Shown: piece by piece, positions 1-64,000 of the stretch | Layout: the number at the start of each line of letters is the position of its first letter | Position numbering within the stretch: position 1 is the stretch's first letter | From: Dolomitihabitans soli | GTDB lineage: Bacteria; Actinomycetota; Actinomycetes; Streptosporangiales; Streptosporangiaceae | Length of the DNA stretch: 64,000 nt | Assembly (NCBI RefSeq): GCF_022213955.1 | Contig: NZ_JAKNTW010000019.1 | Location: forward strand, 248,001 to 312,000 | Direction of reading: 5' to 3' | Program-made: the position numbers and the translations under genes | Notes under the pieces: model-generated | Databases searched by the model: none | Told to the model about the DNA's origin: nothing | Seen by the model: only the letters and a program-made list of their open reading frames with translations

Positions 1-278
1 CCGCCGAACTGGCCGTCTACCGTGTCCTGCAGGAGGCCCTGGCCAACGCCGCCCGGCACGGCAGCGGCCCGGCGACGGTCACGTTGCGCGTCGCCGACGG
101 CGGGATGTCGCTGCAGGTCGGCAACCCCGTCGGCCAGCGCGCCGCCGGACCGTCCCAGGGCAGCGGGCTGATCGGCATGCGGGAACGGGTCGCCGCGGCC
201 GGCGGTGTCATCGAGACCGGTGCGCGGGACGGCCGGTGGCTGGTCCAGGCGAGCCTTCCCATCGAGGCGGCGGCGTGA
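1..278 (+). CDS. Sensor histidine kinase, C-terminal ATPase end (partial)
   Basis: Only the last ~91 residues of a two-component sensor kinase are in the window; the start lies upstream. The reading frame begins at base 3. The fragment shows an N-box (LQEALANAARHG) and a glycine-rich lid motif (GSGLIGMRERVAAAGG) typical of HATPase_c domains in the NarL/DesK-type kinases that phosphorylate LuxR-type regulators. Between them the usual acidic G1 box is replaced by a GNPV-type sequence, a variant I recall as common in actinomycete members of this family. The stop overlaps the GTG of the response regulator by four bases, so the two are cotranscribed and probably translationally coupled. The signal sensed cannot be judged because the sensor part is missing. 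Confidence 0.9.
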   Translation, partial: AELAVYRVLQEALANAARHGSGPATVTLRVADGGMSLQVGNPVGQRAAGPSQGSGLIGMRERVAAAGGVIETGARDGRWLVQASLPIEAAA

Positions 279-919
279 TCCAGGTGCTGCTCGTCGACGA
301 CCAGCCGCTGGTGCGGGCCGGACTGCGCCGCATCCTCGAACCCCAGGACGGCATCGCCATCGTGGGCGAGTGCGAGGACGGCGACCAGGTGGCCGCCGCC
401 GTCGACCGGTGCCGGCCCGACGTGGTGGTGATGGACGTCCGGATGCGCCGGATGGACGGCGCCGAGGCCACCCGCAGGCTCCGGGCGAGGGAAGGGGCGC
501 CGCCCGTCCTGATCCTCACCACCTTCGACGACGACGACACCGTGGCGGCGGCGCTCGGCGCGGGAGCCGCCGGATTCGTGCTCAAGGACGCCCCCGGCGA
601 GGACATCGTCAGGGCCACCACGACCGTCGCCGAGGGCGGCTCCTGGCTGGACCCCCAGGTGGTCGGCCGGGTGCTCGACGCCTACCGGCGCGTCGCCGGC
701 CGCCACGGGAGGGCCGGCGCGATGACCGATCTGCTCACCCAGCGGGAGCACGATGTGCTGCGGCACGTCGGCAGGGGCGCCACCAACGCCGAGGTGGCCG
801 CCGCCCTGCACGTCAGCGAGGCGACGGTGAAGAGTCACCTGGGCCGCATCCTCACCAAGCTCGGCCTGCGCGACCGTTCGGCCGCCATCGTCTTCGCTCA
901 TGACCAGGGTCTCGTCTAG
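275..919 (+). CDS. LuxR/NarL-family response regulator
   Basis: Protein of 214 residues with an N-terminal receiver domain (about 1-120) and a C-terminal LuxR helix-turn-helix (about 148-210). The receiver shows the acidic pair in LLVDDQP, the phospho-acceptor aspartate in VVVMDVRMRRMDG, the switch threonine in ILTTFDDDD and the conserved lysine in FVLKDAP. The DNA-binding part shows LTQREHDVLRHVGRGATNAE followed by ATVKSHLGRIL. The start is set at the GTG that overlaps the kinase stop, because the receiver fold begins immediately there and any upstream extension would run into the kinase gene. It should receive phosphate from the adjacent kinase and act as a transcription factor. Targets are unknown; the nearest candidates are the downstream small peptide gene and its own operon. 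Confidence 0.95.
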   Translation: MIQVLLVDDQPLVRAGLRRILEPQDGIAIVGECEDGDQVAAAVDRCRPDVVVMDVRMRRMDGAEATRRLRAREGAPPVLILTTFDDDDTVAAALGAGAAGFVLKDAPGEDIVRATTTVAEGGSWLDPQVVGRVLDAYRRVAGRHGRAGAMTDLLTQREHDVLRHVGRGATNAEVAAALHVSEATVKSHLGRILTKLGLRDRSAAIVFAHDQGLV

Positions 920-939
920 CGGTGGTTAGGCTCGGAGGT

Positions 940-1029
940 ATGAAGCAAAAAGTAGTGGCCCTGACACTGATCCTCGGCCTCGTCGCGATGAGCGGTCTCG
1001 CCGTGGTCATGTCCTGGCTGTCGGGCTGA
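940..1029 (+). CDS. Small single-span membrane peptide (29 aa)
   Basis: A short open frame starts with ATG six bases after the core of a strong ribosome-binding site (ggaggt, 934-939) and encodes 29 residues: two lysines near the N-terminus, then an almost uninterrupted hydrophobic stretch (VVALTLILGLVAMSGLAVV) and a short WLSG tail. This is the pattern of a one-helix membrane peptide or bare signal anchor. It lies 20 bases behind the response regulator and may belong to the same transcript. I do not recognise a family with certainty; similar tiny hydrophobic ORFs occur in other actinomycetes but I know no function. The good Shine-Dalgarno site is the main reason for calling it. Confidence 0.55.
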   Translation: MKQKVVALTLILGLVAMSGLAVVMSWLSG

Positions 1030-1092
1030 GCCGTACCCGGGCTGAGCTGTACGGGCGAGCTGTTTCAGGACGCGTTGGCAGGATGTGTTGGT

Positions 1093-4000
1093 TCAGGACG
1101 GGAGTTTGCGGAGCAGGAGTTCCGCCTGCGGGCCGAAGGTGGGGTCGCCGGTGGCGCTCGCCCGGATGAGGAGGTCGCGGGCGGCCGTGAGGTCGCCGTC
1201 CTGGTGGCGGATCTCGCCCAGGCGGCAGGCGGCCTCGGCGACGAGTTCGGGCTGGTCGGTGCCGCGCAGCGTGAGTTCGTAGTACTTCAGGGCGCCGTCA
1301 CGGTCGCCGAGCCAGTAGCACAGCTCGCCCAGATGGGCGGCGGCGAGCGGGGCCTCCGTGGGGTCGCCTGAGTCGATCACCCGCTGGTACCAGGGGAGCG
1401 CCCCGGCGAAGTCGCGGCTCCGTTTGGCGAGGGCGCCGAGATACATGGCGGCGAGGGCCGCGATATGCGTCTCCTCGGCGTCGATCGCACCCAGGTAACA
1501 CTCGCGCGCGCGCTCCTCGTCGTGGTCGTGATACGTCTGGCCGAGGCCGATCATGGCTCGCGGGGCGAGGCTGCGGTGACCGTCGGCGATCACCTGGCTG
1601 TAGGCGTCCCTGGCCTCGCCGATCTGCCCGGCGTCCGTCAGGTTCTGCGCGAGCAGGGTCAGCGCGATCGGGTCACCCGAGGTGGCCGCCTCTTCGAGGG
1701 CGGCGGCGGAGACGCCGGTGTCGAGCAGGGAGTCGTCGGCGAGCAGCCGTACATGCAGGTCAGGATGGTCGCGGAGACGTTCGCGCACGTGCCGCTGGGC
1801 GGCGTCGCCGCACTCCTCCGCGAGGTCCAGCACGTCGGCGGTCAGCCCGAGGTCGAGCAGGAGGTCCAGCGCCACGATGACCGTCTGCTCGTCCCCCGCC
1901 TCGAACGCCGTCCCGGCCACCCCGGCGATGTTGTTCAACGCCCGCTGCGCCTCCGTCTCCAGCTCGGGCGGCGCGTCCGGCCCCAGGTCCGCCGCCGCGG
2001 CGCGGGCGAAGGCCGTCGCCGCCCGCCGGAGCGCGCCGATCTCCGCGAGCAGAGCGCCCAGGGCGTTCCCCGCCCGGACCGCCACGGACGGCTCCGCATG
2101 GTGCGCGGCCGTCTCCAACTCCGCCATGGCCGCCGCGTCGTTGCCCCGCGCGTGCAGCACCCGGGCCAGCTCGACCCGTGCCATGCCGGAACTGTACGGG
2201 TCGTCGCCCGCGACGGCCCGCCGCAGGTGCGCGAGGGCGCTCTCGTCGTCGCCGGCCGCCTCGCTCACCCAGCCGAGCATCCGCTGGGCGAGGGCGGCCA
2301 CCTCCACGTCGTCGAGTTCCGCCGCCCGTACGGCGAAGCCCGCCAGGTCCGCGTGCTCGCCATGCCGCCACAACAGCAGCATGAGCTGCACCAGCGCGTC
2401 CGGATCGGCGGCCGCCGCCTCCAGGACCTGCCTGGCGCCGGCCACGTCACCGCGTCTCTCCAGCAGATCGGCGAGGCGGATGCCCGGATCTCCCGTGTCG
2501 CACGCCGCCCGGTAGGCGGCCAGCGCGGCCTCCTCGTCGCCGAATCGCAGACGCCAGTCGCCGATGTGACTCCAGGCCCTGCGGGTCGTGTCCGCGTCGC
2601 CGCAGGAGACGGCTCGGTGGCACAGCATCTCCGCCCTGCCGTACTCGCCGTCCTCGGCCAGCAGGCCGGCGGAGCCGATCAGGGCGCGTGCGGCCGTTGC
2701 GCCCGCCGCGTGTTCGCCGACCAGGGCGAGCAGTTTCGCACCCTCGTCCCGATCGCCGGAGTCCAGGCAGTCGTGGGCGCATCCGAAGGCCATCTCGCAC
2801 GCCTTCGCACCCTCGTGCCCGGAGAACCGGCCCAGCAGGGTGGCCACGGTGGGCAGGTCGAGGTCGTGCAGGGCGAAGGCGAACTCGGCCAGCCGCGGCG
2901 AGCCGTACAACTCGGCGAGCAGGCCGACGTCGCGGGTCAGCAGGCCGTGTTCGAGCGGGGTGGCACGGCCGAGGCGGTCCCGGGCGCGGGTGGCGATGAC
3001 CGCCCCCTCGTGTTCGGCGGCCCGCTCGAACGCCTGGCGCGCGCCGTCGGCCGCACCGGCCGACTCAAGACACTCGCCGAGCGCGAACCAGGCCCACGGG
3101 GCGACGTCGGGGTCCGCGGCGGCGCGTTCGAGCTCGCGGCGAGCGCCCGCCACGTCCCCGGTGCGCGCGAGCAGGCAGCCCAGCGTGTACGTGGCCCGCG
3201 CGGCGACCTCCGGGTGAGTGGCCGCGCGCCGCTGCGCCTCGATCGCGCCCTGCGTGTCCCCCGCCTCCTCAAGCACCACCCCGAGGTTGAAGGCCGCCAC
3301 CGCGCCCTCCGTACGGCGGAGCACCGCCGCCGCCCCGAGGTGGTCGCCCGCCTCGGTCAGGGCCTGGGCGAGATCCAGGTCGTCGTCGGTCGCCTCGCGG
3401 GCCGCGTCGATCTCGCCCAGCCGTACCAGGACCTGGCACAGCGAGAACGCGGAGCGCTCGTCACCGGCCTCGACAGCCGCCCGGTACGCCTCGGCCGCCC
3501 CCGCGAGGTCCCCGCGCGCCTGCCGTACGTCGCCGATCCCCTTGAAGGCCGGCCCGACCAGAGCGGAGCGCTCGCCGACGTCCGAGCCTGGGTCGGTGTC
3601 CGAGCCCGGACCGGTGTCCGAGCCCGGACCGGTGTCCGAGCCCGGACCGGTGTCCGAGCCCGGACGGGCGTCCAGGGTCGGGCGGGCGTCCAGGGTCGGG
3701 CGGGCGTCTGGGGTTGGACGAGTGTCCGAGCCTGGGTCGGCGTCTGAGGTCGGATGGGTGTGCGGGGTCGGATCGGTGTGTGCGTCCGGGGCGGGATGCG
3801 GGGGCGAGTCCGTGTGGGGGGACGAGCCGGGATGCGGGGTCGAGTTTCCGTCCGGGTCCGGGGCGGGAGGGGAGTGGGGGTTCGGGGCCGGGTGGAGGCC
3901 CGCGGCTTGTTCGAAGGCGGTGAGGGCGCCGTCCAGGTCGCCCAGGTCGTGCCGCAGCGCGCCGAGCATCAGCAGGGCGTGAGTGGCGTCCGGCTCGGGC

Positions 4001-6303
4001 CCGCCGTACGCGACGATCGACAGCGCGCCGTCGGTGGCGGTGAACCGGCCGCCGCGGTGCTGGGCGTCGGCGACCTCGCGGACCAGCAGGGTGGCCATGG
4101 TGTGCCGGGAGTCGCCCCGTGGCAGCCGGGCGAACGCCGCCGCCGCCTCCGCGTGGTCGCCGCCGAGCAGCGCGCGGGCGAAGATCCCGCTGTCGGCCAG
4201 TTCCTCGTGGGTCTCCGGCACCAGGTCGAAGGCGGCCCGCGCGCCGTCGAGGTCGTCGAGCCTGACCCGGGTGAGTCCGAGCAGCCACGCGTTGCGCGGT
4301 GCCTGTAAGGGGTCGCCGCGCTCGACGACCCGCTCGTGCAGCCGGGCCGTGCCGACGAGGTCGCCGAGACGTTCCAGCAAGGTCAGCAGCCGGGTCTCCG
4401 CGCCGCGGCTCAGCCCCGGATGGCCGGAGTCGATCACCGCCTCCAGCACCTGCCTGGCCTCCTGGTCCGCCAGCACCAGCGCGAGCTGGAACTTGACCCA
4501 GGGGTCGAGCGCGGGGTGGCCGTGGCGCAGCGCGTTCCGCAGCACCTCGACCGCCTCGTCCTGTTCGCCCTGCCCGTGCAACGCCTCGCCGAGCACGATG
4601 CCGCCGAAGGAGACGGCCAGCGCGTCGCCCGAGCCGACGGCGTCCCTCAGCAGGGTCACCGCCTCGGACAGTCCGTGCCCGAGCGAGGCCAGCATCTGCG
4701 CCCAGATCACGCGGGCCACCTCGTCGCCCGCGTCCATCGCCGCGCGGTAGCGGGCCATGCCCTGTTCACGGCCGAGCCGCTGGTGCTCGGCGAAGCCGAG
4801 GATCACCGGATGGAGATCGCTCTCCGAGGTGCCGAGCAGGGTCAGGAAGAGCGTGGCCAGCAGCCCGGACTGCCTGTCGTCGACGCCCGAGTTCTCCGCC
4901 GTGTCCCCGAGCAGTTCCTCGGCCTGCTCGCGGTCGCCCTCAAGGAGTTCGAGGAGGGCCAGCGCGATGGCCGCCCGGCCGGACTGCCCGGCGACGTCCG
5001 CGTCGATCGCGCGGCGCAGCGCCGTACGGGCGCCGGGCAGGTCGTCCTGGCGCAGCCGGTCCAGGCCCAGGTCGGCGTCCACGAGCGCCTGCTCGGCGAC
5101 CGGATCGGCGAGCGGTTCCCGGCTCGCCAGGTGGTGCAGGACCAGCCCCGCGTTGAAGGCCGCGTCGCCGTCGCCTTCGGCCGCGGCGCGCAGGGCCTCG
5201 GTGATGAGCGAGCGTTCCGCCGGATCGCTCGCGTCCTTGTGCAACTCGGCCAGCCGGAGTACGGCATGCGGCGCCCACTCCGGGTCGCCGGAGGCGATCA
5301 CCTCGTGCCAGGTGGCTATCGCGATCCGGGTGTCGCCGCTCTCGTGGGCCAGCGTGGCGAGTTTGGTGCGCGCCTCCACGATGTGGTCGGGATGGCCGCT
5401 GGCCACCACCCGCTCGCACAGCGCCCGGGAGCCGGCGAGGTCGCCCAGCGTGTAGGCGACCTCGGCCTCGCGAAGCAGGGCGGGCAACCGGACCTCGGCC
5501 CGCGGGTCCTCGGCCGCGCGCCGGTACGCCTCGCGGGCCTGGGCGTGCTCGCCCAGATCGACGAGGACGCCGCCGAGTCCCTGGTAGGCCATGGCCAGGT
5601 GGTCGGGATGGCCGACGGCGATGGCCCGTTCGATCACTTCGCGAGCCGCCTCGAACTCCGCGCGCTCGGTGTAGAGCAGGTAGAGGCGGAACGCGGCGCG
5701 CGAGACGAGGTCGGGGTCGCCGCAGGTCAGGACTTGGCGGAAGACCGCCTCCGCGGCGGCGTCCGAGCCGTCCTCCAGGAGTTCCTCGGCTCGCAGCAGG
5801 GTCGCGAGCGCGGCGTCCGACTCCGCGGGCGGCGCGGGCAGGGAGAGGTCGGCGAGGAGGTCGCCCATCTCGGGGTCGTCCGCTCGCTTGGCCCGCTCCA
5901 GGGCGGCCCGCGCCCCTTGGACGTCGCCGAGTTCGATGTGGACGTGCGCGAGCGCGGCGTCGGCCAGCGCGGCGAGTTCGGGGTCGGCGCCGGCGGCGGC
6001 CAGGGTCAGCGGCCGGTGCGCGGCGGCCCACTCGTGGTCGCCGATCAGCAGCATGCCCAGTGAGAGCGCGGACCGCTGGGCGAAGATCGGGTGCCCCGAC
6101 TCCAGGACCGAGCGGTGCGCGGCTCGCGCGCCTCCCATCTCACCCTGGTCTTCGAGCACGCCCGCCAGCAGGTGGACCGCCTCGGCGGCCAGCTCCAGAT
6201 CACCGCAGGCCGCGACCTCGCGCAGGCCCGCCGCGGCCCCCTCCAGGTCGCCGTCCTCCCATGACCGCCTGGCCGTCGCGAGCCGATCGGTCCATGCAGA
6301 CAT
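1093..6303 (-). CDS. Giant tetratricopeptide-repeat protein (1736 aa)
   Basis: An all-helical repeat protein built almost entirely from TPR/SEL1-like units, with recurrent patterns such as GDLEGA, ARxAYRRA and AGDxxGA from the N-terminus to the end. No enzymatic or membrane segment is visible, so a cytoplasmic scaffold or protein-protein interaction role is the safest reading. At roughly residues 798-908 the repeats are interrupted by a Pro/Asp/Thr/His-rich linker encoded by a tandem DNA repeat (separate entry). The start is placed at ATG 6303 (MSAWTDRL) because a GGAG element precedes it; the frame stays open 22 codons further upstream without such support. The gene converges on the two-component pair and stands alone as a transcription unit. 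Similar giant TPR proteins occur in actinomycetes, but I know of no specific function. Confidence 0.85.
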   Translation of the reverse strand: MSAWTDRLATARRSWEDGDLEGAAAGLREVAACGDLELAAEAVHLLAGVLEDQGEMGGARAAHRSVLESGHPIFAQRSALSLGMLLIGDHEWAAAHRPLTLAAAGADPELAALADAALAHVHIELGDVQGARAALERAKRADDPEMGDLLADLSLPAPPAESDAALATLLRAEELLEDGSDAAAEAVFRQVLTCGDPDLVSRAAFRLYLLYTERAEFEAAREVIERAIAVGHPDHLAMAYQGLGGVLVDLGEHAQAREAYRRAAEDPRAEVRLPALLREAEVAYTLGDLAGSRALCERVVASGHPDHIVEARTKLATLAHESGDTRIAIATWHEVIASGDPEWAPHAVLRLAELHKDASDPAERSLITEALRAAAEGDGDAAFNAGLVLHHLASREPLADPVAEQALVDADLGLDRLRQDDLPGARTALRRAIDADVAGQSGRAAIALALLELLEGDREQAEELLGDTAENSGVDDRQSGLLATLFLTLLGTSESDLHPVILGFAEHQRLGREQGMARYRAAMDAGDEVARVIWAQMLASLGHGLSEAVTLLRDAVGSGDALAVSFGGIVLGEALHGQGEQDEAVEVLRNALRHGHPALDPWVKFQLALVLADQEARQVLEAVIDSGHPGLSRGAETRLLTLLERLGDLVGTARLHERVVERGDPLQAPRNAWLLGLTRVRLDDLDGARAAFDLVPETHEELADSGIFARALLGGDHAEAAAAFARLPRGDSRHTMATLLVREVADAQHRGGRFTATDGALSIVAYGGPEPDATHALLMLGALRHDLGDLDGALTAFEQAAGLHPAPNPHSPPAPDPDGNSTPHPGSSPHTDSPPHPAPDAHTDPTPHTHPTSDADPGSDTRPTPDARPTLDARPTLDARPGSDTGPGSDTGPGSDTGPGSDTDPGSDVGERSALVGPAFKGIGDVRQARGDLAGAAEAYRAAVEAGDERSAFSLCQVLVRLGEIDAAREATDDDLDLAQALTEAGDHLGAAAVLRRTEGAVAAFNLGVVLEEAGDTQGAIEAQRRAATHPEVAARATYTLGCLLARTGDVAGARRELERAAADPDVAPWAWFALGECLESAGAADGARQAFERAAEHEGAVIATRARDRLGRATPLEHGLLTRDVGLLAELYGSPRLAEFAFALHDLDLPTVATLLGRFSGHEGAKACEMAFGCAHDCLDSGDRDEGAKLLALVGEHAAGATAARALIGSAGLLAEDGEYGRAEMLCHRAVSCGDADTTRRAWSHIGDWRLRFGDEEAALAAYRAACDTGDPGIRLADLLERRGDVAGARQVLEAAAADPDALVQLMLLLWRHGEHADLAGFAVRAAELDDVEVAALAQRMLGWVSEAAGDDESALAHLRRAVAGDDPYSSGMARVELARVLHARGNDAAAMAELETAAHHAEPSVAVRAGNALGALLAEIGALRRAATAFARAAAADLGPDAPPELETEAQRALNNIAGVAGTAFEAGDEQTVIVALDLLLDLGLTADVLDLAEECGDAAQRHVRERLRDHPDLHVRLLADDSLLDTGVSAAALEEAATSGDPIALTLLAQNLTDAGQIGEARDAYSQVIADGHRSLAPRAMIGLGQTYHDHDEERARECYLGAIDAEETHIAALAAMYLGALAKRSRDFAGALPWYQRVIDSGDPTEAPLAAAHLGELCYWLGDRDGALKYYELTLRGTDQPELVAEAACRLGEIRHQDGDLTAARDLLIRASATGDPTFGPQAELLLRKLPS
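3578..3793. repeat. 18-bp tandem repeat array inside the TPR gene
   Basis: About twelve 18-bp units in register. Three are identical and a fourth differs by one base (GTGTCCGAGCCCGGACCG type, 3596-3667). Two further identical units (GCGTCCAGGGTCGGGCGG, 3668-3703) follow, then increasingly degenerate copies to about 3793. Because 18 is a multiple of three, the array encodes hexapeptides on the minus strand (GSDTGP, LDARPT and related) and does not break the reading frame. This is a likely length-variable linker. Confidence 0.9.
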
Positions 6304-6600
6304 GACGTGCTCCGATTGATGGTCGAGGATGTGTCCGGGCCCCGCGTGCGTGATCAGCGTGCGAAGCACGCAGGAACCTACACTCCCACCCTCACGCGTG
6401 AGTTGATAAATCGGGAAACGCGGAAATTGCGTAATTATCGCCGACCGTGGACTCGTATCAGCGCCACCGGATGAATGAGGAGACCGGGGCGGAACAGTCC
6501 GGCTGGGAGAGCGCTCTCACGTGCCTAGTCCTTCAGCCATGCGAGTTGGTTAAATAAGGATTTATCCACTCAAATCGGCTGCCAGGGTGGCGGTCGGCGC
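6304..6600. promoter_or_regulatory. Upstream region of the TPR gene with a 12-bp palindrome
   Basis: A gene-free stretch that is visibly more AT-rich than its surroundings between about 6400 and 6570. It contains a perfect 12-bp palindrome, CTCACGCGTGAG (6391-6402), about 90 bases upstream of the TPR start. This is a candidate operator or part of a promoter. I could not define -35/-10 elements with confidence, and I see no ORF with a credible ribosome-binding site here. Confidence 0.35.
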
Positions 6601-6942
6601 GGCCGTGGTCGAGCCTCGGGCCTTCGGGGGGCGGTGGTCGACGAGCACGGGGACAGTCTCTCGGCGCGTGACGGGTGGAGCGAGGTGCGCATCGGCGGGA
6701 TCGACTTCCGGGTGTCGGAGATCTGCGACCGGTGCGTGATGACCGCTTTCGACCCGGTGGTCCAGCAGGGCGGCAGAAGCCGATCAGAACACTGTCAAAA
6801 CACCGCAAATGGGATGGCAAGACCTGGGATGGCAAGACCTGGTTCAGCAAGACTGGTTCGGCAAGACCTGGTTCGGCATCCGCCTCGTGCCGCGCCGTAC
6901 GGGGGAGCTTCGGGTCGGTGACCCGGTGGCTGCGCTGACCGG
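6601..6942 (+). pseudogene. Broken MOSC-domain protein remnant
   Basis: Pieces of a MOSC domain (the C-terminal half of molybdenum-cofactor sulfurase/YiiM-like proteins) can be read in three successive frames on the plus strand. Frame one carries DGWSEVRIGGIDFRVSEICD and then RCVMT (about 6673-6744), frame two carries KPIRTLSKHRKWDGKTW (about 6777-6840), and frame three carries FGIRLVPRRTGELRVGDPV (about 6869-6927). Joined, these match the usual order of the fold, including the invariant C-x-R-C-V-M-T strand and the terminal V-G-D-P-V. The second shift lies in a 15-bp tandem repeat, one copy of which has 14 bases (6841-6854). No N-terminal MOSC beta-barrel is visible upstream, so the gene is both truncated and frameshifted. 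A sequencing error cannot be excluded for single shifts, but two shifts plus a missing 5' half favour decay. Confidence 0.7.
6811..6869 (+). repeat. 15-bp tandem repeat causing a frameshift in the MOSC remnant
   Basis: Two perfect copies of GGGATGGCAAGACCT (6811-6840), a diverged 14-base copy (GGTTCAGCAAGACT, 6841-6854) and a diverged 15-base copy (6855-6869). The unit encodes W-D-G-K-T/W-F-G-K-T, present once in intact MOSC proteins as I recall them. The short copy shifts the frame by one base. Confidence 0.8.
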
Positions 6943-6983
6943 GCACGGGTCCGAGGGCCCGCGCCCGGCGCGCTCGTCCCGGC

Positions 6984-7217
6984 TCAGACGATCAGATCGT
7001 CGAACTCACCGTCCTTGGCGCCCATGATGAAGGCGGTGATCTCAGCCGGGGTGTATATGAGTGCGGGCCCGTCGGGATGACGGGAGTTGCGGAAGGCGAC
7101 GTCGCCGCCCACCAGCGTCGCTACTTCGACGCAGTTGCCGTTCGGGTTGCTGTGCCGGCTCTTCCGCCAGGTGGCGGCCAGCCGGTCGGCGGACACGCCG
7201 TTGAAGACCTCGTCCAT
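6984..7217 (-). CDS. DUF397 domain protein (Scr2-like small partner)
   Basis: A 77-residue protein with the DUF397 signature: TWRKSRHSNPNGNCVEVA near the N-terminus, then a V-A-x-R-N-S-R-x-P-D-G block and a terminal F-I-x-G-A-K-D-G-E-F motif. DUF397 proteins are small actinomycete proteins nearly always encoded beside XRE-DUF5753 regulators; such pairs (WhiJ-like, Scr1/Scr2) have been studied as developmental or antibiotic-activating modules with toxin-antitoxin-like behaviour. The start at ATG 7217 is preceded by GGGGAG at suitable spacing, whereas the longer frame to 7262 is not. The regulator gene lies 161 bases upstream on the same strand, with a palindrome between them. The molecular role of DUF397 itself is not established. 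Confidence 0.92.
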   Translation of the reverse strand: MDEVFNGVSADRLAATWRKSRHSNPNGNCVEVATLVGGDVAFRNSRHPDGPALIYTPAEITAFIMGAKDGEFDDLIV

Positions 7218-7251
7218 TCCGTCTCTCCCCGAGATCACGAGTGCGTACGAA

Positions 7252-7261
7252 TGCACGTGCA
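7252..7261. promoter_or_regulatory. Palindrome upstream of the DUF397 gene
   Basis: Perfect 10-bp palindrome TGCACGTGCA, 35 bases before the DUF397 start codon and followed by further TGC-rich sequence. It closely resembles the arms of the inverted repeat at 8351-8372 upstream of the XRE gene, which suggests both are read by the same regulator. Confidence 0.45.
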
Positions 7262-7378
7262 TTTGCGCTTGCAGACCGCAAGATACGGCATCCGGGCCGG
7301 GAAAGTGTGATCAATGAGGTGATAGATGATCGATCAATGGCGGCGACAGTGACAGCCCCTGGTTCCTCGGGGGAATCG

Positions 7379-8278
7379 TCAGTCGGACAGTTCGCCGAGG
7401 AGCTTCTCAAGGAACCGCTTGCTGGTCGCGGCGGAGTCGGCCTGCACGCAGAGGCGGTCCATGACCTGCATGTATCGATCGGTTTCTTCTTGTTTGTCCA
7501 AGTAAAGGGCGCTTTCAAGCTGTTCCATGTAGACCACGTCGGGCAGCTCGCGCTCGTCGAAGCGCAGGATGCTGAACGGGCCGCCGGCGGCCGCGTGTCC
7601 GCCACGGTCGAACGGCACGATCTGCAGAGTCACGTTGGGCAGGTAGGTGATCTCCAGCAGGTGCTCGATCTGGCGGCGCATCACCTCTTTGCCGCCGTGC
7701 GGGCGGCGCAGCGCCGCCTCGTCCATCACGGCCCACAGCGCCGGGGCGTCGGGATCGGTGAGCCGCCGCTGCCGCCGCAACCGCAGATCGATCCGGCGGG
7801 CGAGCTCGTCGTCGGACGCGGTGCCGTGCGCCAGCATGATCACGGCGCGGGCGTAGTCGCAGGTCTGCAGGAGGCCGGGGATGAACTGGATCTCATAGGA
7901 CCGGATGGCGGAGGCCGCGCCCTCCAATCCGACATACACTTCGAACCATTGAGGTAGTAGGTCGTTGTACTTATGCCACCAGCCGGGAGTGTTGGCCTGC
8001 CGGGCGAGGACGAGCAGCGTGGACTGCTCCACGGTGTCGGTGACGCCGTAGAGCGTCAGCAGGTCGGCGACGTCGCGCTCCTTGAAGCTGACCCGGCCGA
8101 GCTCCAGGCGACTGATCTTGGCGTGCGACCCACGAATGGCGTGACCTGCGGCTTCGCGCGAAATGCCCCTGGCTTGGCGGAGCCGCCGCAACTGGGCTCC
8201 CAATAAGATCCGCAGGATGGTGGGCCCTGCGGCCGACTGGTGGGGTGTGGCCTCGGTTATCGCCGGTTGTGTGATCAA
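7379..8278 (-). CDS. XRE-family regulator with DUF5753 domain (Scr1/WhiJ-like)
   Basis: A 299-residue regulator with an N-terminal helix-turn-helix (about residues 25-80: LGAQLRRLRQARGISREAAG, then SHAKISRLELGR) and a long C-terminal DUF5753 ligand/partner domain (about 100-290) that includes the familiar Y-E-x-Q-F-I-P-G-L-L-Q-T motif. The best start is a TTG at 8278, preceded by GGGAG seven bases upstream; the frame stays open to 8404 but no other codon there has comparable support. It sits upstream of the DUF397 gene and is divergent from an anti-sigma-type ATPase gene, the three-gene arrangement seen at whiJ-like loci in Streptomyces. It probably represses its own cluster, with the DUF397 protein modulating it (inference from family). 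Confidence 0.9.
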   Translation of the reverse strand: MITQPAITEATPHQSAAGPTILRILLGAQLRRLRQARGISREAAGHAIRGSHAKISRLELGRVSFKERDVADLLTLYGVTDTVEQSTLLVLARQANTPGWWHKYNDLLPQWFEVYVGLEGAASAIRSYEIQFIPGLLQTCDYARAVIMLAHGTASDDELARRIDLRLRRQRRLTDPDAPALWAVMDEAALRRPHGGKEVMRRQIEHLLEITYLPNVTLQIVPFDRGGHAAAGGPFSILRFDERELPDVVYMEQLESALYLDKQEETDRYMQVMDRLCVQADSAATSKRFLEKLLGELSD

Positions 8279-8350
8279 CGTGTTGCTCCCTGCCAAGCCA
8301 GTTGAACAATCAAGCAGTCTCTCATGAATCCCTCTCACTGCACAATCAAC

Positions 8351-8372
8351 TGCATGTGCATCTGCACATGCA
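8351..8372. promoter_or_regulatory. 22-bp inverted repeat between XRE and ATPase genes
   Basis: Perfect inverted repeat of TGCATGTGCA and TGCACATGCA separated by two bases, in the divergent region between the XRE regulator (start 8278) and the ATPase (start 8508). Its arms match the TGCACGTGCA palindrome before the DUF397 gene at nine of ten positions. This is a likely operator for the XRE protein. Confidence 0.6.
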
Positions 8373-8390
8373 TCTGTAACTGCCGGAAGA

Positions 8391-8425
8391 ACTTGCATCA
8401 GCATCCCTCCGATGTACTTGCATCA
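8391..8425. repeat. Direct repeat pair ACTTGCATCA
   Basis: Two identical 10-mers, ACTTGCATCA, at 8391-8400 and 8416-8425, 25 bases apart, next to the inverted repeat at 8351-8372 and sharing its TGCAT core. Possible additional half-sites for the same regulator controlling the divergent ATPase promoter. Confidence 0.5.
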
Positions 8426-8507
8426 CAGTTAAGCTGCGAGCAAAGATGGACTACTGAAATGCCTTGCCCGACCGCGCGCAACATCTCGATCGCCCTGGGG
8501 ACCATCC

Positions 8508-8966
8508 ATGACGACACCTGTAGCACGCCGGCAAGCCGCGACGGGGGAGCCACCTCCGGGGTGGCTGCTCACCGCTCTGGTGAGCAATGCCAACGCCGAG
8601 ATCCCGGACCTTGACACCCGCGATCCCGCGTCCGCTGCCGTTGCGCGGGAGTTCGCCACCTCCCTGCTGTCCGAGTGGGGTGCGGGTGACCTGGTGTTCG
8701 ACGCTCAGGTCGTCATCTCCGAGCTGGTCACCAACGCGATCCGGCACGTGGGCGGTGTGGTGCGGGTCCGCCTGATCCGCAACGGCGTCAACCTGGCCTG
8801 CGCCGTCACCGACTCCAGCGCCGCGCTCCCCGTCATGTCGGAGGAGGAGGACTGCTTCGCCGAGTCCGGCCGCGGCCTGCACCTCGTCGATGCGCTCTGC
8901 TCCTCCTGGGGCTGGATCCAGGTCAACGACCACGGCAAACTCGTCTGGGCCGTCCTCACCCGCTGA
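8508..8966 (+). CDS. Anti-sigma-type ATP-binding protein (HATPase_c_2)
   Basis: A 152-residue protein matching the RsbW/SpoIIAB-like GHKL ATPase family. Visible are the N-box (VISELVTNAIRHVGG), an acidic VTDSS segment in place of the usual D-x-G-x-G, and a lid glycine motif (ESGRGLHLVDALCSSWGW). Family members bind ATP and act as anti-sigma factors or serine kinases, often with a partner sigma or anti-anti-sigma protein. None is encoded adjacent here. Many actinomycete copies instead sit beside XRE-DUF5753/DUF397 genes, as in this locus, and probably belong to that regulatory module. ATG 8508 is used; the preceding CTGGGGACC is only a weak ribosome-binding site. Role in development or antibiotic control is inferred. 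Confidence 0.88.
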   Translation: MTTPVARRQAATGEPPPGWLLTALVSNANAEIPDLDTRDPASAAVAREFATSLLSEWGAGDLVFDAQVVISELVTNAIRHVGGVVRVRLIRNGVNLACAVTDSSAALPVMSEEEDCFAESGRGLHLVDALCSSWGWIQVNDHGKLVWAVLTR

Positions 8967-8993
8967 GCCTGGTCACGGTAAGCTTCACCGTTG

Positions 8994-10073
8994 ATGTATC
9001 GACTCGTGTTCACGCAGATCCTGACGCGGTACGACGCCGAGGCCGTGCACCATCTGACGGTCAGGGCGCTACGGCTGCTCTCGGTCCTCCCGCTGGTCAA
9101 ACGCCTGCTGTACGGCAGGCTGGCCCCCCGCGACCCGGCGCTCCGCGTCCAGGCGTTCGGTGTGCACTTCCCCGGTCCCCTCGGCCTGGCCGCCGGCTTC
9201 GACAAGGACGCGGGATGCGTCGAGGCGATGGCCGCCTTCGGCTTCGGCCACGTCGAGGTCGGCACGATCACCGCGCACCCCCAGCCCGGCAACGCCCGAC
9301 CACGGCTGTTCCGGCTGGTCAAGGAGCATGCCGTGATCAACCGGATGGGCTTCAACAACGCCGGGGCACAGGCCGCCGCGCGCAGGCTCCGCAGACCGCG
9401 CGGCCTCCCGGTGGTGGTGGGCGTCAACATCGGCAAGACCAAGGTGGTCCCCGAGTCCGAGGCCGTCGACGACTACGTGACCAGCGCCAAGGAGCTGGCC
9501 CCGCTCGCCGACTACCTCGTGGTGAACGTCAGCTCGCCGAACACCCCCGGCCTGCGTGCCCTCCAGGCCGTCGATCTGCTGCGGCCGTTGCTGGAGTCGG
9601 TCAAGCAGGTGGCCGACGGCACGCCCCGCCGTACGCCGCTGTTGGTGAAGATCGCCCCGGACCTCGCGGACCAGGACATCGACGCGGTCGCCGACCTCGC
9701 CCTGGAGCTGGGCCTGGACGGCATCATCGCCACCAACACCACGATCAGTCGCGAGGGTGTCAGCAGCGCCGAGACCGGCGGGCTCTCCGGCCGCCCGCTC
9801 AAGGCCCGCTCCCTCCAGGTCCTGCGCAGACTGCGAGCCCGCGTCGGCGACCGTCTCACCCTGGTCTCCGTCGGCGGCGTGGAAGACGTCGACGACGTCT
9901 GGGAACGCCTGCTCGCCGGAGCCACCCTGGTCCAGGGCTACACCGGCATGATCTACGGCGGGCCGCTGTGGGCGGCCCGCATCCACCGCCAACTCGCCCG
10001 CCGGCTCCGCCGCCACGGCGCCACGTCCGTCCAGGAGATCATCGGCCGTACGGCGGGCAAACCATCAGTTTAG
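8994..10073 (+). CDS. pyrD: Quinone-dependent dihydroorotate dehydrogenase
   Basis: A 359-residue class 2 dihydroorotate dehydrogenase, the pyrimidine-pathway enzyme that oxidises dihydroorotate to orotate at the membrane and passes electrons to quinone via FMN. Diagnostic stretches are FPGPLGLAAGFDKDAG, the HVEVGTIT-x-x-PQPGN FMN loop, NRMGFNNAG, the catalytic-serine segment NVSSPNTPGLRALQ, the lysine in VKIAPDL and the phosphate-binding end LVQGYTGMIYGGP. The N-terminal ~40 residues form the membrane-associating helices typical of class 2. ATG 8994 is used; a TTG directly before it is equally possible and no strong ribosome-binding site decides. The gene stands alone here, away from other pyr genes, and its 3' end overlaps the convergent amidase gene by nine bases. 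Confidence 0.95.
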   Translation: MYRLVFTQILTRYDAEAVHHLTVRALRLLSVLPLVKRLLYGRLAPRDPALRVQAFGVHFPGPLGLAAGFDKDAGCVEAMAAFGFGHVEVGTITAHPQPGNARPRLFRLVKEHAVINRMGFNNAGAQAAARRLRRPRGLPVVVGVNIGKTKVVPESEAVDDYVTSAKELAPLADYLVVNVSSPNTPGLRALQAVDLLRPLLESVKQVADGTPRRTPLLVKIAPDLADQDIDAVADLALELGLDGIIATNTTISREGVSSAETGGLSGRPLKARSLQVLRRLRARVGDRLTLVSVGGVEDVDDVWERLLAGATLVQGYTGMIYGGPLWAARIHRQLARRLRRHGATSVQEIIGRTAGKPSV

Positions 10074-10901
10074 GTATTTCTGCAGGCCGTCGGCCAGGGA
10101 GGTGGCCATCTTCTGGCGGAACTTCGCGGTCTGGAAGGCGGCCGCCTCCTTCGCGTTCCGCATGTTCCCGAACTCGACGAAGATCTTGGGCACGGTCGAG
10201 AGGTTGAGCCCGCCGAGGTCGTTGCGGAAGTCGAGGCCCTTGGCACCGATATAGGTGGAGTACGGCTGCCCGCCGGACTTGAGCGCGTCGCGGACCGCGA
10301 TGCCGAGCTTGCGCGAGTCGCCCACCACCGGATCGACCGGCCCGTCGATCTTCTTCGGCATGATGACGTGGAAACCGTGGTTGCCCGCGGCGGATCCGTC
10401 GGCGTGCACCGAGATCGCCGCGTCCGCCTTCGCCTTGTTGCCGATCGCGGCCCGCTGGGTGATGCACGGGCCGACACCGGTGTTGTTGGGCCGGGTGAGC
10501 TTCACCGTGGCGCCGCGGTCCTTGAGGATCTTGACGAGGCGCTGGGAGACGTCCCAGTTGAAGGCGGCCTCGCTGTAACCGTTGTTGGTGGAGGTGCCGG
10601 TGGTGTCGCACGGCTTCCACTTGGTGAGCACGTTCACCTGGCGGTTGATGACCTTGGGGTTCTTGTAGTTGCCCCCGTTGTGACCTGGGTCGATGACCAC
10701 GGTCTTGCCGGCCAGCGGTTTGGCGCTCACCCCTCCGGAGGAGGGGGGAGTGGCCATCGGTTCCGCGGCGGCGGTGGCGGCGGCGGTGGCCGAAGGTGCG
10801 GGCAGGGAGCCGGAACCATTGGCGACGGCCCCGCCGCAGGCTGTGGTCAGCCCGCACAGGGCGGCGACTGTGGTGACACGTGCTCGACTGATCACTTTCA
10901 T
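10065..10901 (-). CDS. N-acetylmuramoyl-L-alanine amidase, lipoprotein
   Basis: A 278-residue Amidase_3 family zinc hydrolase that cleaves the bond between N-acetylmuramic acid and the stem peptide of peptidoglycan. The N-terminus has basic residues, a hydrophobic stretch and a lipobox (LTTAC), so the protein should be lipid-anchored outside the cell. An Ala/Pro/Ser-rich linker (about 25-60) leads into the catalytic domain, with the first zinc histidine in VIDPGHNGGN, a second histidine in ISVHADGS and the catalytic glutamate in FVEFGNM. AGGGGG precedes ATG 10901 very closely; the in-frame GTG two codons later has better spacing and may be the true start. The gene converges on pyrD. Confidence 0.92.
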   Translation of the reverse strand: MKVISRARVTTVAALCGLTTACGGAVANGSGSLPAPSATAAATAAAEPMATPPSSGGVSAKPLAGKTVVIDPGHNGGNYKNPKVINRQVNVLTKWKPCDTTGTSTNNGYSEAAFNWDVSQRLVKILKDRGATVKLTRPNNTGVGPCITQRAAIGNKAKADAAISVHADGSAAGNHGFHVIMPKKIDGPVDPVVGDSRKLGIAVRDALKSGGQPYSTYIGAKGLDFRNDLGGLNLSTVPKIFVEFGNMRNAKEAAAFQTAKFRQKMATSLADGLQKYLN

Positions 10902-10963
10902 CCCCCTACACCCAAAAGCTATCAGCCACCCAACTTACGTGCCCTCGGTGTGTGGCCGAGCCG

Positions 10964-11215
10964 TTATCTGGGGACGCGTTCGCCGACCTCTAGCCTCTGC
11001 AGCAGGGCGGCGAGCTCTCTGGCGTCCTCGGCGTCCAGGCCGAGCACCACGCGCGGCCGTCCCCAGGGATGGTCGATGGAGTGGGCCACGTAGCTGGCCA
11101 CGGACTCGGCGCCGCCATCGCCCGCTCGGCCGCGGGTGGCACGCCATTGTGCCCACGCTCGTTCGAGCTCCGCCGCGGCGCGCTGGGCACAGGAGACCAG
11201 TTCCGGATCACGCAT
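10964..11215 (-). CDS. Conserved small actinobacterial protein, function unknown
   Basis: An 83-residue soluble protein. The first half is an amphipathic helix (CAQRAAAELERAWAQWR), followed by a S-Y-V-A-H-S-I-x-x-P-W-G-R-P-R-V-V segment and an acidic-helical end (LDAEDARELAALLQRLE). I recall similar short proteins in other Streptosporangiales, but know no function. A GGGAG element precedes ATG 11215. It lies 62 bases upstream of the amidase gene on the same strand, so the two could be cotranscribed. Confidence 0.65.
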   Translation of the reverse strand: MRDPELVSCAQRAAAELERAWAQWRATRGRAGDGGAESVASYVAHSIDHPWGRPRVVLGLDAEDARELAALLQRLEVGERVPR

Positions 11216-11408
11216 GTCTTACTCCCGGTAAGACACCGACCACTCACCCGGCGGGCACACCAGAGCCCCACTCGCTGCCCCGTGACAGGCGAGTCGTCCG
11301 GTCTCGGGAAACCGGTCGGGCGACCCGGCGGGGGTCGGCGTCACGGCCCGAGTCAACACCAGTCGTTCGGTGCCACTTCGGAGATTGACCCAGACTTGGG
11401 CCTTCCTT

Positions 11409-12506
11409 TCATCCGTCGGGCCGCTCCGGGGCCGGACCCGTGCTTCGCCGTACGACGAGTGTGGGGGTGACCTGGCGGAGACGCGTGACCTTGCCGGGGT
11501 CGGCGATCCGGTCGCTGAGCAGCGCGGCCGCGGATCTGCCCATCGCGCGCCGCGGCTGGTCCACGCTGGTCAGCGAGATGTGGTGGATGGCCGACAGGTG
11601 CGTGTTGTCGTAGCCGACCACGGAGAGGTCCTCGGGGACCCGCAGGCCCAGCTCGCTGGCGGCGGTCAGCACGCCGAGGGCGACCATGTCGCTGGCGGCG
11701 AAGACGGCCGTCGGCCGGGGGTCGCGCGTCAGCAGGTTACGAGCCGCGCGTCGGCCGCCCTCCTCGCTGAAGTCGCCGTGCTCGACCATGATGTACGGCG
11801 CCAGCGCGTGCCTGCGCATCGCCACCAGGTAGCCCTCGCAGCGGAACCTGGCGGCCGACGACCGCGCCCCCTCGATGTGCGCGATGCTCCGGTGGCCGAG
11901 TTGCACGAGGTGGTCCACGGCGAGCCGGGCGCCGAGTTGGTCGTCGTCGACCACGATGTCCACGCCGTCCAGTTCGAAGTCGCGTTCGCCGACCACGACC
12001 GTCGGGGTATAGGCCGTCGCCTCGCTGAGCGTCTCGCTGACCGGCGGGATGCCCAGCAGGACCAGTCCGTCCACCCGAAGTTCGAGGAACGCCTCCACGG
12101 CCTCGTCCTCGAAGGCGCGCTCCCACTGGCTGTTGCCGATCAGCAGACGCAGCCCGTCGCCGTGCAGACTCTCCTGCAGGCCGTCGAGGAACTCGGAGTA
12201 GAACGGATTGTGCAGGTCGGCCACGAGCGCGCCGACCAGATGGGTACGGCCCTCGACGAGACTTCTGGCCACCGCGTTGGGCCGGTAGCCGAGTTCCCTC
12301 GCGGCTTCGAGTACGGCTTGCCTTCGATGCTCGCTGACGTGCGGAGATCCGCGTAGCACCAGGGAGACCAGCGATTTGGAGACGCCGGCTCGCTCGGCCA
12401 CGTTGCGGATGGTGGGCCGGGGGCGCGGGCCGAAGCCGTCGGATACGACGGCGGCCGCGAGAACCCGGGTTCGGGTGGCGGTGGTATTGACGGGCGGTCC
12501 TGACAT
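11409..12506 (-). CDS. LacI-family transcriptional regulator
   Basis: A 365-residue LacI/GalR-type regulator. The DNA-binding region is TIRNVAERAGVSKSLVSLVL with the hinge-helix area ELGYRPNAVARSLVEGRT (about residues 30-85). The remainder is a periplasmic-binding-protein-like sensor domain with family landmarks such as VGALVADLHNPFYSEFLDGL, DGLVLLG, a VDDDQLGARLAVDHL motif and a closing SVVGYDN. It should bind a sugar or related small molecule. The start at ATG 12506 is backed by GGGGAG. A Thr/Ala-rich extension of ~30 residues precedes the helix-turn-helix, which is longer than usual. No sugar transport or catabolic genes are adjacent, so its targets lie elsewhere; the neighbouring divergent gene is a TetR regulator. 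Confidence 0.93.
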   Translation of the reverse strand: MSGPPVNTTATRTRVLAAAVVSDGFGPRPRPTIRNVAERAGVSKSLVSLVLRGSPHVSEHRRQAVLEAARELGYRPNAVARSLVEGRTHLVGALVADLHNPFYSEFLDGLQESLHGDGLRLLIGNSQWERAFEDEAVEAFLELRVDGLVLLGIPPVSETLSEATAYTPTVVVGERDFELDGVDIVVDDDQLGARLAVDHLVQLGHRSIAHIEGARSSAARFRCEGYLVAMRRHALAPYIMVEHGDFSEEGGRRAARNLLTRDPRPTAVFAASDMVALGVLTAASELGLRVPEDLSVVGYDNTHLSAIHHISLTSVDQPRRAMGRSAAALLSDRIADPGKVTRLRQVTPTLVVRRSTGPAPERPDG

Positions 12507-12577
12507 GTGTCTCCCCGCGGAGCGTGGATGGGCACCTGCCACACCAAACGATCGAGTTCGGCACAGGGTACGGGTAA

Positions 12578-12592
12578 CTGCCGTTTTGGCAG
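12578..12592. promoter_or_regulatory. Inverted repeat between lacI-type and tetR-type genes
   Basis: Perfect CTGCC-N5-GGCAG inverted repeat about 70 bases from each of the two divergent regulator starts. Size and position fit an operator for either regulator; nothing in the sequence says which. Confidence 0.35.
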
Positions 12593-12659
12593 GCGGTGAG
12601 CGGAGGTTTCGCGATCTTCCCCAGGCCGCCGTCCGTGCCCTCTCCGCTAGTGTCTGGGT

Positions 12660-13331
12660 GTGGGTGCGACATCCGGAGCCGCCGAGCGGGGAAAGTCGCT
12701 GGCGCGGCCGGTCAGGCGAAGACTCAGCGTGGATCGCCGCCGCGAGGAGCTCATGGCCGCCGCGCTGGAGCTGTTCAGCCGGCACGACGCCGAGGAGGTG
12801 TCGATCGACGACGTCGCTTCGGCGGCGGGAGCGTCACGGGCGCTCGTCTACCACTATTTCGGCGGCAAGCAGGAGCTCTACGTGGCGTCGTTGCGGAGCG
12901 CTGCCACCGAGTTGGAGGAGCGCCTGCTCCCGCATGGCGGCGGGCGTCCCGTCGATGAACTGGCCGCCGGTCTGAGCCGCTACTTCGACTTCGTCGAGGA
13001 GCACGCGGCGGGGTTCGCCGCCCTGTTGAGGGGCGGGCCGGCCAACCGCAGCGGCGAGGTCGGCGAGATCGTCGACGGGGTCAGGCAGCGGTTGTTCCGG
13101 CTGATCTCCAGGCAGATGCGGGTGACCGATCCGGGGCCCGTGCTACGGGTCACGCTGCGCTCGTGGATCGCGTCGGTCGAGACGGCCGGCCTGGACTGGC
13201 TTGAGCACCGGGACCTCGAAAGGGCGGTGCTGGAGCGGGTGCTCGTCGCGCAGATGCTCGCCCTGCTCAGGGTCGCGGCCGACCACGACGAGGAGGTCGT
13301 GGTGGTGCTGACGGGCTTCACACGCCCGTGA
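12660..13331 (+). CDS. TetR-family transcriptional regulator
   Basis: A 223-residue TetR-family protein. The N-terminal helix-turn-helix (about 25-75) reads RREELMAAALELFSRHDAEE then SRALVYHYFGGKQELYVASL, the standard recognition-helix ending. The C-terminal half is an all-helical ligand domain with no specific signature I can assign. GTG 12660 gives ~22 basic residues before the first helix; an internal start is possible. The gene is divergent from the LacI regulator and converges on bldC. Ligand and targets are unknown. Confidence 0.9.
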   Translation: MGATSGAAERGKSLARPVRRRLSVDRRREELMAAALELFSRHDAEEVSIDDVASAAGASRALVYHYFGGKQELYVASLRSAATELEERLLPHGGGRPVDELAAGLSRYFDFVEEHAAGFAALLRGGPANRSGEVGEIVDGVRQRLFRLISRQMRVTDPGPVLRVTLRSWIASVETAGLDWLEHRDLERAVLERVLVAQMLALLRVAADHDEEVVVVLTGFTRP

Positions 13332-13342
13332 AGGGGAGGGGG

Positions 13343-13395
13343 CGGCGCCGGGCGGCCGGCGCCGTGGCCACTGGTGACCCCTGAAGGTCACAGTG
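13343..13395. terminator. Hairpins between tetR-type gene and bldC
   Basis: Two stem-loops in the gap between convergent genes: CGGCGCCG (13343-13350) with CGGCGCCG (13357-13364) around a six-base loop, then CACTGGTGACC (13369-13379) with GGTCACAGTG (13386-13395), which has one bulged base. Either could end transcription from both sides. Confidence 0.5.
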
Positions 13396-13468
13396 AGTGG
13401 CGAGCGCGCTCACATCGATGACGCGAGCGCGTCGCTGATCCCCCCTACGACTGGTGACGGTCCCCGCC

Positions 13469-13672
13469 CTACTCGGAGCGCTGCTGCGGAATCCCCGCGA
13501 GCAGCGCCCGAACCTCGGTCTCCCGGTAGCGCCGGTGACCGCCGAGGGTCCGGATGGACGTCAACTTGCCCGCCTTGGCCCACCGGGTAACGGTCTTGGG
13601 GTCGACGCGGAACATGGTCGCGACCTCTGCTGGCGTGAGCAGTGGCTCGGCCTCGGGTGTACGAGCTGACAT
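13469..13672 (-). CDS. bldC: BldC, MerR-like developmental regulator
   Basis: A 67-residue DNA-binding protein that corresponds almost residue for residue to Streptomyces BldC as I remember it: EAEPLLTPAEVATMFRVDPK, TVTRWAKAGKLTSIRTLGG and HRRYRETEVRALLAGIPQQR. BldC is a single winged-helix MerR-like domain that binds cooperatively to direct repeats and holds back entry into sporulation. Start ATG 13672 has a GGAGGAGAG element upstream and gives the family length; the frame is open further upstream but that part is not conserved. The neighbours (hypothetical protein, valine-type dehydrogenase, DUF3073, purM, purF) reproduce the order I recall around S. coelicolor bldC, which supports orthology. 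Confidence 0.97.
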   Translation of the reverse strand: MSARTPEAEPLLTPAEVATMFRVDPKTVTRWAKAGKLTSIRTLGGHRRYRETEVRALLAGIPQQRSE

Positions 13673-13994
13673 TTGTGCGGCCTCTCCTCCGTGTGGACCG
13701 GCGAGCGATCCTGCGACTGCTATTGCGCTTGTCACGGATGGTCCCCGTATGACCCTTCGCGTGCGGCTTTTCTGGGCCATAAGCGGCATCACCCGATGTG
13801 ACCATACAGCCACGTAGAGCGATTGGCGAGCCTTTCTGGGGCCCAACTCCATGTCCACGTGGTGATGTCACGCTCGGTGATTCTAGCGACACGTTTCGTG
13901 GTATCGCAGTGAAAACGGCAAACTACTCAGTTCGCAGAAGCGTGGGTGGGTTCCCCCTGACCAACAGATGCAGGTCAGACGGATGATTTGGGGC
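13673..13994. promoter_or_regulatory. bldC upstream region, no gene
   Basis: About 320 bases between the bldC start and the end of the upstream gene on the same strand. I see no ORF with a credible start here. It is less GC-rich than the flanks and holds a perfect CCACGTGG palindrome (13855-13862). It presumably carries the bldC promoter and a long 5' leader, but I cannot fix the promoter elements by eye. Confidence 0.4.
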
Positions 13995-14888
13995 TCAGTT
14001 GGCAGATTCCAGGAGTTGGATCGACTTCCACCGCAGGATCACCCGTTGGTACATGGCGAAGGCAAGCTCTTCCTGGCCTGTGTCTAAACCCGTCAGAGCG
14101 GCTCCCAGCTCGGCCACGGACTGATCGGACTGCAGGGTCTCGTCGTCCATCAGATGAACCAGGCCGCCGTAGTCGAGCTCGACGAGCGAGTGCGGGTGGA
14201 ACTCCTCCAGCCACCTGCCCACCTCCTCGACCTCTGTGGTCGTGGCGACCTCGCCCACGTGCCGGCGGATCACCGACAGTGCACGGGCCACCCGCCTGCG
14301 CGCCTGCGCCATCGAGGTGACGTAGAGCAGGTTACGGGTCGGAGCGGTGGTGGTCGAGCCGGCCTCCTGGCCCGGCTGGGCGGGCTCCGGCTGGGGGGCC
14401 TGCTGGTCGAGCACCAGCCAGCGCTCCGCGCCGTCGAACGGCACCAGCCAGGCCGTGGGAACGTGCCAGGTGGTGGTGAGGATGTAGGTCCGCAGCGCGG
14501 CGGAGCCGCCCTTCTGCTTGAACCGGTCGAAGTCGTCCGCGGTCTGCTCCACGATCGCCTTGGGCACGAACCGGTCCATCATCTTGGCCGGCGTGCTGCC
14601 GCGGAAGCGGGAGAAGGCCAGCCAAGAACGCAGCCGGCTCTGCCACGGGCACACATAGAGCACATCCTCGACCCGCCGCAGGTAGGCGTTGGGACTCTCC
14701 TGGGCGGGGGCGGGCAGCGGAGGCACGCTCAGCAGGCGTCGGACCGACTCGCCGTGCTCCGCGCGCAGCGCACCGGCCCGGCGCGGCCGCTCGCGCGATT
14801 CGGCATAGGTGACCCAGACACGGCGGTCTGGTTCGGCGAACGCGCTCAGCGGCTCGTAGACGCGAAGGTACGCGGCATAGGGCAGCAC
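13995..14888 (-). CDS. Conserved actinobacterial hypothetical protein
   Basis: A 297-residue soluble protein with no signal peptide or membrane segment. It starts [16 protein letters not shown] and carries an unusual density of Trp, Tyr and Arg ([39 protein letters not shown]). The middle holds a Pro/Gln/Thr-rich linker (about 165-185), and the end is acidic-helical ([20 protein letters not shown]). A protein in this position between bldC and the valine dehydrogenase gene is, as I recall, conserved in Streptomyces, but I know of no function. It is divergent from the dehydrogenase gene with about 115 bases between the assigned starts, so the two share a promoter region. Confidence 0.8.
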
Positions 14889-15004
14889 GATGGCATCGTG
14901 TCATGAAGCACCCCTTGTTGTCCGGTCTCACTCCTCTGCTTGTGGATACGCTGAGTGTGATCTCTGCCGCATCGTCGCGGCGGACCGGACCGGGAGTCAC
15001 CACA

Positions 15005-16108
15005 GTGACCGACGTCTTCGGGCTGTCCCACAAGGACGCCAGCCCTACGACCAGCCAGGCCGCGCACGAGCAAGTCGTCTTCTGCGCCGACGAGCGCAGC
15101 GGCCTGCGCGCCATCATCGCGATCTACAGCACCGCGCTCGGCCCCAGCCTCGGGGGCACCAGGTTCTACCCATACGAAAGCGAACAGGCCGCGCTGGCCG
15201 ATGTGCTCAATCTCTCACGGGCGATGGCCTACAAGAACGCCCTGGCGGGACTCGACCTGGGAGGCGGCAAGGCCGTCATCATCGGCGACCCGGCCAAGGA
15301 CAAGAGCGAGGCGCTGCTGCGCGCCTACGGCCGCTTCGTGCAGTCGCTCGGCGGGCGCTATCTCACCGCCTGCGACGTCGGCACCTACAGCGAGGACATG
15401 GACGTCATCGCCCGCGAGAGCGAGTACGTGACGGGCCGCACCCCGGCCAACGGCGGCGCGGGAGACTCCTCCATCCTCACTGCCTACGGCGTGTTCCAGG
15501 GCATGCGGGCCGCCGCCGCGCACTCCTACGACACGCCCACCCTGCGCGGTCGCAGAATCGGCGTGGAGGGGGTGGGCAAGGTCGGCCACCGCCTGGTCGA
15601 CCTCCTCGTCGAGGACGGCGCCGAGGTGATCGTCTGCGACGTCGACGACCAGGCCGTGCAGCGCGTACGGCAGCGCCACCCGCGCGTGGAAGTGGCGGCT
15701 GACCAGGCCGAACTCACCGCGGCCGAGCTGGACGTCTACGCCCCCTGCGCGCTCGGCGGCGCGCTCGACGACGACACCGTGGCCAGGCTGCGCGCGACCA
15801 TCGTCTGCGGCGGAGCCAACAACCAGCTCGCCCATCCGGGAGTGGAGAAACTGCTCGCCGACCGCGGGATCCTCTACGCGCCCGACTACGTCGTCAACTC
15901 CGGCGGTGTGATCCAGGTCGCCGACGAGATCGGCGGTTTCAACATGGATCGGGCCCGCGCGAAGGCGTCCCAGATCTTCGACACGACCCTCAAGATTTTC
16001 GGGATCGCGTCAGAGGAAGGGGTACCTCCCGCCGTCGCAGCGGATAGGCTAGCGGAGCGCAGAATGTCGGAAGTCGGGCGGATTCGGGCCATTTGGTTGG
16101 GCCGCTGA
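15005..16108 (+). CDS. vdh: Valine/leucine-type amino acid dehydrogenase
   Basis: A 367-residue NAD-dependent Glu/Leu/Phe/Val dehydrogenase that reversibly deaminates branched-chain amino acids to 2-oxoacids. Key segments are [16 protein letters not shown], the catalytic-lysine loop [28 protein letters not shown], the nucleotide-binding [12 protein letters not shown] and the substrate loop APCALGGAL, followed by [13 protein letters not shown]. The start is set at GTG 15005 (MTDVFGLS) because GGGAG sits eight bases upstream and the length then matches Streptomyces valine dehydrogenase; the frame is open back to 14903 without such support. The position beside bldC and DUF3073 supports orthology with Streptomyces vdh, which feeds branched-chain units into fatty acid and polyketide synthesis. 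Valine versus leucine preference cannot be read from sequence. Confidence 0.9.
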
Positions 16109-16174
16109 CGCCCCACGCCCATACGGCGTACCGAGCCGGGCGCAAAACAGGTACGGTAATAGGCGAACGAGGAG

Positions 16175-16240
16175 CTGACGCCGTAAGTCAGGTGGCGTCA
16201 GTGCGTGGTGCGTTAGCGACGAGGGGTCGGGTGCGACCCC
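16175..16240 (+). promoter_or_regulatory. Structured 5' leader before the DUF3073 gene
   Basis: Two stem-loops lie in the 150-base gap before the DUF3073 start: CTGACGCC (16175-16182) pairing with GGCGTCAG (16194-16201), and GGGGTCG (16223-16229) pairing with CGACCCC (16234-16240). The second ends about 20 bases before the start codon. They may be an upstream terminator or a regulatory leader; I recognise no known riboswitch class. Confidence 0.4.
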
Positions 16241-16259
16241 GCATGAGGGGGTCGAGCCG

Positions 16260-16508
16260 ATGGGGCGCGGCCGAGCCAAGGCCAAGCAGGTGAAGGTTGC
16301 CCGCCAGCTGAAGTACAACAGTGGCGGCACCGATCTTGATCGTCTTCGCGAGGAGCTCGGAGTCAACCACAACGACTCCAACCACAACGACGACGACGCT
16401 CATGACTCAAACGATGAGAACGATGAGCTGGCCGATCGGTATGCCGATTACGCCGACGACTATGTCGATGACGAGGACCGCGAAGACGGCCCGTCTCGAC
16501 GAGGTTAG
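16260..16508 (+). CDS. DUF3073 protein with acidic tail
   Basis: An 82-residue protein beginning MGRGRAKAKQVKVARQLKY, the strongly basic DUF3073 signature, then a DLDRLREELG helix and a low-complexity tail rich in Asp, Asn, His and Glu (about residues 35-82). The charge split, a basic head and a very acidic tail, is characteristic of the family. DUF3073 proteins are almost confined to actinobacteria and their function is unknown; the head looks nucleic-acid-binding (inference). A GAGGGGG element precedes the ATG. The gene lies between vdh and purM, the position I recall for the Streptomyces homologue, and ends in a strong hairpin. Confidence 0.9.
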   Translation: MGRGRAKAKQVKVARQLKYNSGGTDLDRLREELGVNHNDSNHNDDDAHDSNDENDELADRYADYADDYVDDEDREDGPSRRG

Positions 16509-16531
16509 TCACTTCTTTTGTTGAGCAGAGC

Positions 16532-16566
16532 AAGACACCCGGGCGGCGACAGCCACCGGGTGTCTT
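16532..16566. terminator. Hairpin between DUF3073 gene and purM
   Basis: Perfect 11-bp inverted repeat AAGACACCCGG / CCGGGTGTCTT with a 13-base loop, midway between two convergent genes. A bidirectional terminator is the natural reading. Confidence 0.8.
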
Positions 16567-16593
16567 CTCCGTGCGGGCCCGGTTTCGCGGAAT

Positions 16594-17619
16594 TCAGCGA
16601 TAGCGCGCCTGGCCGGTGCCGGGCACGACCTCGCCGAGCACCCACGAAGGCACCGCGCGCTCGCGCAGGATCGCGAGGGCGGGATCGACTCCGCTCGCGG
16701 GCACGATCGCGCACATGCCCACGCCGAGGTTGAACGTCTGGTCCATGTCCTGCTGCGACACCCCGCCGCGCGCGGCGAGCAACTCGAACACCGCGGGTGT
16801 GGTCCACGAGGACCGGTCGAGCACCGCGTCGAGGCCGGGCGGCAACGACCGGGCCAGGTTGGCGGTGAGCCCGCCGCCGGTGACGTGCGCGAAGGCGTGC
16901 ACCACCTCGGAACGTGCCAGCGCCAGGCAGTCGAGGGAGTAGATCCGCGTCGGCTCCAGCAACTCCTCGCCGAGCGTACGGCCCAGCTCGGGAACCTCCT
17001 GCGACAGCGACAGCCCGGCGGCCTTCATCACATGCCTGACCAGGGAGTAACCGTTGGAGTGGACCCCGGAGGAGGCCAGCGCGATCACCACGTCGCCCTG
17101 CTGAACCCGGCCGGGGCCGAGCAGCGCGTCGGCCTCCACCACACCGGTGCCCGCGCCGGCCAGGTCGAACTCGTCGGCGCCCATGGCGCCCGGGTGCTCG
17201 GCCGTCTCGCCGCCGACCAGCGCGCAGCCCGCCAGGCGGCAGCCCTCGGCGACACCGCCCACGATGTCGGCGATCCGCTCGGGCACGACCTTGCCGCAGG
17301 CGATGTAGTCGGTCATGAACAGCGGCTCGGCGCCGCAGACGACCAGGTCGTCGACGACCATGCCGACCAGGTCGATGCCGATCGTGTCGTACCTGCCCAT
17401 GGCCTGGGCGATCATCACCTTGGTGCCGACGCCGTCGGTGGAGCTGGCGAGCAGCGGCCTGCGGTAGCCGTGCAGCGCGGAGGCGTCGAACAGCCCCGCG
17501 AAACCGCTGGCGTCGTCGATCACCTCGGGCCGCCGCGCCCGGGCGACCCGCGATTTCATCAGCTCGACGGCGCGGTCGCCTGCCTGGATGTCCACGCCCG
17601 CGGCGGCGTAGCTGGTCAT
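16594..17619 (-). CDS. purM: Phosphoribosylformylglycinamidine cyclo-ligase
   Basis: A 341-residue AIR synthetase, step five of purine synthesis: FGAM plus ATP gives aminoimidazole ribotide. Recognisable segments are SYAAAGVDIQAGDRAVELMK, STDGVGTKVMIAQAMGRYDT, IGIDLVGMVVDDLVVCGAEP, LVGGETAEHPG, SSGVHSNGYSLVR and VTGGGLTANLARSLP. The start is ATG 17619, with GGAGGAAG upstream and a four-base overlap with the purF stop, so purF-purM form an operon. An open frame continues far upstream only because it shadows purF in another frame. Confidence 0.97.
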   Translation of the reverse strand: MTSYAAAGVDIQAGDRAVELMKSRVARARRPEVIDDASGFAGLFDASALHGYRRPLLASSTDGVGTKVMIAQAMGRYDTIGIDLVGMVVDDLVVCGAEPLFMTDYIACGKVVPERIADIVGGVAEGCRLAGCALVGGETAEHPGAMGADEFDLAGAGTGVVEADALLGPGRVQQGDVVIALASSGVHSNGYSLVRHVMKAAGLSLSQEVPELGRTLGEELLEPTRIYSLDCLALARSEVVHAFAHVTGGGLTANLARSLPPGLDAVLDRSSWTTPAVFELLAARGGVSQQDMDQTFNLGVGMCAIVPASGVDPALAILRERAVPSWVLGEVVPGTGQARYR

Positions 17620-19052
17620 ACGACTTCCTCCAGGAGGTATTTGCCGACGCTGTCCTGATCGATCGGGATCGGGTACGAGCCGGTGAAGCAGGCCCGGCAC
17701 AGTCGCTCGGCCGGGATCGTGGTGGCCGCGGTCAGCTCCTCCAGCGAGATGTAGCCGAGCGAGTCGGCGCCGAGGGAGTCGCGGATCTCGTCCACCTCCA
17801 GCGAACCGGCGATCAGCTCGGCCCTGGTGGCGAAGTCGATGCCGTAGAAGCAGGGCCAGGCCACGGGCGGGGAGGAGATCCGCACGTGCACCTCGCGGGC
17901 GCCGGCCTCGCGGAGCATCTTCACGATCGCCCGCTGGGTGTTGCCGCGCACGATGGAGTCGTCGACGACCACCAGCCGCTTGCCCTCGATCACCTCGCGC
18001 AGCGGGTTGAGCTTCAGCCGGATGCCGAGCTGCCGGATCGTCTGCGACGGCTGGATGAAGGTGCGGCCGACGTAGGAATTCTTTACCAGACCTTGACCGT
18101 AGGGGATCCCGCTGGCCTCGGCGTAACCGATCGCGGCGGGAGTGCCGGACTCGGGCGTCGGGATGACCAGGTCGGCCTCGACCGGGTGCTCGCGGGCCAG
18201 CCGGCGGCCCACCTCGACCCGGGTGGCCTGCACGCCACGGCCGGCGATCGTGGTGTCCGGCCTGGCCAGGTAGACGTACTCGAAGAGGCAGCCCTTCGGC
18301 TCGGCCAGGGCGAACCTGCGCGAGCGCACGCCGCGCTCGTCGATCGTCAGCATCTCGCCGGGCTCGATCTCGCGGACGTACGACGCGCCGACGATGTCGA
18401 GCGCCGCGGTCTCCGAGGCGACGACCCACCCGCGCTCCAGGCGCCCCAGGACCAGCGGGCGGACGCCCTGCGGGTCACGGGCGGCGTAGAGCGTCTTCTC
18501 GTCCATGAATACCAGCGAGTAGGCGCCCCTGACCTGGGGAAGCAGCTCGGCCGCCGTGTCCTCGATGGACTGGCTGGGGTCCTGGGCGAGCAGCGTGGTC
18601 AGCACGTCGGTGTCGGTGGTGGCCCGGGTGGTGCCGGGCTTGAGGCGCTGGGCCAGCTGACGGGTGTTGATGAGGTTGCCGTTGTGGGCGAGCGCCAGCC
18701 CGCCCATCTCGGTGGAACTCAGCGTGGGCTGGGCGTTCTCCCAGACACTGGAGCCCGTGGTGGAGTAACGGCAGTGGCCGACGGCGAGGTGCCCGCGCAG
18801 GGTGCCCAGCACCGACTCGTCGAAGACCTGAGAGACCAGGCCCATGTCCTTGTAGACCAGGATGCGGTTACCGTCGCTGACCGCGATGCCCGCGGACTCC
18901 TGGCCACGGTGCTGCAACGCGTACAGCCCGTAATAGGTGAGTTTGGAAACTTCCTCCCCTGAAGCCCACACACCGAAGACGCCACATGCGTCCTTCGGTG
19001 CGCGGTCATGGGGGTCAAGGTCATGGCCCAACCGGCCGTCGCCTTTAAGCAC
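17616..19052 (-). CDS. purF: Amidophosphoribosyltransferase
   Basis: A 478-residue enzyme for the first committed step of purine synthesis (PRPP plus glutamine gives phosphoribosylamine). The N-terminal glutaminase begins after a 22-residue propeptide at the nucleophile in DACGVFGVW (Cys23). HRGQESAGIA, HCRYSTTGSS and LAHNGNLIN follow. The PRPP-binding loop is VVVDDSIVRGNTQR. Cysteines in KGCLFEYVY, VAWPCFYGID and LCRACFTGSYP match those that ligate the [4Fe-4S] cluster of the Bacillus-type enzyme, so this is the oxygen-sensitive cluster-containing form. The frame starts at GTG 19052 with no clear ribosome-binding site, and a 12-bp palindrome lies across the start codon. Downstream purM overlaps by four bases. 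Confidence 0.97.
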   Translation of the reverse strand: MLKGDGRLGHDLDPHDRAPKDACGVFGVWASGEEVSKLTYYGLYALQHRGQESAGIAVSDGNRILVYKDMGLVSQVFDESVLGTLRGHLAVGHCRYSTTGSSVWENAQPTLSSTEMGGLALAHNGNLINTRQLAQRLKPGTTRATTDTDVLTTLLAQDPSQSIEDTAAELLPQVRGAYSLVFMDEKTLYAARDPQGVRPLVLGRLERGWVVASETAALDIVGASYVREIEPGEMLTIDERGVRSRRFALAEPKGCLFEYVYLARPDTTIAGRGVQATRVEVGRRLAREHPVEADLVIPTPESGTPAAIGYAEASGIPYGQGLVKNSYVGRTFIQPSQTIRQLGIRLKLNPLREVIEGKRLVVVDDSIVRGNTQRAIVKMLREAGAREVHVRISSPPVAWPCFYGIDFATRAELIAGSLEVDEIRDSLGADSLGYISLEELTAATTIPAERLCRACFTGSYPIPIDQDSVGKYLLEEVV

Positions 19053-19058
19053 GTGCTT
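19047..19058. promoter_or_regulatory. 12-bp palindrome across the purF start codon
   Basis: Perfect palindrome AAGCACGTGCTT, inside which lies the purF GTG. The upstream intergenic gap is only 43 bases, so the promoter region is very compact. Candidate operator or translation-control site. Confidence 0.4.
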
Positions 19059-19095
19059 CAGTCTAAGTCGAGCGGTTCCCTGCTTGCACCCTGGG

Positions 19096-19872
19096 TCACA
19101 GGTGAGCCGATCGGGCGGCGTTCGACCCGTCCCTGACGATCTCGCCCGTCAGGTTCCGGTTGGCCCCCGATCCCAGGTAGAGGATCAGGCCGGCGGTGTC
19201 CTCGGCGGTGGAGAGCCTGCGGGTGGGCGTGCGCGCCGCGACCGAGTCGAGCATCTCCTGGCTGACCGGCCGTTCCCGCTCGGTCAGGGTGAGCCCGGCC
19301 GCCACGACGTTGACCAGGATCCCGTCCCTGCCCGCGTCCCAGGCGAGCGCGCGGGCCATGCCGTGCAGGGCCATCTTCGCCGTGCCGTACACGCCGGGGC
19401 CCGGCACTCCCTCCTCGGCCACTCCCGAGGAGATCAGCACGATCCGCCCGAACCCGTTCGCGCGCATGCCCGGGAGCACCGCCTTGACCAGCAGCGCGTT
19501 GCCCACGACGTTGGCGTGCAGGCCGGCCGTCCACTCCTCGGCGGGCACCTCCTCGAACGGGATGCTGTTCGGCATGATGGTGCCCCACCGCACCGCGTTG
19601 CCGATCAGCACGTCCACGTCTCCCCACCGCTCGGTCACCGCGGCGACCGCCGGTTCGATGGTCTCGTGCCGTTCCAGATCGAGAGGTACGGCGAGCGCCT
19701 CGCCGCCGGCCTGCTCGACGCGCTCGGCCACCTGCCGTGCCCGGTCGGGGCCGGAGCGGTAGGTGAGCGCGACCCGGGCGCCCGCCGCCCCGTAGGCCAC
19801 CGCCGTGGCGGCCCCGATGCCCGACGATCCGCCGGTGACCAGCACGACCTTGTTCGTCAATCCAGTGTCCAC
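19096..19872 (-). CDS. SDR-family oxidoreductase (FabG-like)
   Basis: A 258-residue short-chain dehydrogenase/reductase. It has the cofactor loop VTGGSSGIGAATA, an N-G-N-A-V-R-type segment (IGNAVRWGT, replacing the usual NNAG), the catalytic serine in IVLISSG, and the Y-x-x-x-K pair in VYGTAKMALHG. The basic residue after the second strand (TYRSGPDRAR) favours NADPH. The C-terminal ELTG-like segment (NRNLTGEIVRDG) resembles FabG-type enzymes. Substrate is unknown. The gene is preceded by a 32-bp palindrome typical of TetR operators, but no TetR gene is adjacent. It lies upstream of purF on the same strand with 43 bases between, so read-through into purF is possible. Confidence 0.9.
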   Translation of the reverse strand: MDTGLTNKVVLVTGGSSGIGAATAVAYGAAGARVALTYRSGPDRARQVAERVEQAGGEALAVPLDLERHETIEPAVAAVTERWGDVDVLIGNAVRWGTIMPNSIPFEEVPAEEWTAGLHANVVGNALLVKAVLPGMRANGFGRIVLISSGVAEEGVPGPGVYGTAKMALHGMARALAWDAGRDGILVNVVAAGLTLTERERPVSQEMLDSVAARTPTRRLSTAEDTAGLILYLGSGANRNLTGEIVRDGSNAARSAHL

Positions 19873-19886
19873 GGTGCCCGCTCCTA

Positions 19887-19918
19887 TGATTAGCCGACTA
19901 ACGTTAGCCAGCTAATCA
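19887..19918. promoter_or_regulatory. 32-bp near-perfect palindrome (TetR-type operator)
   Basis: Ends TGATTAGC and GCTAATCA around a central CTAACGTTAG, with only two mismatched pairs out of sixteen. It sits 15-46 bases upstream of the SDR start at 19872, where a repressor would block transcription. The cognate regulator is not next to it. Confidence 0.65.
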
Positions 19919-20088
19919 GTTGGCCGTACGCGATGCAAGCCGGGGGGGCGGGTGAGCGTCACGCTCCTTTGGGCAGCGTTACCGAACGATCGCCGGTGTT
20001 TTGCCGTGTCAGCCCTCGCCATCTGGTGGGGGTCGCGCGATGGTGGAGTGTCCGGCATGCCGTTCATCAGGTCGGGAGGAGAGCAGAC

Positions 20089-21564
20089 GTGACCACACCA
20101 GGGGACCCGAACCGGCCACACGATCCGCGTGAGCGCCGCCCCGACCGCGACGACGTCGACCAGACGGGCTCAGACCAGGCGGGCGCAGACGAGACGGGCA
20201 CAGAACAGACCGATACGGAACGGACGGGCGCAGAACGGGCGGTGCCGAGCGAGGCTCCCGAGCCCCCCCAGGCCCCCCAGGAGGACGCCTGGGGGACGCC
20301 GGCGGGCCCGCCGTGGCCCGAGGTCGACCAGCCGCCGGGGGAGCCCTCCTGGGCCGGCTCCGACGAGCCGCCCCCGCGGGCGTCCCGGTGGGAGCCCGAG
20401 CCCGGCCGGGAGTCGCCGGAGGGCGCCGAACGGCCTGCCTGGGAGTCCGAGGGCGCCGAACGGCCTGCCCGGGGGGCCGAGCCGGGTTCGGGCGAGGGGT
20501 GGATGGGTCGATCCGATCCGGGAGCCACGCAGGGGGACGAGCCCGGCATTCCTCCGTATCCCGACCAGCCGGTCGCTCCCGAGGTTCCGGAGCCCCAGCA
20601 GGTCCGCGGCAAGCCGCCCGCCGGCGACGACGAGCCCGGAGTGGGCGACACCCAGGCGTTCCCGATGCCGGGGGCGACGCCGCCCTACCCGGGCTGGGAG
20701 AGCGCCGCGGAACCGGGTGATCAGGAGCCGGCCGGCAGCACCCGCCCCTCCCGCTACGACCCGCCCACCGCACAGCCCGGCGAGCCGTACCGCGGGACGC
20801 CCATGCCGGTGGAGAGGCGAGGCAGGCCGGGCGAGGAGGGCGGCGGTCCCGCGGGAGGGCGTCCGCACGCGCCGCCCGAGGGCGCCCCAGGTGAGTGGCC
20901 AGGGTACTCAGGCGGCGGTGAGGCGTTCGCGGGCCAGGGCCCACCCGAGGGCGGCTACGGAGACCGAGGCGGTCACCCGCCGCCGGATGCGGATCAAGGT
21001 GGTCGCATGTCGCAGGAGCCGGGTGGCTACCAGGGCGGTTATCCGCCGCAGGAGCTGGGCCAGGGCGGTTACCCGCCGCAGGAGCCGGGCGCCGGTCAGG
21101 GTGGTTACCCGCCGCAGGAGCCCGGTGCGGGGCAAGGCGGTTACCCGTCGCAGGAGCCGGGTGGTTACGCGGGGCCGGGGCCGTACGGCGGTGGGGGGCA
21201 GCCGCCCTACCCGCCGCAGGGCTACGGCGGGCAGCCCGGCGGCTACGGGGCGCCCAAGCAGGGCGGCGGGCTGGGCACGGCCTCGCTGGTGCTCGGGATC
21301 GTCAGCCTCTTCCTGCTCTTCCTCTGCGGGCTGGGCATCCTCACCGCGATCGTCGGGATCATCCTCGGCATCATCGCGGTGGTCAAGAACGCGAACAAGG
21401 GCCGGGCCTGGGCCGGGATCATCCTCAGCGCCCTCGCGCTTATCCTGGCGACGATCGCGATCGCCTGGTTCTACACCAACTTCAGCGACTGCATGAACCT
21501 CCCCACCCAGGAACTCGCGCAGCGCTGCGTCGAGGACAAACTGGGGGTGGGCACCGGGCAGTGA
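20089..21564 (+). CDS. DUF4190 membrane protein with long Pro/Gly/Gln-rich N-terminal region
   Basis: A 491-residue protein. The first ~395 residues are low-complexity: acidic Asp/Glu/Thr/Gln runs, then Pro/Gly-rich sequence with four or more G-G-Y-P-P-Q-E-P-G type repeats (about residues 310-365). A short DUF4190-type domain follows, with two hydrophobic spans (about 403-437 and 445-470) starting [20 protein letters not shown] and joined by a [10 protein letters not shown] loop. The tail contains two cysteines that could form a disulfide outside. Proteins of this layout are common in actinobacteria, and the repetitive arm probably lies in the cytoplasm. No function is known. GTG 20089 has GGGAGGAG upstream and follows an in-frame region without family similarity. 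Confidence 0.85.
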
Positions 21565-21570
21565 CCGGGC

Positions 21571-22086
21571 TCAGGTCACGGGCAGGTGCGCGGACAGGTC
21601 GGCGCGGGCTCCGCTCGCGCTGACACTGCCGCGAGCCATCGCGTCGGCCCAGGTCAGCGTGCCGGTCGCCAGTTCCAGCCAGGTGTGCCCGTCGGTCTCG
21701 ACGACGTTGGGCGGGGTGCCGCGGGTGTGCCGGGGCCCCGCGACGCACTGCACCGCCGCATACGGAGGCACCCGCACCTCCACCGTACGGCCGGGCGCCG
21801 CGGCGGCCAGCCGATCCAGCATGTGCCGTACGGCGTAGCGGGCCGCTTCCCGTTCGGGCCGGAGCCCCCGCTCGTAGGCGCGGAGCACCACGGGTACGCA
21901 CGCGGCGAGCAATCCCTGGTCGGGGCCGTCGTAGGGCGGTTCGCCGAGCGCGGACAGTTGCGCGTCGAGCGCGGCGCGGACCTTGTCGGGCACAGGCTTG
22001 AGCGGTGGCACGTTGCCAATGATGCCGTGTCCCTCCCGCGCGCCGGTGAGCGGCAATGGTTCATCGTCTGGGCAAACATCGTTCAC
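21571..22086 (-). CDS. Sterol carrier family (SCP2-like) protein
   Basis: A 171-residue protein whose C-terminal two thirds resemble the small actinobacterial sterol-carrier family: helices [11 protein letters not shown] and [20 protein letters not shown], a [10 protein letters not shown] strand, then T-W-L-E-L-A-T-G-x-L-T-W-x-D-A and V-x-A-S-G-x-R-A-D-L. This fold binds lipids or acyl-CoA in better-known relatives; the role of the bacterial copies near purine genes is not established. I recall a homologue close to purF in Streptomyces. The N-terminal 25 residues look unlike the family, and an internal GTG near residue 26 may be the true start; no ribosome-binding site settles it. The 3' end lies six bases from the convergent DUF4190 gene. 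Confidence 0.7.
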
Positions 22087-22149
22087 CTGCGGTTCGGGCG
22101 GTAGCCGTAGCGTCCCGGCGGTACGACAATGGAGAAACTTGGAGGATCA

Positions 22150-24219
22150 GTGGCGAATCTCTCGCCGGGTAGGCTGCTTCCGCTGCTGACGGACCCGCAC
22201 AAGGGCGGTCGTAGCTCGCTTACCTGCCAATTCCGATGCGGCAACGCCTGCGCGCACGACATTCCCAACACCAGCGAGAACCGCTACTTCGGTGACGTGG
22301 TCGCCGAGGCCGTGTCGCGTCGCGGGGTCCTCCGGGCAGGCGCGCTGGGCGCCCTCGTGGTGGGCACGGGAGCGGCCGGCGTGGTGGCGGCAGCCGCCCC
22401 CGCCGCCGCGGAGGCCGGGGTTGAAGGGCACGGCAGCAGGGGCAACCTGCGTTTCACGGCTGTCGCGCCGAACACGGAGGACAAGCTGACGGTGCCCGAG
22501 GGGTACGAGTCGTCGGTGGTGGTGCGGTGGGGCGACCCGGTGCTGCCGGGGGCGCCGGAGTTCGACTTCGACGCCCAGACGGCCGAGGCGCAGGAGAAGC
22601 AGTTCGGCTACAACTGCGACTTCGTGACGTTCTTCCCGCTCGGCCGGGATCGCGGGCTGCTGTGGGTGAACCACGAGTACACCGACGAGGTCCTGATGTT
22701 CAGGGGCTACACGGACGGCACGGCGGCGACCGAGGAGCAGATCAAGATCGCGCTGGCGGCCCACGGCGGATCGGTCGTCGAGATCGACCGGGCCGGCCGT
22801 ACCGGGGAGTGGAAGCTGGTCACGAGCGGCCGGCGGAGGTACAACCGGCGGGTCACGGCGACGACCGAGATGCGCTTCTCCGGCCCCGCCGCCGGCCACG
22901 ACCTGCTGAAGACGCCCGATGACGCGTCGGGCGAAAAGGTCTTCGGGATGCTCAACAACTGCGCGGGCGGCACGACCCCGTGGGGCACCGTGCTGACCGC
23001 CGAGGAGAACTTCAACCAGTACTTCGTGGGCGGCAACGGTGTCCCCGCCGCCCAGAAGCCGGCCCTGACCAGGTACGGCGTGAGCACCACCCAGGCGATC
23101 CCGAGCGGCAACCGGCGCTTCGACCGCATCGAGGAGCGCTTCGACCTCGCCAAGCACCACAACGAGGTCAACCGCTTCGGGTGGATCGTGGAGATCGACC
23201 CCCTCGACCCGGACTCGACGCCGATCAAGCGCACCGCGCTCGGCCGGTTCGCCCACGAGGCCGCCACCACCTCGCTGTCCAAGGACGGCCGGGTCGTGGC
23301 CTACATGGGCGACGACTCCCGCTTCGAGTACATCTACAAGTTCGTGTCCAAGGACCGGTTCATCCGGGGGCACGACCGGCACAACCGCACCCTGCTCGAC
23401 GAGGGCACCCTTTACGTCGCCAAGTTCACCGGCGACAGCCCGAAGTCCGAGATCGACGGGTCGGGCAAGCTGCCGGCGGACGGCGAGTTCGACGGCAAGG
23501 GCGAGTGGATCCCGCTGGTCAGCGGCGACAAGTCGCACGTGGAAGGGATGAGCGCCGCCGAGGTCCTCATCTACACCCGGCTGGCCGCCGACAAGGTGGG
23601 CGCCACCAAGATGGACCGCCCCGAGGACGTCGAGCGCAACCCCGTCAACGGCGCGATCTACGTCGCCCTCACCAACAACTCCAACCGGACCCCGGCCCAG
23701 GTCGACGAGGCCAACCCGCGCCCCGCCAACAAGCACGGTCACATCCTGGAGATCGTCGAACGGCGCGACGACGCCGCGGCCACGACCTTCGCCTGGGCGC
23801 TGCCGCTCGTCTGCGGCGACCCCAAGGACGCCTCGACCTACTTCGCCGGGTTCGACAAGTCCAAGGTCTCCCCGATCTCCTGCCCCGACAACGTCGCCTT
23901 CGACGCGGCCGGCAACCTGTGGATCTCCACCGACGGCAACGCGCTGGAGAAGAACGACGGCCTGTTCGTCGTCCCCGTCTCCGGCAAGGAGCGCGGCTAC
24001 GTCCGCCAGTTCCTCACCGTCCCCGTCGGCGCCGAGACCTGCGGCCCGCTGATCGCCCCCGACCAGCTCAGCGTCTTCGTCGCCGTCCAGCACCCCGGCG
24101 AGAGCGACGACGCCACCCCCGACGCCCCCGCCAGCCACTGGCCTGACGGCGGCGACTCCCAGCCCCGCCCCTCGGTGGCCGTCGTCTGGCACACGAAGGG
24201 CAAGAAGATCGGCTCCTGA
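22150..24219 (+). CDS. PhoX-family (DUF839) secreted phosphatase, Tat-exported
   Basis: A 689-residue PhoX-like protein. An N-terminal arm with two cysteines (LTCQFRCGNACAHD) precedes a twin-arginine signal (SRRGVLRAGALGALVVG, about residues 56-72), so a folded, probably cofactor-loaded enzyme is exported. The mature part shows PhoX landmarks: NCDFVTFFPLG, LLWVNHEYTDEV, the N-N-C-A-G-G-x-T-P-W-G-T block with LTAEENFNQYF, GWIVEIDP, HEAATT, RVVAYMGDDSRFEYIYKFVS, and the late RPEDVERNPVNGAIYVALTN. PhoX enzymes are calcium/iron-dependent alkaline phosphatases; phosphate limitation is the expected signal, though no pho box was identified. GTG 22150 directly follows GGAGG and matches the family N-terminus better than ATG 22129. 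Confidence 0.9.
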   Translation: MANLSPGRLLPLLTDPHKGGRSSLTCQFRCGNACAHDIPNTSENRYFGDVVAEAVSRRGVLRAGALGALVVGTGAAGVVAAAAPAAAEAGVEGHGSRGNLRFTAVAPNTEDKLTVPEGYESSVVVRWGDPVLPGAPEFDFDAQTAEAQEKQFGYNCDFVTFFPLGRDRGLLWVNHEYTDEVLMFRGYTDGTAATEEQIKIALAAHGGSVVEIDRAGRTGEWKLVTSGRRRYNRRVTATTEMRFSGPAAGHDLLKTPDDASGEKVFGMLNNCAGGTTPWGTVLTAEENFNQYFVGGNGVPAAQKPALTRYGVSTTQAIPSGNRRFDRIEERFDLAKHHNEVNRFGWIVEIDPLDPDSTPIKRTALGRFAHEAATTSLSKDGRVVAYMGDDSRFEYIYKFVSKDRFIRGHDRHNRTLLDEGTLYVAKFTGDSPKSEIDGSGKLPADGEFDGKGEWIPLVSGDKSHVEGMSAAEVLIYTRLAADKVGATKMDRPEDVERNPVNGAIYVALTNNSNRTPAQVDEANPRPANKHGHILEIVERRDDAAATTFAWALPLVCGDPKDASTYFAGFDKSKVSPISCPDNVAFDAAGNLWISTDGNALEKNDGLFVVPVSGKERGYVRQFLTVPVGAETCGPLIAPDQLSVFVAVQHPGESDDATPDAPASHWPDGGDSQPRPSVAVVWHTKGKKIGS

Positions 24220-24251
24220 CCCGCCCGAACCACGTACGGCACGCGTTTCTT

Positions 24252-24301
24252 CGGGGGTGGGGGGGGGGGGGGGGGGCGCGCCCCCCCCCCCCCCACCCCC
24301 G
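24252..24301. terminator. Extreme poly-G/poly-C palindrome between convergent genes
   Basis: CGGGGGT, then a run of 18 G (24259-24276), CGCG, a run of 14 C (24281-24294), and ACCCCCG. The ends are perfectly complementary and the runs differ in length by four. It lies between the PhoX and LCP genes, which converge, so a bidirectional terminator is expected. Homopolymers this long are error-prone in sequencing and replication, so the exact length is uncertain. Confidence 0.6.
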
Positions 24302-24325
24302 AGTCATCATGGCGAGGTCGCTCCG

Positions 24326-25342
24326 TCACTTGCGGAGGGGGGCGAAGAGTCGTTCGGCGGGGCCGGGGAGCCACTGGAGGCGGTTGCGGTCCTCGGGGTG
24401 CGGGCGGGTGGGGACGGTCGTGTAGGTGATGGCGCCGGGCTTGAGCTCGGTCAGGCTGCTGAGGATGGCGCTCATCGTGCCCACGTCGAGCGAGGGGTCG
24501 GTTTTGATCGACTTCGTGGCCGCGCCGAGGAAGGCCGCCAGCCGTACGGGATCGGTCAGCTGCCCGGCTGCCTTCTTCACCAGGGCCTTCATGAATCCCT
24601 GCTGGCGTTTGATCCGGCTCAGGTCGGAGCCGTCGCCGTAGTTGCGGAGCCGTACGTAGCCCAGTGCCTGGTCACCGTTGAGCAGATGCCTGCCGGCGGG
24701 GAGTTTCAGCTTCGTCTTGAGGTCGTCCACCGGCCGGGGCAGGCTCACCTCGACCCCGCCGAGCGCGTCCACCATGCCTTCGAAGGCGGAGAAGTCGAGT
24801 TCCACCAGGTGGTCGACGCGGATCCGGGTGGTCGACTCGACCGTGTTCAGGACACAGGCCTGCCCGCCCGTGGCGTAGGCCTGGTTGATCATGTCGGTCC
24901 TGGCGGGGAGGTTCGTCCCGGCGGTGGACAGGCAGGGGGGGATGTCGACGATCGAGTCGCGGGGGATGTTGAGGACCGTCGCCTTCTTCCGGTCGGCGGC
25001 CAGGTGCAGCAGGATCATCGTGTCGGTGCGCGTGCCACGGCCGGTCCGGAATCGGGGCGAGCCCGACTCGCTGTCGGTGCCTACCAGCAGCACGTTGAGG
25101 GGCCCGTCCGGCGCGGGCCGGGCCGCGGACCCGTCCAGGTCAACGGTAGGAATCACGGTAGGGATTACGGTGGGGATCACGGCGACGAGGGCGGTGACCG
25201 CCGCGGCCAGCGCGAGCATCGTCCAGCCGCGGACCCGCCGGGGAGGAGGGGCGAGCAGCCGCTGCCGCTGCCGTGCGAGCGTGGCGGGCGGTTCGTGCTC
25301 CAGCTGGCCGCCGAGGTCGCGGAGCATCGTCAGATCGTCCAT
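24326..25342 (-). CDS. LytR-CpsA-Psr (LCP) family protein
   Basis: A 338-residue membrane-anchored LCP protein; family enzymes transfer undecaprenyl-linked glycopolymers to peptidoglycan. Residues 1-40 are cytoplasmic, one membrane span follows (TMLALAAAVTALVAVIPTV, with a repeated VIPT motif), and the LCP domain (about 80-265) shows LNVLLVGTDS, R-T-D-T-M-I-L-L, the lipid-phosphate arginine in LNIPRDS, and LNGDQALGYVRLRN with the arginine-rich DLSRIKRQQGF. ATG 25342 has GGAGGAG at good spacing and is preferred to the overlapping GTG 25348. It directly follows the sigma factor gene. Its cytoplasmic start (DDLTMLRDLGGQL) resembles the start of the anti-sigma-like lipoproteins usually found in this position. 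Confidence 0.92.
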   Translation of the reverse strand: MDDLTMLRDLGGQLEHEPPATLARQRQRLLAPPPRRVRGWTMLALAAAVTALVAVIPTVIPTVIPTVDLDGSAARPAPDGPLNVLLVGTDSESGSPRFRTGRGTRTDTMILLHLAADRKKATVLNIPRDSIVDIPPCLSTAGTNLPARTDMINQAYATGGQACVLNTVESTTRIRVDHLVELDFSAFEGMVDALGGVEVSLPRPVDDLKTKLKLPAGRHLLNGDQALGYVRLRNYGDGSDLSRIKRQQGFMKALVKKAAGQLTDPVRLAAFLGAATKSIKTDPSLDVGTMSAILSSLTELKPGAITYTTVPTRPHPEDRNRLQWLPGPAERLFAPLRK

Positions 25343-25344
25343 GG

Positions 25345-25926
25345 TCACTCCTCCTCGTGCATCGGGTTGAGATCGCCGAACTTCGCGCGGACCTTGCGTC
25401 TGGCCCTGTTCAGGCGGGACCGCACGGTGCCGATCGGGATGTCCAGGGCCCGCGCGACCTCCTCGTACGACAGGTCGCTCCAGGCGATCAGCAGCAGGAC
25501 GTCACGATCGCGGGCGGAGAGCTCCGTCAGCGCGCGGGCGAGCGCCGGACGGGACGCCTGAGCCGTGACGCCCGCGGCGACCCGATTGGCGGGCGACTCC
25601 ACGATGACCTCGGCGGGGCTGCGCAGGAGCGCCCGGTAACGGGCGGCCTCGGTACGGCGGTGCCGGGAGATCAGCTTGGTGGCGATGCCGAACAGCCACG
25701 GCCGGGCGTCGGCGTAGGCCACGTCGTAGTGCTTCCGCCGGGCGAAGGCGACCAGGAACGTCTCCCCGACGAGATCTTCGGCGACCTCCGGTCCCAACCG
25801 GCGGGAGACATACCGGTAGAGCATCCCCGAATAACGGTCGAAGAGCGTGGCGAACGCCTCCGGATCGGCCCGTGACTCGGCTATCAGCGCGCCGTCGCTG
25901 GTCGGCGCGGTGGGCGGTGCTGTCAT
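25345..25926 (-). CDS. RNA polymerase sigma factor, ECF-type
   Basis: A 193-residue sigma-70-family protein with regions 2 and 4 only. Region 2 (about 20-90) includes AFATLFDRYSGMLYRYVSRR, VAEDLVGETFLVAF and DARPWLFGIATKLISRHRR. Region 4 (about 125-185) includes ALTELSARDRDVLLLIAWSD, LSYEEVARALDIP and IGTVRSRLNRARRKVRAKFG. This subfamily is widespread in actinomycetes and is normally followed by a membrane protein that may regulate it; here that place is taken by an LCP protein. ATG 25926 has AGGG eight bases upstream; GTG 25935 is an alternative. The sigma and LCP genes are separated by two bases between stop and preferred start, so they form an operon. Confidence 0.9.
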   Translation of the reverse strand: MTAPPTAPTSDGALIAESRADPEAFATLFDRYSGMLYRYVSRRLGPEVAEDLVGETFLVAFARRKHYDVAYADARPWLFGIATKLISRHRRTEAARYRALLRSPAEVIVESPANRVAAGVTAQASRPALARALTELSARDRDVLLLIAWSDLSYEEVARALDIPIGTVRSRLNRARRKVRAKFGDLNPMHEEE

Positions 25927-26062
25927 TGCTGGCACCCTGGCATGGCGGCCGGCCTTCCGTGGGAGAAGTGGTCAGCGATGTCTCGCCACAAGTCCCCATC
26001 CGGGTTCACGCCGTCCCGTGCCCCCGATGCCACGGCTGGAGTCAGTGCCGGAAACCGTCATA

Positions 26063-26080
26063 CGTACGGCGCGCCGTACG
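26063..26080. promoter_or_regulatory. 18-bp perfect palindrome in the sigma factor/SDR gap
   Basis: CGTACGGCGCGCCGTACG, in the 215-base gap upstream of the sigma gene and downstream of the SDR gene (both on the minus strand). It could be the SDR terminator or an operator for the sigma operon; there is no T-run to decide. Confidence 0.4.
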
Positions 26081-26141
26081 CGGCCGGCTGTCTGATCCGG
26101 ACCCTTGTCCAGGTCCCCTCATGGACGCGATTCCGATGAAC

Positions 26142-27047
26142 TCAGCCCGGCGTGCCCGGGTGGCGGTCGCCAGAGGTCAGCTTCTCGCACGCCTCCCACA
26201 CCGCCGCCCGGACATCGGGGTCGGCCGTGGTCGCCGGCCATCCGGCGGTTCGTCCCTTGATGTCGAGGTAGGTACCGGTCAGCCCTTCGAAGGTGGGGTC
26301 GGCGGCGAGCCGGATCCCGTTGCGGGCGGGCTTCTCCAGGTCTCCCCACACCCGCGGCATCAGCACCCGGAGCAGCGGCACGATCGGCCGGGCCAGCACC
26401 GGATAGCTGCCGATGCCCGAGGCCTTGTTCATCGGCGTGTACGCGTGTCCCGGATAGCCGACGTTGACGGTCACCCCGCCGGGCGGCTCAAGCTCGGCGA
26501 ACGTGCGGCTCATCGCCATGAGGGCGAGCTTGGACCGGTTGTACTGGGTGTCGGTGAGCCAGCCGGCGAACGACCGCTCCGCCTGCAGGTTGGCCGGGTC
26601 GATCCGGCCGCGCGGCACGCCGCCGGTGATGTTGACGACGCGGGCGGGGGCGGAGTGCCGCAGGATCGGCAGCAGGAGCGTGGTCAGCAGGTAGGGGGCG
26701 AGGACGTTGACCGCGAACGCGGTCTCCACGCCGTCCTCCGTCAGGATCCTGCTCGGCGGGTTCGCGCCCGCGTTGTTGAGCAGCACGTGCAACTCGCCGT
26801 GCCGCTCCGCCACCTCCCCGGCGAGCCGGCGCACGTCGCGCTGGCGGGAAAGGTCGGCGGTGAGGGCGTGGACCTGCCCGTTTCCGGTGGTGTGCCGTAG
26901 TTCCTCGGCGGCCTCCGCGGCCCGGCGGGCGTCGCGCCCGACCACGACGACGCGGGCGCCGAGCCTGGCCAGCCCTCGTGCCGTCTCCTTGCCGATGCCG
27001 CCGGTGCCACCGGTCACGAGAACCGTGCGGCCGTCCATCTGCGTCAT
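26142..27047 (-). CDS. SDR-family oxidoreductase (retinol dehydrogenase-like)
   Basis: A 301-residue classical/extended SDR. The cofactor loop is LVTGGTGGIGKETARGLARL, followed by the NADP-type basic residue in VVVGRDARRA, NNAGANPPS, the catalytic serine in VVNITGGVP (Thr-Gly in place of the usual Ser-Ser), and Y-N-R-S-K in DTQYNRSKLALM. The Ser-to-Thr change at the catalytic position is noteworthy, but neighbouring residues may substitute. It most resembles plant/vertebrate-like retinol dehydrogenase or protochlorophyllide reductase-like SDRs found singly in actinomycetes. ATG 27047 has GAGGAGG upstream. It is divergent from a TetR gene with a TGTCACT-type palindrome between, so it is the probable target of that repressor. 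Confidence 0.88.
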   Translation of the reverse strand: MTQMDGRTVLVTGGTGGIGKETARGLARLGARVVVVGRDARRAAEAAEELRHTTGNGQVHALTADLSRQRDVRRLAGEVAERHGELHVLLNNAGANPPSRILTEDGVETAFAVNVLAPYLLTTLLLPILRHSAPARVVNITGGVPRGRIDPANLQAERSFAGWLTDTQYNRSKLALMAMSRTFAELEPPGGVTVNVGYPGHAYTPMNKASGIGSYPVLARPIVPLLRVLMPRVWGDLEKPARNGIRLAADPTFEGLTGTYLDIKGRTAGWPATTADPDVRAAVWEACEKLTSGDRHPGTPG

Positions 27048-27079
27048 GGTGTCGCCTCCTCGGGGTCGCCGCCATCCTA

Positions 27080-27094
27080 TGTCACTCAGTGACA
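27080..27094. promoter_or_regulatory. Palindromic operator between SDR and TetR genes
   Basis: TGTCACT-C-AGTGACA, a perfect 7-bp-arm palindrome located 33 bases from the SDR start and 38 from the TetR start. A second, partial TGTCA element follows at 27099-27103. Placement fits autoregulation and control of both divergent genes. Confidence 0.6.
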
Positions 27095-27131
27095 ATAGTG
27101 TCATCAAGCGACGATTAGTAGACTGCGGTGC

Positions 27132-27713
27132 ATGGAGGAAGCCGATGGGGTCAGAGGGCGGGCCCGGCGGGCCGTCCGTGCCGAGCTGGCCGAGCTGGCC
27201 CTCGGCCTGTTCGTGGAGCGCGGGTTCGACACGACGACGGTCGACGATGTGGCCCGGGTCGCCGGGCTGTCCAAACGCAGCCTGTTCCGCTATTTCGCCA
27301 CGAAGGAGGACATGGTGCTCGGGGTGGTGGACGTGATGGGAGAGGGGTTCGCCGAGGAGGTGCGAGCCCGTCCGGCCGAGGAGACGCCCTGGGACTGCCT
27401 GCGCGCCGTACTGCACGCGTGGGAGGCCAGGATCCGCGAGTCCACCGACCAGCTCGCCCGGCTGCGGCTGATCGAGTCCACCCCCACCCTGCGCGCCCGC
27501 CTCCACCAGAGGCGCGACGAGTCCCGCCGGCTCATCGCCGACGCCCTTCGCGAACGCCCCGGCTCCGGCCTGGACGGATTCACCGCGGAGTTCTACACCG
27601 CCGCCGCGGGCGCGGCCCTGGACGCGGCCTCGTCCGAGTGGCTCAGAACCGGTGGCGCCACCGACCGAGCCACCCTGATCGATCGAGCCTTCACGACCCT
27701 GCGCCCCTCCTGA
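27132..27713 (+). CDS. TetR-family transcriptional regulator
   Basis: A 193-residue TetR protein. The helix-turn-helix (about 10-60) reads ELAELALGLFVERGFDTTTV, DDVARVAGLSKRSLFRYFAT and KEDMVLG. The ligand domain is short and arginine/leucine-rich, with no diagnostic motif. ATG 27132 leaves 11 residues before the first helix, normal for the family. It is divergent from the SDR gene and probably represses it, releasing when the SDR substrate or a related compound binds (inference from arrangement). Confidence 0.92.
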   Translation: MEEADGVRGRARRAVRAELAELALGLFVERGFDTTTVDDVARVAGLSKRSLFRYFATKEDMVLGVVDVMGEGFAEEVRARPAEETPWDCLRAVLHAWEARIRESTDQLARLRLIESTPTLRARLHQRRDESRRLIADALRERPGSGLDGFTAEFYTAAAGAALDAASSEWLRTGGATDRATLIDRAFTTLRPS

Positions 27714-27782
27714 TCAGAACGACCTGATCGGACGACCCTTCGGAGCCGCGGCCCAGGCGGAGCGGAGAAGGCACAGCAGCGG

Positions 27783-29219
27783 TCAGTGGTTGACGGGGTC
27801 CGGGGTTTTCGTGGGGAAGGGGGCCTGGGGGCGGTCGGGTCGGCTGGTCCGGAGGGAGTAGAGGCTGAGGGGGACGCCGATCAACAGGGCGGCGGCGGTG
27901 ACGACGAGGGCGACCTGGTAGCCGTCGAGGAAGGCGGCCAGCGGGTTGGCGCCCGCCTCCAGCGCCGCGGACTGCCTGGCCGTGAGGATCGCGCCGAGCA
28001 CCGTCACGCCGAACAGGCCGGAGACCTCGCGGGAGACGTTGATCACGCCGGAGGCGATCCCGGCGCGGGACACCGGGAGCGTGCTGATGATGACGGCGGT
28101 CAGATGGATGAGCATGCCTCCGCCCAGGCCGTAGAGCAGGAACCAGGGCAGCAGGTCGAGGTAGCCGCCGTCGCTGCCGATGAGGGAGAGGGCGAAGATG
28201 GCCACGGCCATCAGGGTCAGGCCGAGGGCGATGGCGAGGCCGTTGCCGATCAGACCGGCGATCCGCTGGGCCTGGGTGGCGGCGACGGCCGTGAGCAGCG
28301 CCATCGGGACGAACGCCGCGCCGGCCTCCGTGGGGGAGAAGCCGAGGATGTTCTGCAGCCACAGGGCGCTGAAGAAGTAGACGCCGAAGATGCCGAACGA
28401 CCACAGGCCCTGGGCCAGGATGCCGCCGCTGAACACCCGTGACCGGAACAGCGAGAGGTCGATCATCGGCTCCGCCGTACGCGTCTCGATCACGAGGAAG
28501 AGCGTCGCGGACAGCAGTGCCACGCCGAGCGCGGTGAGGATCGGTGCCGAGGTCCAGCCGGTGTTCTCGCCCTCGATCAGCGCGTAGGTCAGTGCGAAGA
28601 GGGCGATCGTCGACGTCGTGATGCCGGGCATGTCGAGGTGGCGGCTGGTTCGGTCGGCGGGCACCCGGATGGCCCACAGGCCGAACCCGATCGTTGCCAC
28701 ACCGAGTGGCACGTTGATCAGGAAGACCCATCCCCAGTCCCAGCGTTCGCTGATGAATCCGCCGGCCAGCGGGCCGAACGCCATGGACAGCGCGCCCACG
28801 GCGCTCCACAGGCCGATCGCCGTGCCCCGCTCTCGCGTGTCGGGGAAGAGCGAGGTGATCAGGGCCAGCGCGGTGGGGGTGAGGAACGCCGCACCGATGC
28901 CCTGCACGGCTCTGGCCGCGATCAGCGTGGGGCCGTCCCAGGCGAGCCCGGCGGCCAGCGAAGCCAGGGTGAACACGACCAGACCGGCGAGGAACACCCG
29001 CCGTCGGCCGAGGACGTCCGCCAGCCTGCCGCCGAGCAGCATGAGCCCGGCGAAGACCAGGATGTAGCTGCTGGTGATCCATTCCAGGCCGGAGAGGGTC
29101 AGGCCGAGCTCCCGCTGGATCGTCGGCAACGCCACGTTGACGATGTTGTTGTCGAGGTAGGTCATGAACGTCCCGAGCGCCACCGCGCCGAGCGCCCACC
29201 ATCTCCTGCCGTCTGCCAC
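27783..29219 (-). CDS. MFS drug-efflux transporter, DHA2 (EmrB/QacA) type
   Basis: A 478-residue major-facilitator protein with about 14 hydrophobic segments, the DHA2 layout. The N-terminal span carries FMTYLDNNIVNVALPTIQRE (motif D1), the loop between spans 2 and 3 has GGRLADVLGRRRVFLAGLVV (motif A), and motif C appears as GPLAGGFISERWDWGWVFLI. Such proteins export hydrophobic or cationic drugs with proton antiport. The gene is divergent from a TetR gene across a compact region with a 30-bp palindrome, the usual layout for inducible efflux. It converges on the TetR gene at 27132-27713 downstream. Substrate unknown. Confidence 0.93.
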   Translation of the reverse strand: MADGRRWWALGAVALGTFMTYLDNNIVNVALPTIQRELGLTLSGLEWITSSYILVFAGLMLLGGRLADVLGRRRVFLAGLVVFTLASLAAGLAWDGPTLIAARAVQGIGAAFLTPTALALITSLFPDTRERGTAIGLWSAVGALSMAFGPLAGGFISERWDWGWVFLINVPLGVATIGFGLWAIRVPADRTSRHLDMPGITTSTIALFALTYALIEGENTGWTSAPILTALGVALLSATLFLVIETRTAEPMIDLSLFRSRVFSGGILAQGLWSFGIFGVYFFSALWLQNILGFSPTEAGAAFVPMALLTAVAATQAQRIAGLIGNGLAIALGLTLMAVAIFALSLIGSDGGYLDLLPWFLLYGLGGGMLIHLTAVIISTLPVSRAGIASGVINVSREVSGLFGVTVLGAILTARQSAALEAGANPLAAFLDGYQVALVVTAAALLIGVPLSLYSLRTSRPDRPQAPFPTKTPDPVNH

Positions 29220-29230
29220 GACCGCTCCAA

Positions 29231-29260
29231 ACTATACGACGTACATGTACGCCGTATAGT
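29231..29260. promoter_or_regulatory. 30-bp palindromic operator between MFS and TetR genes
   Basis: Ends ACTATACG and CGTATAGT around a central CGTACATGTACG, with one mismatched pair out of fifteen. It starts 12 bases upstream of the MFS start and ends 31 bases before the TetR start. A further half-site-like ATACGTTGTACAG follows at 29269-29281. Strong candidate binding site for the adjacent TetR protein. Confidence 0.72.
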
Positions 29261-29290
29261 GGAACTTATACGTTGTACAGTTGTCAAGTG

Positions 29291-29977
29291 ATGAGCAAAC
29301 TGTCCCGTGAGGCCGTCCTGGTCCAAGCGCTCCGGCTCGCCGACCGGGAAGGGCTGGAAGGGCTCACGATCCGGCGCCTGGCGGCCGAGCTCGAGGTCAC
29401 GCCGATGGCCCTCTACTGGCACTTCAAGAACAAGGAGGAGTTGTTCACCGCGCTCGTCGACCACGTGCTGCGGGATGTGATCGAGGAGGACGCGGCCGGC
29501 GGGTCATGGAACGTCCGGCTGCGGGTGATGGTGGCGGGCGTGATCGATGAGCTTCGGGCGCACCCCTGCCTGCCCGACCTGCTCGACCGGTGTGACAGGG
29601 AATCCGTCAACGCCTTCCTGCGGCTCACGGACTCCTCGCTGGCGCTCCTCCGGGAGGCGGGATTCACCCTCGCCGAGGGCGCCTACACCTCGTCGTACCT
29701 GCTGACCGGCGCGATCGGGCTGGTCCGCGGCCAGCCGGAGGAATCGCGGGAGCTGCCCCCCGAGGAGGCCGCCGAACGGCGCCGCCTGCACCGGCTGTCG
29801 ATGGAGTCGCTGCCCGCCGACCGCTTCCCCAGCATCGTGGAGTACGCCGCCACCCTGGAGGAGCCCGTCGACATCGGCTTCTATCACTCCTTCGGCCTGG
29901 ACCTCCTGATGTCCGGCGTGGAGGCCATGGCCGCCAGGAAGGCGCCCAGCAACGCGACCCCGAACAACACCGCGTAG
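29291..29977 (+). CDS. TetR-family regulator (TetR_C-type C-terminus)
   Basis: A 228-residue regulator. The N-terminal segment SREAVLVQALRLADREGLEG, LTIRRLAAELEVTPMALYWH and FKNKEELFTALVDHVL is the helix-turn-helix of the tetracycline-repressor subgroup. The helical ligand domain ends FYHSFGLDLLMSGVEAMAAR. It probably represses the divergent MFS transporter through the palindrome between them. ATG 29291 is used; GTG 29288 and an upstream frame are alternatives, and none has a strong ribosome-binding site, so leaderless or weak translation is possible. Its last 94 bases overlap the 3' end of the convergent MFS gene at 29884-31404, an unusually long tail-to-tail overlap. Confidence 0.9.
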   Translation: MSKLSREAVLVQALRLADREGLEGLTIRRLAAELEVTPMALYWHFKNKEELFTALVDHVLRDVIEEDAAGGSWNVRLRVMVAGVIDELRAHPCLPDLLDRCDRESVNAFLRLTDSSLALLREAGFTLAEGAYTSSYLLTGAIGLVRGQPEESRELPPEEAAERRRLHRLSMESLPADRFPSIVEYAATLEEPVDIGFYHSFGLDLLMSGVEAMAARKAPSNATPNNTA

Positions 29978-31404
29978 GTGCGCTGGAAGCCGGTCATGAG
30001 CTGGTCGAGCGCGACCGGCGAGAGCCGCGAGAGGGTGCCCTGGTAGACCAGCGGACGTACGGCCGGCGCGACCGAGCCGGACAGCACGCTGAGGGTCAGG
30101 GCCACGCTGAGCACGATCCCGACATTCATGATCATGAGCCGGAAGCCGTTCACCACCCCGAGGCTGCCCGCCGGCAGGGCGCTCATGACCTGGGTCGTGT
30201 TGCCCGTCAGGAACGTCCCGCTGCCGCATCCGCACACGAACAGCCCGGCCGCCAGGATCCAGTACGGCGTGGCCGGATCGGTCGAGAGCAGCAGCACCAG
30301 CAGGCCCGCCGAGCTGAACAGCGAGCCGCCCACCGAGAGCCAGTAGGGCGCGACACGGCGGCCGAGCGCGCCGGCCAGCGGCGAGGCGAGGGCCATCCCG
30401 ATCGGGACGGGCAGCACGGCGAGCGCGGCGGCGAGCGCGTCGTCGCCCCTGGCCGCCTGGAAGTAGAGCGCGGCGAGCAGGATCAGCGAGGCACGGGCGA
30501 CGGCGTTGCAGAACGACGCCAGGTTGGCCATCGCGAGCACCCGCTCGCCGAATACCCGCAGATCGAGCACCGGATGCGACGCCCGCCTCTCCACCAGCAC
30601 CAGCACCGGGACCAGCGCGACGGCGACCAGACCGCCGACGATCACCACCGGGCTGGACGGCCCGCGGGAGCCCGCCTCGCTGAGCGCCATCAACGCGGCC
30701 GACAGCAGGGCGAAGACGATCAGGTTGCCCACCGCGTCGACCGGTTCGCGGCGGCCACGCGGCGTCCGCCGCAGCGTGAGACCGCCCCAGACCAGCGCGA
30801 TCAGCCCGGCGGGCACGTTGATCCAGAAGATCCACTGCCAGCCGGCCGTCTCGGCGATCAGGCCGCCCAGTGTGGGCCCGGCGAGTTGGGCGACGGAGAG
30901 CGTGCCGATGTAGACGCCCATGCCCTGGCTGAGCCGGTCAGGCGGGAAGGCGTCGGTGATCAGTACCGTGCCGTTCGCCAGGATCATGGCCGCCCCCACC
31001 GCCTGTACGGCACGCATGGCGATCAGCAGGCCGACGTTCGGCGACAGCCCGGCCAGCAACGAGGCGACCGTGAACAGGGCGAACCCCGCCAGATACACCT
31101 CCCGCCTGCCCAACAGGTCGGCGACGCGCCCGAAGAACACCAGCGTGGCCGTGTTGACCAGCAGGAACGACAGCAGAATCCAGGTAGCCGCGAACGCGTC
31201 GGCCCGGAAGTGCCGCACCACCTCGGGAAGCGCGACGTTGAGCGTGCTGCCGGAGATCCCGATCAGCACCAGTCCGAGGCTGGTCACCGAGCAGACCCGC
31301 CACGCGTACCTGAGCCTTCTGACGTATTCGGGCGTGCCAGGAAGCTCCTGGGGGGCGGCGACCATGCCTTCCAATCCGGCGTACCGCGTACGCCTGCGGT
31401 TCAC
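29884..31404 (-). CDS. MFS transporter, DHA2 (EmrB/QacA) type
   Basis: A 506-residue transporter with roughly 14 membrane spans. It has ISGSTLNVALPEVVRHFRAD in span 1, FFGRVADLLGRREVYLAGFA (motif A), a GPTLGGLIAETAGWQWIFWI segment (motif C) and repeated hydrophobic spans to the end. The GTG at 31404 overlaps the stop of the Crp-family gene by four bases, which argues for translational coupling; ATG 31365 is an alternative with a poorly spaced ribosome-binding site. Cotranscription with a cyclic-nucleotide-type regulator and a nucleotide cyclase suggests export is tied to that signal, but the substrate cannot be read from sequence. The last 94 bases overlap the convergent TetR gene. Confidence 0.9.
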   Translation of the reverse strand: MNRRRTRYAGLEGMVAAPQELPGTPEYVRRLRYAWRVCSVTSLGLVLIGISGSTLNVALPEVVRHFRADAFAATWILLSFLLVNTATLVFFGRVADLLGRREVYLAGFALFTVASLLAGLSPNVGLLIAMRAVQAVGAAMILANGTVLITDAFPPDRLSQGMGVYIGTLSVAQLAGPTLGGLIAETAGWQWIFWINVPAGLIALVWGGLTLRRTPRGRREPVDAVGNLIVFALLSAALMALSEAGSRGPSSPVVIVGGLVAVALVPVLVLVERRASHPVLDLRVFGERVLAMANLASFCNAVARASLILLAALYFQAARGDDALAAALAVLPVPIGMALASPLAGALGRRVAPYWLSVGGSLFSSAGLLVLLLSTDPATPYWILAAGLFVCGCGSGTFLTGNTTQVMSALPAGSLGVVNGFRLMIMNVGIVLSVALTLSVLSGSVAPAVRPLVYQGTLSRLSPVALDQLMTGFQRTYAVLFGVALLGAFLAAMASTPDIRRSRPKE

Positions 31405-32075
31405 CTGGCTCGCTTGCGCAGCCCTTCGAGATCGTGGATGACCACCCGTCGCCTGCCGGTCGCGATCAGCCCGCGATCCCGCAGCGCCCGCAGCGACTTG
31501 CTGACCGCCTCCCTGGACGCGCCGGTCCACCCGGCCAGCTCGTCCTGGGAGAGCGGCAACGCCACCCGGACCCCGCCGCCCGACGGCTCGCCGTACCGCT
31601 CGGCCAGCTCGACGAGCCGGGTGGCGACGCGGCCGGTGGTGTCGAACGCGCCGTACTCGATGCGCTTGCGGTCGGCGTCGCGCAGCCTGCCGATGATCAG
31701 CTTCATGAGCAGTACGGCGATCCGCCCGTGCTGGTGGAGGAATCCGGGGAAGTCGCCGATCACGATGCCCTCGACCGGCTCCAGGGTGGTCACCGTGCCC
31801 GACCGCGGCCCTCCGTCGATGGCGGACATGTCGCCCAGCAGGGCCCCCGGGCCCCGGATCGCCAGCACCACCTCGGTGCCGCTCGCGGTGTGCGAGGAGA
31901 CCTTGACCCTGCCCGCGGTGAGCACCAGCACCCAGTCGGCGGCGTCTCCCTCGTTGATGACCGTGTCGCCCCGGTCCCAACGCCGTGGCCGCCCGTTCGC
32001 CCGGAGTGTCGCCAGTTCCTCCGGGGTGAGTAACGACAGGAACTCATCGGGTTCGAAGGGGACCGGCTGGTTCAT
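31401..32075 (-). CDS. Crp/Fnr-family transcriptional regulator
   Basis: A 224-residue regulator with a cyclic-nucleotide-binding beta-barrel (about 20-135) and a Crp-type winged helix (about 150-215: LPLSQDELAGWTGASREAVS, KSLRALRDRGLI). The phosphate-binding cassette reads GDMSAIDGGPRSGTV. The arginine that contacts cyclic phosphate is kept (PRS), while the glutamate that contacts ribose in E. coli CRP is an aspartate here. Cyclic-nucleotide binding is therefore plausible but not certain. Upstream on the same strand is a class III cyclase gene, and downstream an MFS gene overlapping by four bases. Two GGATTATCC elements lie just before the gene. Confidence 0.92.
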   Translation of the reverse strand: MNQPVPFEPDEFLSLLTPEELATLRANGRPRRWDRGDTVINEGDAADWVLVLTAGRVKVSSHTASGTEVVLAIRGPGALLGDMSAIDGGPRSGTVTTLEPVEGIVIGDFPGFLHQHGRIAVLLMKLIIGRLRDADRKRIEYGAFDTTGRVATRLVELAERYGEPSGGGVRVALPLSQDELAGWTGASREAVSKSLRALRDRGLIATGRRRVVIHDLEGLRKRAR

Positions 32076-32106
32076 GGTGGCTTTGACCTCTCAAGGGTCT
32101 TCATCC

Positions 32107-32138
32107 GGATTATCCACGTACGGGAGGGGATTATCCCC
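32107..32138. promoter_or_regulatory. Paired GGATTATCC elements upstream of the crp-type gene
   Basis: GGATTATCC (32107-32115) and GGGGATTATCCCC (32126-32138), each symmetric around a central T, with centres 21 bases apart, i.e. two helical turns. They lie 32-63 bases upstream of the crp-type start, and the second overlaps the cyclase stop codon. Candidate tandem operator, although the second could also act as a small hairpin. Confidence 0.5.
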
Positions 32139-34218
32139 CCAGCGCGTGCAGCACGTAGCCGTCGACCGGCTGTTCCTTGCCCTTCAGGGTCAGCTTGCCC
32201 AGGGAGCTCACCTCGGCCCCCGGGCCGAGCTGGTCGAGGGTGGACGAGCCGATCACGACCGTGCCCGGCTCGGCGAGCGTCTGGAGGCGGGCGGCGACGT
32301 TCACGGCGTCGCCCATGGCGTTGAAACCGCGCAGCTCGGGGCTGCCGATGTTGCCGACGAGGGCGGTGCCGGTGTTGATCCCGACCCGGAACCGCGGCCA
32401 CTCCACCCCGTTCAGGGCTCCGGCGACCTGCTCCCGGGCGACCTCCTCGGCCACCCTGATCGCCGCCTCCTGCATGGCCAGCCCCGCCCTGGCCGCGGCC
32501 CGCGCGTGGTCCGGCCGGCGGGCGGGCGCGTTGAACAGGGCGAGCAGGGCGTCCCCGACGAACTGCACGACCGTGCCGCCGTTCGCCAGGATGCAGGGCA
32601 CGGCGGCCGTGTGGTACCGGTTGAGCATGTCGACGATCTCCCCCGGCGAGACCCGCTCGGAGAACGTGGTGAACCCCTTCAGGTCGGCGAACAGCGAGGT
32701 GAGTTCCACCAGCGAGCCGCCGAGGGCCGCCTGCTCCGGGTCGGCCAGCAACGAGGCCGCCACGTCCGGTGACATGTACTGCCGGAAGAGGGTGGACAGC
32801 TCGCCGTACAACCGGGCGTTCTCCAGCGAGATGGATATCTGTCCCGCCAGCAGGGCCGCCAGCGTCTCGTCCTGCGAGGTCCTGCCCACCGGCACCCTGA
32901 GCGCGCCCGCGAGCCGTCCCTTGACCGTGAGCGGGTGCACGAGCATCCCGTCGTGCCGGACCGGTTCCCCGCCGGGGAAGTCGTGCTCGCCGTACTCCCT
33001 GGATCCCATCGCGACCAGGCCGTCCGCGACCAGGCCCATCCGCACGTCGCCGTACGCCCGCCGGACACGGTCGAGGGCCCGGGAGAGCAGCTCCTGCTCG
33101 GGCAGCCCCACCCGCGCGCTGCGCCCCACGTCGACCAGCGCGCCGAGCCGGTCCGACAGCTCCCGCTCGGACGCGAGCGCCTCGCCCGCCCGGTCGAGCA
33201 CCGCCGCCTGACTTTCGGTCAGCCGGAACTTTCCCGCCAGCCGGGTCGCCACCGGCACCCCCGACTCCGTACGGCGGCGCAGATGGCCGACGAGCTCCTC
33301 CAGCGCCTCCTCGTACTGCGCCTGGATCCGCCTGACCGTCGCCGCGAGCGTGATCGAGTCGAACAGTCCCGCGCTGGAACCCTCCCGGCGGAACTGGATG
33401 TAGGCGCTGTAGGCGACGAACCCGAACGCCAGCGTCAGCAGCAGGTGCCACTCCCACCAGGAGAGCTGCCAGTTGTGGTGCGACATCCCCGCCACCATCG
33501 CCTCGGCGAGCAGCGCGTACGCGGTGATCAGGCTGATCAGTAGCGCCGCCGGCCGCCGCCGGTGGGTGCGGAACATCAGCGCCGCCGCGGCCGTGTACAG
33601 CAGCACCGAGGGGATCGCCCCCAGCCCCAGCGTCGCCCCGCCGGGCGGCGGGCGGTCCTGCAGCGCCCTGAGCCCCGGCACCAGCGACGCGACCCCCCAG
33701 CCGACGAGCAGCACGATGAGCCCGCCGCGCAGCAGGTCGGCGTTCTTCAGCACGGCACGCGCGGCGCGTTCGGAAAGGGGCAGTGCGGAGACGAACGCGA
33801 AGACCGAGGCGACCGTCAGCCCGACGGGCTGGGCGAGGTCGAAGCCGATGGTCCCCTTCGGAAGGATGATCGTCGGGGTGGTCAGCCCGTGCAGGAAGAA
33901 GAAGCCGGCGGTGCTCAGGAAGACGAGCGAGACCAGCAGCAGCCGCGCGTCCGACCGGCGGGCCGACGCCTGGCTGATCATCGCCCCGAGCACCACATTG
34001 ATGCCCGCGACCCCGAGGATCAGCCAGAAATGGCTCACCTCGTGTTGCCATTTGACGTCGATGTGCGGATTCGCCAGCAGCAGCCACAGGCCGAGCATCG
34101 GCACGATCAGGTGGATCGCCCACACGACCGCGCGGACCGGCTGGGTGGCCGGTGGCAGGTAGGGCTCGGGGTCGTGGCCCGATGGGGTGGTTTCCGGCAT
34201 GGAAGCGCTGGTCGGCAC
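32131..34218 (-). CDS. Membrane-bound class III adenylate/guanylate cyclase
   Basis: A 695-residue protein with about eight N-terminal membrane spans (30-300), a GAF-like segment (about 380-490) and a C-terminal cyclase domain (about 500-680). Both metal-binding aspartates are present (SLFADLKGFTTFSE and FVGDALLALF), as are the transition-state Asn and Arg in NVAARLQ. The two purine-selecting positions, usually Lys and Asp in adenylate cyclases, read Gln (VVQFVGD) and Asn (GFNAMGD). From memory a Gln/Asn pair occurs in Mycobacterium Rv0386, which makes mainly cAMP. GTG 34218 has GGAGGG upstream. The Crp-family gene follows 55 bases downstream, so enzyme and receptor are probably coexpressed. 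Confidence 0.93.
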   Translation of the reverse strand: MPTSASMPETTPSGHDPEPYLPPATQPVRAVVWAIHLIVPMLGLWLLLANPHIDVKWQHEVSHFWLILGVAGINVVLGAMISQASARRSDARLLLVSLVFLSTAGFFFLHGLTTPTIILPKGTIGFDLAQPVGLTVASVFAFVSALPLSERAARAVLKNADLLRGGLIVLLVGWGVASLVPGLRALQDRPPPGGATLGLGAIPSVLLYTAAAALMFRTHRRRPAALLISLITAYALLAEAMVAGMSHHNWQLSWWEWHLLLTLAFGFVAYSAYIQFRREGSSAGLFDSITLAATVRRIQAQYEEALEELVGHLRRRTESGVPVATRLAGKFRLTESQAAVLDRAGEALASERELSDRLGALVDVGRSARVGLPEQELLSRALDRVRRAYGDVRMGLVADGLVAMGSREYGEHDFPGGEPVRHDGMLVHPLTVKGRLAGALRVPVGRTSQDETLAALLAGQISISLENARLYGELSTLFRQYMSPDVAASLLADPEQAALGGSLVELTSLFADLKGFTTFSERVSPGEIVDMLNRYHTAAVPCILANGGTVVQFVGDALLALFNAPARRPDHARAAARAGLAMQEAAIRVAEEVAREQVAGALNGVEWPRFRVGINTGTALVGNIGSPELRGFNAMGDAVNVAARLQTLAEPGTVVIGSSTLDQLGPGAEVSSLGKLTLKGKEQPVDGYVLHALGG

Positions 34219-34546
34219 GATCGCCCTCCAGATCAGCGGACGCTCGCCGCATGGGTGTGCGCCCCGTCATGTTCGCCCGCGGCCAGAAGGCGCGGTTTCC
34301 CCCGAACGGAGTTCATTATCCCGAAGCGCGACGCCGGATGACCATGTCCAGCCAAGCCCGACTTATGAGCCCCAGCCGACCGACCGGCGGAACGCTCCGA
34401 CCCGGCCTCCAAGCAAGGACGACGTAGGCCTGGCTGGCGATAACGCGTCACACGCTGACCACCACGTCGTCTTCGAGCACGGTCCCCCGAACAGCGAAGC
34501 GCGATGCTGGACGGCAGGCCCGACTCGCCATCTCCGGCCGCCACCT
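34219..34546. other. Gene-free region between cyclase and rloB-type genes
   Basis: About 330 bases upstream of the cyclase start and downstream of the RloB-type gene. Short open frames exist, but none has a ribosome-binding site or recognisable protein. It must hold the cyclase promoter and probably a terminator for the defence-like cassette; I found no convincing hairpin or promoter pair by eye. Confidence 0.4.
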
Positions 34547-35248
34547 TCAACGAGAGACGATGCCCAGCTCTGCCAGCAGCTTCCAGACCTCGGTCGATGG
34601 GTCACGGGCGAGCACCCCGCAATCCGCGGCGTGACCCTTCGTGGGGGAGCAGCCAAGACTAGGGCAGTTGCCTACCAGCACCCTGGCCAGCTGGGCGGCA
34701 TGCTCCGCACGCCCCTTCAACGCCTGCCGCCGTATCCCGGTCACGTGCTTGCCCCGCTTGTCGAAATCGCGGTAGGCGAGGTGGCTGCCCCGCAGCAGCT
34801 GATGGACATTCGAGCTAGAGCCGCCCTGTGCCCCAGGAGGCCCGGCCACGAAGTGCAGCAAGAGCCACAGATCGAAGGATGGATGGGAGAACGCGACGTT
34901 GACCCCTTGTGCCAGGGCGTCGGCATAGGACTCCTGAACGCGGGTGTGCTGATCCCTGTCGAAGAAGGCCCATACCTGCTCGCGCTTCAGATCGTCGAGC
35001 TCGCTGATCTTCTCCAGTGCCCGAGCGACGACCTCACGCGGTTTGAGGCCTTTCCGCTCCCAGATCACGTGAATCTCGAAAGCGCGAGGCTCCCCCGCGT
35101 ATTCCTCCTCGAGATACTTCAGGTAATCCCGTTCGGTGCTCTCACCTTCCACGACGGCGTAGATCACCTGACGTCCCCTGCCCTCGGTGACGGCGCGTGG
35201 GACACGAGGACCCCCCTTCGGGGCTCCTCTCTTTCTGACCGGGCTCAC
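34547..35248 (-). CDS. rloB: RloB-family protein, Toprim-like putative nuclease
   Basis: A 233-residue protein with the RloB layout. A basic N-terminus (SPVRKRGAPKGGPRVPR) is followed by a Toprim-like strand IYAVVEGESTERDYLKYLEE with the first acidic residue, an acidic D-x-D segment in VWAFFDRDQH, and the family motif HPSFDLWLLLHFV. The C-terminal part is helical and basic. The Toprim-type acidic residues suggest metal-dependent nuclease chemistry. RloB genes were first noted in restriction-modification loci of Campylobacter, and related ATPase/Toprim pairs (OLD, PARIS) are antiphage systems. Its GTG overlaps the ATPase stop by four bases, so the two proteins should act together. Base composition is lower in GC than in the flanks, fitting acquisition by transfer. 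Confidence 0.85.
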   Translation of the reverse strand: MSPVRKRGAPKGGPRVPRAVTEGRGRQVIYAVVEGESTERDYLKYLEEEYAGEPRAFEIHVIWERKGLKPREVVARALEKISELDDLKREQVWAFFDRDQHTRVQESYADALAQGVNVAFSHPSFDLWLLLHFVAGPPGAQGGSSSNVHQLLRGSHLAYRDFDKRGKHVTGIRRQALKGRAEHAAQLARVLVGNCPSLGCSPTKGHAADCGVLARDPSTEVWKLLAELGIVSR

Positions 35249-36480
35249 CCGCCGGCCTCGGTACGGCGCTGCTCCGTCTCCACCGCCATGTCTCTGAGCC
35301 CGATCCGCGGAATCCCGCCATAACGGCCGCGGAGGTATCCGCGTTCCATGCTCTCGTCCGTCCGTACACCCATATCGGTGAGCGGATACAGCCTGGATTC
35401 GCCCGTGCTCATCTTCTCCGTGATCCAGACCTGCTCGCGGTCCAGAGGACGCTCAAGGTGAGCCTTGCTGAGCAGGGTCACATCGTGCCCGGTGAACACC
35501 AGTTGAGCGCCAAGTGGATTGGCGACGGTGTCCTCGAACAGGCGGACGATCTCGGCGACCAGGACGGGATGCAAGCTGGAATCAAGCTCGTCGATCAGCA
35601 GGACGGCCCCGTCGTCGAGCGCTTTGAGCAGGGGGATGAGCAAGGCAAGCCAGGTCAGCGTCCCCAACGACTCCTGGTGGCGGATGTCGAACGCCACCGA
35701 GCCGTTCCTGCCTTGATGGACAAGGGAGACCGCCGGCGCCTCTTCGTCTTTGTCCTCGACCTCGATGCCGGTAATGCCAAGATCTGCTACGGACAGCAGC
35801 CTTTCAACGCGTTTCCGGAAGATCGGATCAAGAAGCTTTCGTCGGCTGTGTGCATCCAGCCGGTGCAGATCGTCACCCGGGCTGACCAGCCACAGATTGT
35901 CGTTGAACCATGAGAACAGTGGCGCCAACTGCTTGACGTGCAGCGATCCCGCAGCGGTGAGGAAGAGCGCGTTGGGTCTGGTGTACTCGATCAGCGGCTT
36001 CTTCGGGCCTTTCAGCCGGTCGCTGGGAAAGCGGAACTGCTCGTTCCTGTCCGCGTCACGATCAAACCAGACCTGACGGCGACGGCTCCCGCGCGGATAG
36101 ACATGAAGCCATTCGGTCTCCACGCGCCTGTCAGACACTTCGAATCCATAGACGTACCGATCGGCCCCGATGACCACGTCGACTTCGAAGAGGGAGGCTT
36201 CCTCCGCCGCCTCGCGATCGACCGCGAACGGTTGTCGCGGAACCCCCTTGGCCCTGGCCCAGTCGGCCACCGAATCCAGGACGGCATGGCGCATCCATCG
36301 CATGGCGCCGAGCAAATTCGTCTTACCCGAGGCGTTGGCTCCGAAGACGGCGGCGACGGGTGAGACGCGGAGGTCGCTGATCGACCGTGCGGCTCGATCG
36401 CCACCTTCAGGCGCGAGCAATGACAGTTCGATCTCTCCACGGAACGAAAGGACGTTTGCGGCCCGAAAACCGACCAGCAT
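35245..36480 (-). CDS. rloA: RloA-like ABC-type ATPase of a two-gene putative defence cassette
   Basis: A 411-residue SMC/OLD-like ATPase. The N-terminal strand MLVGFRAANVLSFRGEIELS (the L-S-F-R-G motif) and Walker A AVFGANASGKTNLLGA lie in the first 65 residues. After a helical insert come the signature-like ESLGTLTWLALLIPLL, Walker B with the catalytic glutamate AVLLIDELDSSLHP (including the D-loop) and the switch histidine QLVFTGHDVTLL. All catalytic elements are intact. ATG 36480 has GGAGAGG upstream. The gene heads a two-gene operon with the RloB-type gene. In comparable systems the ATPase senses a phage product and releases or activates the Toprim partner; that role is inferred here. 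Sampled lines are near 62% GC versus over 70% in neighbouring genes. Confidence 0.88.
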   Translation of the reverse strand: MLVGFRAANVLSFRGEIELSLLAPEGGDRAARSISDLRVSPVAAVFGANASGKTNLLGAMRWMRHAVLDSVADWARAKGVPRQPFAVDREAAEEASLFEVDVVIGADRYVYGFEVSDRRVETEWLHVYPRGSRRRQVWFDRDADRNEQFRFPSDRLKGPKKPLIEYTRPNALFLTAAGSLHVKQLAPLFSWFNDNLWLVSPGDDLHRLDAHSRRKLLDPIFRKRVERLLSVADLGITGIEVEDKDEEAPAVSLVHQGRNGSVAFDIRHQESLGTLTWLALLIPLLKALDDGAVLLIDELDSSLHPVLVAEIVRLFEDTVANPLGAQLVFTGHDVTLLSKAHLERPLDREQVWITEKMSTGESRLYPLTDMGVRTDESMERGYLRGRYGGIPRIGLRDMAVETEQRRTEAGG

Positions 36481-36601
36481 GCCGAGCCTCTCCACAGGTA
36501 GGAAGTCAGCCTCATTCTATGGCCGATGTGAACGAAAACCTGCACAGATGGCCCTGTGATTCGGATTCGATCCTGATCGACGCTCCTACAGGGAAAAGAG
36601 A

Positions 36602-36634
36602 ACACGGCCCGGGCGTGGTTCGCGCGGGCCGTGT
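36602..36634 (-). terminator. Hairpin downstream of purL
   Basis: Perfect 10-bp arms ACACGGCCCG / CGGGCCGTGT with a 13-base loop, ending 11 bases beyond the purL stop. Read on the purL strand it is followed by a pyrimidine-rich TCTCTTTTCC stretch, so an intrinsic terminator is likely. Confidence 0.78.
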
Positions 36635-36644
36635 GGGGTGGAGG

Positions 36645-38893
<2,249 letters not shown>

Positions 38894-38897
<4 letters not shown>

Positions 38898-39574
38898 GCG
38901 TTGACCAGCTTCTTGAGGATAGAGGTGAAGAACCCGAGGCCATCGGTACCCGGTCCGCCGGTGAGGTCCTCGACGGCGTGCTCCGGGTGCGGCATCAGGC
39001 CGACGACGTTGCCCGCCTCGTTGCGGATGCCGGCGATGTCGTTGAGCGAGCCGTTCGGGTTGCCGAGATAACGGACGACCACCTGACCGCCGGCCTCAAG
39101 GGCGTCGATCGTGTCGGGGGCGGCCACATAGCGGCCCTCACCGTGCTTGATCGGGATGACCACCTCCTGGCCGGCGGTGTAGCCGGAGGTCCAGGGGGTG
39201 TCCGTGCTCTCGATCCGAAGCCGCTGGTCACGGCACACGTAGTGCAGCCCGCCGTTCCGCACCAGCGCACCGGGCAGCAGGTGGGCCTCACAAAGGATCT
39301 GGAACCCGTTGCAGGTGCCCAGCACCGGCAGCCCGGCACCGGCCGCCCGGACGACCTCGCCCATCAGCGGCGCGAACCGTGAGATGGCCCCGCAGCGCAG
39401 ATAGTCGCCGTAGGAGAACCCTCCGGGCAGGAAGAGCGCGTCGACGCCCTTCAGGTCGGTGTCCGCGTGCCACAGCGGCACCGCCTCACCACCCGCGTGC
39501 CGTACGGCACGCGCGGCGTCCTGATCGTCAAGAGTTCCGGGAAAAGTGACCACGCCCACCCGGGCAGCACTCAT
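38894..39574 (-). CDS. purQ: Phosphoribosylformylglycinamidine synthase subunit PurQ
   Basis: A 226-residue class I glutamine amidotransferase that supplies ammonia to PurL. It has [19 protein letters not shown], the oxyanion-loop [15 protein letters not shown], the nucleophile in [11 protein letters not shown] and the His-Glu pair in [13 protein letters not shown] 39574 is preceded by GGAGGGG about ten bases upstream; a longer frame to 39619 lacks similarity. It is translationally coupled to purL. The third subunit gene, purS, is not adjacent but 0.7 kb upstream beyond an ATPase gene. Confidence 0.97.
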
Positions 39575-39662
39575 GGCTGTCGTTCCCCTCCACGCGAGAG
39601 CGCCGCGCCACCGTCTCACCCAATCGGACAGTGGTCTGCGGCGGTAGGTACGCCTCAGGCTA

Positions 39663-39686
39663 TCCGGTCAGGGCAAACGGACCGGA
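39663..39686. promoter_or_regulatory. Inverted repeat upstream of purQ
   Basis: TCCGGTC-N10-GACCGGA lies about 90-110 bases upstream of the purQ start and just beyond the end of the ATPase gene on the same strand. It could be the ATPase-gene terminator or an operator for purQL. Confidence 0.4.
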
Positions 39687-39701
39687 CAGTGCCCGGTGCG
39701 C

Positions 39702-40142
39702 TCACACGGTGGCCAGCACCCGATCGCGGCGGACGGCGGACTCGTCGTCCCACAGGAGGAGCTTGCGCAGGTGGACGGTGGTGCCACGGCCGGGATTGAT
39801 GTCGAAGGAGATCTCGTCGACGACCGCCTGCATGATCAGGATGCCGCGGCCGTTCTCCATGTCGGCGGGCGGATAGCGATCAGGCAGCGCGGCCAGGCCG
39901 AGACCCTTGTCGATGATGCGCAGATCGCAACGGCCTTCGCCGATGGCGGCCGTCACCTCGTAGCGGTTGGCCGGGCCGCCGTGCCGTACGGCGTTGGCGC
40001 AGGCTTCGGACGCGGCCAGCAGGACGTCGGCGACGCAGTTCTCCGCCACGCCCAGCGAACGCAGGGCATCCCCCAGGACTCTGCGGACCATCGGGATACC
40101 TACCGCATCCCTAGGCAAGGCCAACGAGAACTCAATATCCAC
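39702..40142 (-). CDS. Anti-sigma-type ATP-binding protein (HATPase_c_2)
   Basis: A 146-residue RsbW-like GHKL ATPase. It has VADVLLAASEACANAVRHGG (N-box), the acidic LRIIDKGLGL (G1-like) and MENGRGILIMQAVVDEISFD (lid). Compared with the copy at 8508-8966 it keeps a more canonical D-x-G-x-G, so ATP binding is likely. It lies between purS and purQ on the same strand but shows no relation to purine synthesis and may simply ride in the cluster. No sigma factor or antagonist gene is adjacent. ATG 40142 is used; upstream sequence is AT-rich and probably contains its promoter. Confidence 0.88.
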   Translation of the reverse strand: MDIEFSLALPRDAVGIPMVRRVLGDALRSLGVAENCVADVLLAASEACANAVRHGGPANRYEVTAAIGEGRCDLRIIDKGLGLAALPDRYPPADMENGRGILIMQAVVDEISFDINPGRGTTVHLRKLLLWDDESAVRRDRVLATV

Positions 40143-40208
40143 CGGACCCCTCCCCGGCGAGGAACTACACGCTTGGAAGGTTTCCCCGAGAAATCAGGGC
40201 TAACCGCA

Positions 40209-40228
40209 AAATAACGCTGTTGTTATTT
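40209..40228. promoter_or_regulatory. AT-rich inverted repeat between purS and the ATPase gene
   Basis: AAATAAC / GTTATTT with a six-base loop, in the most AT-rich patch of this part of the window, about 65-85 bases upstream of the ATPase start. A TTGACC element lies close by on the minus strand. Promoter, operator or a weak terminator for purS are all possible. Confidence 0.35.
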
Positions 40229-40314
40229 ACTGTTGGTCAACCCGTGGGATTGTGGCACGTCCGAAGGTGGCTTTACACCCTGGTGTCGAAGTCTTGTGTG
40301 TCAAATGTGCTGTT

Positions 40315-40560
40315 CTACCCCTCCACCCGCACGGTGAAGTCTTCGATGACGGTGTTCGCCAGGAGTGTCTCGGCCATGTTTCGGACGTCCGCAAGAGCGG
40401 CCTCGTCGGCGGGACCGTCGATCTCGACCTCGAACCGCTTGCCCTGCCGTACCGCGGAGACGCCCGAGAAGCCCAGGCGGGGGAGCGCACGGGCGATGGC
40501 CTGCCCCTGCGGGTCGAGGATCTCCGGTTTGAGCATGACGTCGACGATGACGCGCGCCAC
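40315..40560 (-). CDS. purS: Phosphoribosylformylglycinamidine synthase subunit PurS
   Basis: An 81-residue PurS, the small subunit that links PurQ and PurL. It has ARVIVDVMLKPEILDPQGQA, the conserved G-F-S-G-V-S-x-V-R-Q-G-K segment and a C-terminal ALADVRNMAETLLANTVIED. The length and the K-P-x-I-x-D-P-Q-G motif are diagnostic. The start is GTG 40560, five bases after AGGAGG. It precedes the ATPase gene and purQL on the same strand and is divergent from the 2-oxoacid dehydrogenase operon. Confidence 0.95.
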   Translation of the reverse strand: MARVIVDVMLKPEILDPQGQAIARALPRLGFSGVSAVRQGKRFEVEIDGPADEAALADVRNMAETLLANTVIEDFTVRVEG

Positions 40561-40826
40561 GTGTTCCTCCTGCTTGGGGCGGTGGGGTTGGAGCGGAACC
40601 AGGCTACTGCCTGGTTCCGGGCGGTGTGTTCCGGGGCTCATCGGGAACGGTGAGGAACGAGGTGAGGAAAGCACATGGGAGCGGGTGCACAAGGCATGTG
40701 ACCTCTGCCACGATGTCCCCATACGCACATGGACCACCACCAACCGGACCGTGGGCGTGGCGAGCCGGCCGTACGACAGGTGGTGACCCCATCCCCTGCG
40801 GCCCCGAGCAAAACAGGAGTGGCAAC

Positions 40827-41948
40827 GTGGCAATCGACGCCTCTCGTGGTTTCAGCCAGTTGGGTGGAACCGAGGATCCCCCGGAACTCGTCCAGCTCCT
40901 CACCCCTGAGGGAGAGCGGGTCGAGCACCCCGACTACGACATCGAGTTGACGCCGGACGAGATCCGCGGGCTCTACCGTGATCTGGTCCTGGTGCGCAGG
41001 GTCGATCTGGAGGCCGTGGCCCTCCAACGGCAGGGCGAGCTGGGCATCTGGGCCTCGCTGCTCGGCCAGGAGGCCGCCCAGATCGGTTCGGGGCGGGCGA
41101 TGACCGACGCCGACATGGCTTTTCCCACCTATCGGGAGCACGGCGTGGCCTGGTGCCGCGACGTCGATCCGGTCAAGCTGCTCGGCCTCTTCCGCGGCGT
41201 GAACCACGGCGGCTGGAACCCGGCCGAGCACAACTTCCACCTGTACACGATCGTGATCGGCAGCCAGACCCTGCACGCGGTCGGTTACGCCATGGGCATC
41301 CAGCGTGACAGCGCCGAGGCCGCCGCGCTCGTCTACTTCGGCGACGGCGCCACCTCGCAGGGCGACGTGAACGAGTCCTTCATCTGGGCGAGCGTCTTCA
41401 ACGCCCCGGTGGTCTTCTTCTGTCAGAACAACCAGTGGGCGATCTCCGAACCGCTGGAGAAGCAGAGCCGCATCCCGCTCTACCGGCGCGCGAGCGGCTT
41501 CGGCTTCCCCGGCATCCGGGTCGACGGCAACGACGTCTTCGCCTGCCTCGCGGTGACCCGCAAGGCGCTCGACGACGCGCGGAGCGGCCAGGGACCGACC
41601 CTGATCGAGGCGTTCACCTACCGGATGGGCGCCCACACGACCTCCGACGACCCCACCCGCTACCGCGTCGCGGGCGAGCTCGAAGCATGGAAGCTCAAGG
41701 ACCCGATCGAGCGGGTGAAGGCGTACATGTTCAAGAACCAGCTCGCCGACCAGGAGTTCTTCGACGCGATCGACACGGAGGCCGACCAGCTCGGGCGCGA
41801 CGTGCGCAAGCGCTGCCTGGCGATGCCCGACCCCGGCCCGTTGGCCATCTTCGATCACGTCTACGCGGAGCGGCACGCGCTGATGGACGAGGAGCGCGAG
41901 CAGTTCGCGGCTTACCTCGCGACCTTCGAGGGAGCTGACGGATCATGA
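40827..41948 (+). CDS. pdhA: 2-oxoacid dehydrogenase E1 component, alpha subunit
   Basis: A 373-residue thiamine-diphosphate-dependent E1-alpha. The ThDP motif runs from FGDGATSQGDVNESF to FCQNNQWAIS (GDG ... NN). LWASLLGQEAAQIGSG-like and FPTYREHGVAWCRDVD segments and the late YRMGAHTTSDDPTRYR loop (phosphorylation-loop equivalent) complete the family picture. It decarboxylates a 2-oxoacid and passes the acyl group to E2. Pyruvate or branched-chain substrates are both possible; sequence alone does not separate them. GTG 40827 has AGGAG seven bases upstream. It heads a three-gene operon with E1-beta (four-base overlap) and E2. No E3 gene is present nearby. Confidence 0.92.
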   Translation: MAIDASRGFSQLGGTEDPPELVQLLTPEGERVEHPDYDIELTPDEIRGLYRDLVLVRRVDLEAVALQRQGELGIWASLLGQEAAQIGSGRAMTDADMAFPTYREHGVAWCRDVDPVKLLGLFRGVNHGGWNPAEHNFHLYTIVIGSQTLHAVGYAMGIQRDSAEAAALVYFGDGATSQGDVNESFIWASVFNAPVVFFCQNNQWAISEPLEKQSRIPLYRRASGFGFPGIRVDGNDVFACLAVTRKALDDARSGQGPTLIEAFTYRMGAHTTSDDPTRYRVAGELEAWKLKDPIERVKAYMFKNQLADQEFFDAIDTEADQLGRDVRKRCLAMPDPGPLAIFDHVYAERHALMDEEREQFAAYLATFEGADGS

Positions 41949-42922
41949 CCACGCTGGCCCTGGCCAAAGCCATCAACGAGGGACTCCGCAAGGCCATGGA
42001 GGACGACCCCAAAGTCCTCGTCATGGGCGAGGACGTCGGCAAGCTCGGCGGCGTCTTCCGGGTCACCGACGGTCTGCAGAAGGACTTCGGAGAGCTGCGG
42101 GTCATCGACACCCCGCTCGCCGAATCGGGCATCATCGGCACCGCCATCGGTCTCGCGCTACGCGGCTACCGCCCGGTCTGCGAGATCCAGTTCGACGGCT
42201 TCGTCTTCCCCGCCGCCGACCAGATCATCACCCAGCTCGCCAAGATGCCGATGCGCTCGCTCGGCGAGCTCAAGCTGCCCGTCGTCATCCGCATCCCCTG
42301 CGGTGGCGGCATCGGCGCGGTCGAGCACCACAGCGAGTCCCCCGAGGCGTACTTCACCCACACCAGCGGCCTGCGCGTGGTCGCCTGCTCCAACCCGGCC
42401 GACGGCTACAGCATGATCCAGCAGGCGATCCGCTGCGACGACCCGGTCATCTTCTTCGAGCCCAAGCGCCGTTACTGGGAGAAGGCCGAGGTCGACACGG
42501 CGGGCGCCGACTGGTACCCCTTCGACGCGGCCAAGATCGTACGGCCGGGCACCGACCTCACGCTGATCGCCTACGGGCCGATGGTGAAGACCTGCCTGGA
42601 GGCCGCCACGGCGGCCGAGGAGGACGGGCGCTCGGTCGAGGTCGTCGACCTGCGCTCGCTCAACCCGCTCGACAGCGCGCTGGTGATGGAGTCGGTCAAG
42701 CGGACCGGCCGCTGCGCGGTCGTGCACGAGGCGCCCGTCTTCAGCGGGTACGGCGCGGAGCTGGCCGCCCGGATCACCGAAACGTGCTTCTACCGGCTGG
42801 AGGCCCCGGTGCTCCGAGTCGGCGGCTTCTCCACCCCCTACCCGCCCTCCCGGCTGGAGGACCACTACCTGCCCGATCTCGACCGAGTGCTCGACGCCGT
42901 CGACCGTTCGTTCACCTTCTGA
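41945..42922 (+). CDS. pdhB: 2-oxoacid dehydrogenase E1 component, beta subunit
   Basis: A 325-residue transketolase-like beta subunit. Landmarks are VLVMGEDVGKLGGVFRVTDG, the cofactor-activating glutamate in IDTPLAESGIIGTAIGLALR, EIQFDGFVFPAADQIITQLA, RIPCGGGIGAVEHHSES and the C-terminal transketolase domain with VEVVDLRSLNPLD. It pairs with the alpha subunit to form the heterotetrameric E1. The ATG overlaps the alpha stop (ATGA). Valine-isoleucine-leucine-derived and pyruvate-specific enzymes look alike here, so the symbol is provisional. Confidence 0.93.
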   Translation: MTTLALAKAINEGLRKAMEDDPKVLVMGEDVGKLGGVFRVTDGLQKDFGELRVIDTPLAESGIIGTAIGLALRGYRPVCEIQFDGFVFPAADQIITQLAKMPMRSLGELKLPVVIRIPCGGGIGAVEHHSESPEAYFTHTSGLRVVACSNPADGYSMIQQAIRCDDPVIFFEPKRRYWEKAEVDTAGADWYPFDAAKIVRPGTDLTLIAYGPMVKTCLEAATAAEEDGRSVEVVDLRSLNPLDSALVMESVKRTGRCAVVHEAPVFSGYGAELAARITETCFYRLEAPVLRVGGFSTPYPPSRLEDHYLPDLDRVLDAVDRSFTF

Positions 42923-42933
42923 GAGGTGGGTTC

Positions 42934-44343
42934 ATGCGAAGCGAGTTCAGGCTCCCCGACGTCGGGGAAGGGCTCACCGAAGCCGAGATCGTCCGCTGGC
43001 ACGTCAAGGTCGGCGACTCGGTCAAGGTGAACCAGACGATCGTCGAGATCGAGACCGCCAAGGCCATTGTCGAACTGCCGTGCCCGTTCGAGGGCGTGGT
43101 GGCCGGTCTGATGGTGGACGAGGGCCAGACCGTCGACGTCGGCACCCCCATCATCGCCGTGGACACCGAGGAGGAGGCTCCGCCGGGGCCGGCTGACGAC
43201 GGGCGCGCGGCGCGGGCCGAGGACCTGGTGCCCACCCCACCGGCCGAAGGCGCCGTCGAACCCGGCGTCCACGGCAGCCCCGCCCCCAAGGAGCAACGCC
43301 AGCCGGTGCTGGTCGGCTACGGCGTCAAGATGGACGCCACCAAACGCCGCCCCCGCAAACCCGCCCAGCAGCCGCCGGCGGGGAACCACGCCCCTGAGCC
43401 TCGCCCGTCCCAGGTGATCCCGTCCCAGGCGAGCCCGCCTCTGACAGCCGGAGAAACCCACGTCGCCGAGCGGGGCACACGGGCGGACGTGCTGGCCAAG
43501 CCCCCGGTCCGCAAGCTCGCCAAGGACCTGGGCGTCGACCTCACCGCCCTCACCGGCACCGGTCCGCACGGCACGATCACCAGGGACGACGTCCACGCCG
43601 CCGCCGACCAGCCCCCGCCCGCCGTACGGCCCGCCGTACGAGGCCAGGAGGAACGCGTCCCGATCAAGGGAGTACGGCGCGCCACCGCGCAGGCGATGGT
43701 GGCCTCCGCCTTCACCGCTCCGCATGTCACCGAGTTCCTCCAGGTGGACGTGACCGAGACCGTACAGGCGGTACGGCGGCTCCGGGCGATGCCCGACTAC
43801 GCCGAGATCAAGGTCTCCCCCCTGCTGCTGCTCGCCAAGGCGCTGCTGGTCGCCGCCCGCAGATATCCGATGGCCAACTCCACCTGGGACGAGGAGGCCC
43901 AGGAGATCGTGGTCAAGCACTACGTGAACCTTGGCATCGCGGCCGCCACCCCGCGCGGGCTGCTCGTGCCCAACATCAAGAACGCCGACTCCCTCTCGCT
44001 CCGAGACCTGGCCCAAGCCTTGGCCGCGCTCGCCGAGACCGCCAGGGCGGGCAAGACGCAGCCGGCTGACATGGCGGGCGGCACGATCACGATCACCAAC
44101 GTGGGCGTGTTCGGCGTCGACACGGGCACCCCGATCATCAACCCCGGCGAGGTGGCGATCCTCGCCCTCGGCCAGATCAGGGACCTGCCCTGGGTGGTGG
44201 ACGGCCAGGTCGTGCCGCGCAGCGTGTGCACGCTCGCACTGTCCTTCGACCACCGCGTCATCGACGGCGAGCTGGGGTCGCTGCTGCTCCGCGACGTCGG
44301 GGCCATGCTGGAGGACCCGCTGCGCACCCTCGCCTGGAGCTGA
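42934..44343 (+). CDS. Dihydrolipoamide acyltransferase (E2)
   Basis: A 469-residue E2 with a single N-terminal lipoyl domain (residues 1-75; the lipoylated lysine is Lys43 in VEIETAKAIVEL), a long Pro/Ala-rich linker, a peripheral-subunit-binding domain (about 190-225: PPVRKLAKDLGVDLTALTGT) and a C-terminal catalytic acyltransferase domain ending in the SFDHRVIDG motif, with the catalytic His and Asp. It takes the acyl group from E1 and gives it to CoA. The start at ATG 42934 lies 11 bases after E1-beta with a purine-rich GAGAGGTGGG. One lipoyl domain is typical of branched-chain or actinobacterial pyruvate complexes. A strong terminator follows. Confidence 0.94.
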   Translation: MRSEFRLPDVGEGLTEAEIVRWHVKVGDSVKVNQTIVEIETAKAIVELPCPFEGVVAGLMVDEGQTVDVGTPIIAVDTEEEAPPGPADDGRAARAEDLVPTPPAEGAVEPGVHGSPAPKEQRQPVLVGYGVKMDATKRRPRKPAQQPPAGNHAPEPRPSQVIPSQASPPLTAGETHVAERGTRADVLAKPPVRKLAKDLGVDLTALTGTGPHGTITRDDVHAAADQPPPAVRPAVRGQEERVPIKGVRRATAQAMVASAFTAPHVTEFLQVDVTETVQAVRRLRAMPDYAEIKVSPLLLLAKALLVAARRYPMANSTWDEEAQEIVVKHYVNLGIAAATPRGLLVPNIKNADSLSLRDLAQALAALAETARAGKTQPADMAGGTITITNVGVFGVDTGTPIINPGEVAILALGQIRDLPWVVDGQVVPRSVCTLALSFDHRVIDGELGSLLLRDVGAMLEDPLRTLAWS

Positions 44344-44351
44344 CCCAGGGC

Positions 44352-44391
44352 CGCGACCGCCTCCGCCCGTCCGGGGGCGGAGGCGGTCGCG
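44352..44391 (+). terminator. Strong terminator after the 2-oxoacid dehydrogenase operon
   Basis: Perfect 17-bp arms (CGCGACCGCCTCCGCCC and its complement) with a six-base loop, nine bases after the E2 stop. There is no T-run, as is common in high-GC actinomycetes. Confidence 0.85.
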
Positions 44392-44489
44392 TAAGGTGCG
44401 GGGCGTACGCCGGGAGGTCGGGTTCGGCTCTCCGGACTACGCTCGATGACCGCGCCAAGGGCCGGTCCGCGCTGAGAGAAGGAGAGCGG

Positions 44490-44783
44490 ATGCTCCGCCA
44501 CGTGGTGCTGTTCACCTGGACCGATGACTCGACCGAGGAGCAGCGGGCCGAGGTCGCGACCCGCCTGCGGGAGCTGCCCGGGGCCATCGCCCAGATCAGG
44601 GACTACCGCATCGGCGCCGACGCGGGCATCAACGACGGCAACTACCACTTCGCCGTCGTGGCCGACTTCGACTCCGTCGACGACTACCTGGTCTACCGCG
44701 ACCACCCGCTCCACCAGGCCGTGATCGCCGAGACCATCAAGCCGATCGTCGCGGGCCGCGCCGCCGTCCAGTACACCCTCTGA
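44490..44783 (+). CDS. Dabb-family stress-responsive alpha/beta-barrel protein
   Basis: A 97-residue dimeric alpha/beta-barrel (Dabb) protein. It begins MLRHVVLFTWTDDSTEEQ, continues with a helix RAEVATRLRELPGAIAQIRD, and has the N-Y-H-F-A-V-V-A-D-F-D-S-V-D-D-Y-L-V-Y family strand followed by HPLHQAVIAETIKPIVAGR. The histidine near the start and the H-P-x-H motif are conserved in the family; members include stress proteins and polyketide cyclases, and the substrate is unknown. A GGAGAG element precedes ATG 44490. It stands alone behind the operon terminator. Confidence 0.9.
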   Translation: MLRHVVLFTWTDDSTEEQRAEVATRLRELPGAIAQIRDYRIGADAGINDGNYHFAVVADFDSVDDYLVYRDHPLHQAVIAETIKPIVAGRAAVQYTL

Positions 44784-44825
44784 CGGTCGGGAATCGGCCG
44801 GTCGGGATCGCCTGCGGGCTTTGCT

Positions 44826-45158
44826 TTAGTCGCAGTGCTCCATGGGTGAGATGTACCACAGATTCGTGGAACTCGTGTCGCCACCATAAACGCCGCCCCA
44901 CGAGATGCATTGCCCCGGAGCGTTAACCTTCACCGGGCCGGCGTAGTACTTGTAGTCATCGTATTCCGTACGCGATGTTCCGCCTGCGGGCCGGATGTAG
45001 GCCCCGACGTTTACATCGTCTGTCGTGTCTTTCCAGGTGACCACACAGTTGGTCGTGCCGTTGTACATCAGATAGACGACGGCTTTGCCGAGATCTTTCT
45101 TGTCGATCACGTGGTAAGAGCCGACGCCGCATGCCGCGACCGGCGACGACGCCGCCAT
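44826..45158 (-). CDS. SapA-like small protein, signal peptide not visible
   Basis: A 110-residue frame whose body resembles the spore-associated protein A family as I remember it: A-C-G-x-G-Y/S-x-V-I-D near the start, then TTNCVVTWKDT, YYAGPVKVNAPGQCISWGG and a terminal cysteine (MEHCD), giving four cysteines that could form two disulfides. Such proteins are normally secreted, but the frame starts MAASSPVAACG with no hydrophobic signal, and extending it upstream gives a short ILVAASAPTTPSPATSAA stretch with no start codon before a stop. Either the 5' end has decayed or an unusual start is used. Composition is markedly lower in GC than the flanks, suggesting transfer. Confidence 0.55.
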   Translation of the reverse strand: MAASSPVAACGVGSYHVIDKKDLGKAVVYLMYNGTTNCVVTWKDTTDDVNVGAYIRPAGGTSRTEYDDYKYYAGPVKVNAPGQCISWGGVYGGDTSSTNLWYISPMEHCD

Positions 45159-45336
45159 CGCGGCTGAGGTGGCCGGCGACGGTGTCGTCGGCGCCGATGC
45201 GGCAACCAGGATCGATCTGTCAGGCCGACACGGCGATCAGCCGAACGTGTGGCGATCAAGCCACATCATCGAGTGACCCGTCGATCAACTTCGGGCTCCG
45301 CGCACCCCCTACGATGCGGGGATGCGGGAGGAGCCG

Positions 45337-48123
45337 ATGGAATTCCGGATTCTGGGTCCTCTGGAGGCGGTCGTCGACGGTCGCCCGGTCGGTCTGGGCG
45401 GGGTGCGGCCCAGGTTGCTGCTGGCGACCCTGCTGCTGTCGCCCGGGCGGCGGGTGCCGCTGGACGGCCTGATCGAGTCGGTGTGGGGGGCGGAGCCGCC
45501 GGGTTCGGCGCGGACGCAGCTCTCCATCCACGTCTCCGCGTTGCGCAGGGCCCTCGGCAACGCGGACGTGATCGAGACCGTCGACAGCGGCTACCGGATC
45601 CGGGCGGAGAACGCGCGGATCGACGTGCTGACCGCCGAACGGCGCCTGGCACGGGCCGAGGAGGAGGTCGCGGCCGGCCGTACCGAGGAGGCGGTCGCGG
45701 TGCTGGAGGAGGCGCTCGCCCTGTGGCGCGGGCCGGTGCTCGCGGGGCTGGACAGCGCGGTCATCGCCGACGGGGCGCGGCGGCTTGAGGAACTGCGGCT
45801 GGCCGCCGCCGAGGAGTGGGCGGAGCTGAAACTGGCCCTGGGGCAGCATCGTGAGCTGGTCGGCGATCTGACGAGCCTGCTCGCCGAGCAGCCGTTCAGG
45901 GAACGGCTGCGCGCCGCCCTGATGCTCGCGCTGTCCCGATCGGGCCGCCAGGCCGACGCGCTGGAGGTCTACCGCGAAGGCCGGGTCCTGCTGGTCGACG
46001 AGCTGGGCCAGGAGCCCGGCCCCGAGCTGCGCGAGCTGGAACAGGCGATCCTGCGTGAGGATCCCTCGCTCGGCCTGCCCTCCCCGGAGCCCCGGCACGG
46101 CGATATGGCGGCGATGGTCCCGGCGGAGCTGCCCGGCGACGTGGGCACGTTCACCGGGCGGGACGAGGAGATCGAGCGGCTGTGCGAGCTGCTGGCCGGA
46201 AAGGGGAGCCACGGCGGCCGGGTGGCCATCGCCGGGCCGGGCGGCATCGGCAAGTCGGCGCTGGCCATCCACGTCGCCCACCGGATGGCCGCGGACTTCC
46301 CCGACGGCCAGCTGTACGTGAACCTCGCCGGCGCCACCCCCGACGCGACCCCCGCCAAACCGGGTGACGTCCTGGCGAGGTTCCTGAGGTCGCTGGGATT
46401 GTCCGCCGCCGTGCCCGCCGACGATGACGAGGCGGCGGCCAGGTTCCGTTCGCTCACCAACGGCAAGCGGCTGCTGGTGGTCCTCGACGACGCGGTGGAC
46501 GCGGCGCAGGTGCGCCCCCTGCTGCCGGGCAGCGCGACCTGCGCCGTGCTGATCACCAGCCGGCCGGTGCTCGGCCACCTCGACGGCATCATCCACCAGC
46601 GGCTCGACGTGCTCCCGGAAGACGACGCGATCGAGTTGCTCAGCAGGATCGCGGGCGGGCGGAGGGAGGGCGTGGCCGAGGTCGCGGCGCTGTGCGGCGG
46701 GTTACCGCTCGCCCTGGGCATCGCCGGAGCCCGGTTGAACGCCCGGCCCGACTGGACGATGAGGACCATGGCCGACCGGCTGGCCGTCCAGCAGCGCCGG
46801 CTCGCCGAGCTGGAGGTCGACGACCAGGCGGTGCGCGCCACCTTCATGGTCAGCTACCAGAGTCTCGACAGTCCCGAGGTCGCCAGGATGTTCCGCCTGC
46901 TCGGCCTGCTCAACGGCCCCGACACCGGGCTCTTCGCCGCGGCTGCGCTCGCCGGGCTGCCGGAGGGGACGGCGGCGGGGCTCCTCGACCGGCTCGTGGA
47001 GAGCCAGCTCGTGGAGGAGCACGTGCCAGGTCGTTACCGCCTGCACGACCTGCTCTGCCTGTTCGCCAGGGAGCGTGCGGGCGCCGAGGAGTCGGCGCGG
47101 TCGCGTAAGCAGGCGGTGGAGCGCGTCCTGTGGCGCTATCTCCACCTGGCGCGTACGGCGGTGCTCGCCGCCACCCCGGGAGACTGGAGGGTCCGGCTCG
47201 GTCCCGAGGTGCCGGCGGGCGCCGCCGGCCCGGTGCCCCACACAGGCCAGGGCGACACGTGGATCCAGACCGAGACGGAGAACCTCATCCACGCGGCCCG
47301 CCAGGCCGTCGACAGCGACCATCCCGGCATCGCCGTCGGACTGACGGGTGCGCTGAACACCTCGCTGGAGCAACGTGCCAGGTGGCAGGAGCAACGCGCG
47401 CTCGGCGAGCTGACGCTGCGGGCCGCCGACCGTACCGGTGATCCCGTTCATCATGGTCTGGGTCACAACGACATCGCGTGGGTCTACTTCGCGATCAGCC
47501 GGTTGCCGGAGGCGCTCGTCCACTTCGACAAGGCGCTGGAGATGTGGCGCTCGGCGGGCACCGGAGCGGGGGTGGCTCTGGCACTGCAGGGCAGGGGAGC
47601 GGCGCTGCGGGCGCTGGGACGACTGGAGGAGTCGCTGGAGAGCCTGGCCGAGGCCCGCGCCGTGTGCGCCGCGCAGGGGGACCGGCGGCGGGAGGCCGCC
47701 TGCATGACGAGCACCGGGCTCACCTACGGCAGGCTGGGGAGGTACGCGGAGGCGGTCGCCGCGCACCGGGCCGCGGTGGAGCTCGCGAGGCGGACGACGA
47801 CCTCGTGGCTCACCGAGATCATGTCGCTGGGCAACCTCGGCAATGCCCACCGGGTCGCGGGCGACCCCGAGCAGGCGGTCGTGGTGTTCGAGGAGGTTCT
47901 GCGCGAGGGCCGGGCACGGCACTACGCCGGCACCTACTGGGAGGCCGAGCACCTGTGGGGGCTGGGCCGGGCGCTGCACGACCTGGGGCGGGACGGGCGC
48001 GCGTCCTGGCGGCACTCGGCGGCGATCCTGCGGGAGCTCGGACTGATCACCGCGGAGGAGTGCCGGGTGATTGAGGACAGCCGCGAACCCACCACTCCGG
48101 AGGTCATATCCCATCAGCTGTGA
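45337..48123 (+). CDS. AfsR/SARP-family regulator with NB-ARC and TPR domains
   Basis: A 928-residue regulator. The N-terminal OmpR-type winged helix (MEFRILGPLEAVVDGRPVGL, RTQLSIHVSALRRALG) and bacterial transcriptional activation domain occupy about 1-245. An NB-ARC/STAND ATPase (about 270-560) follows, with P-loop GPGGIGKSALAIHVA, kinase-2-like LLVVLDDAVDA and LCGGLPLALGIAGARL. The rest is TPR repeats (about 650-920). This is the AfsR layout, controlling secondary metabolism or development after signal-driven oligomerisation. ATG 45337 is preferred over 45322 because GGGAGGAG precedes it. The stop overlaps a second, shorter SARP gene by four bases, so the two are one operon. No biosynthetic cluster is visible in the window. 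Confidence 0.92.
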   Translation: MEFRILGPLEAVVDGRPVGLGGVRPRLLLATLLLSPGRRVPLDGLIESVWGAEPPGSARTQLSIHVSALRRALGNADVIETVDSGYRIRAENARIDVLTAERRLARAEEEVAAGRTEEAVAVLEEALALWRGPVLAGLDSAVIADGARRLEELRLAAAEEWAELKLALGQHRELVGDLTSLLAEQPFRERLRAALMLALSRSGRQADALEVYREGRVLLVDELGQEPGPELRELEQAILREDPSLGLPSPEPRHGDMAAMVPAELPGDVGTFTGRDEEIERLCELLAGKGSHGGRVAIAGPGGIGKSALAIHVAHRMAADFPDGQLYVNLAGATPDATPAKPGDVLARFLRSLGLSAAVPADDDEAAARFRSLTNGKRLLVVLDDAVDAAQVRPLLPGSATCAVLITSRPVLGHLDGIIHQRLDVLPEDDAIELLSRIAGGRREGVAEVAALCGGLPLALGIAGARLNARPDWTMRTMADRLAVQQRRLAELEVDDQAVRATFMVSYQSLDSPEVARMFRLLGLLNGPDTGLFAAAALAGLPEGTAAGLLDRLVESQLVEEHVPGRYRLHDLLCLFARERAGAEESARSRKQAVERVLWRYLHLARTAVLAATPGDWRVRLGPEVPAGAAGPVPHTGQGDTWIQTETENLIHAARQAVDSDHPGIAVGLTGALNTSLEQRARWQEQRALGELTLRAADRTGDPVHHGLGHNDIAWVYFAISRLPEALVHFDKALEMWRSAGTGAGVALALQGRGAALRALGRLEESLESLAEARAVCAAQGDRRREAACMTSTGLTYGRLGRYAEAVAAHRAAVELARRTTTSWLTEIMSLGNLGNAHRVAGDPEQAVVVFEEVLREGRARHYAGTYWEAEHLWGLGRALHDLGRDGRASWRHSAAILRELGLITAEECRVIEDSREPTTPEVISHQL

Positions 48124-49895
48124 GGGTGCCGGATATCGGCGACTCTTTTACAGTGCGTTTCATGACGTACGGGGACACGAGGCACGTCGACATCCGAATT
48201 CTAGGGCCGCTGGTGGCCGCCGCCGGGGGGCGGCCGGTCAACCTCGGCGGACCATGTCCACAGCTGCTGCTGGCCGCGCTCCTGCTGGACGCCGGCCGGG
48301 CCGTTCCGGTGGAGCGGCTGACCGAGGCGATGTGGAACGAGGAACCGCCCAGGTCGGCACGTTCACAGATCTCCATCCACGTCTGGGCGCTCCGCAAGGC
48401 GTTCAAGGAGGCGGGCTGCACGGCAGAGGTGATCGAGACGGTCAGCGGCGGCTACCGCGTGCGGTCGCAGGCCGTACGGCTGGATCTGGAGGAGGTGAAG
48501 CGCAAGGTCGGGCTGGCCCGTGAGACGACGGGGGAGCGGGCGGCGGGGTTGCTGCGCGAGGCGCTGGCGTTGTGGGGCGGCCCGGTGCTCGCCGGGCTGG
48601 ACAGCCCGATCGTCGCCGCGCGGGCCCGGCTGATCGAGGAGCTGCGGCTCACGGCGGCCGAGGAGTGGATGGACCTGGAGCTCTCCCGGGGCCGGCACCG
48701 CGAGCTGATCGGCGAGCTGGACGTCCTGGTGACCGAGCACCCGCTGAACGAACGGCTGCGCGAGGGGCTGATGCTGGCCCTGTCCCGGTCCGGCAGGTAC
48801 GGCGAGGCGCTGGAGGTCTACCGGGAGGGACACCGGGTCCTCGTCGAGGAGCACGGGCTGGACCCGGGCAGAGGTCTGCGCGATCTGTACGACACGATCC
48901 TGCTCGCCCGCGCGCCCGCGCAGCTGCCGCCGGCCGCCTGGGCGTTCACCGGCCGAGCCGCCGAGCTGGAGCTGATGGACACGCTGCTCGGTCAGCGCGG
49001 CCGCCATCTCCGGATGGGGGTGATCAGCGGCATGGCGGGGGTCGGGAAGTCGGCGCTGGCCCTGCACTGGGCGCACCGGGTGGCCGACAGGTTCCCCGAC
49101 GGTCAGCTGTTCGCCGATCTCCGGGGATATGACCCGGACGCCGATCCGGTGCCCGCCGCGCTGATCCTGGCCCGGTTCCTGCGCGCGCTGGGCATCGCGG
49201 ACGAGCTGATTCCCGACGGCGGCGAGGAGCGCGCGCTGCTCTTCCGCAGCACGCTGCGCGAACGCCGGGTGCTGATCGTGCTGGACAACGCGGCGTCCTC
49301 GGCGCAGGTGCGCGCGCTGCTGCCGGGGTCCGAGGGCTGCTGCGTGATCGTGACGTCCAGGCGGCGGCTGCAGGGTCTGGTGGCGGGGATGGGCGCGTGC
49401 GCCGTGCCGCTGGACGTGCTGCCGGTCTCGGAGGCGGCGCAGCTCGTCGCGCGGATCGCCGGGGTGACCGACGACGCGGCGGGAACCTTGCGGCTGGCCG
49501 CGCTGTGCGACGGGCTGCCGCTCGGCCTGCGGATCGCCGCCGCCCGGCTGGTGACCCGCCCGGAGTGGACCCTGGGCGACCTGGCCGTACGGCTGGCCGA
49601 CGACCGGCTGGACCAGCTGGGTGAGGTGCGTGCCGGGTTCGAGCTGTCCTACCGTGATCTCTCCAGCGACGCGGCGCACGCGTTCAGGAAGCTGGCCGAG
49701 TCGCCGGAGCGCATCTCGGCGCAGTGGCTCGCCGGGCTGCTCGACACCTCGGCGAGCCGTACCGAGGAGCTGGTCGACGAACTGGTCGACGCCCAGCTCC
49801 TCCGGCCCTCCCTGCGGGCGTCGTACCGGTTGCAGGGGCTGGTCCGGTTGTACGCCGGGGAGCGTGCCCGGGCGGAGGAGGCCATCCCGGTGTGA
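48120..49895 (+). CDS. SARP-family regulator with NB-ARC domain, no TPR tail
   Basis: A 591-residue paralogue of the preceding gene. It has the same winged helix (VDIRILGPLVAAAGGRPVNL, RSQISIHVWALRKAFK), activation domain and NB-ARC module (P-loop GMAGVGKSALALHWA, VLIVLDNAASSAQ, LCDGLPLGLRIAAARL), and ends just after the winged-helix part of the ATPase (RLQGLVRLYAGERARAEEAI). The whole TPR sensor half is absent, so it may be constitutively active or act as a partner of the longer protein. GTG 48120 overlaps the upstream stop; ATG 48162 lies nearer to the conserved start but has no ribosome-binding site. A tandem duplication with loss of the tail is the simplest history. Confidence 0.88.
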   Translation: MRVPDIGDSFTVRFMTYGDTRHVDIRILGPLVAAAGGRPVNLGGPCPQLLLAALLLDAGRAVPVERLTEAMWNEEPPRSARSQISIHVWALRKAFKEAGCTAEVIETVSGGYRVRSQAVRLDLEEVKRKVGLARETTGERAAGLLREALALWGGPVLAGLDSPIVAARARLIEELRLTAAEEWMDLELSRGRHRELIGELDVLVTEHPLNERLREGLMLALSRSGRYGEALEVYREGHRVLVEEHGLDPGRGLRDLYDTILLARAPAQLPPAAWAFTGRAAELELMDTLLGQRGRHLRMGVISGMAGVGKSALALHWAHRVADRFPDGQLFADLRGYDPDADPVPAALILARFLRALGIADELIPDGGEERALLFRSTLRERRVLIVLDNAASSAQVRALLPGSEGCCVIVTSRRRLQGLVAGMGACAVPLDVLPVSEAAQLVARIAGVTDDAAGTLRLAALCDGLPLGLRIAAARLVTRPEWTLGDLAVRLADDRLDQLGEVRAGFELSYRDLSSDAAHAFRKLAESPERISAQWLAGLLDTSASRTEELVDELVDAQLLRPSLRASYRLQGLVRLYAGERARAEEAIPV

Positions 49896-49923
49896 GCGGT
49901 CTGAGCGGGCGGGTTCTCACACC
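49889..49923. terminator. Hairpin at convergent gene ends
   Basis: GGTGTGAG (49889-49896) pairs with CTCACACC (49916-49923) around a 19-base loop. The arms overlap the last codons of the second SARP gene and the stop of the convergent DUF6458-type gene. Candidate bidirectional terminator. Confidence 0.6.
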
Positions 49924-50141
49924 TCGGGAGGGTGGTTCTCGCGATGCATCAGCCGATCGTCGGAGGTGGCTCCCCTGCGTGGTGCCAGCACGAGGCTGAG
50001 CACCACGCCCGCGCCGCCGACGATCATGAAGATCAGCCCGATCGTGTCGATGCTGATGTCGTCGCCGAGCACGTTGTCGGCGATCGCGAACTTCAGGATC
50101 GCACCAAGGGTGAGGAAGAAAATGCTGACCCCGACACCCAT
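49917..50141 (-). CDS. DUF6458-type small membrane protein
   Basis: A 74-residue protein with two hydrophobic spans: GVGVSIFFLTLGAILKFAIA at the start and TIGLIFMIVGGAGVVLSLVL, joined by a short acidic loop (DNVLGDDISID), then a basic, histidine-rich tail. This matches a small two-span family common in actinobacteria that I recall as DUF6458. Its function is unknown. ATG 50141 follows GGAGG at ideal spacing; the longer frame is unlikely. Confidence 0.8.
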   Translation of the reverse strand: MGVGVSIFFLTLGAILKFAIADNVLGDDISIDTIGLIFMIVGGAGVVLSLVLAPRRGATSDDRLMHRENHPPEV

Positions 50142-50215
50142 CACGGCCTCCGAACGGTAAAGAGAACATCCGCACACCGTCATACCCGGCTTGGCCGTGC
50201 GGAATCGATCAGCTC

Positions 50216-52027
50216 CTAGAAGGCCTCGTCGGGGATTTCCATGATGCCGAGCCCGGTGGCGGTCAGGATCTGGCGCTCGGCGGTGAGGCGGGGGAGTACG
50301 GTCTGGGCGAAGAAGGCGGCGCCCGCGACCTTGCCGGTGTAGAACGCCTGGTCCTCGCCACCGTCGGCGAGGGCGGTCAGGGCCACCTCCGCCTGGCGGA
50401 GCAGCAGCCAGCCGATCACCAGGTCGCCGAGGGCGAGCAGCAGCCTGGTCGTGTTGAGGCCGACCTTGTAGACCTCGCGGGAGTCCTCCAGCGCGCCGAT
50501 CGCCCAGCCCGCCATGGTGTCACCCATGGTCTTGACCTCGGCGGCGGCCTCGGTGAGCAGCTTGCGCTCCTCCTTCAGGCGGCCGTTGCCCGCCTCGGAG
50601 CCGGCGAAGGCGGTGATCTCGGCGATCAGCGAGCCGATGGCCGCGCCCTCGTTCCGCAGGATCTTGCGGAAGAACAGGTCGAGGCCCTGGATCGCGGTGG
50701 TCCCCTCGTACAGGGAGTCGATCTTGGCGTCCCTGATGTACTGCTCGATCGGGTAGTCCTGCAGGTAGCCGGAGCCGCCGAGGGTCTGCAGCGAGCGGGA
50801 CAGCATCTCGTAGGACCGCTCGGACCCGACGCCCTTGACGAGGGGAAGCAGCAGGTCGTTCATCGCCTCGGCGGCCGCGTCGTCCGGGTTCATCTGGACC
50901 GCGTCCTGGAAGGTCGCCGTGTAGCACACGAGCGCGCGCATGCCCTCCGCGTACGTCTTCTGCAGCATGAGCTCGCGGCGTACGTCGGGGTGGTCGATGA
51001 TGGTGACCCGCGGTGCCGCCTTGTCGGCCATCCTGGCCAGGTCCGCGCCCTGCCTGCGCTCCTTGGCGTAGGCCAGCGCGTTGAGGTAGCCGGTCGAGAG
51101 GGTGGCGATGGCCTTGGTGCCGACCATCATCCGGGCGTGCTCGATGATCATGAACATCTGCCGGATCCCCTGGTGGACGTCGCCGACCAGGGTGCCGATC
51201 GCGGGATGCCGGTCGCCGAAGGTGAGCTCGCAGGTCGTGGAGACCTTCAGACCCATCTTCTTCTCGACGTTGGTCACATAGACGCCGTTGCGCTCGCCGA
51301 GCTCGCCGGTCTCCAGGTCCACGTGGAACTTCGGCACCAGGAACATCGACAGTCCCTTGGTGCCGGGGCCGGCGCCGTCACGGCGGGCGAGCACCAGGTG
51401 GAAGATGTTCTCGCTCATGTCGTGCTCGGCGCTGGTGATGAAGCGCTTGACGCCCTCGATGAGCCAGGTGCCGTCGGGCTGCTCGATCGCCCTGGCCCGG
51501 CCCGCTCCGACGTCGGAGCCGGCGTCGGGCTCGGTCAGCACCATCGTGGCGCCCCAGTTGCGCTCGATGGCCAGCTCGGCGAAACGCTTCTGCGCGGGAG
51601 TGCCGACCTGCCACAGGGTGTGGGCGAAGCTGGGGCCCGCGCCGTACATGTAGAGCCCGGGGTTGGCGCCGAGCACCAGCTCGGCGGCCGACCAGGCGAG
51701 GCTGCTCGGGATGCCGGGGCCGCCGAGTTCCTGGGGGAGGTGGAGGTTGATCCAGCCGCCGTCGACGAGCGCCTGGTACGACGCCTTGACCGAGGCGGAC
51801 ATTGTGACGGAGCCGGTGGCCGGGTCGAAGACGGGCGGGTTGCGGTCGCCCTCCTCGAACGAGTCGGCGACGATGCCCGTGGCCAGGCGGTTCACCTCGT
51901 CGAGGATGCTCCGCGCGGTGTCCTCGTCCAGATCCGCGTAGGGCCCGGTGCCGAGGATCTCCTGGCGGCCGAACACCTCGAAGAGGTTGAACTCCAAGTC
52001 GCGCACATTGCTCTGGAAGTGGCCCAT
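50216..52027 (-). CDS. Acyl-CoA dehydrogenase, long (FadE-like) form
   Basis: A 603-residue flavoprotein. The N-terminal helical and beta domains contain [14 protein letters not shown], the flavin-binding stretch [15 protein letters not shown] and a [15 protein letters not shown] strand. The C-terminal helical domain holds [20 protein letters not shown] and the catalytic-base glutamate in [14 protein letters not shown]. An extra C-terminal helical domain (about 470-603) distinguishes this long form, seen in fatty acid beta-oxidation enzymes of actinobacteria. It oxidises acyl-CoA to enoyl-CoA, passing electrons to ETF. ATG 52027 starts directly on the conserved [20 protein letters not shown]. 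The upstream TACTGGTGAGTA element suggests TetR/FadR-type control. Confidence 0.94.
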
Positions 52028-52059
52028 GGCCTGTCAACTCCTCGCACCCCGGGGGAACC

Positions 52060-52071
52060 TACTGGTGAGTA
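52060..52071. promoter_or_regulatory. Putative operator between acyl-CoA dehydrogenase and methyltransferase genes
   Basis: TACTGGTGAGTA, an interrupted palindrome (TACT-N4-AGTA), lies 33 bases upstream of the dehydrogenase start and is followed by a second TTACTGG element. It resembles sites of TetR-type fatty-acid regulators as I recall them. No regulator gene is adjacent. Confidence 0.35.
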
Positions 52072-52138
52072 ACCTTACTGGCTATGCTACCCGCCGGTAA
52101 CCCCGCCAGGAACCCTGGAACCGGGGTATTCCGGAGAG

Positions 52139-52948
52139 ATGACGGAACGAAGCACGGACTCCCCCGCGGCACTCGCGGCGCGCTGGCGGGCCGACCTGGA
52201 ACGCTGGGCCATCCCCGCCGAGATCGCCGCGAACGCGCCCGTCAACCCGTGGGGACACGCGGTGGACCGCTTCGCCCGCCGTACGGACGCGTCACTCGCC
52301 CGCCCCGGTGGTCCGACGTTCGAACGGGTCCTTGCGGCGTTGCCCGAGGGCGGAACACTGCTCGACGTGGGCGCGGGGACGGGCGCCGCCGGCCTGCCCG
52401 CCGCCAAGGATCGGCGCGCGCGGCTGATCGCCGTCGACGAGAACGCCGGCATGCTCGCCCGGCTCGGCGAACTCTCCCCCGAAGCCGTCACGATCGAGGG
52501 GCGCTGGCCGGACATCGCGGACAAGGTCCCGGTCGCGGATGTAGCGATGTGCGCCCATGTGGTGTTCAACGTGCCCGACCTGGCGGAGTTCTTCGCCGCG
52601 CTGACCGCGCACGCCCGCCGCCGGGTCGTCGTCGAGCTGCCGGAGGAGCACCCGACGAGCTGGGCCGCGCCGCTGTGGGCGCACTTCCACGGCGTCACCC
52701 GGCCGGTCACGCCGACCGCCCGGGACGCCGTCGACCTGGCCGCCGCGATGGGACACGATGTGGACGAGGAGACCTATCCCGCCCCCGACGACCTGTTCGA
52801 ATCGGTGGAGGAGCTGGCCGGGAGCGCCTGCCGGCGGCTCTGCCTCGATCCCGCACGTGCCGCGGAGGTCGCCGACGCCGCCCTGGTCCTGGGCGTGTGG
52901 CCGCTGCCGCCGCGACGGTGGACGACCATGTCATGGGAGGTTTGCTAG
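52139..52948 (+). CDS. Class I SAM-dependent methyltransferase
   Basis: A 269-residue protein with a Rossmann methyltransferase core. Motif I is TLLDVGAGTGAAGLPAA, followed by an acidic strand end LIAVDENAGML (ribose contact), VPVADVAMCAHVVFNVPDLA and RRRVVVELPEEHPTSWAAPL. The first 60 residues are helical and include a W-x-x-P-A-E-I segment that may close over the substrate. Substrate unknown; a DNA/protein target is unlikely given the absence of a recognition domain. ATG 52139 is used. The riboswitch-controlled efflux gene starts 90 bases downstream on the same strand but under its own control. Confidence 0.85.
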   Translation: MTERSTDSPAALAARWRADLERWAIPAEIAANAPVNPWGHAVDRFARRTDASLARPGGPTFERVLAALPEGGTLLDVGAGTGAAGLPAAKDRRARLIAVDENAGMLARLGELSPEAVTIEGRWPDIADKVPVADVAMCAHVVFNVPDLAEFFAALTAHARRRVVVELPEEHPTSWAAPLWAHFHGVTRPVTPTARDAVDLAAAMGHDVDEETYPAPDDLFESVEELAGSACRRLCLDPARAAEVADAALVLGVWPLPPRRWTTMSWEVC

Positions 52949-52979
52949 CCTGAAAGCAGAGGCCTCCACCGAGGTTCTC

Positions 52980-53019
52980 CCGGACGAGACGCGCCGTACC
53001 CGGATCGACAAGACGACGC
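52980..53019 (+). promoter_or_regulatory. Guanidine-III (ykkC-III) riboswitch
   Basis: The sequence CCGGACGAGACGCGCCGTAC, then CCGG, a short linker and GACAAGACGACGC, matches the ykkC-III consensus as I remember it from the Thermobifida example. CCGG at each end of the first segment forms helix P1, and GCGCCGT (52991-52997) can pair with ACGACGC (53013-53019) as the pseudoknot, with one A-C mismatch. It ends five bases before the GGAGGGG ribosome-binding site of an SMR-family exporter gene, the classic target. Guanidinium binding would stabilise the pseudoknot and alter access to that site. Confidence 0.85.
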
Positions 53020-53038
53020 ATCCCGGAGGGGAGACGTC

Positions 53039-53359
53039 GTGGCTTGGATCCTGCTCATCGTCGCCGGCCTGTTCGAGGTCGCCATGGCCTACTCGCTCAA
53101 GATGAGCGACGGGTTCTCACACGTGTGGTGGGCGGCCGGCTTCCTGGGTTTCGCACTGCTCAGCTTCGGCCTGCTCGCACTGGCCCTCAAGGATCTCCAG
53201 GTCGGCACGGCCTACGCGGTGTGGACGGGGATCGGCGCGGTCGGCACGGCGGCACTCGGCATGATCGCCCTGGGCGACGACACGTCACTCGTCAGGATCG
53301 TGTCGATCGGGCTGATCCTGGCCGGCGTGGTCGGCCTCAACCTCGCCGGCGCCCACTGA
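53039..53359 (+). CDS. gdx: SMR-family guanidinium exporter (Gdx/SugE type)
   Basis: A 106-residue four-span SMR transporter. The essential glutamate is Glu13 in AGLFEVAMAYSLK. Other family marks are QVGTAYAVWTGIGAVGTAAL in span 3 and LRIVSIG-like VRIVSIGLILAGVVGLNLAG in span 4. The G-T-x-Y-A-V-W-T-G-I-G pattern is that of the Gdx/SugE branch, which exchanges guanidinium for protons, rather than the EmrE branch. The guanidine-III riboswitch directly upstream strongly supports this. GTG 53039 follows GGAGGGG with a seven-base spacer. It protects the cell from guanidinium produced by nitrogen metabolism. Confidence 0.93.
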   Translation: MAWILLIVAGLFEVAMAYSLKMSDGFSHVWWAAGFLGFALLSFGLLALALKDLQVGTAYAVWTGIGAVGTAALGMIALGDDTSLVRIVSIGLILAGVVGLNLAGAH

Positions 53360-53368
53360 CCCAGCGGA

Positions 53369-53752
53369 TCACTCGACCCGCTCGGCCTCCCCCCTGACCA
53401 CGCAGAACTCGTTGCCCTCCGGGTCGAGCAGCGTCATCCACCCGCGGCGGAGCCCGTCAGGCTCCCGGTGGTCCTCGTACGGCTCGGCCCCGAGCGCGAT
53501 CATCCGGGCGATCTCGTCGTCGCGGGTCGTGTCGTCGAGCGGCCACAGGTCCAGGTGCAGGCGATTCTTGACCGTCTTGTCCTCCGGCACCTGGATGAAC
53601 AGCAGGTTCGGCTGGCCCTCGGGGGACACCAGGGCCACCTCTTCGTCACCGGGCTCGTCGCCGTCGATGGTCCAGCCGGTGACACGGCTCCACCACTGGG
53701 CGAGCTCGTACGGCCGGCGTGCGTCGATGGTCACAAAGTGAATACCAATCAT
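53369..53752 (-). CDS. VOC-family (glyoxalase-like) protein
   Basis: A 127-residue vicinal-oxygen-chelate fold protein with two beta-alpha-beta-beta-beta modules: IHFVTIDARRPYELAQWWSR and RLHLDLWPLDDTTRDDEIAR, then RRGWMTLLDPEGNEFCVVRG. It resembles the Glyoxalase_6 group of small actinobacterial proteins, often linked to antibiotic binding or small-molecule modification; the specific substrate is unknown. Metal-ligand candidates are the His in IHF, the His in HLD and the Glu in NEFCV. ATG 53752 has only a weak upstream site. The gene converges on the exporter gene with nine bases between stops. Confidence 0.88.
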   Translation of the reverse strand: MIGIHFVTIDARRPYELAQWWSRVTGWTIDGDEPGDEEVALVSPEGQPNLLFIQVPEDKTVKNRLHLDLWPLDDTTRDDEIARMIALGAEPYEDHREPDGLRRGWMTLLDPEGNEFCVVRGEAERVE

Positions 53753-53784
53753 GGGCCCACCCAACCGTGACACCGGCAAAGCCG

Positions 53785-54240
53785 TCAAGCCGGTTTCGAA
53801 CCGGCCCTGCCCCGGAGCGCCAGCGCCAGCACGCCCGCGATCAGGTAGACCACCGCGCCGCCCCACAGGGCGTCGAACGCCGCCCCGAACATGCCCTCGC
53901 CGTCGAGGATGAGCTGGACCGGATACATCAGGACGGCCGCCCCCGCACCGGGGTAGAGCGCGAACTTGAACGGGTGCTTCAGCGACCACAGGCGAGCCTG
54001 CCGGGTCACCCGGTCGGCGACGTTCGGCTTGCCGATCGCACCGACGGCCGCCACCAGCGTGAACATCGTGATCCCCAGGCACAGCGCCCAGGTGAGGTCG
54101 GCGGAGCCCGGCAGCAGCACGCCCATGCCGAAGCTGGTCGCGGCCAGGACGCCGCCGCTGATCGCCGCGGCCTTCCACGGCGCGCCACGCAGCGCCGCGC
54201 CCGCCAGTGACATCTCTTCGCGTCGAGTCAGTTCGTTCAT
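53785..54240 (-). CDS. Four-span membrane protein, function unknown
   Basis: A 151-residue protein with a charged N-terminus (MNELTRREEMSLA) and four hydrophobic segments at about 24-46, 49-70, 93-110 and 124-142, ending in a basic RGRAGSKPA tail. I do not recognise a family. The loops are short, the third being basic (RVTRQARLWSLKHPFK), consistent with an inside-facing loop. It lies 32 bases upstream of the VOC gene on the same strand, so the two are probably cotranscribed. Nothing indicates a substrate. Confidence 0.72.
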   Translation of the reverse strand: MNELTRREEMSLAGAALRGAPWKAAAISGGVLAATSFGMGVLLPGSADLTWALCLGITMFTLVAAVGAIGKPNVADRVTRQARLWSLKHPFKFALYPGAGAAVLMYPVQLILDGEGMFGAAFDALWGGAVVYLIAGVLALALRGRAGSKPA

Positions 54241-54334
54241 GTATCCCAGAGTGCGTCATCGGCCCCCCTGTCCGCATCGGGGACGAACCCTGGTTCTTAC
54301 CCTGGCGGACGCACCCACGTCTCAGGGTCCTTTG

Positions 54335-56380
54335 TCAAGCCGGCGCGATCTCCACCAGGTTGTCGTGGAAGACCGCGCCCTTCGCCATGTCGGCGTCACG
54401 CTCCTCCACCACGGCGTTCACGCTGGTCCCGCCGGCACTGAGCTTCGACCAGCGGCCCTTGGCGCTGGCGATCACACCTGGCTGGACCCGGTCGGAGACC
54501 TCCAGATCGGCGACGAACTCGCCGCCGGCGTTGAAGACCTTGATCCGCTGGCCGTCCACCAGCCCGCGGGAGACGGCGTCCGCCTCGTTGACCAGCACCC
54601 GCGGCCCCTTGGCCCGCCGCAGCAACTCGGGATTGTTGGCGAAGATGGTGTTCAGGAACGTGTGCGACGCCGGTGTGATCAAGGCCAGGGGGTACGGCCC
54701 GCGGCTCGCCGTACGGGAGACCATCGAGGGGACATAGCCCGCGACCCGGCCGTGGCCCATCGCGGCGGCCCTGGCGGAGACGAACTCCAGTTTGCCGCTG
54801 GGTGTGGGGAAACCATCGGTGAATGGGACGAACGGGTCGGCGACGTTGAGCCTGACCCAGCCCTCCTTGCGCAGCCGGTCCAAGGTGACGCCGTCCAGCG
54901 ACGGATGGTCGGAGGTGAGGAGTTGTTCGGCGAGCTCCAGGTCGGAGTCGTACAGCGCCGGCTCGTCGAGGCCCAGGCGGGCGGCCACCCGGCGGAAGGT
55001 CTCGGTGGTGGACAGGCACTCGCCGGGCGGCGCGACGGCGGGCTCGTTCCACAGCAGATACAGGTGGCCGTAGCCGGCGTGCAGGTCGGCGTGCTCGATC
55101 TGCATCGTGGCGGGCAGCACGAGGTCGGCGTAGTCGACGGTGTCGGTCGGGAACTGCTCCATCACGACGGTGAAGAGGTCCTCGCGGGCCAGGGCGCGGC
55201 GGATGCGGTTCTGGTCGGGGGTGCTGGTGAGCGGGTTGGCGGCGTAGACCCACAGGCACTTGACCGGGTTGCCGGTGTCCTCCAGGCCCTCGGCCAGGCG
55301 GGTCATGGTGAGCTTGCGCACCGGCTGGTCGAGCAGGTCGTAGCGGGGCTGCACGTTGAGCGGCGCGTACGGCGAGGTGTCGTAGGACACCCCGCCGCCC
55401 GGGTGCCGCCAGTCGCCGGTCACGCCGGGGATGCAGGCGATCGTGCGCAGGGCCGTGCCGCCGCCCTCGTGGCGCTGCATGCCCATCGTCGCCCGGATCC
55501 CGGTGGGACGGGTGTGTGCCAGCCGTACGCCGAGGGCGCGGATGGACTCCTCGGAGAGACCGGTGATCTCGGCGACCCGTGCCGGGGGATAGCGGAGGAT
55601 CTCCTGCTGGAACTCGTCCCACCCGAGCGTGTGGTTCGCCAGGTAGTCGCGGTCCTCGGCGCCCTCTTCGAGCACCACGTTCAGCAGGCCGAGGGCGAGC
55701 GCCGCGTCGGTGCCCGGCCGGATCGGCAGGTGCTCGTCGGCCTGGTCCGCGGTCCTGGTCCTGATCGGATCGATGCAGACGACGTGCGCCCCCGCCTTGC
55801 GGGCGTCCTGGACGAACTTCCACAGGTGGTGCCCGCTGGTCAGCGTGTTGGTGCCCCACAAAAGGATCAGCCTGGAACGGGCGAACGTCTCGGGGTCCAT
55901 GCCGCCGGACGTTCCGTTCGTGTAGGTGAGGCCCATGGCGCCGGCCCTGGCACAGATGTTGAGGTCGTGCCGCGAGGCGCCGAGGACGTTCCAGAGCCGC
56001 CGCCCCGCGTATCCCGACTCGCCCTGGATGTAACCGAGGGTCCCGGTGCCCTGGTACGGCCAGATCGCCTCGCCGCCGTACTCCTCGATGATCGCGGTCA
56101 GCCTGGTGGCGATCTCGTCGAGGGCCTGGTCCCAGGTGATCCGCTCGAACCGGCCCGATCCCTTGGGTCCGACCCGCCGCAGCGGGTGCAGGATCCGGTC
56201 GTCGGCGCGGGTGTGCTCCAGATACCGGTTGACCTTCACGCACAGCGCGCCACGCGTGAACGGATGCTCGGGATTGCCCCGCATCGAAACCGCTTTGCCG
56301 TCCTCGACGCCGACCACCCAGGAACACGTATCGGGGCAGTCGAGCGGGCAGGCCCCGAGCACCCGCAGTTCACGTGACAT
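54335..56380 (-). CDS. Molybdopterin oxidoreductase (4Fe-4S, formate dehydrogenase-like)
   Basis: A 681-residue DMSO-reductase-family catalytic subunit. An N-terminal [4Fe-4S] motif is formed by Cys11, Cys15 and Cys19 (GACPLDCPDTCSW) and Cys47 (GALCVK). The cofactor-binding domains include RFERITWDQALDEIATRL, the NICARAGAMGLTYTNG segment, LLWGTNTLTSGHHLWKFVQD and the C-terminal molydopterin-dinucleotide domain (PYPLALITPASHTFLNTIFA). There is no Tat signal, so it is cytoplasmic. No partner subunits or molybdenum genes are adjacent, so its electron partner is unclear. Single-subunit forms of this type in actinobacteria have no fixed substrate. It begins ATG 56380. Confidence 0.9.
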   Translation of the reverse strand: MSRELRVLGACPLDCPDTCSWVVGVEDGKAVSMRGNPEHPFTRGALCVKVNRYLEHTRADDRILHPLRRVGPKGSGRFERITWDQALDEIATRLTAIIEEYGGEAIWPYQGTGTLGYIQGESGYAGRRLWNVLGASRHDLNICARAGAMGLTYTNGTSGGMDPETFARSRLILLWGTNTLTSGHHLWKFVQDARKAGAHVVCIDPIRTRTADQADEHLPIRPGTDAALALGLLNVVLEEGAEDRDYLANHTLGWDEFQQEILRYPPARVAEITGLSEESIRALGVRLAHTRPTGIRATMGMQRHEGGGTALRTIACIPGVTGDWRHPGGGVSYDTSPYAPLNVQPRYDLLDQPVRKLTMTRLAEGLEDTGNPVKCLWVYAANPLTSTPDQNRIRRALAREDLFTVVMEQFPTDTVDYADLVLPATMQIEHADLHAGYGHLYLLWNEPAVAPPGECLSTTETFRRVAARLGLDEPALYDSDLELAEQLLTSDHPSLDGVTLDRLRKEGWVRLNVADPFVPFTDGFPTPSGKLEFVSARAAAMGHGRVAGYVPSMVSRTASRGPYPLALITPASHTFLNTIFANNPELLRRAKGPRVLVNEADAVSRGLVDGQRIKVFNAGGEFVADLEVSDRVQPGVIASAKGRWSKLSAGGTSVNAVVEERDADMAKGAVFHDNLVEIAPA

Positions 56381-56420
56381 ACCCGGATTCTAGGATGTCC
56401 GTAATGTCGGGATCTACTGT

Positions 56421-57767
56421 TTAGTTTCGGGACGGCGCCTTGAACGCGTACGTCGCGGCCAGCGTGGCGATCGCGTCCGAGTTCACGTCGAGCGCGGTGT
56501 CGTTCAGGTTGGTGATGTTGTCACACGCCTTGTGGTAGCACGAGTCGAACGGCTGGCCCGCCGTACCGCCGAACTTCTCGGCCTCGGCCGCCGTCTTCAG
56601 CCCTTCCGCCCCGGTGAACAGCCCACCGGCCGGAATCCCCACCTTGATGAACGGCCCGTAGTCGGAACGCCCGCTGAAGTCGGTCCCGACGAACGGCAGA
56701 CGGCGGCTCCGGAAGAACCCCTCGAAGTCTTTCTCGATCTGCGCCGAACCCGCCGGGCCGGGACCCGCGCCCACGGCATCGGAGTCGTCACCGTCGTAGA
56801 TCCCGTAGGTGAAGTTCGTCGACGCGATCATGTCGAAGTTGAGGTACGCGGCGATGGTCCTGTACTGGTCGGGCGGCAGCTGCGACACGTAGTGAGTCGA
56901 CCCCAGCAGGCCCAGCTCCTCGGCCCCCCACCAGGCGAAACGCAGCTTGTTGGCCGGCCTGACCGCGTGCATCCGCAGCGCCACCTCCAGCAACCCCGCG
57001 CTGCCCGATCCGTTGTCGTTGATCCCCGGCCCCGCGATCACCGAGTCGAGGTGGGCGCCGAGCACGATCGTGCGGTCGGCCCGGCCGCCGGGCGAGTCGG
57101 CGATGACGTTCCGGGTGACGCGATCCTCGCTCTCGGTGCGCACCCGCAGGCGCACCTGCTTCCCGCTGATCTTGGGACCGGTCGTCTGGCCCACCGCGAC
57201 CACGGGAATCCGCAGTCCCGGCTTGCTCAGCGTGCCGTCGGGAGCATCGGCGGCGGTGTTGACGACGATCACCCCGACGGCTCCGGCGGCCTGGGCGAGA
57301 TCCGCCTTCACCCGGAAGGAGCACTCGCCCCGCTGCACCAGGGCGATGGACCCCTGGGCGCCGCGGTAGTCGGCGGCCACGCACCCGTTGGCCCCCACCG
57401 GCCTGGCCTTCGCGCGGACCTCGCTCGAAGGGGAGTACTCCAGGGTCTTCACCAGATGTGAGGCCCGGCCCCTCCGCAGCACCGGCTTTTCGATCTCGCG
57501 GTAGAACGGGAACGTGAACGCCTGCTCCCGCACCTGGTAGCCCGCCGCTCGCAGGCGGCTCGCCACGTAGGACGCGGAGGCGTCGTAGCCCGGCGTGCCG
57601 GAGGCGCGGGTGTCGCCGTACTGGTCGGCGATCCGCTGGAACGCGGCGAGATGGGCCTTGACGGCGGCACCTCGCACCTGATCCACGACCAGGTCCACCG
57701 GGTCGGGCGTGGGTACGGAGACGAGTGGCACGATCGCCGCGGCGGCGGCAAGCAGATGGCAGCGCAT
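56421..57767 (-). CDS. Secreted M28-family zinc aminopeptidase with PA domain
   Basis: A 448-residue peptidase. A short Sec signal peptide (MRCHLLAAAAAIVPLVSV) is followed by a helical segment, a protease-associated domain (about 120-215: GSIALVQRGECSFRVKADLA) and the M28 catalytic domain. Zinc ligands and catalytic residues are seen in VLGAHLDSV (His, then the bridging Asp in GPGINDNGSGSAG), the general-base pair in WWGAEELGLLGS, NFDMIAS and the last histidine in SCYHKACDN. Paired cysteines in the last motif suggest a disulfide, as in Streptomyces griseus aminopeptidase. It releases N-terminal residues from peptides outside the cell. ATG 57767 gives a normal signal peptide. Confidence 0.93.
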   Translation of the reverse strand: MRCHLLAAAAAIVPLVSVPTPDPVDLVVDQVRGAAVKAHLAAFQRIADQYGDTRASGTPGYDASASYVASRLRAAGYQVREQAFTFPFYREIEKPVLRRGRASHLVKTLEYSPSSEVRAKARPVGANGCVAADYRGAQGSIALVQRGECSFRVKADLAQAAGAVGVIVVNTAADAPDGTLSKPGLRIPVVAVGQTTGPKISGKQVRLRVRTESEDRVTRNVIADSPGGRADRTIVLGAHLDSVIAGPGINDNGSGSAGLLEVALRMHAVRPANKLRFAWWGAEELGLLGSTHYVSQLPPDQYRTIAAYLNFDMIASTNFTYGIYDGDDSDAVGAGPGPAGSAQIEKDFEGFFRSRRLPFVGTDFSGRSDYGPFIKVGIPAGGLFTGAEGLKTAAEAEKFGGTAGQPFDSCYHKACDNITNLNDTALDVNSDAIATLAATYAFKAPSRN

Positions 57768-57930
57768 GTACTAAGAGTGACAGGACGATTACGATTCGGC
57801 CAGTATGGCGATGCGTTGGCGCGTCAACGCCCGCCGTACGGGCTCTCGCCTGGCCATCCGGCACGCCGGACTTCTGGCCGCCCGGTCTTATGTTCGCGAT
57901 GTCGTGGCCAAGGGGGCCGGGCGGAGCCGA

Positions 57931-58380
57931 TCAGCGGTGCGATCCCCAGTCCAGCTCGTCCACGTGCGCGATGTTGGCCCGGTCGGAGTCGTCGGCGCTG
58001 GGCACGCCGGCGAACCAGGCGTCCAGGATCTCCACCAGCACCGGCGGCGAGGTCAGCCGCAGGCTCAGCGCGAGCACGTTGGCGTCGTTCCAGGTACGGG
58101 CGCCGCCCGCGGTGACGGCGTCGACGCAGAGCGCGGCCCGCACCCCGCGCACCTTGTTCGCCGCGATGGACGCGCCCGTGCCGGTCCAGCAGCAGACGAC
58201 CGCCTGGTCGGCGTCCCCCGACGCGACCGCCCCCGCGGCCTCCGCGCAAGCCCATGCCCAATCCGCGCGCTCATCCGCCAAAGCACCATGCAGTATCACG
58301 GTATGACCTCTTCGCTCGAGTTCGGGTGCCACGAGTGACGCCACGCCGTCCAGGCTGTCCGAAGCGAGTGATATACGCAT
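57931..58380 (-). CDS. RpiB/LacA/LacB-family sugar-phosphate isomerase
   Basis: A 149-residue RpiB-fold protein. It begins MRISLASDSLDGVASLVAPE, carries tandem cysteines Cys63-Cys64 before the W-T-G-T-G loop, then ASIAANKVRGVRAALCVDAV and RTWNDANVLALSLRL, all typical of ribose-5-phosphate isomerase B or galactose-6-phosphate isomerase. Compared with standard RpiB, the usual C-G-x-G-x-G loop is C-W-T-G-T-G, and the usual D-H-x-G near the start is replaced by S-D-S-L. It may therefore act on a different sugar phosphate, as seen in divergent actinomycete members. ATG 58380 starts on the first strand. Confidence 0.85.
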   Translation of the reverse strand: MRISLASDSLDGVASLVAPELERRGHTVILHGALADERADWAWACAEAAGAVASGDADQAVVCCWTGTGASIAANKVRGVRAALCVDAVTAGGARTWNDANVLALSLRLTSPPVLVEILDAWFAGVPSADDSDRANIAHVDELDWGSHR

Positions 58381-58486
58381 GACACAGATTGTGGAGAGTA
58401 TGGGGGAAGATCGCACGCGTACAGGGGGGGTCCTGGACGATCGTCGATGAGGCGAAATCAACCGGGAAAGGGCAGAATCACGGGCG

Positions 58487-60928
58487 GTGACACAAATCAG
58501 GGATCATGACGGGGCGCGGAACCCGGCGGAGGACGATGTGCCTCCTCCGGGCGGTCCCGCTGTTCCCCCGCAGGTGCTGGTGATCGAGCCACTGCTGCCG
58601 CAACGCATCAGGCGGCCCTCCGACGCGCTGCGCTTCCTGGCCACCCTCCTGCTGCTGGCCGGAGTGGTGCTGCTGGCCCTGGTCGCCAAGCAGACGCTCA
58701 ACGGCATCGAGCAGGACGTCGAGGTCGGCACCGGCCGGGCGCCCGGTCCACTGATCCTCGCGGCGGGCTTCGTCGGCGGCGGCGCCGTGCTCATCATCCC
58801 GGTCGCCTTCGCGGTCGAGCGTGTCTTCCGCCGCGACAGCCTGCGCGTCGCCGAAGGTCTGATCGCCGCGATCGTCGCCGTGCTGCTCTCCTTCACCCTG
58901 GGCGAGTGGCTGCTGGTCTCCGGCTCCACGGACCTGCGGCAACTGCTCACCGGCGACCGCCCCGGAGTCGAGCCGCTCAACACCCTGCTCACCTCCGTCG
59001 TCGCCTACATGACCGCGGTCCGCATCTCCCGCCGCCCGATGTGGCGCGCCCTGATGTGGGTGGCCATCGCACTGGACATGTTCGCGCTGTTCACCGCGAC
59101 CGACGCCACCGTGCTCGGCGTGATCGTCAGCATCCTGGTCGGCCTCGGCCTCGGGTACGGCACGCTCTACGTGGTCGGCAGCCCGAACACCAGGCCGCCC
59201 GGCAGCACGATGATCGCCGCGCTGCGCAGGCTCGACTTCGCCCCGGTCAAGGCGCGCAGGATCGACGACGACCCGCAGGGCAGCCGCCGCTACGCCGTCG
59301 GCCTCGACGACGGCCGCCGCATCGACGTCACCGTGCTCGACCGCGACCGGCAGGTGGCCGGGCTGCTCTACCGGCTGTGGCGGCGGCTGCTGCTCAACTC
59401 CGAGACGCGCAGGCGGGCCATCCGCTCGCTGCGGGCCGAACTGGAGCGCGAGGCGCTGATGGCGTACGCCGCGCAGGCCGCCGGGGCTGGCATCCCCCGC
59501 CTGCTGGGCACCAGCGAGATCGGCACCGAGGCCGCGTTGCTGGCCTACGAGCACCTGGAGACCCGCGCCCTGGAGGACGTCCCCGACGACGAGATCACCG
59601 ACCGGGTGCTGATGGAGATCTGGGAACAGGTCCGCCTGCTCCAGGCCCAGCGGCTCGCCCACCGGCGGCTGGAGGGCGAGAGCATCCACCTCGACCGGTC
59701 GGGACACGTGGTGCTGGTCGACGCGCGCAGCGGTGAGATCGCCGCCGGCGACCTGCTGCTCAGGCTGGACATCGCCCAGCTCCTCACCTACCTGTCGCTG
59801 CGCGTGGGCGCCGAGCGCTCGGTCCGCGTGGCGGCGGCCGTACTCGGGTCCGAGGCCCTGGCCGGGGCGCTGCCGCTGCTTCAGCGCATCGCACTCACCC
59901 GGACGACCCGGTCGGCGCTCAGGCAGCACAAGAACCTGCTGTCGGCGATCCGCGAGCAGATCGTCGAACTGACGCCGAGGGGCGAGATCGCGGAGGTCCG
60001 CCTGGAGCGGTTCCGGCCGCGCACCATCGTGACGATCATCGGCAGCGCGCTGGCCGCCTACATCCTGCTCTCGCAGCTCACCCAGGTGAACCTCGTTCAG
60101 GTGATCACCACGGCGGATTGGGCCTGGACCGGGCTGGCCCTGGTCGCCTCGGGGCTGAGCTACCTGGCGGCGGCGCTGATGCTCAAGGGATTCGTGCCCG
60201 AGTCGCTGCCGATGGGCCGTACCGTGCTGGTGCAGTTCGCCGGGTCCTTCGTCAAGCTCGTCGCGCCCGCCGCCGTGAGCGGAGTCGCGATCAACACCCG
60301 CTACCTGCAGAAACGCGGCATCCCGCCAGGGCAGGCCGTCGCCAGCGTGGGAGCCTCCCAGCTCATCGGGCTGACCTTCCACCTGGTGCTGCTGGCGTTC
60401 TTCGCCTACCTCACCGGCTCCTCGGCGGCGTCCTCGCTGACGCCGTCGCGCGGCCTGCTGATCGTGCTGCTCGGCCTCGCCATGGTGGTCCTGATCGTGC
60501 TGGGCATCCCGATGCTTCGCCGGATGATCACCACGCGGGTGCGGTCGCTGTTCTCCGGCGTGGTGCCGCGACTGCTCGACGTGCTCCAGTCACCCCGCAA
60601 GATCCTGGAGGGCTTCTCCGGCACGCTGCTGCTCACACTGGCCTTCGTGACCTGCCTCGACGCGTGCATCCGGGCCTTCGGCGGCACGCTGAGCTTCGCG
60701 ACCGTCGCGGTGGTCTTCCTCGCCGCGAACGCCATCGGCTCCGCCGCGCCCACGCCGGGCGGCCTGGGCGCGGTCGAAGGCGCGCTCTCCCTCGGCCTGA
60801 CGCTGTCGGGGCTGCCCGCCGAGGTGGCCACCTCGGCGGTGCTGCTCTACCGGCTGCTCACGTTCTGGCTGCCCGTGCTACCGGGCTGGGCCTCCTTCAC
60901 CTGGCTACAACGCCACGAGGCCATCTAG
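58487..60928 (+). CDS. Flippase-like membrane protein with embedded degenerate kinase domain
   Basis: An 813-residue protein with about six N-terminal spans (50-235), a soluble domain (about 255-500) and a C-terminal lysylphosphatidylglycerol-synthase TM/flippase region (about 515-800, including FAGSFVKLVAPAAVSGVAIN and AAPTPGGLGAVEGALSLGLT). The soluble part aligns by eye with a kinase/aminoglycoside-phosphotransferase fold, but the catalytic loop reads HRRLEGESIHLD where H-x-D ... N is expected, and D-F-G is D-A-R. Catalysis is therefore doubtful. The domain order is known in actinobacteria; lipid flipping or polysaccharide precursor transport is the usual guess. The start is GTG 58487. Confidence 0.85.
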   Translation: MTQIRDHDGARNPAEDDVPPPGGPAVPPQVLVIEPLLPQRIRRPSDALRFLATLLLLAGVVLLALVAKQTLNGIEQDVEVGTGRAPGPLILAAGFVGGGAVLIIPVAFAVERVFRRDSLRVAEGLIAAIVAVLLSFTLGEWLLVSGSTDLRQLLTGDRPGVEPLNTLLTSVVAYMTAVRISRRPMWRALMWVAIALDMFALFTATDATVLGVIVSILVGLGLGYGTLYVVGSPNTRPPGSTMIAALRRLDFAPVKARRIDDDPQGSRRYAVGLDDGRRIDVTVLDRDRQVAGLLYRLWRRLLLNSETRRRAIRSLRAELEREALMAYAAQAAGAGIPRLLGTSEIGTEAALLAYEHLETRALEDVPDDEITDRVLMEIWEQVRLLQAQRLAHRRLEGESIHLDRSGHVVLVDARSGEIAAGDLLLRLDIAQLLTYLSLRVGAERSVRVAAAVLGSEALAGALPLLQRIALTRTTRSALRQHKNLLSAIREQIVELTPRGEIAEVRLERFRPRTIVTIIGSALAAYILLSQLTQVNLVQVITTADWAWTGLALVASGLSYLAAALMLKGFVPESLPMGRTVLVQFAGSFVKLVAPAAVSGVAINTRYLQKRGIPPGQAVASVGASQLIGLTFHLVLLAFFAYLTGSSAASSLTPSRGLLIVLLGLAMVVLIVLGIPMLRRMITTRVRSLFSGVVPRLLDVLQSPRKILEGFSGTLLLTLAFVTCLDACIRAFGGTLSFATVAVVFLAANAIGSAAPTPGGLGAVEGALSLGLTLSGLPAEVATSAVLLYRLLTFWLPVLPGWASFTWLQRHEAI

Positions 60929-60936
60929 CCTCGTGG
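60913..60936 (+). terminator. Hairpin over the flippase gene stop
   Basis: CCACGAGGC / GCCTCGTGG with a six-base loop that contains most of the TAG stop codon. Compact terminator candidate. Confidence 0.65.
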
Positions 60937-60944
60937 CCTCGTGG

Positions 60945-61046
60945 CCGTCCGGCCATCAGGTGGTCCAGCCACGAGGCCGACCACCCACCGGGCGGTCCAG
61001 CCACGAGGCCGACCAGCTGCCAGGCCGTCCAGCCATCAGGTGGTCC
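60945..61046. repeat. Short interspersed direct repeats between convergent genes
   Basis: A 22-bp sequence beginning GGTCCAGCCACGAGG occurs at 60962-60983 and again at 60994-61015, 32 bases apart. A second 22-bp sequence (CCGTCCRGCCATCAGG, then TGGTCC) occurs at 60945-60966 and 61025-61046. The two families overlap. It looks like local duplication in non-coding sequence rather than a CRISPR array. Confidence 0.75.
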
Positions 61047-61085
61047 GCAGATCAGACGGCCAGCGGCCGACGTCGCCCAGGGGTA

Positions 61086-62099
61086 TCAGGCGGGCCAGAG
61101 GTTGATGCCGGCCTCGACCGCGTCCTTGTCGATGGCGTCCAGTTCCTGCGGGGTGAACCCGAGGGTGTCGACGGCCGCGATGTTGTCCTCAAGCTGCTTG
61201 ACGCTGCTCGCGCCGATCAGCACCGAGGTCACCCGCCGGTCGCGGAGCGCCCACGACAGTGCCATCTGCGCGAGGGACTGGCCGCGTCGGCCGGCGATCT
61301 CGTTCAGTGTGCGCACGTGTCGCAGGGCCTCGTCCGTCAGCAGGTCAGGGCTGAGCGACTTGCCCTGGGAGGCCCGCGAGCCCTCGGGGATGCCGTTCAG
61401 ATACCGGTCGGTCAGCATCCCCTGCGCGAGCGGTGAGAACGCGATGCATCCCACACCCTCGGCTTCGAGCGTGTCGAGCAGCCCGCCCTCGATCCACCGG
61501 TTGAGCATGGAGTACGACGGCTGGTGGATGAGCAGCGGAGTGCCCATTTCCCGCAGGATGGCGGCCGCCTCGGCGGTCTTCTCCGGCGAGTAGGACGAGA
61601 TGCCCGCGTAGAGCGCCCTGCCCGAGCGCACCGCGTGGTCCAGCGCGCCCATCGTCTCCTCCAGCGGCGTCTCCGGGTCGAACCGGTGGCTGTAGAAGAT
61701 GTCGACGTAGTCGAGTCCCATCCGGGCGAGCGACTGGTCGAGGCTGGCCAGCAGATACTTCCGCGATCCCCACTCGCCATAGGGCCCCGGCCACATGTCG
61801 TAGCCCGCCTTGGTCGAGATGACCAGCTGATCCCGGTACTTCGCGAAATCCTCGCGGAAGATGTGCCCGAAGTTGGTCTCGGCCGAGCCGTACGGCGGGC
61901 CGTAGTTGTTGGCCAGGTCGAAGTGGCTCACCCCGAGGTCGAAGGCGCGTCTGAGGATGGCCCGCTGGGTGTCGATCGGCTTGTCGTCGCCGAAGTTGTG
62001 CCACAGTCCGAGCGAGACGGCGGGCAGTTTCAGCCCGCTCCTGCCACACCGGTTGTACGGCTGCCGGCCGTACCTGTCCTCGGAAGCGACGTAAGTCAT
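61086..62099 (-). CDS. Aldo/keto reductase (YghZ-like)
   Basis: A 337-residue NADPH-dependent (alpha/beta)8-barrel reductase. The catalytic tetrad is visible as Asp and Tyr in HFDLANNYGPPYGSAE, Lys in LVISTKAGYDMW and His in DIFYSHRFDPE. The cofactor region LIGASSVKQLEDNI lies near the end. The N-terminal RCGRSGLKLPAVSLGLWHNF and the inserted GPYGEWGSRKYLLASLDQSL place it in the YghZ/voltage-gated-potassium-channel-beta-like group; E. coli YghZ reduces L-glyceraldehyde 3-phosphate and methylglyoxal. ATG 62099 overlaps the stop of the S9 peptidase gene by four bases and has GGAG upstream. It may detoxify reactive aldehydes. Confidence 0.93.
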   Translation of the reverse strand: MTYVASEDRYGRQPYNRCGRSGLKLPAVSLGLWHNFGDDKPIDTQRAILRRAFDLGVSHFDLANNYGPPYGSAETNFGHIFREDFAKYRDQLVISTKAGYDMWPGPYGEWGSRKYLLASLDQSLARMGLDYVDIFYSHRFDPETPLEETMGALDHAVRSGRALYAGISSYSPEKTAEAAAILREMGTPLLIHQPSYSMLNRWIEGGLLDTLEAEGVGCIAFSPLAQGMLTDRYLNGIPEGSRASQGKSLSPDLLTDEALRHVRTLNEIAGRRGQSLAQMALSWALRDRRVTSVLIGASSVKQLEDNIAAVDTLGFTPQELDAIDKDAVEAGINLWPA

Positions 62100-64000
62100 C
62101 GTGCACCCAACTCCGTGATCTCGGTTTGTGCCTTTTCGGGGGATCCGAGCCTGTCCAGAATCCAGGAGAGGACGAACGCCTCCTCGTGCCAGGCGTCGTA
62201 ACGGCCGCTGCGGCCGCCGTGCCCGGCTCCCATCTCCGTCTTCAACAGGAACGGGCCGCCCTGGGCCGTCGCCCTGAGCCGGGCGATCCACTTCGCGGGC
62301 TCGTGGTAGAACACCCGGGTGTCGTTGAAGCTGGTGATCGCCAGGATCGGCGGGTAGACGCGGCCGTCGACGTTCTCGTACGGCGTGTACGACTTCATGT
62401 AGGCGTAGACGTCCGGGTTGTGCAGGGGGTCGCCCCACTCGTCCCACTCGATGACGGTCAGCGGCAGCGAGGGATCGAGGATGGTGTTCAGCGCGTCGAC
62501 GAACGGCACCTCGGCGACCACGCCCGCGAACTCCTCGGGCGCCAGGTTCGTGACCGCCCCCATGAGCAGCCCGCCCGCCGAGCCGCCCCTGGCGACGACT
62601 CCGCTCGACCAGCCCGCGTTCTTCAGATGCCGCGCGCAGGCGACGAAGTCGGTGAAGGTGTTCTTCTTGCTGGTGAACTTGCCGTCCTCGTACCACCTGC
62701 GGCCCATCTCACCGCCGCCCCTGACGTGCGCGATCGCGAAGACCAGCCCTCGGTCGAGCAGGCTGAGCCTGGCGACGGAGAAGGCCGGGTCGATCGACAT
62801 CTCGTAGCTGCCGTAGCCGTACAGGACCGTCGGCGCCGGCCGTTCCGTGCCCTTGCGCAGCACGATGGAGATCGGCACCCGCGTGCCGTCGTCGGCGGTG
62901 GCCCACTCCCGATGCTGCTCGTAGTCGGCCGGGTCGTAGCCGCCCAGCACCGGCTTCTGCTTCAGCAGGATCAGCTCGCGGCCGGCCAGGTCGTAGTCGT
63001 AGACCGAGGGCGGGGTGACCATGCTGGTGTAGGCCAGCCGGATCCGCCTCGTGTCGAACTCCGGGTTCCCGCCGGGCTCCACCGTGTAGATCGGCTCGGG
63101 AAACCCGATCTCGTACGGCTCCGCCTCGTTCGGCAGGACCCTGACGCCGGTCAGCCCGTCACGCCGGAAGTGCACGACGGTGTGGGTCGCGAAGGCGTCG
63201 ATGTCGAGCAGCCGGGTGTCCGTGCGGTGCTCGATCAGCGGCGTCCAGGAGCCCGGGTCGTCGATCGGCGCGGTGGCCAGCTCGAAGTTCTCCGCGCCGT
63301 CGTTGTGCAGGATGAGGAAGTGGTCGCCGGCGTGGTCGAGGCCGTACTCCACGCCGGTGCGCCGCGGCCTGACCACGGTGAACTCGCCCGTCGGGTCGTC
63401 GGCGTCGAGGACGCGCACCTCATTGGTGATCTTGCTGCCCGCGCTGAGGACCAGGTAGCGCTCGCTCCGGGAGAGCCCGATGCCGACCCAGAACCGCTCG
63501 TCGGACTCCTCGAAGATCAGTACGTCGTCCTCGGCGGGAGCCCCGATCGTGTGGCGGTACACCTGGAAGGGACGCCAGGCGTCGTCGATCCTGGTGTAGA
63601 AGAACACCGAGCCGTCGCCCGACCAGGTGCCGCCGTAGAAGATGCCGGGGATCTCGTCCTTCAGCGTCTCGCCGGTGACGAGATCCTTGATCTTCAGGGT
63701 GAACCGCTCGTCACCCGTGAAGTCGGTGGAGTAGGCGAGCCGCGTGCCGTCCGGGCTGACCGCGGAGGCGCCCATGGAGAAGAAGGCGCTGTCGCCCGCG
63801 AGTTCGTTGCCGTCGAGGAGCACCTGCTCCCCGGGCAACGGCCCGCCCTCGCCCATCTCGGGCGGTGTCTCGCCGTCGGCCGCGACCCGGCACTGGATGC
63901 CGTACTGGCGGCCTTCCTCGGTCCGGGAGTAGTACCACCACCCGCCCTTGCGAGTCGGCACGGACAGATCAGTCTCAAGGGTCCGTTTCTTGATTTCCTG
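62096..64000 (-). CDS. S9-family oligopeptidase (PtrB-like), 5' end cut by window
   Basis: About 634 residues of a prolyl-oligopeptidase-family serine peptidase; translation is open to the last base of the window, where QEIKKRTLETDLSVPTRKGG corresponds to the E-I-K-x-R-x-x-E-T-D segment near the start of oligopeptidase B. A seven-bladed propeller (to about residue 360 of the fragment) precedes the alpha/beta-hydrolase domain. The catalytic Ser is in ARGGSAGGLLMG, the Asp in ITSFNDTRVFY and the His in EMGAGHGGRSG. The acidic residues near EWDEWGDPLHN suggest a preference for basic residues, as in protease II. It cleaves peptides up to ~30 residues in the cytoplasm. The reductase gene follows with a four-base overlap. 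Confidence 0.93.
   Translation of the reverse strand, partial: QEIKKRTLETDLSVPTRKGGWWYYSRTEEGRQYGIQCRVAADGETPPEMGEGGPLPGEQVLLDGNELAGDSAFFSMGASAVSPDGTRLAYSTDFTGDERFTLKIKDLVTGETLKDEIPGIFYGGTWSGDGSVFFYTRIDDAWRPFQVYRHTIGAPAEDDVLIFEESDERFWVGIGLSRSERYLVLSAGSKITNEVRVLDADDPTGEFTVVRPRRTGVEYGLDHAGDHFLILHNDGAENFELATAPIDDPGSWTPLIEHRTDTRLLDIDAFATHTVVHFRRDGLTGVRVLPNEAEPYEIGFPEPIYTVEPGGNPEFDTRRIRLAYTSMVTPPSVYDYDLAGRELILLKQKPVLGGYDPADYEQHREWATADDGTRVPISIVLRKGTERPAPTVLYGYGSYEMSIDPAFSVARLSLLDRGLVFAIAHVRGGGEMGRRWYEDGKFTSKKNTFTDFVACARHLKNAGWSSGVVARGGSAGGLLMGAVTNLAPEEFAGVVAEVPFVDALNTILDPSLPLTVIEWDEWGDPLHNPDVYAYMKSYTPYENVDGRVYPPILAITSFNDTRVFYHEPAKWIARLRATAQGGPFLLKTEMGAGHGGRSGRYDAWHEEAFVLSWILDRLGSPEKAQTEITELGAR

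Follow-up and report, generated by a model that had tools for sequence, protein, structure and literature searches.

We observed that the window (the whole stretch of Dolomitihabitans soli DNA that was analysed, 64,000 nucleotides long) carries a stand-alone gene pair that is intact and mobile and belongs to the known AbiL/RloAB group. The pair is foreign and was horizontally acquired, as concluded from its composition, its absence from this site in relatives and the presence of the same block elsewhere. Taken as a whole, the data are probably best explained by an abortive-infection pair of the RloAB (AbiL) type that stands alone, was gained by horizontal transfer and has a Toprim-type nuclease as its RloB; the antiphage role is one that we infer from the literature on the AbiL family (PMC3985639 and PMC10440598). 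Beyond the first-pass annotation of this DNA, the analysis adds the AbiL identity, the link between relatives and type I restriction, and a Cys/His motif in RloB.

Table 1. Features of the RloA/RloB pair (window positions)
Feature	Position	Strand	Remarks and basis
RloA-like ABC ATPase (AbiLi)	35245..36480	-	411 aa; Pfam AAA_21, PADLOC AbiLi, predicted structure
RloA Walker A, GANASGKTN	36316..36342	-	sequence and alignment
RloA signature-like ESLGT	35659..35673	-	sequence and alignment
RloA Walker B, LLIDE with catalytic Glu	35587..35601	-	sequence and alignment
RloA switch His (TGHD)	35485..35487	-	sequence and alignment
RloB-family protein (AbiLii)	34547..35248	-	233 aa, GTG start; Pfam RloB, PADLOC AbiLii, predicted structure
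RloB VEGESTE, Toprim-like Glu motif after strand 1	35132..35152	-	model and alignment
RloB FDRDQ, Toprim-like DxD at the end of strand 89-96 (model)	34949..34963	-	model and alignment
RloB signature HPSFDLWLLLHF	34850..34885	-	alignment
RloB C195-x4-C200-x5-H206-x3-C210 motif	34619..34666	-	alignment, tree
RloB C-terminal DPSTEVW	34583..34603	-	P217 identical in 71/71 rows
4-nt stop/start overlap of RloA and RloB	35245..35248	-	
Mobile block (widest extent of DNA similarity to homologous pairs elsewhere)	34546..36492	-	

Both genes were uninterrupted on the minus strand, as the first-pass annotation had claimed for an intact ABC ATPase and an RloB gene. The four-base overlap that it described is real, and when start codons were picked by script, 16 of the 24 relatives from the first family sample showed it too. 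The ATG of RloA at 36480 agrees with the homologues, the alternative start being the GTG at 36495. The cassette had been placed between purL and cyclase genes. The position was confirmed, but not the plural: purL lies on one side, and on the other there is a single cyclase gene, after which comes a Crp-type regulator. Neither a promoter-like site ahead of RloA nor any terminator-like site came up in the promoter and terminator scan. A 14-nt inverted repeat is present at window positions 36602-36634, just past the purL stop, and was not picked up by the terminator scan of the window. It is perhaps the purL terminator, in which case RloAB would have its own promoter.

The GC content of RloA (0.628) and RloB (0.645) was below that of purL (0.713) and the cyclase gene (0.720), so that the lower GC noted earlier for the cassette relative to both flanks was borne out. 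GC3 was 0.76 for RloA and 0.765 for RloB, and 0.957 for purL, 0.95 for the cyclase gene, 0.924 for the Crp-type gene and 0.847 for purQ. A presence/absence survey between the same flanks, as the first-pass annotation had proposed, was carried out on genomes outside the host genus: 60 relatives were searched with PurL, and in the 13 with the best PurL scores a stretch of about 7 kb, starting at the 3' end of purL, was read. RloA/RloB was absent from the site in all 13. Eight of these kept purL and the cyclase gene without the pair (in L064 only the C-terminal part of the cyclase), and in the other five (L061, L065, L066, L071 and L072) neither the cyclase gene nor the pair followed purL. A pair present in all relatives with host-like composition, which the annotation had named as a finding against it, was therefore not what we saw (GC3 of 0.76 against 0.92-0.96).

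The purL-cyclase gap is variable, since it holds a collagen-like repeat ORF in L060 (G009) and a Uma2-like ORF in L063 (G015), both assigned by reading the sequence, and since the cyclase match in L068 begins about 3.6 kb past the PurL match. In L068 (G022) this gap contains a long ORF that by the same kind of reading resembles a secreted metalloprotease, where the window has RloAB.

Long pieces of the mobile block of Table 1 were 70-75% identical at the nucleotide level to L028, L029/L078 (one locus) and L073-L077, where the pair lies at other chromosomal sites. In these loci the similarity was not seen to extend past the block, whose ends lie near the gene ends. Together with GC3 and the 13-relative survey, the block at other sites supports the foreign composition and the patchy, site-specific presence of the pair. 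A search for insertion marks revealed no tRNA gene in the window, and the flanking repeats were only short two-copy families, none of them convincing. RloB relatives were found on 57 plasmid records (E 1e-3), none covering 80% of the query, and are encoded on 14 IMG/VR contigs; none was found in 50,697 phage records at 1e-3. The 3.9-kb mobilizable E. coli plasmid pPSS-04_5 (L153) carries an ATPase and RloB as two of its three listed genes (the gene table being incomplete).

The family assignment was examined with profile libraries. RloA matched AAA_21 in Pfam (E 1e-37), and its best PADLOC model was AbiLi (4.3e-87), followed by AriA (4.6e-36), HEC-01A and others. RloB matched PF13707 (RloB) at 2.2e-22, with 80.7 bits against a cut-off of 31.5, over residues 30-228; this was its sole Pfam match. 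With these two Pfam values the assignment of the pair is not due to chance, and the RloB-family membership recorded earlier stands. The PADLOC match of RloB was to AbiLii (1.4e-19), the best stretch spanning only model positions 24-85 of 170. Neither protein had a match above the cut-offs in NCBIfam, and RloB had no convincing relative among PDB sequences. A match of RloB to the designed SAKe proteins in the PDB (E down to 9.8e-10) came from one stretch of about 26-30 residues and was judged to be chance, as were the other PDB sequence hits.

The ATPase motifs described previously (Walker A, ESLGT, Walker B Glu and switch His) are all present and conserved in a 46-row alignment, where K52, S270, G272, T273, D296 and E297 are invariant, and E269 and H331 are conserved at 90% or more (residue numbers follow the alignment and are one less than in the protein). 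The predicted structure of RloA (pLDDT 90.4) clearly places the protein among ABC heads of the Rad50/SMC/PtuA/OLD kind, with Rad50/SMC/PtuA-type heads at VIA Z scores of 17.1-20.0 among the 50 matches listed. For RloB, the annotated VEGESTE, FDRDQ and HPSFDLWLLLHF motifs were likewise present and conserved across 71 rows, which are the window and 70 of the best 80 of at least 434 relatives (nine loci with a broken or partial RloB are omitted, as is L099, on account of its length). T38, E39, D97, D99, S121, P123, F125, W128 and H132 were identical in 71 of 71 rows, and E34 was present in 69.

A Toprim domain has a conserved Glu after strand 1 and a DxD after strand 3. RloB gave a confident predicted structure (pLDDT 90.2, from 71 sequences) with strands at residues 26-32, 56-61 and 89-96; the Glu motif (E34) follows the first and the DxD (D97, D99) follows strand 89-96, which is the Toprim arrangement. 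A Foldseek search of this model against the PDB gave nothing under E 0.001 (the best, at 9.6e-3, was not a Toprim protein), and no protein named Toprim was among the 50 matches listed. In VIA, the top match was a designed nanoparticle chain (Z 7.5), with lumazine synthases at 7.4 and below, a Z of about 7.5 being a level that the tool rates as common; retron Eco2, described in part of the literature as bearing a Toprim effector, was at rank 42 with a Z of 4.2. Against viral models, the sole match under 0.001 was an RloB-like phage protein (E 1.3e-7), and a phage DnaG Toprim came sixth (E 0.066).

We also compared the RloB profile with OLD Toprim domains, obtained from 22 of 30 fetched loci and divided by eye into groups of 16 and six before the comparison. 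The group of 16 gave a score of 24.06 (E 0.0058), with EG aligned on EG and DxD on DxD, and none of 200 column-permuted controls was as high (maximum 20.3); this score of 24 is not decisive, since permuted controls of other profile pairs reached 25-28. The group of six (OLD_TOPRIM) gave 12.3, and all 22 pooled gave 16.4. Nine AriB-like (DUF4435) domains gave 15.27, inside the 150 controls (reaching 25), and this is a weak test, as the control pair AriB-OLD (19.6) was also inside its own controls. In PMC10440598, HHpred is reported to connect RloB with the Toprim domain of OLD. Considering the motif placement, the OLD profile match and the reported HHpred link against the null fold searches, RloB is likely to be a Toprim-type protein, on evidence that is moderate, mixed and partly negative. 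The Toprim-like character assigned by the first-pass annotation is backed in part, by the motif placement, one weak OLD profile match and the reported HHpred link, but not by the PDB fold search, the second OLD group or the AriB-like domains.

The C-terminal region of the window's RloB contains three Cys and a His, the mark of a proposed zinc-binding clade. C195, C200 and C210 occurred together in 46 of the 71 RloBs, and the other 25 were gapped at C195 and C200. H206 was not tied to the cysteines, since it is present in 67 of 71. Between C200 and H206 the window's RloB has 5 residues, and many other RloBs have about 25-30. A single branch (support 100/97) separates the 46 motif-bearing RloBs from the rest, which amounts to one change on a midpoint-rooted tree that was built with the motif columns included and in which one clade counts as one event. 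Among ten RloBs outside the alignment, L076, L099 and L110 matched the motif by a script pattern. The natural guess from these residues is that C195/C200/H206/C210 is a candidate metal site.

To see how widely the pair occurs, RloB was searched in a family sample, where a match at E 1e-3 was present in 40 of 150 genomes, counting that of the window. RloAB/AbiL is therefore common near the host, yet we found no paper on its target or trigger. The window's genome had one RloB match. An RloA-like ATPase was directly upstream of RloB in 24 of 24 other family-sample loci. A scan of genome contigs gave at least 434 RloB relatives, and in the best 80 of these, a set that overlaps with the family sample (L003 and L078, for example, are one locus), an RloA relative was upstream in 79; L128 had none at the threshold. 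In a phylum sample, PF13707 was present in 15 of 396 genomes (own included), against 1 of 396 for DUF4435. The dN/dS of the window genes against four Nonomuraea copies was 0.13-0.15 for RloA and 0.10-0.26 for RloB, values that are rough because a simple count method was used and dS was high (1.2-2.75).

A broken frame was seen for RloB in 6 of 80 and for RloA in 1 of 79 loci (p = 0.06; best 80 of at least 434, mostly draft genomes). This excess of RloB breakage fits a costly effector, but does not show one, and we do not rely on it. A count based on motifs (29 RloA and 15 RloB of 79 failing, the opposite trend) was rejected, as its patterns failed on full-length open RloA. In L002 (G138) and L003 (G145), the nearest family-sample pairs, RloB was frame-broken and the RloA frame was open.

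The neighbours of the relatives established that RloAB is found repeatedly with type I restriction genes attached as well as without them. HsdM was found within about 150 nt after RloB in 32 of the best 80 of at least 434 loci (at least 870 aligned residues), and an HsdS match came next in 31 of the 32 (the exception being L143). Four of these HsdM proteins were examined in Pfam and had N6_Mtase and HsdM_N. HSDR_N was downstream, on the same strand and within 15 kb, in 27 of the 32, as placed by genome and position (the contig agrees for 20 of the 27, and the contig number only for the other seven). The HsdR misses in L086, L087, L132, L135 and L143 say little, since only 4.3-6.3 kb of contig remains past RloB, and in the other loci HsdR is about 4-7 kb away. 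With HSDR_N downstream in 27 of 32, the idea that RloAB replaces HsdR in hybrid operons was ruled out. A linkage to type I restriction has already been noted for RloB (in part of PMC10440598) and for rlo genes generally (in part of PMC2610378). HsdM and HsdS queries gave no match in the 64-kb window at 1e-10, and none in the surrounding DNA examined of the nearest kin (L073-L078). As 32 of 80 relatives are HsdM-linked and the window is without HsdM/HsdS, the window pair is a stand-alone form. On contig C36 of the window's genome, HsdM_N and HSDR_N matches are about 4 kb apart, so a type I partner in trans is possible.

In L084 and L090, HsdM matches of about 120 residues follow RloB, perhaps relics of restriction loss with RloAB kept. 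The gene mnmA (tRNA 2-thiouridylase) ends 450 nt or less upstream of RloA in 21 of the best 80 of at least 434 loci, with or without restriction genes. These mnmA-adjacent pairs are mostly from Streptomyces (e.g. L082, L086, L094, L100 and L106), and the place is perhaps an insertion hotspot. At this mnmA site, L081, L118, L119 and L121 have the pair but no HsdM.

Among the closest known systems is AbiL of L. lactis (RloA/RloB family), which has an AAA_21-type ATPase with RloB and supplied the best PADLOC models for both genes; the window copy differs in being chromosomal and actinomycete, and in the Cys-Cys-His-Cys motif of its RloB. The RloAB-HsdM-HsdS operons found in Streptomyces and Nocardia, mostly with HsdR further downstream, are joined to type I restriction, and the window pair is not. 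The 22 motif-bearing members of the 32 HsdM-linked relatives (best 80 of at least 434) are 48-53% identical to the window in RloA and 35-41% in RloB, and 21 of the 22 are in the tree, all within the motif clade (L099 was left out). The other ten form a sister group without the motif (RloA 44-50%, RloB 27-37%).

PARIS (AriA/AriB) resembles the pair in having an ABC ATPase and a separate Toprim-type effector, and RloA matches the AriA model as given above. However, AriB is a DUF4435 protein (PF14491) and the window's effector belongs to RloB (PF13707), a separate Pfam family, with no profile match found between the two. The likeness to PARIS that had been pointed out thus holds for the layout, but not for the effector family. 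OLD and Gabija GajA share an ABC ATPase of like fold, probable Toprim chemistry and the weak RloB-OLD profile match; they are one fused protein, whereas ATPase and RloB are two separate ORFs in the window. PrrC and RloC, too, are ABC ATPase proteins that occur either with type I restriction loci or detached from them. They differ in being a single protein with an anticodon nuclease of the HEPN class (as described in part of PMC12409363). RloC is reported to be zinc-responsive (in part of PMC2610378); its zinc motif sits in the ATPase, whereas the Cys/His motif of the window sits in the nuclease-like partner.

In PARIS, AriA is reported to hold AriB and to let go of it once phage proteins such as Ocr are sensed, after which AriB cuts host tRNA (PMC12409363). 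Like AriA, RloA would form an ATP-dependent ABC assembly that senses infection and keeps RloB inactive. When triggered, RloB may act as a metal-dependent Toprim-type nuclease via E34, T38/E39, D97 and D99, and its action would halt growth ahead of phage release. By analogy with AriB, the best single guess for its target would be an RNA such as tRNA. As many kin head type I restriction-modification operons, the pair might plausibly be triggered by a phage anti-restriction factor or by DNA damage, in the manner of PrrC and RloC.

AbiLii of F. nucleatum was toxic in E. coli and AbiLi gave no neutralisation, and the AbiL proteins of L. lactis showed no toxicity, according to the accessible text of PMC3985639. 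A C. algidicarnis RloB/AAA pair is presented under toxicity neutralisation assays in PMC10440598, so that the two papers disagree on the ATPase as antitoxin. In a search that reached a minority of the subscription papers, we found phage tests neither for this pair nor for its actinomycete relatives, and no experimental study of an actinomycete RloAB, and the accessible part of a census of actinobacterial defence (PMC10482375) yielded no passage on AbiL or RloB.

Other explanations of the pair were also considered. RloB might be a DNase of the OLD/Gabija kind, acting on invading or host DNA and not as an RNase. This is possible but doubtful: the only RloB profile match is to a group of OLD Toprim domains and the ATPase is of the Rad50/SMC/OLD/PtuA type, but that match bears on fold and not on substrate, and an ATPase with a separate Toprim protein is the PARIS layout, in which AriB is reported to cut tRNA (PMC12409363, in part). 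The frequent HsdM and HsdR neighbours (32 of the best 80 of at least 434 loci, and 27 of the 32), the HsdM_N and HSDR_N matches on another contig of the window's genome, and the precedent of PrrC/RloC (PMC2610378, in part) would fit a restriction guard that a type I complex silences in trans and whose inhibition fires it. We regard this as unlikely, as there is no HsdM/HsdS in the window or beside L073-L078 in the DNA examined, the mnmA site also holds pairs without HsdM, and a tiny plasmid carries the pair.

A selfish toxin-antitoxin or plasmid-maintenance unit, with phage protection incidental, is quite unlikely. Such behaviour of an RloB/AAA pair is described in the accessible part of PMC10440598, and relatives are carried on plasmids; against this, the dN/dS of both genes is low in chromosomal copies, and AbiLi did not neutralise in the work of Dy et al. 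(PMC3985639, in part). That the pair lies between purL and the cyclase gene might suggest a resident housekeeping pair in cAMP or purine metabolism, but this is extremely improbable and already contradicted by the absence of the pair there in 13 of 13 relatives, its foreign GC3 and its other sites elsewhere. There is, finally, only a slim chance that the actinomycete RloBs are a distinct Toprim-type clade with a gained metal site (a zinc- or redox-switched toxin), and that RloAB is a portable type I guard, working alone or in trans. C195-C200-H206-C210 would then be a structural or regulatory metal site beside the conserved C-terminal His/DPST element, and the arrangement, if true, would be a second, unrelated invention of that of PrrC/RloC.

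The stand-alone pair and its restriction-linked sisters provide matched material for asking whether RloAB guards restriction, and the Cys/His clade offers residues that can easily be mutated to study regulation. Specialists could find two things of value here, namely the collection of pairs with and without linked restriction genes, and the clade with the Cys/His motif. We also observed a single actinobacterial protein (L186) that combines an N-terminal part, ABC-ATPase-like by reading, with DUF4435, and which is PARIS-like.
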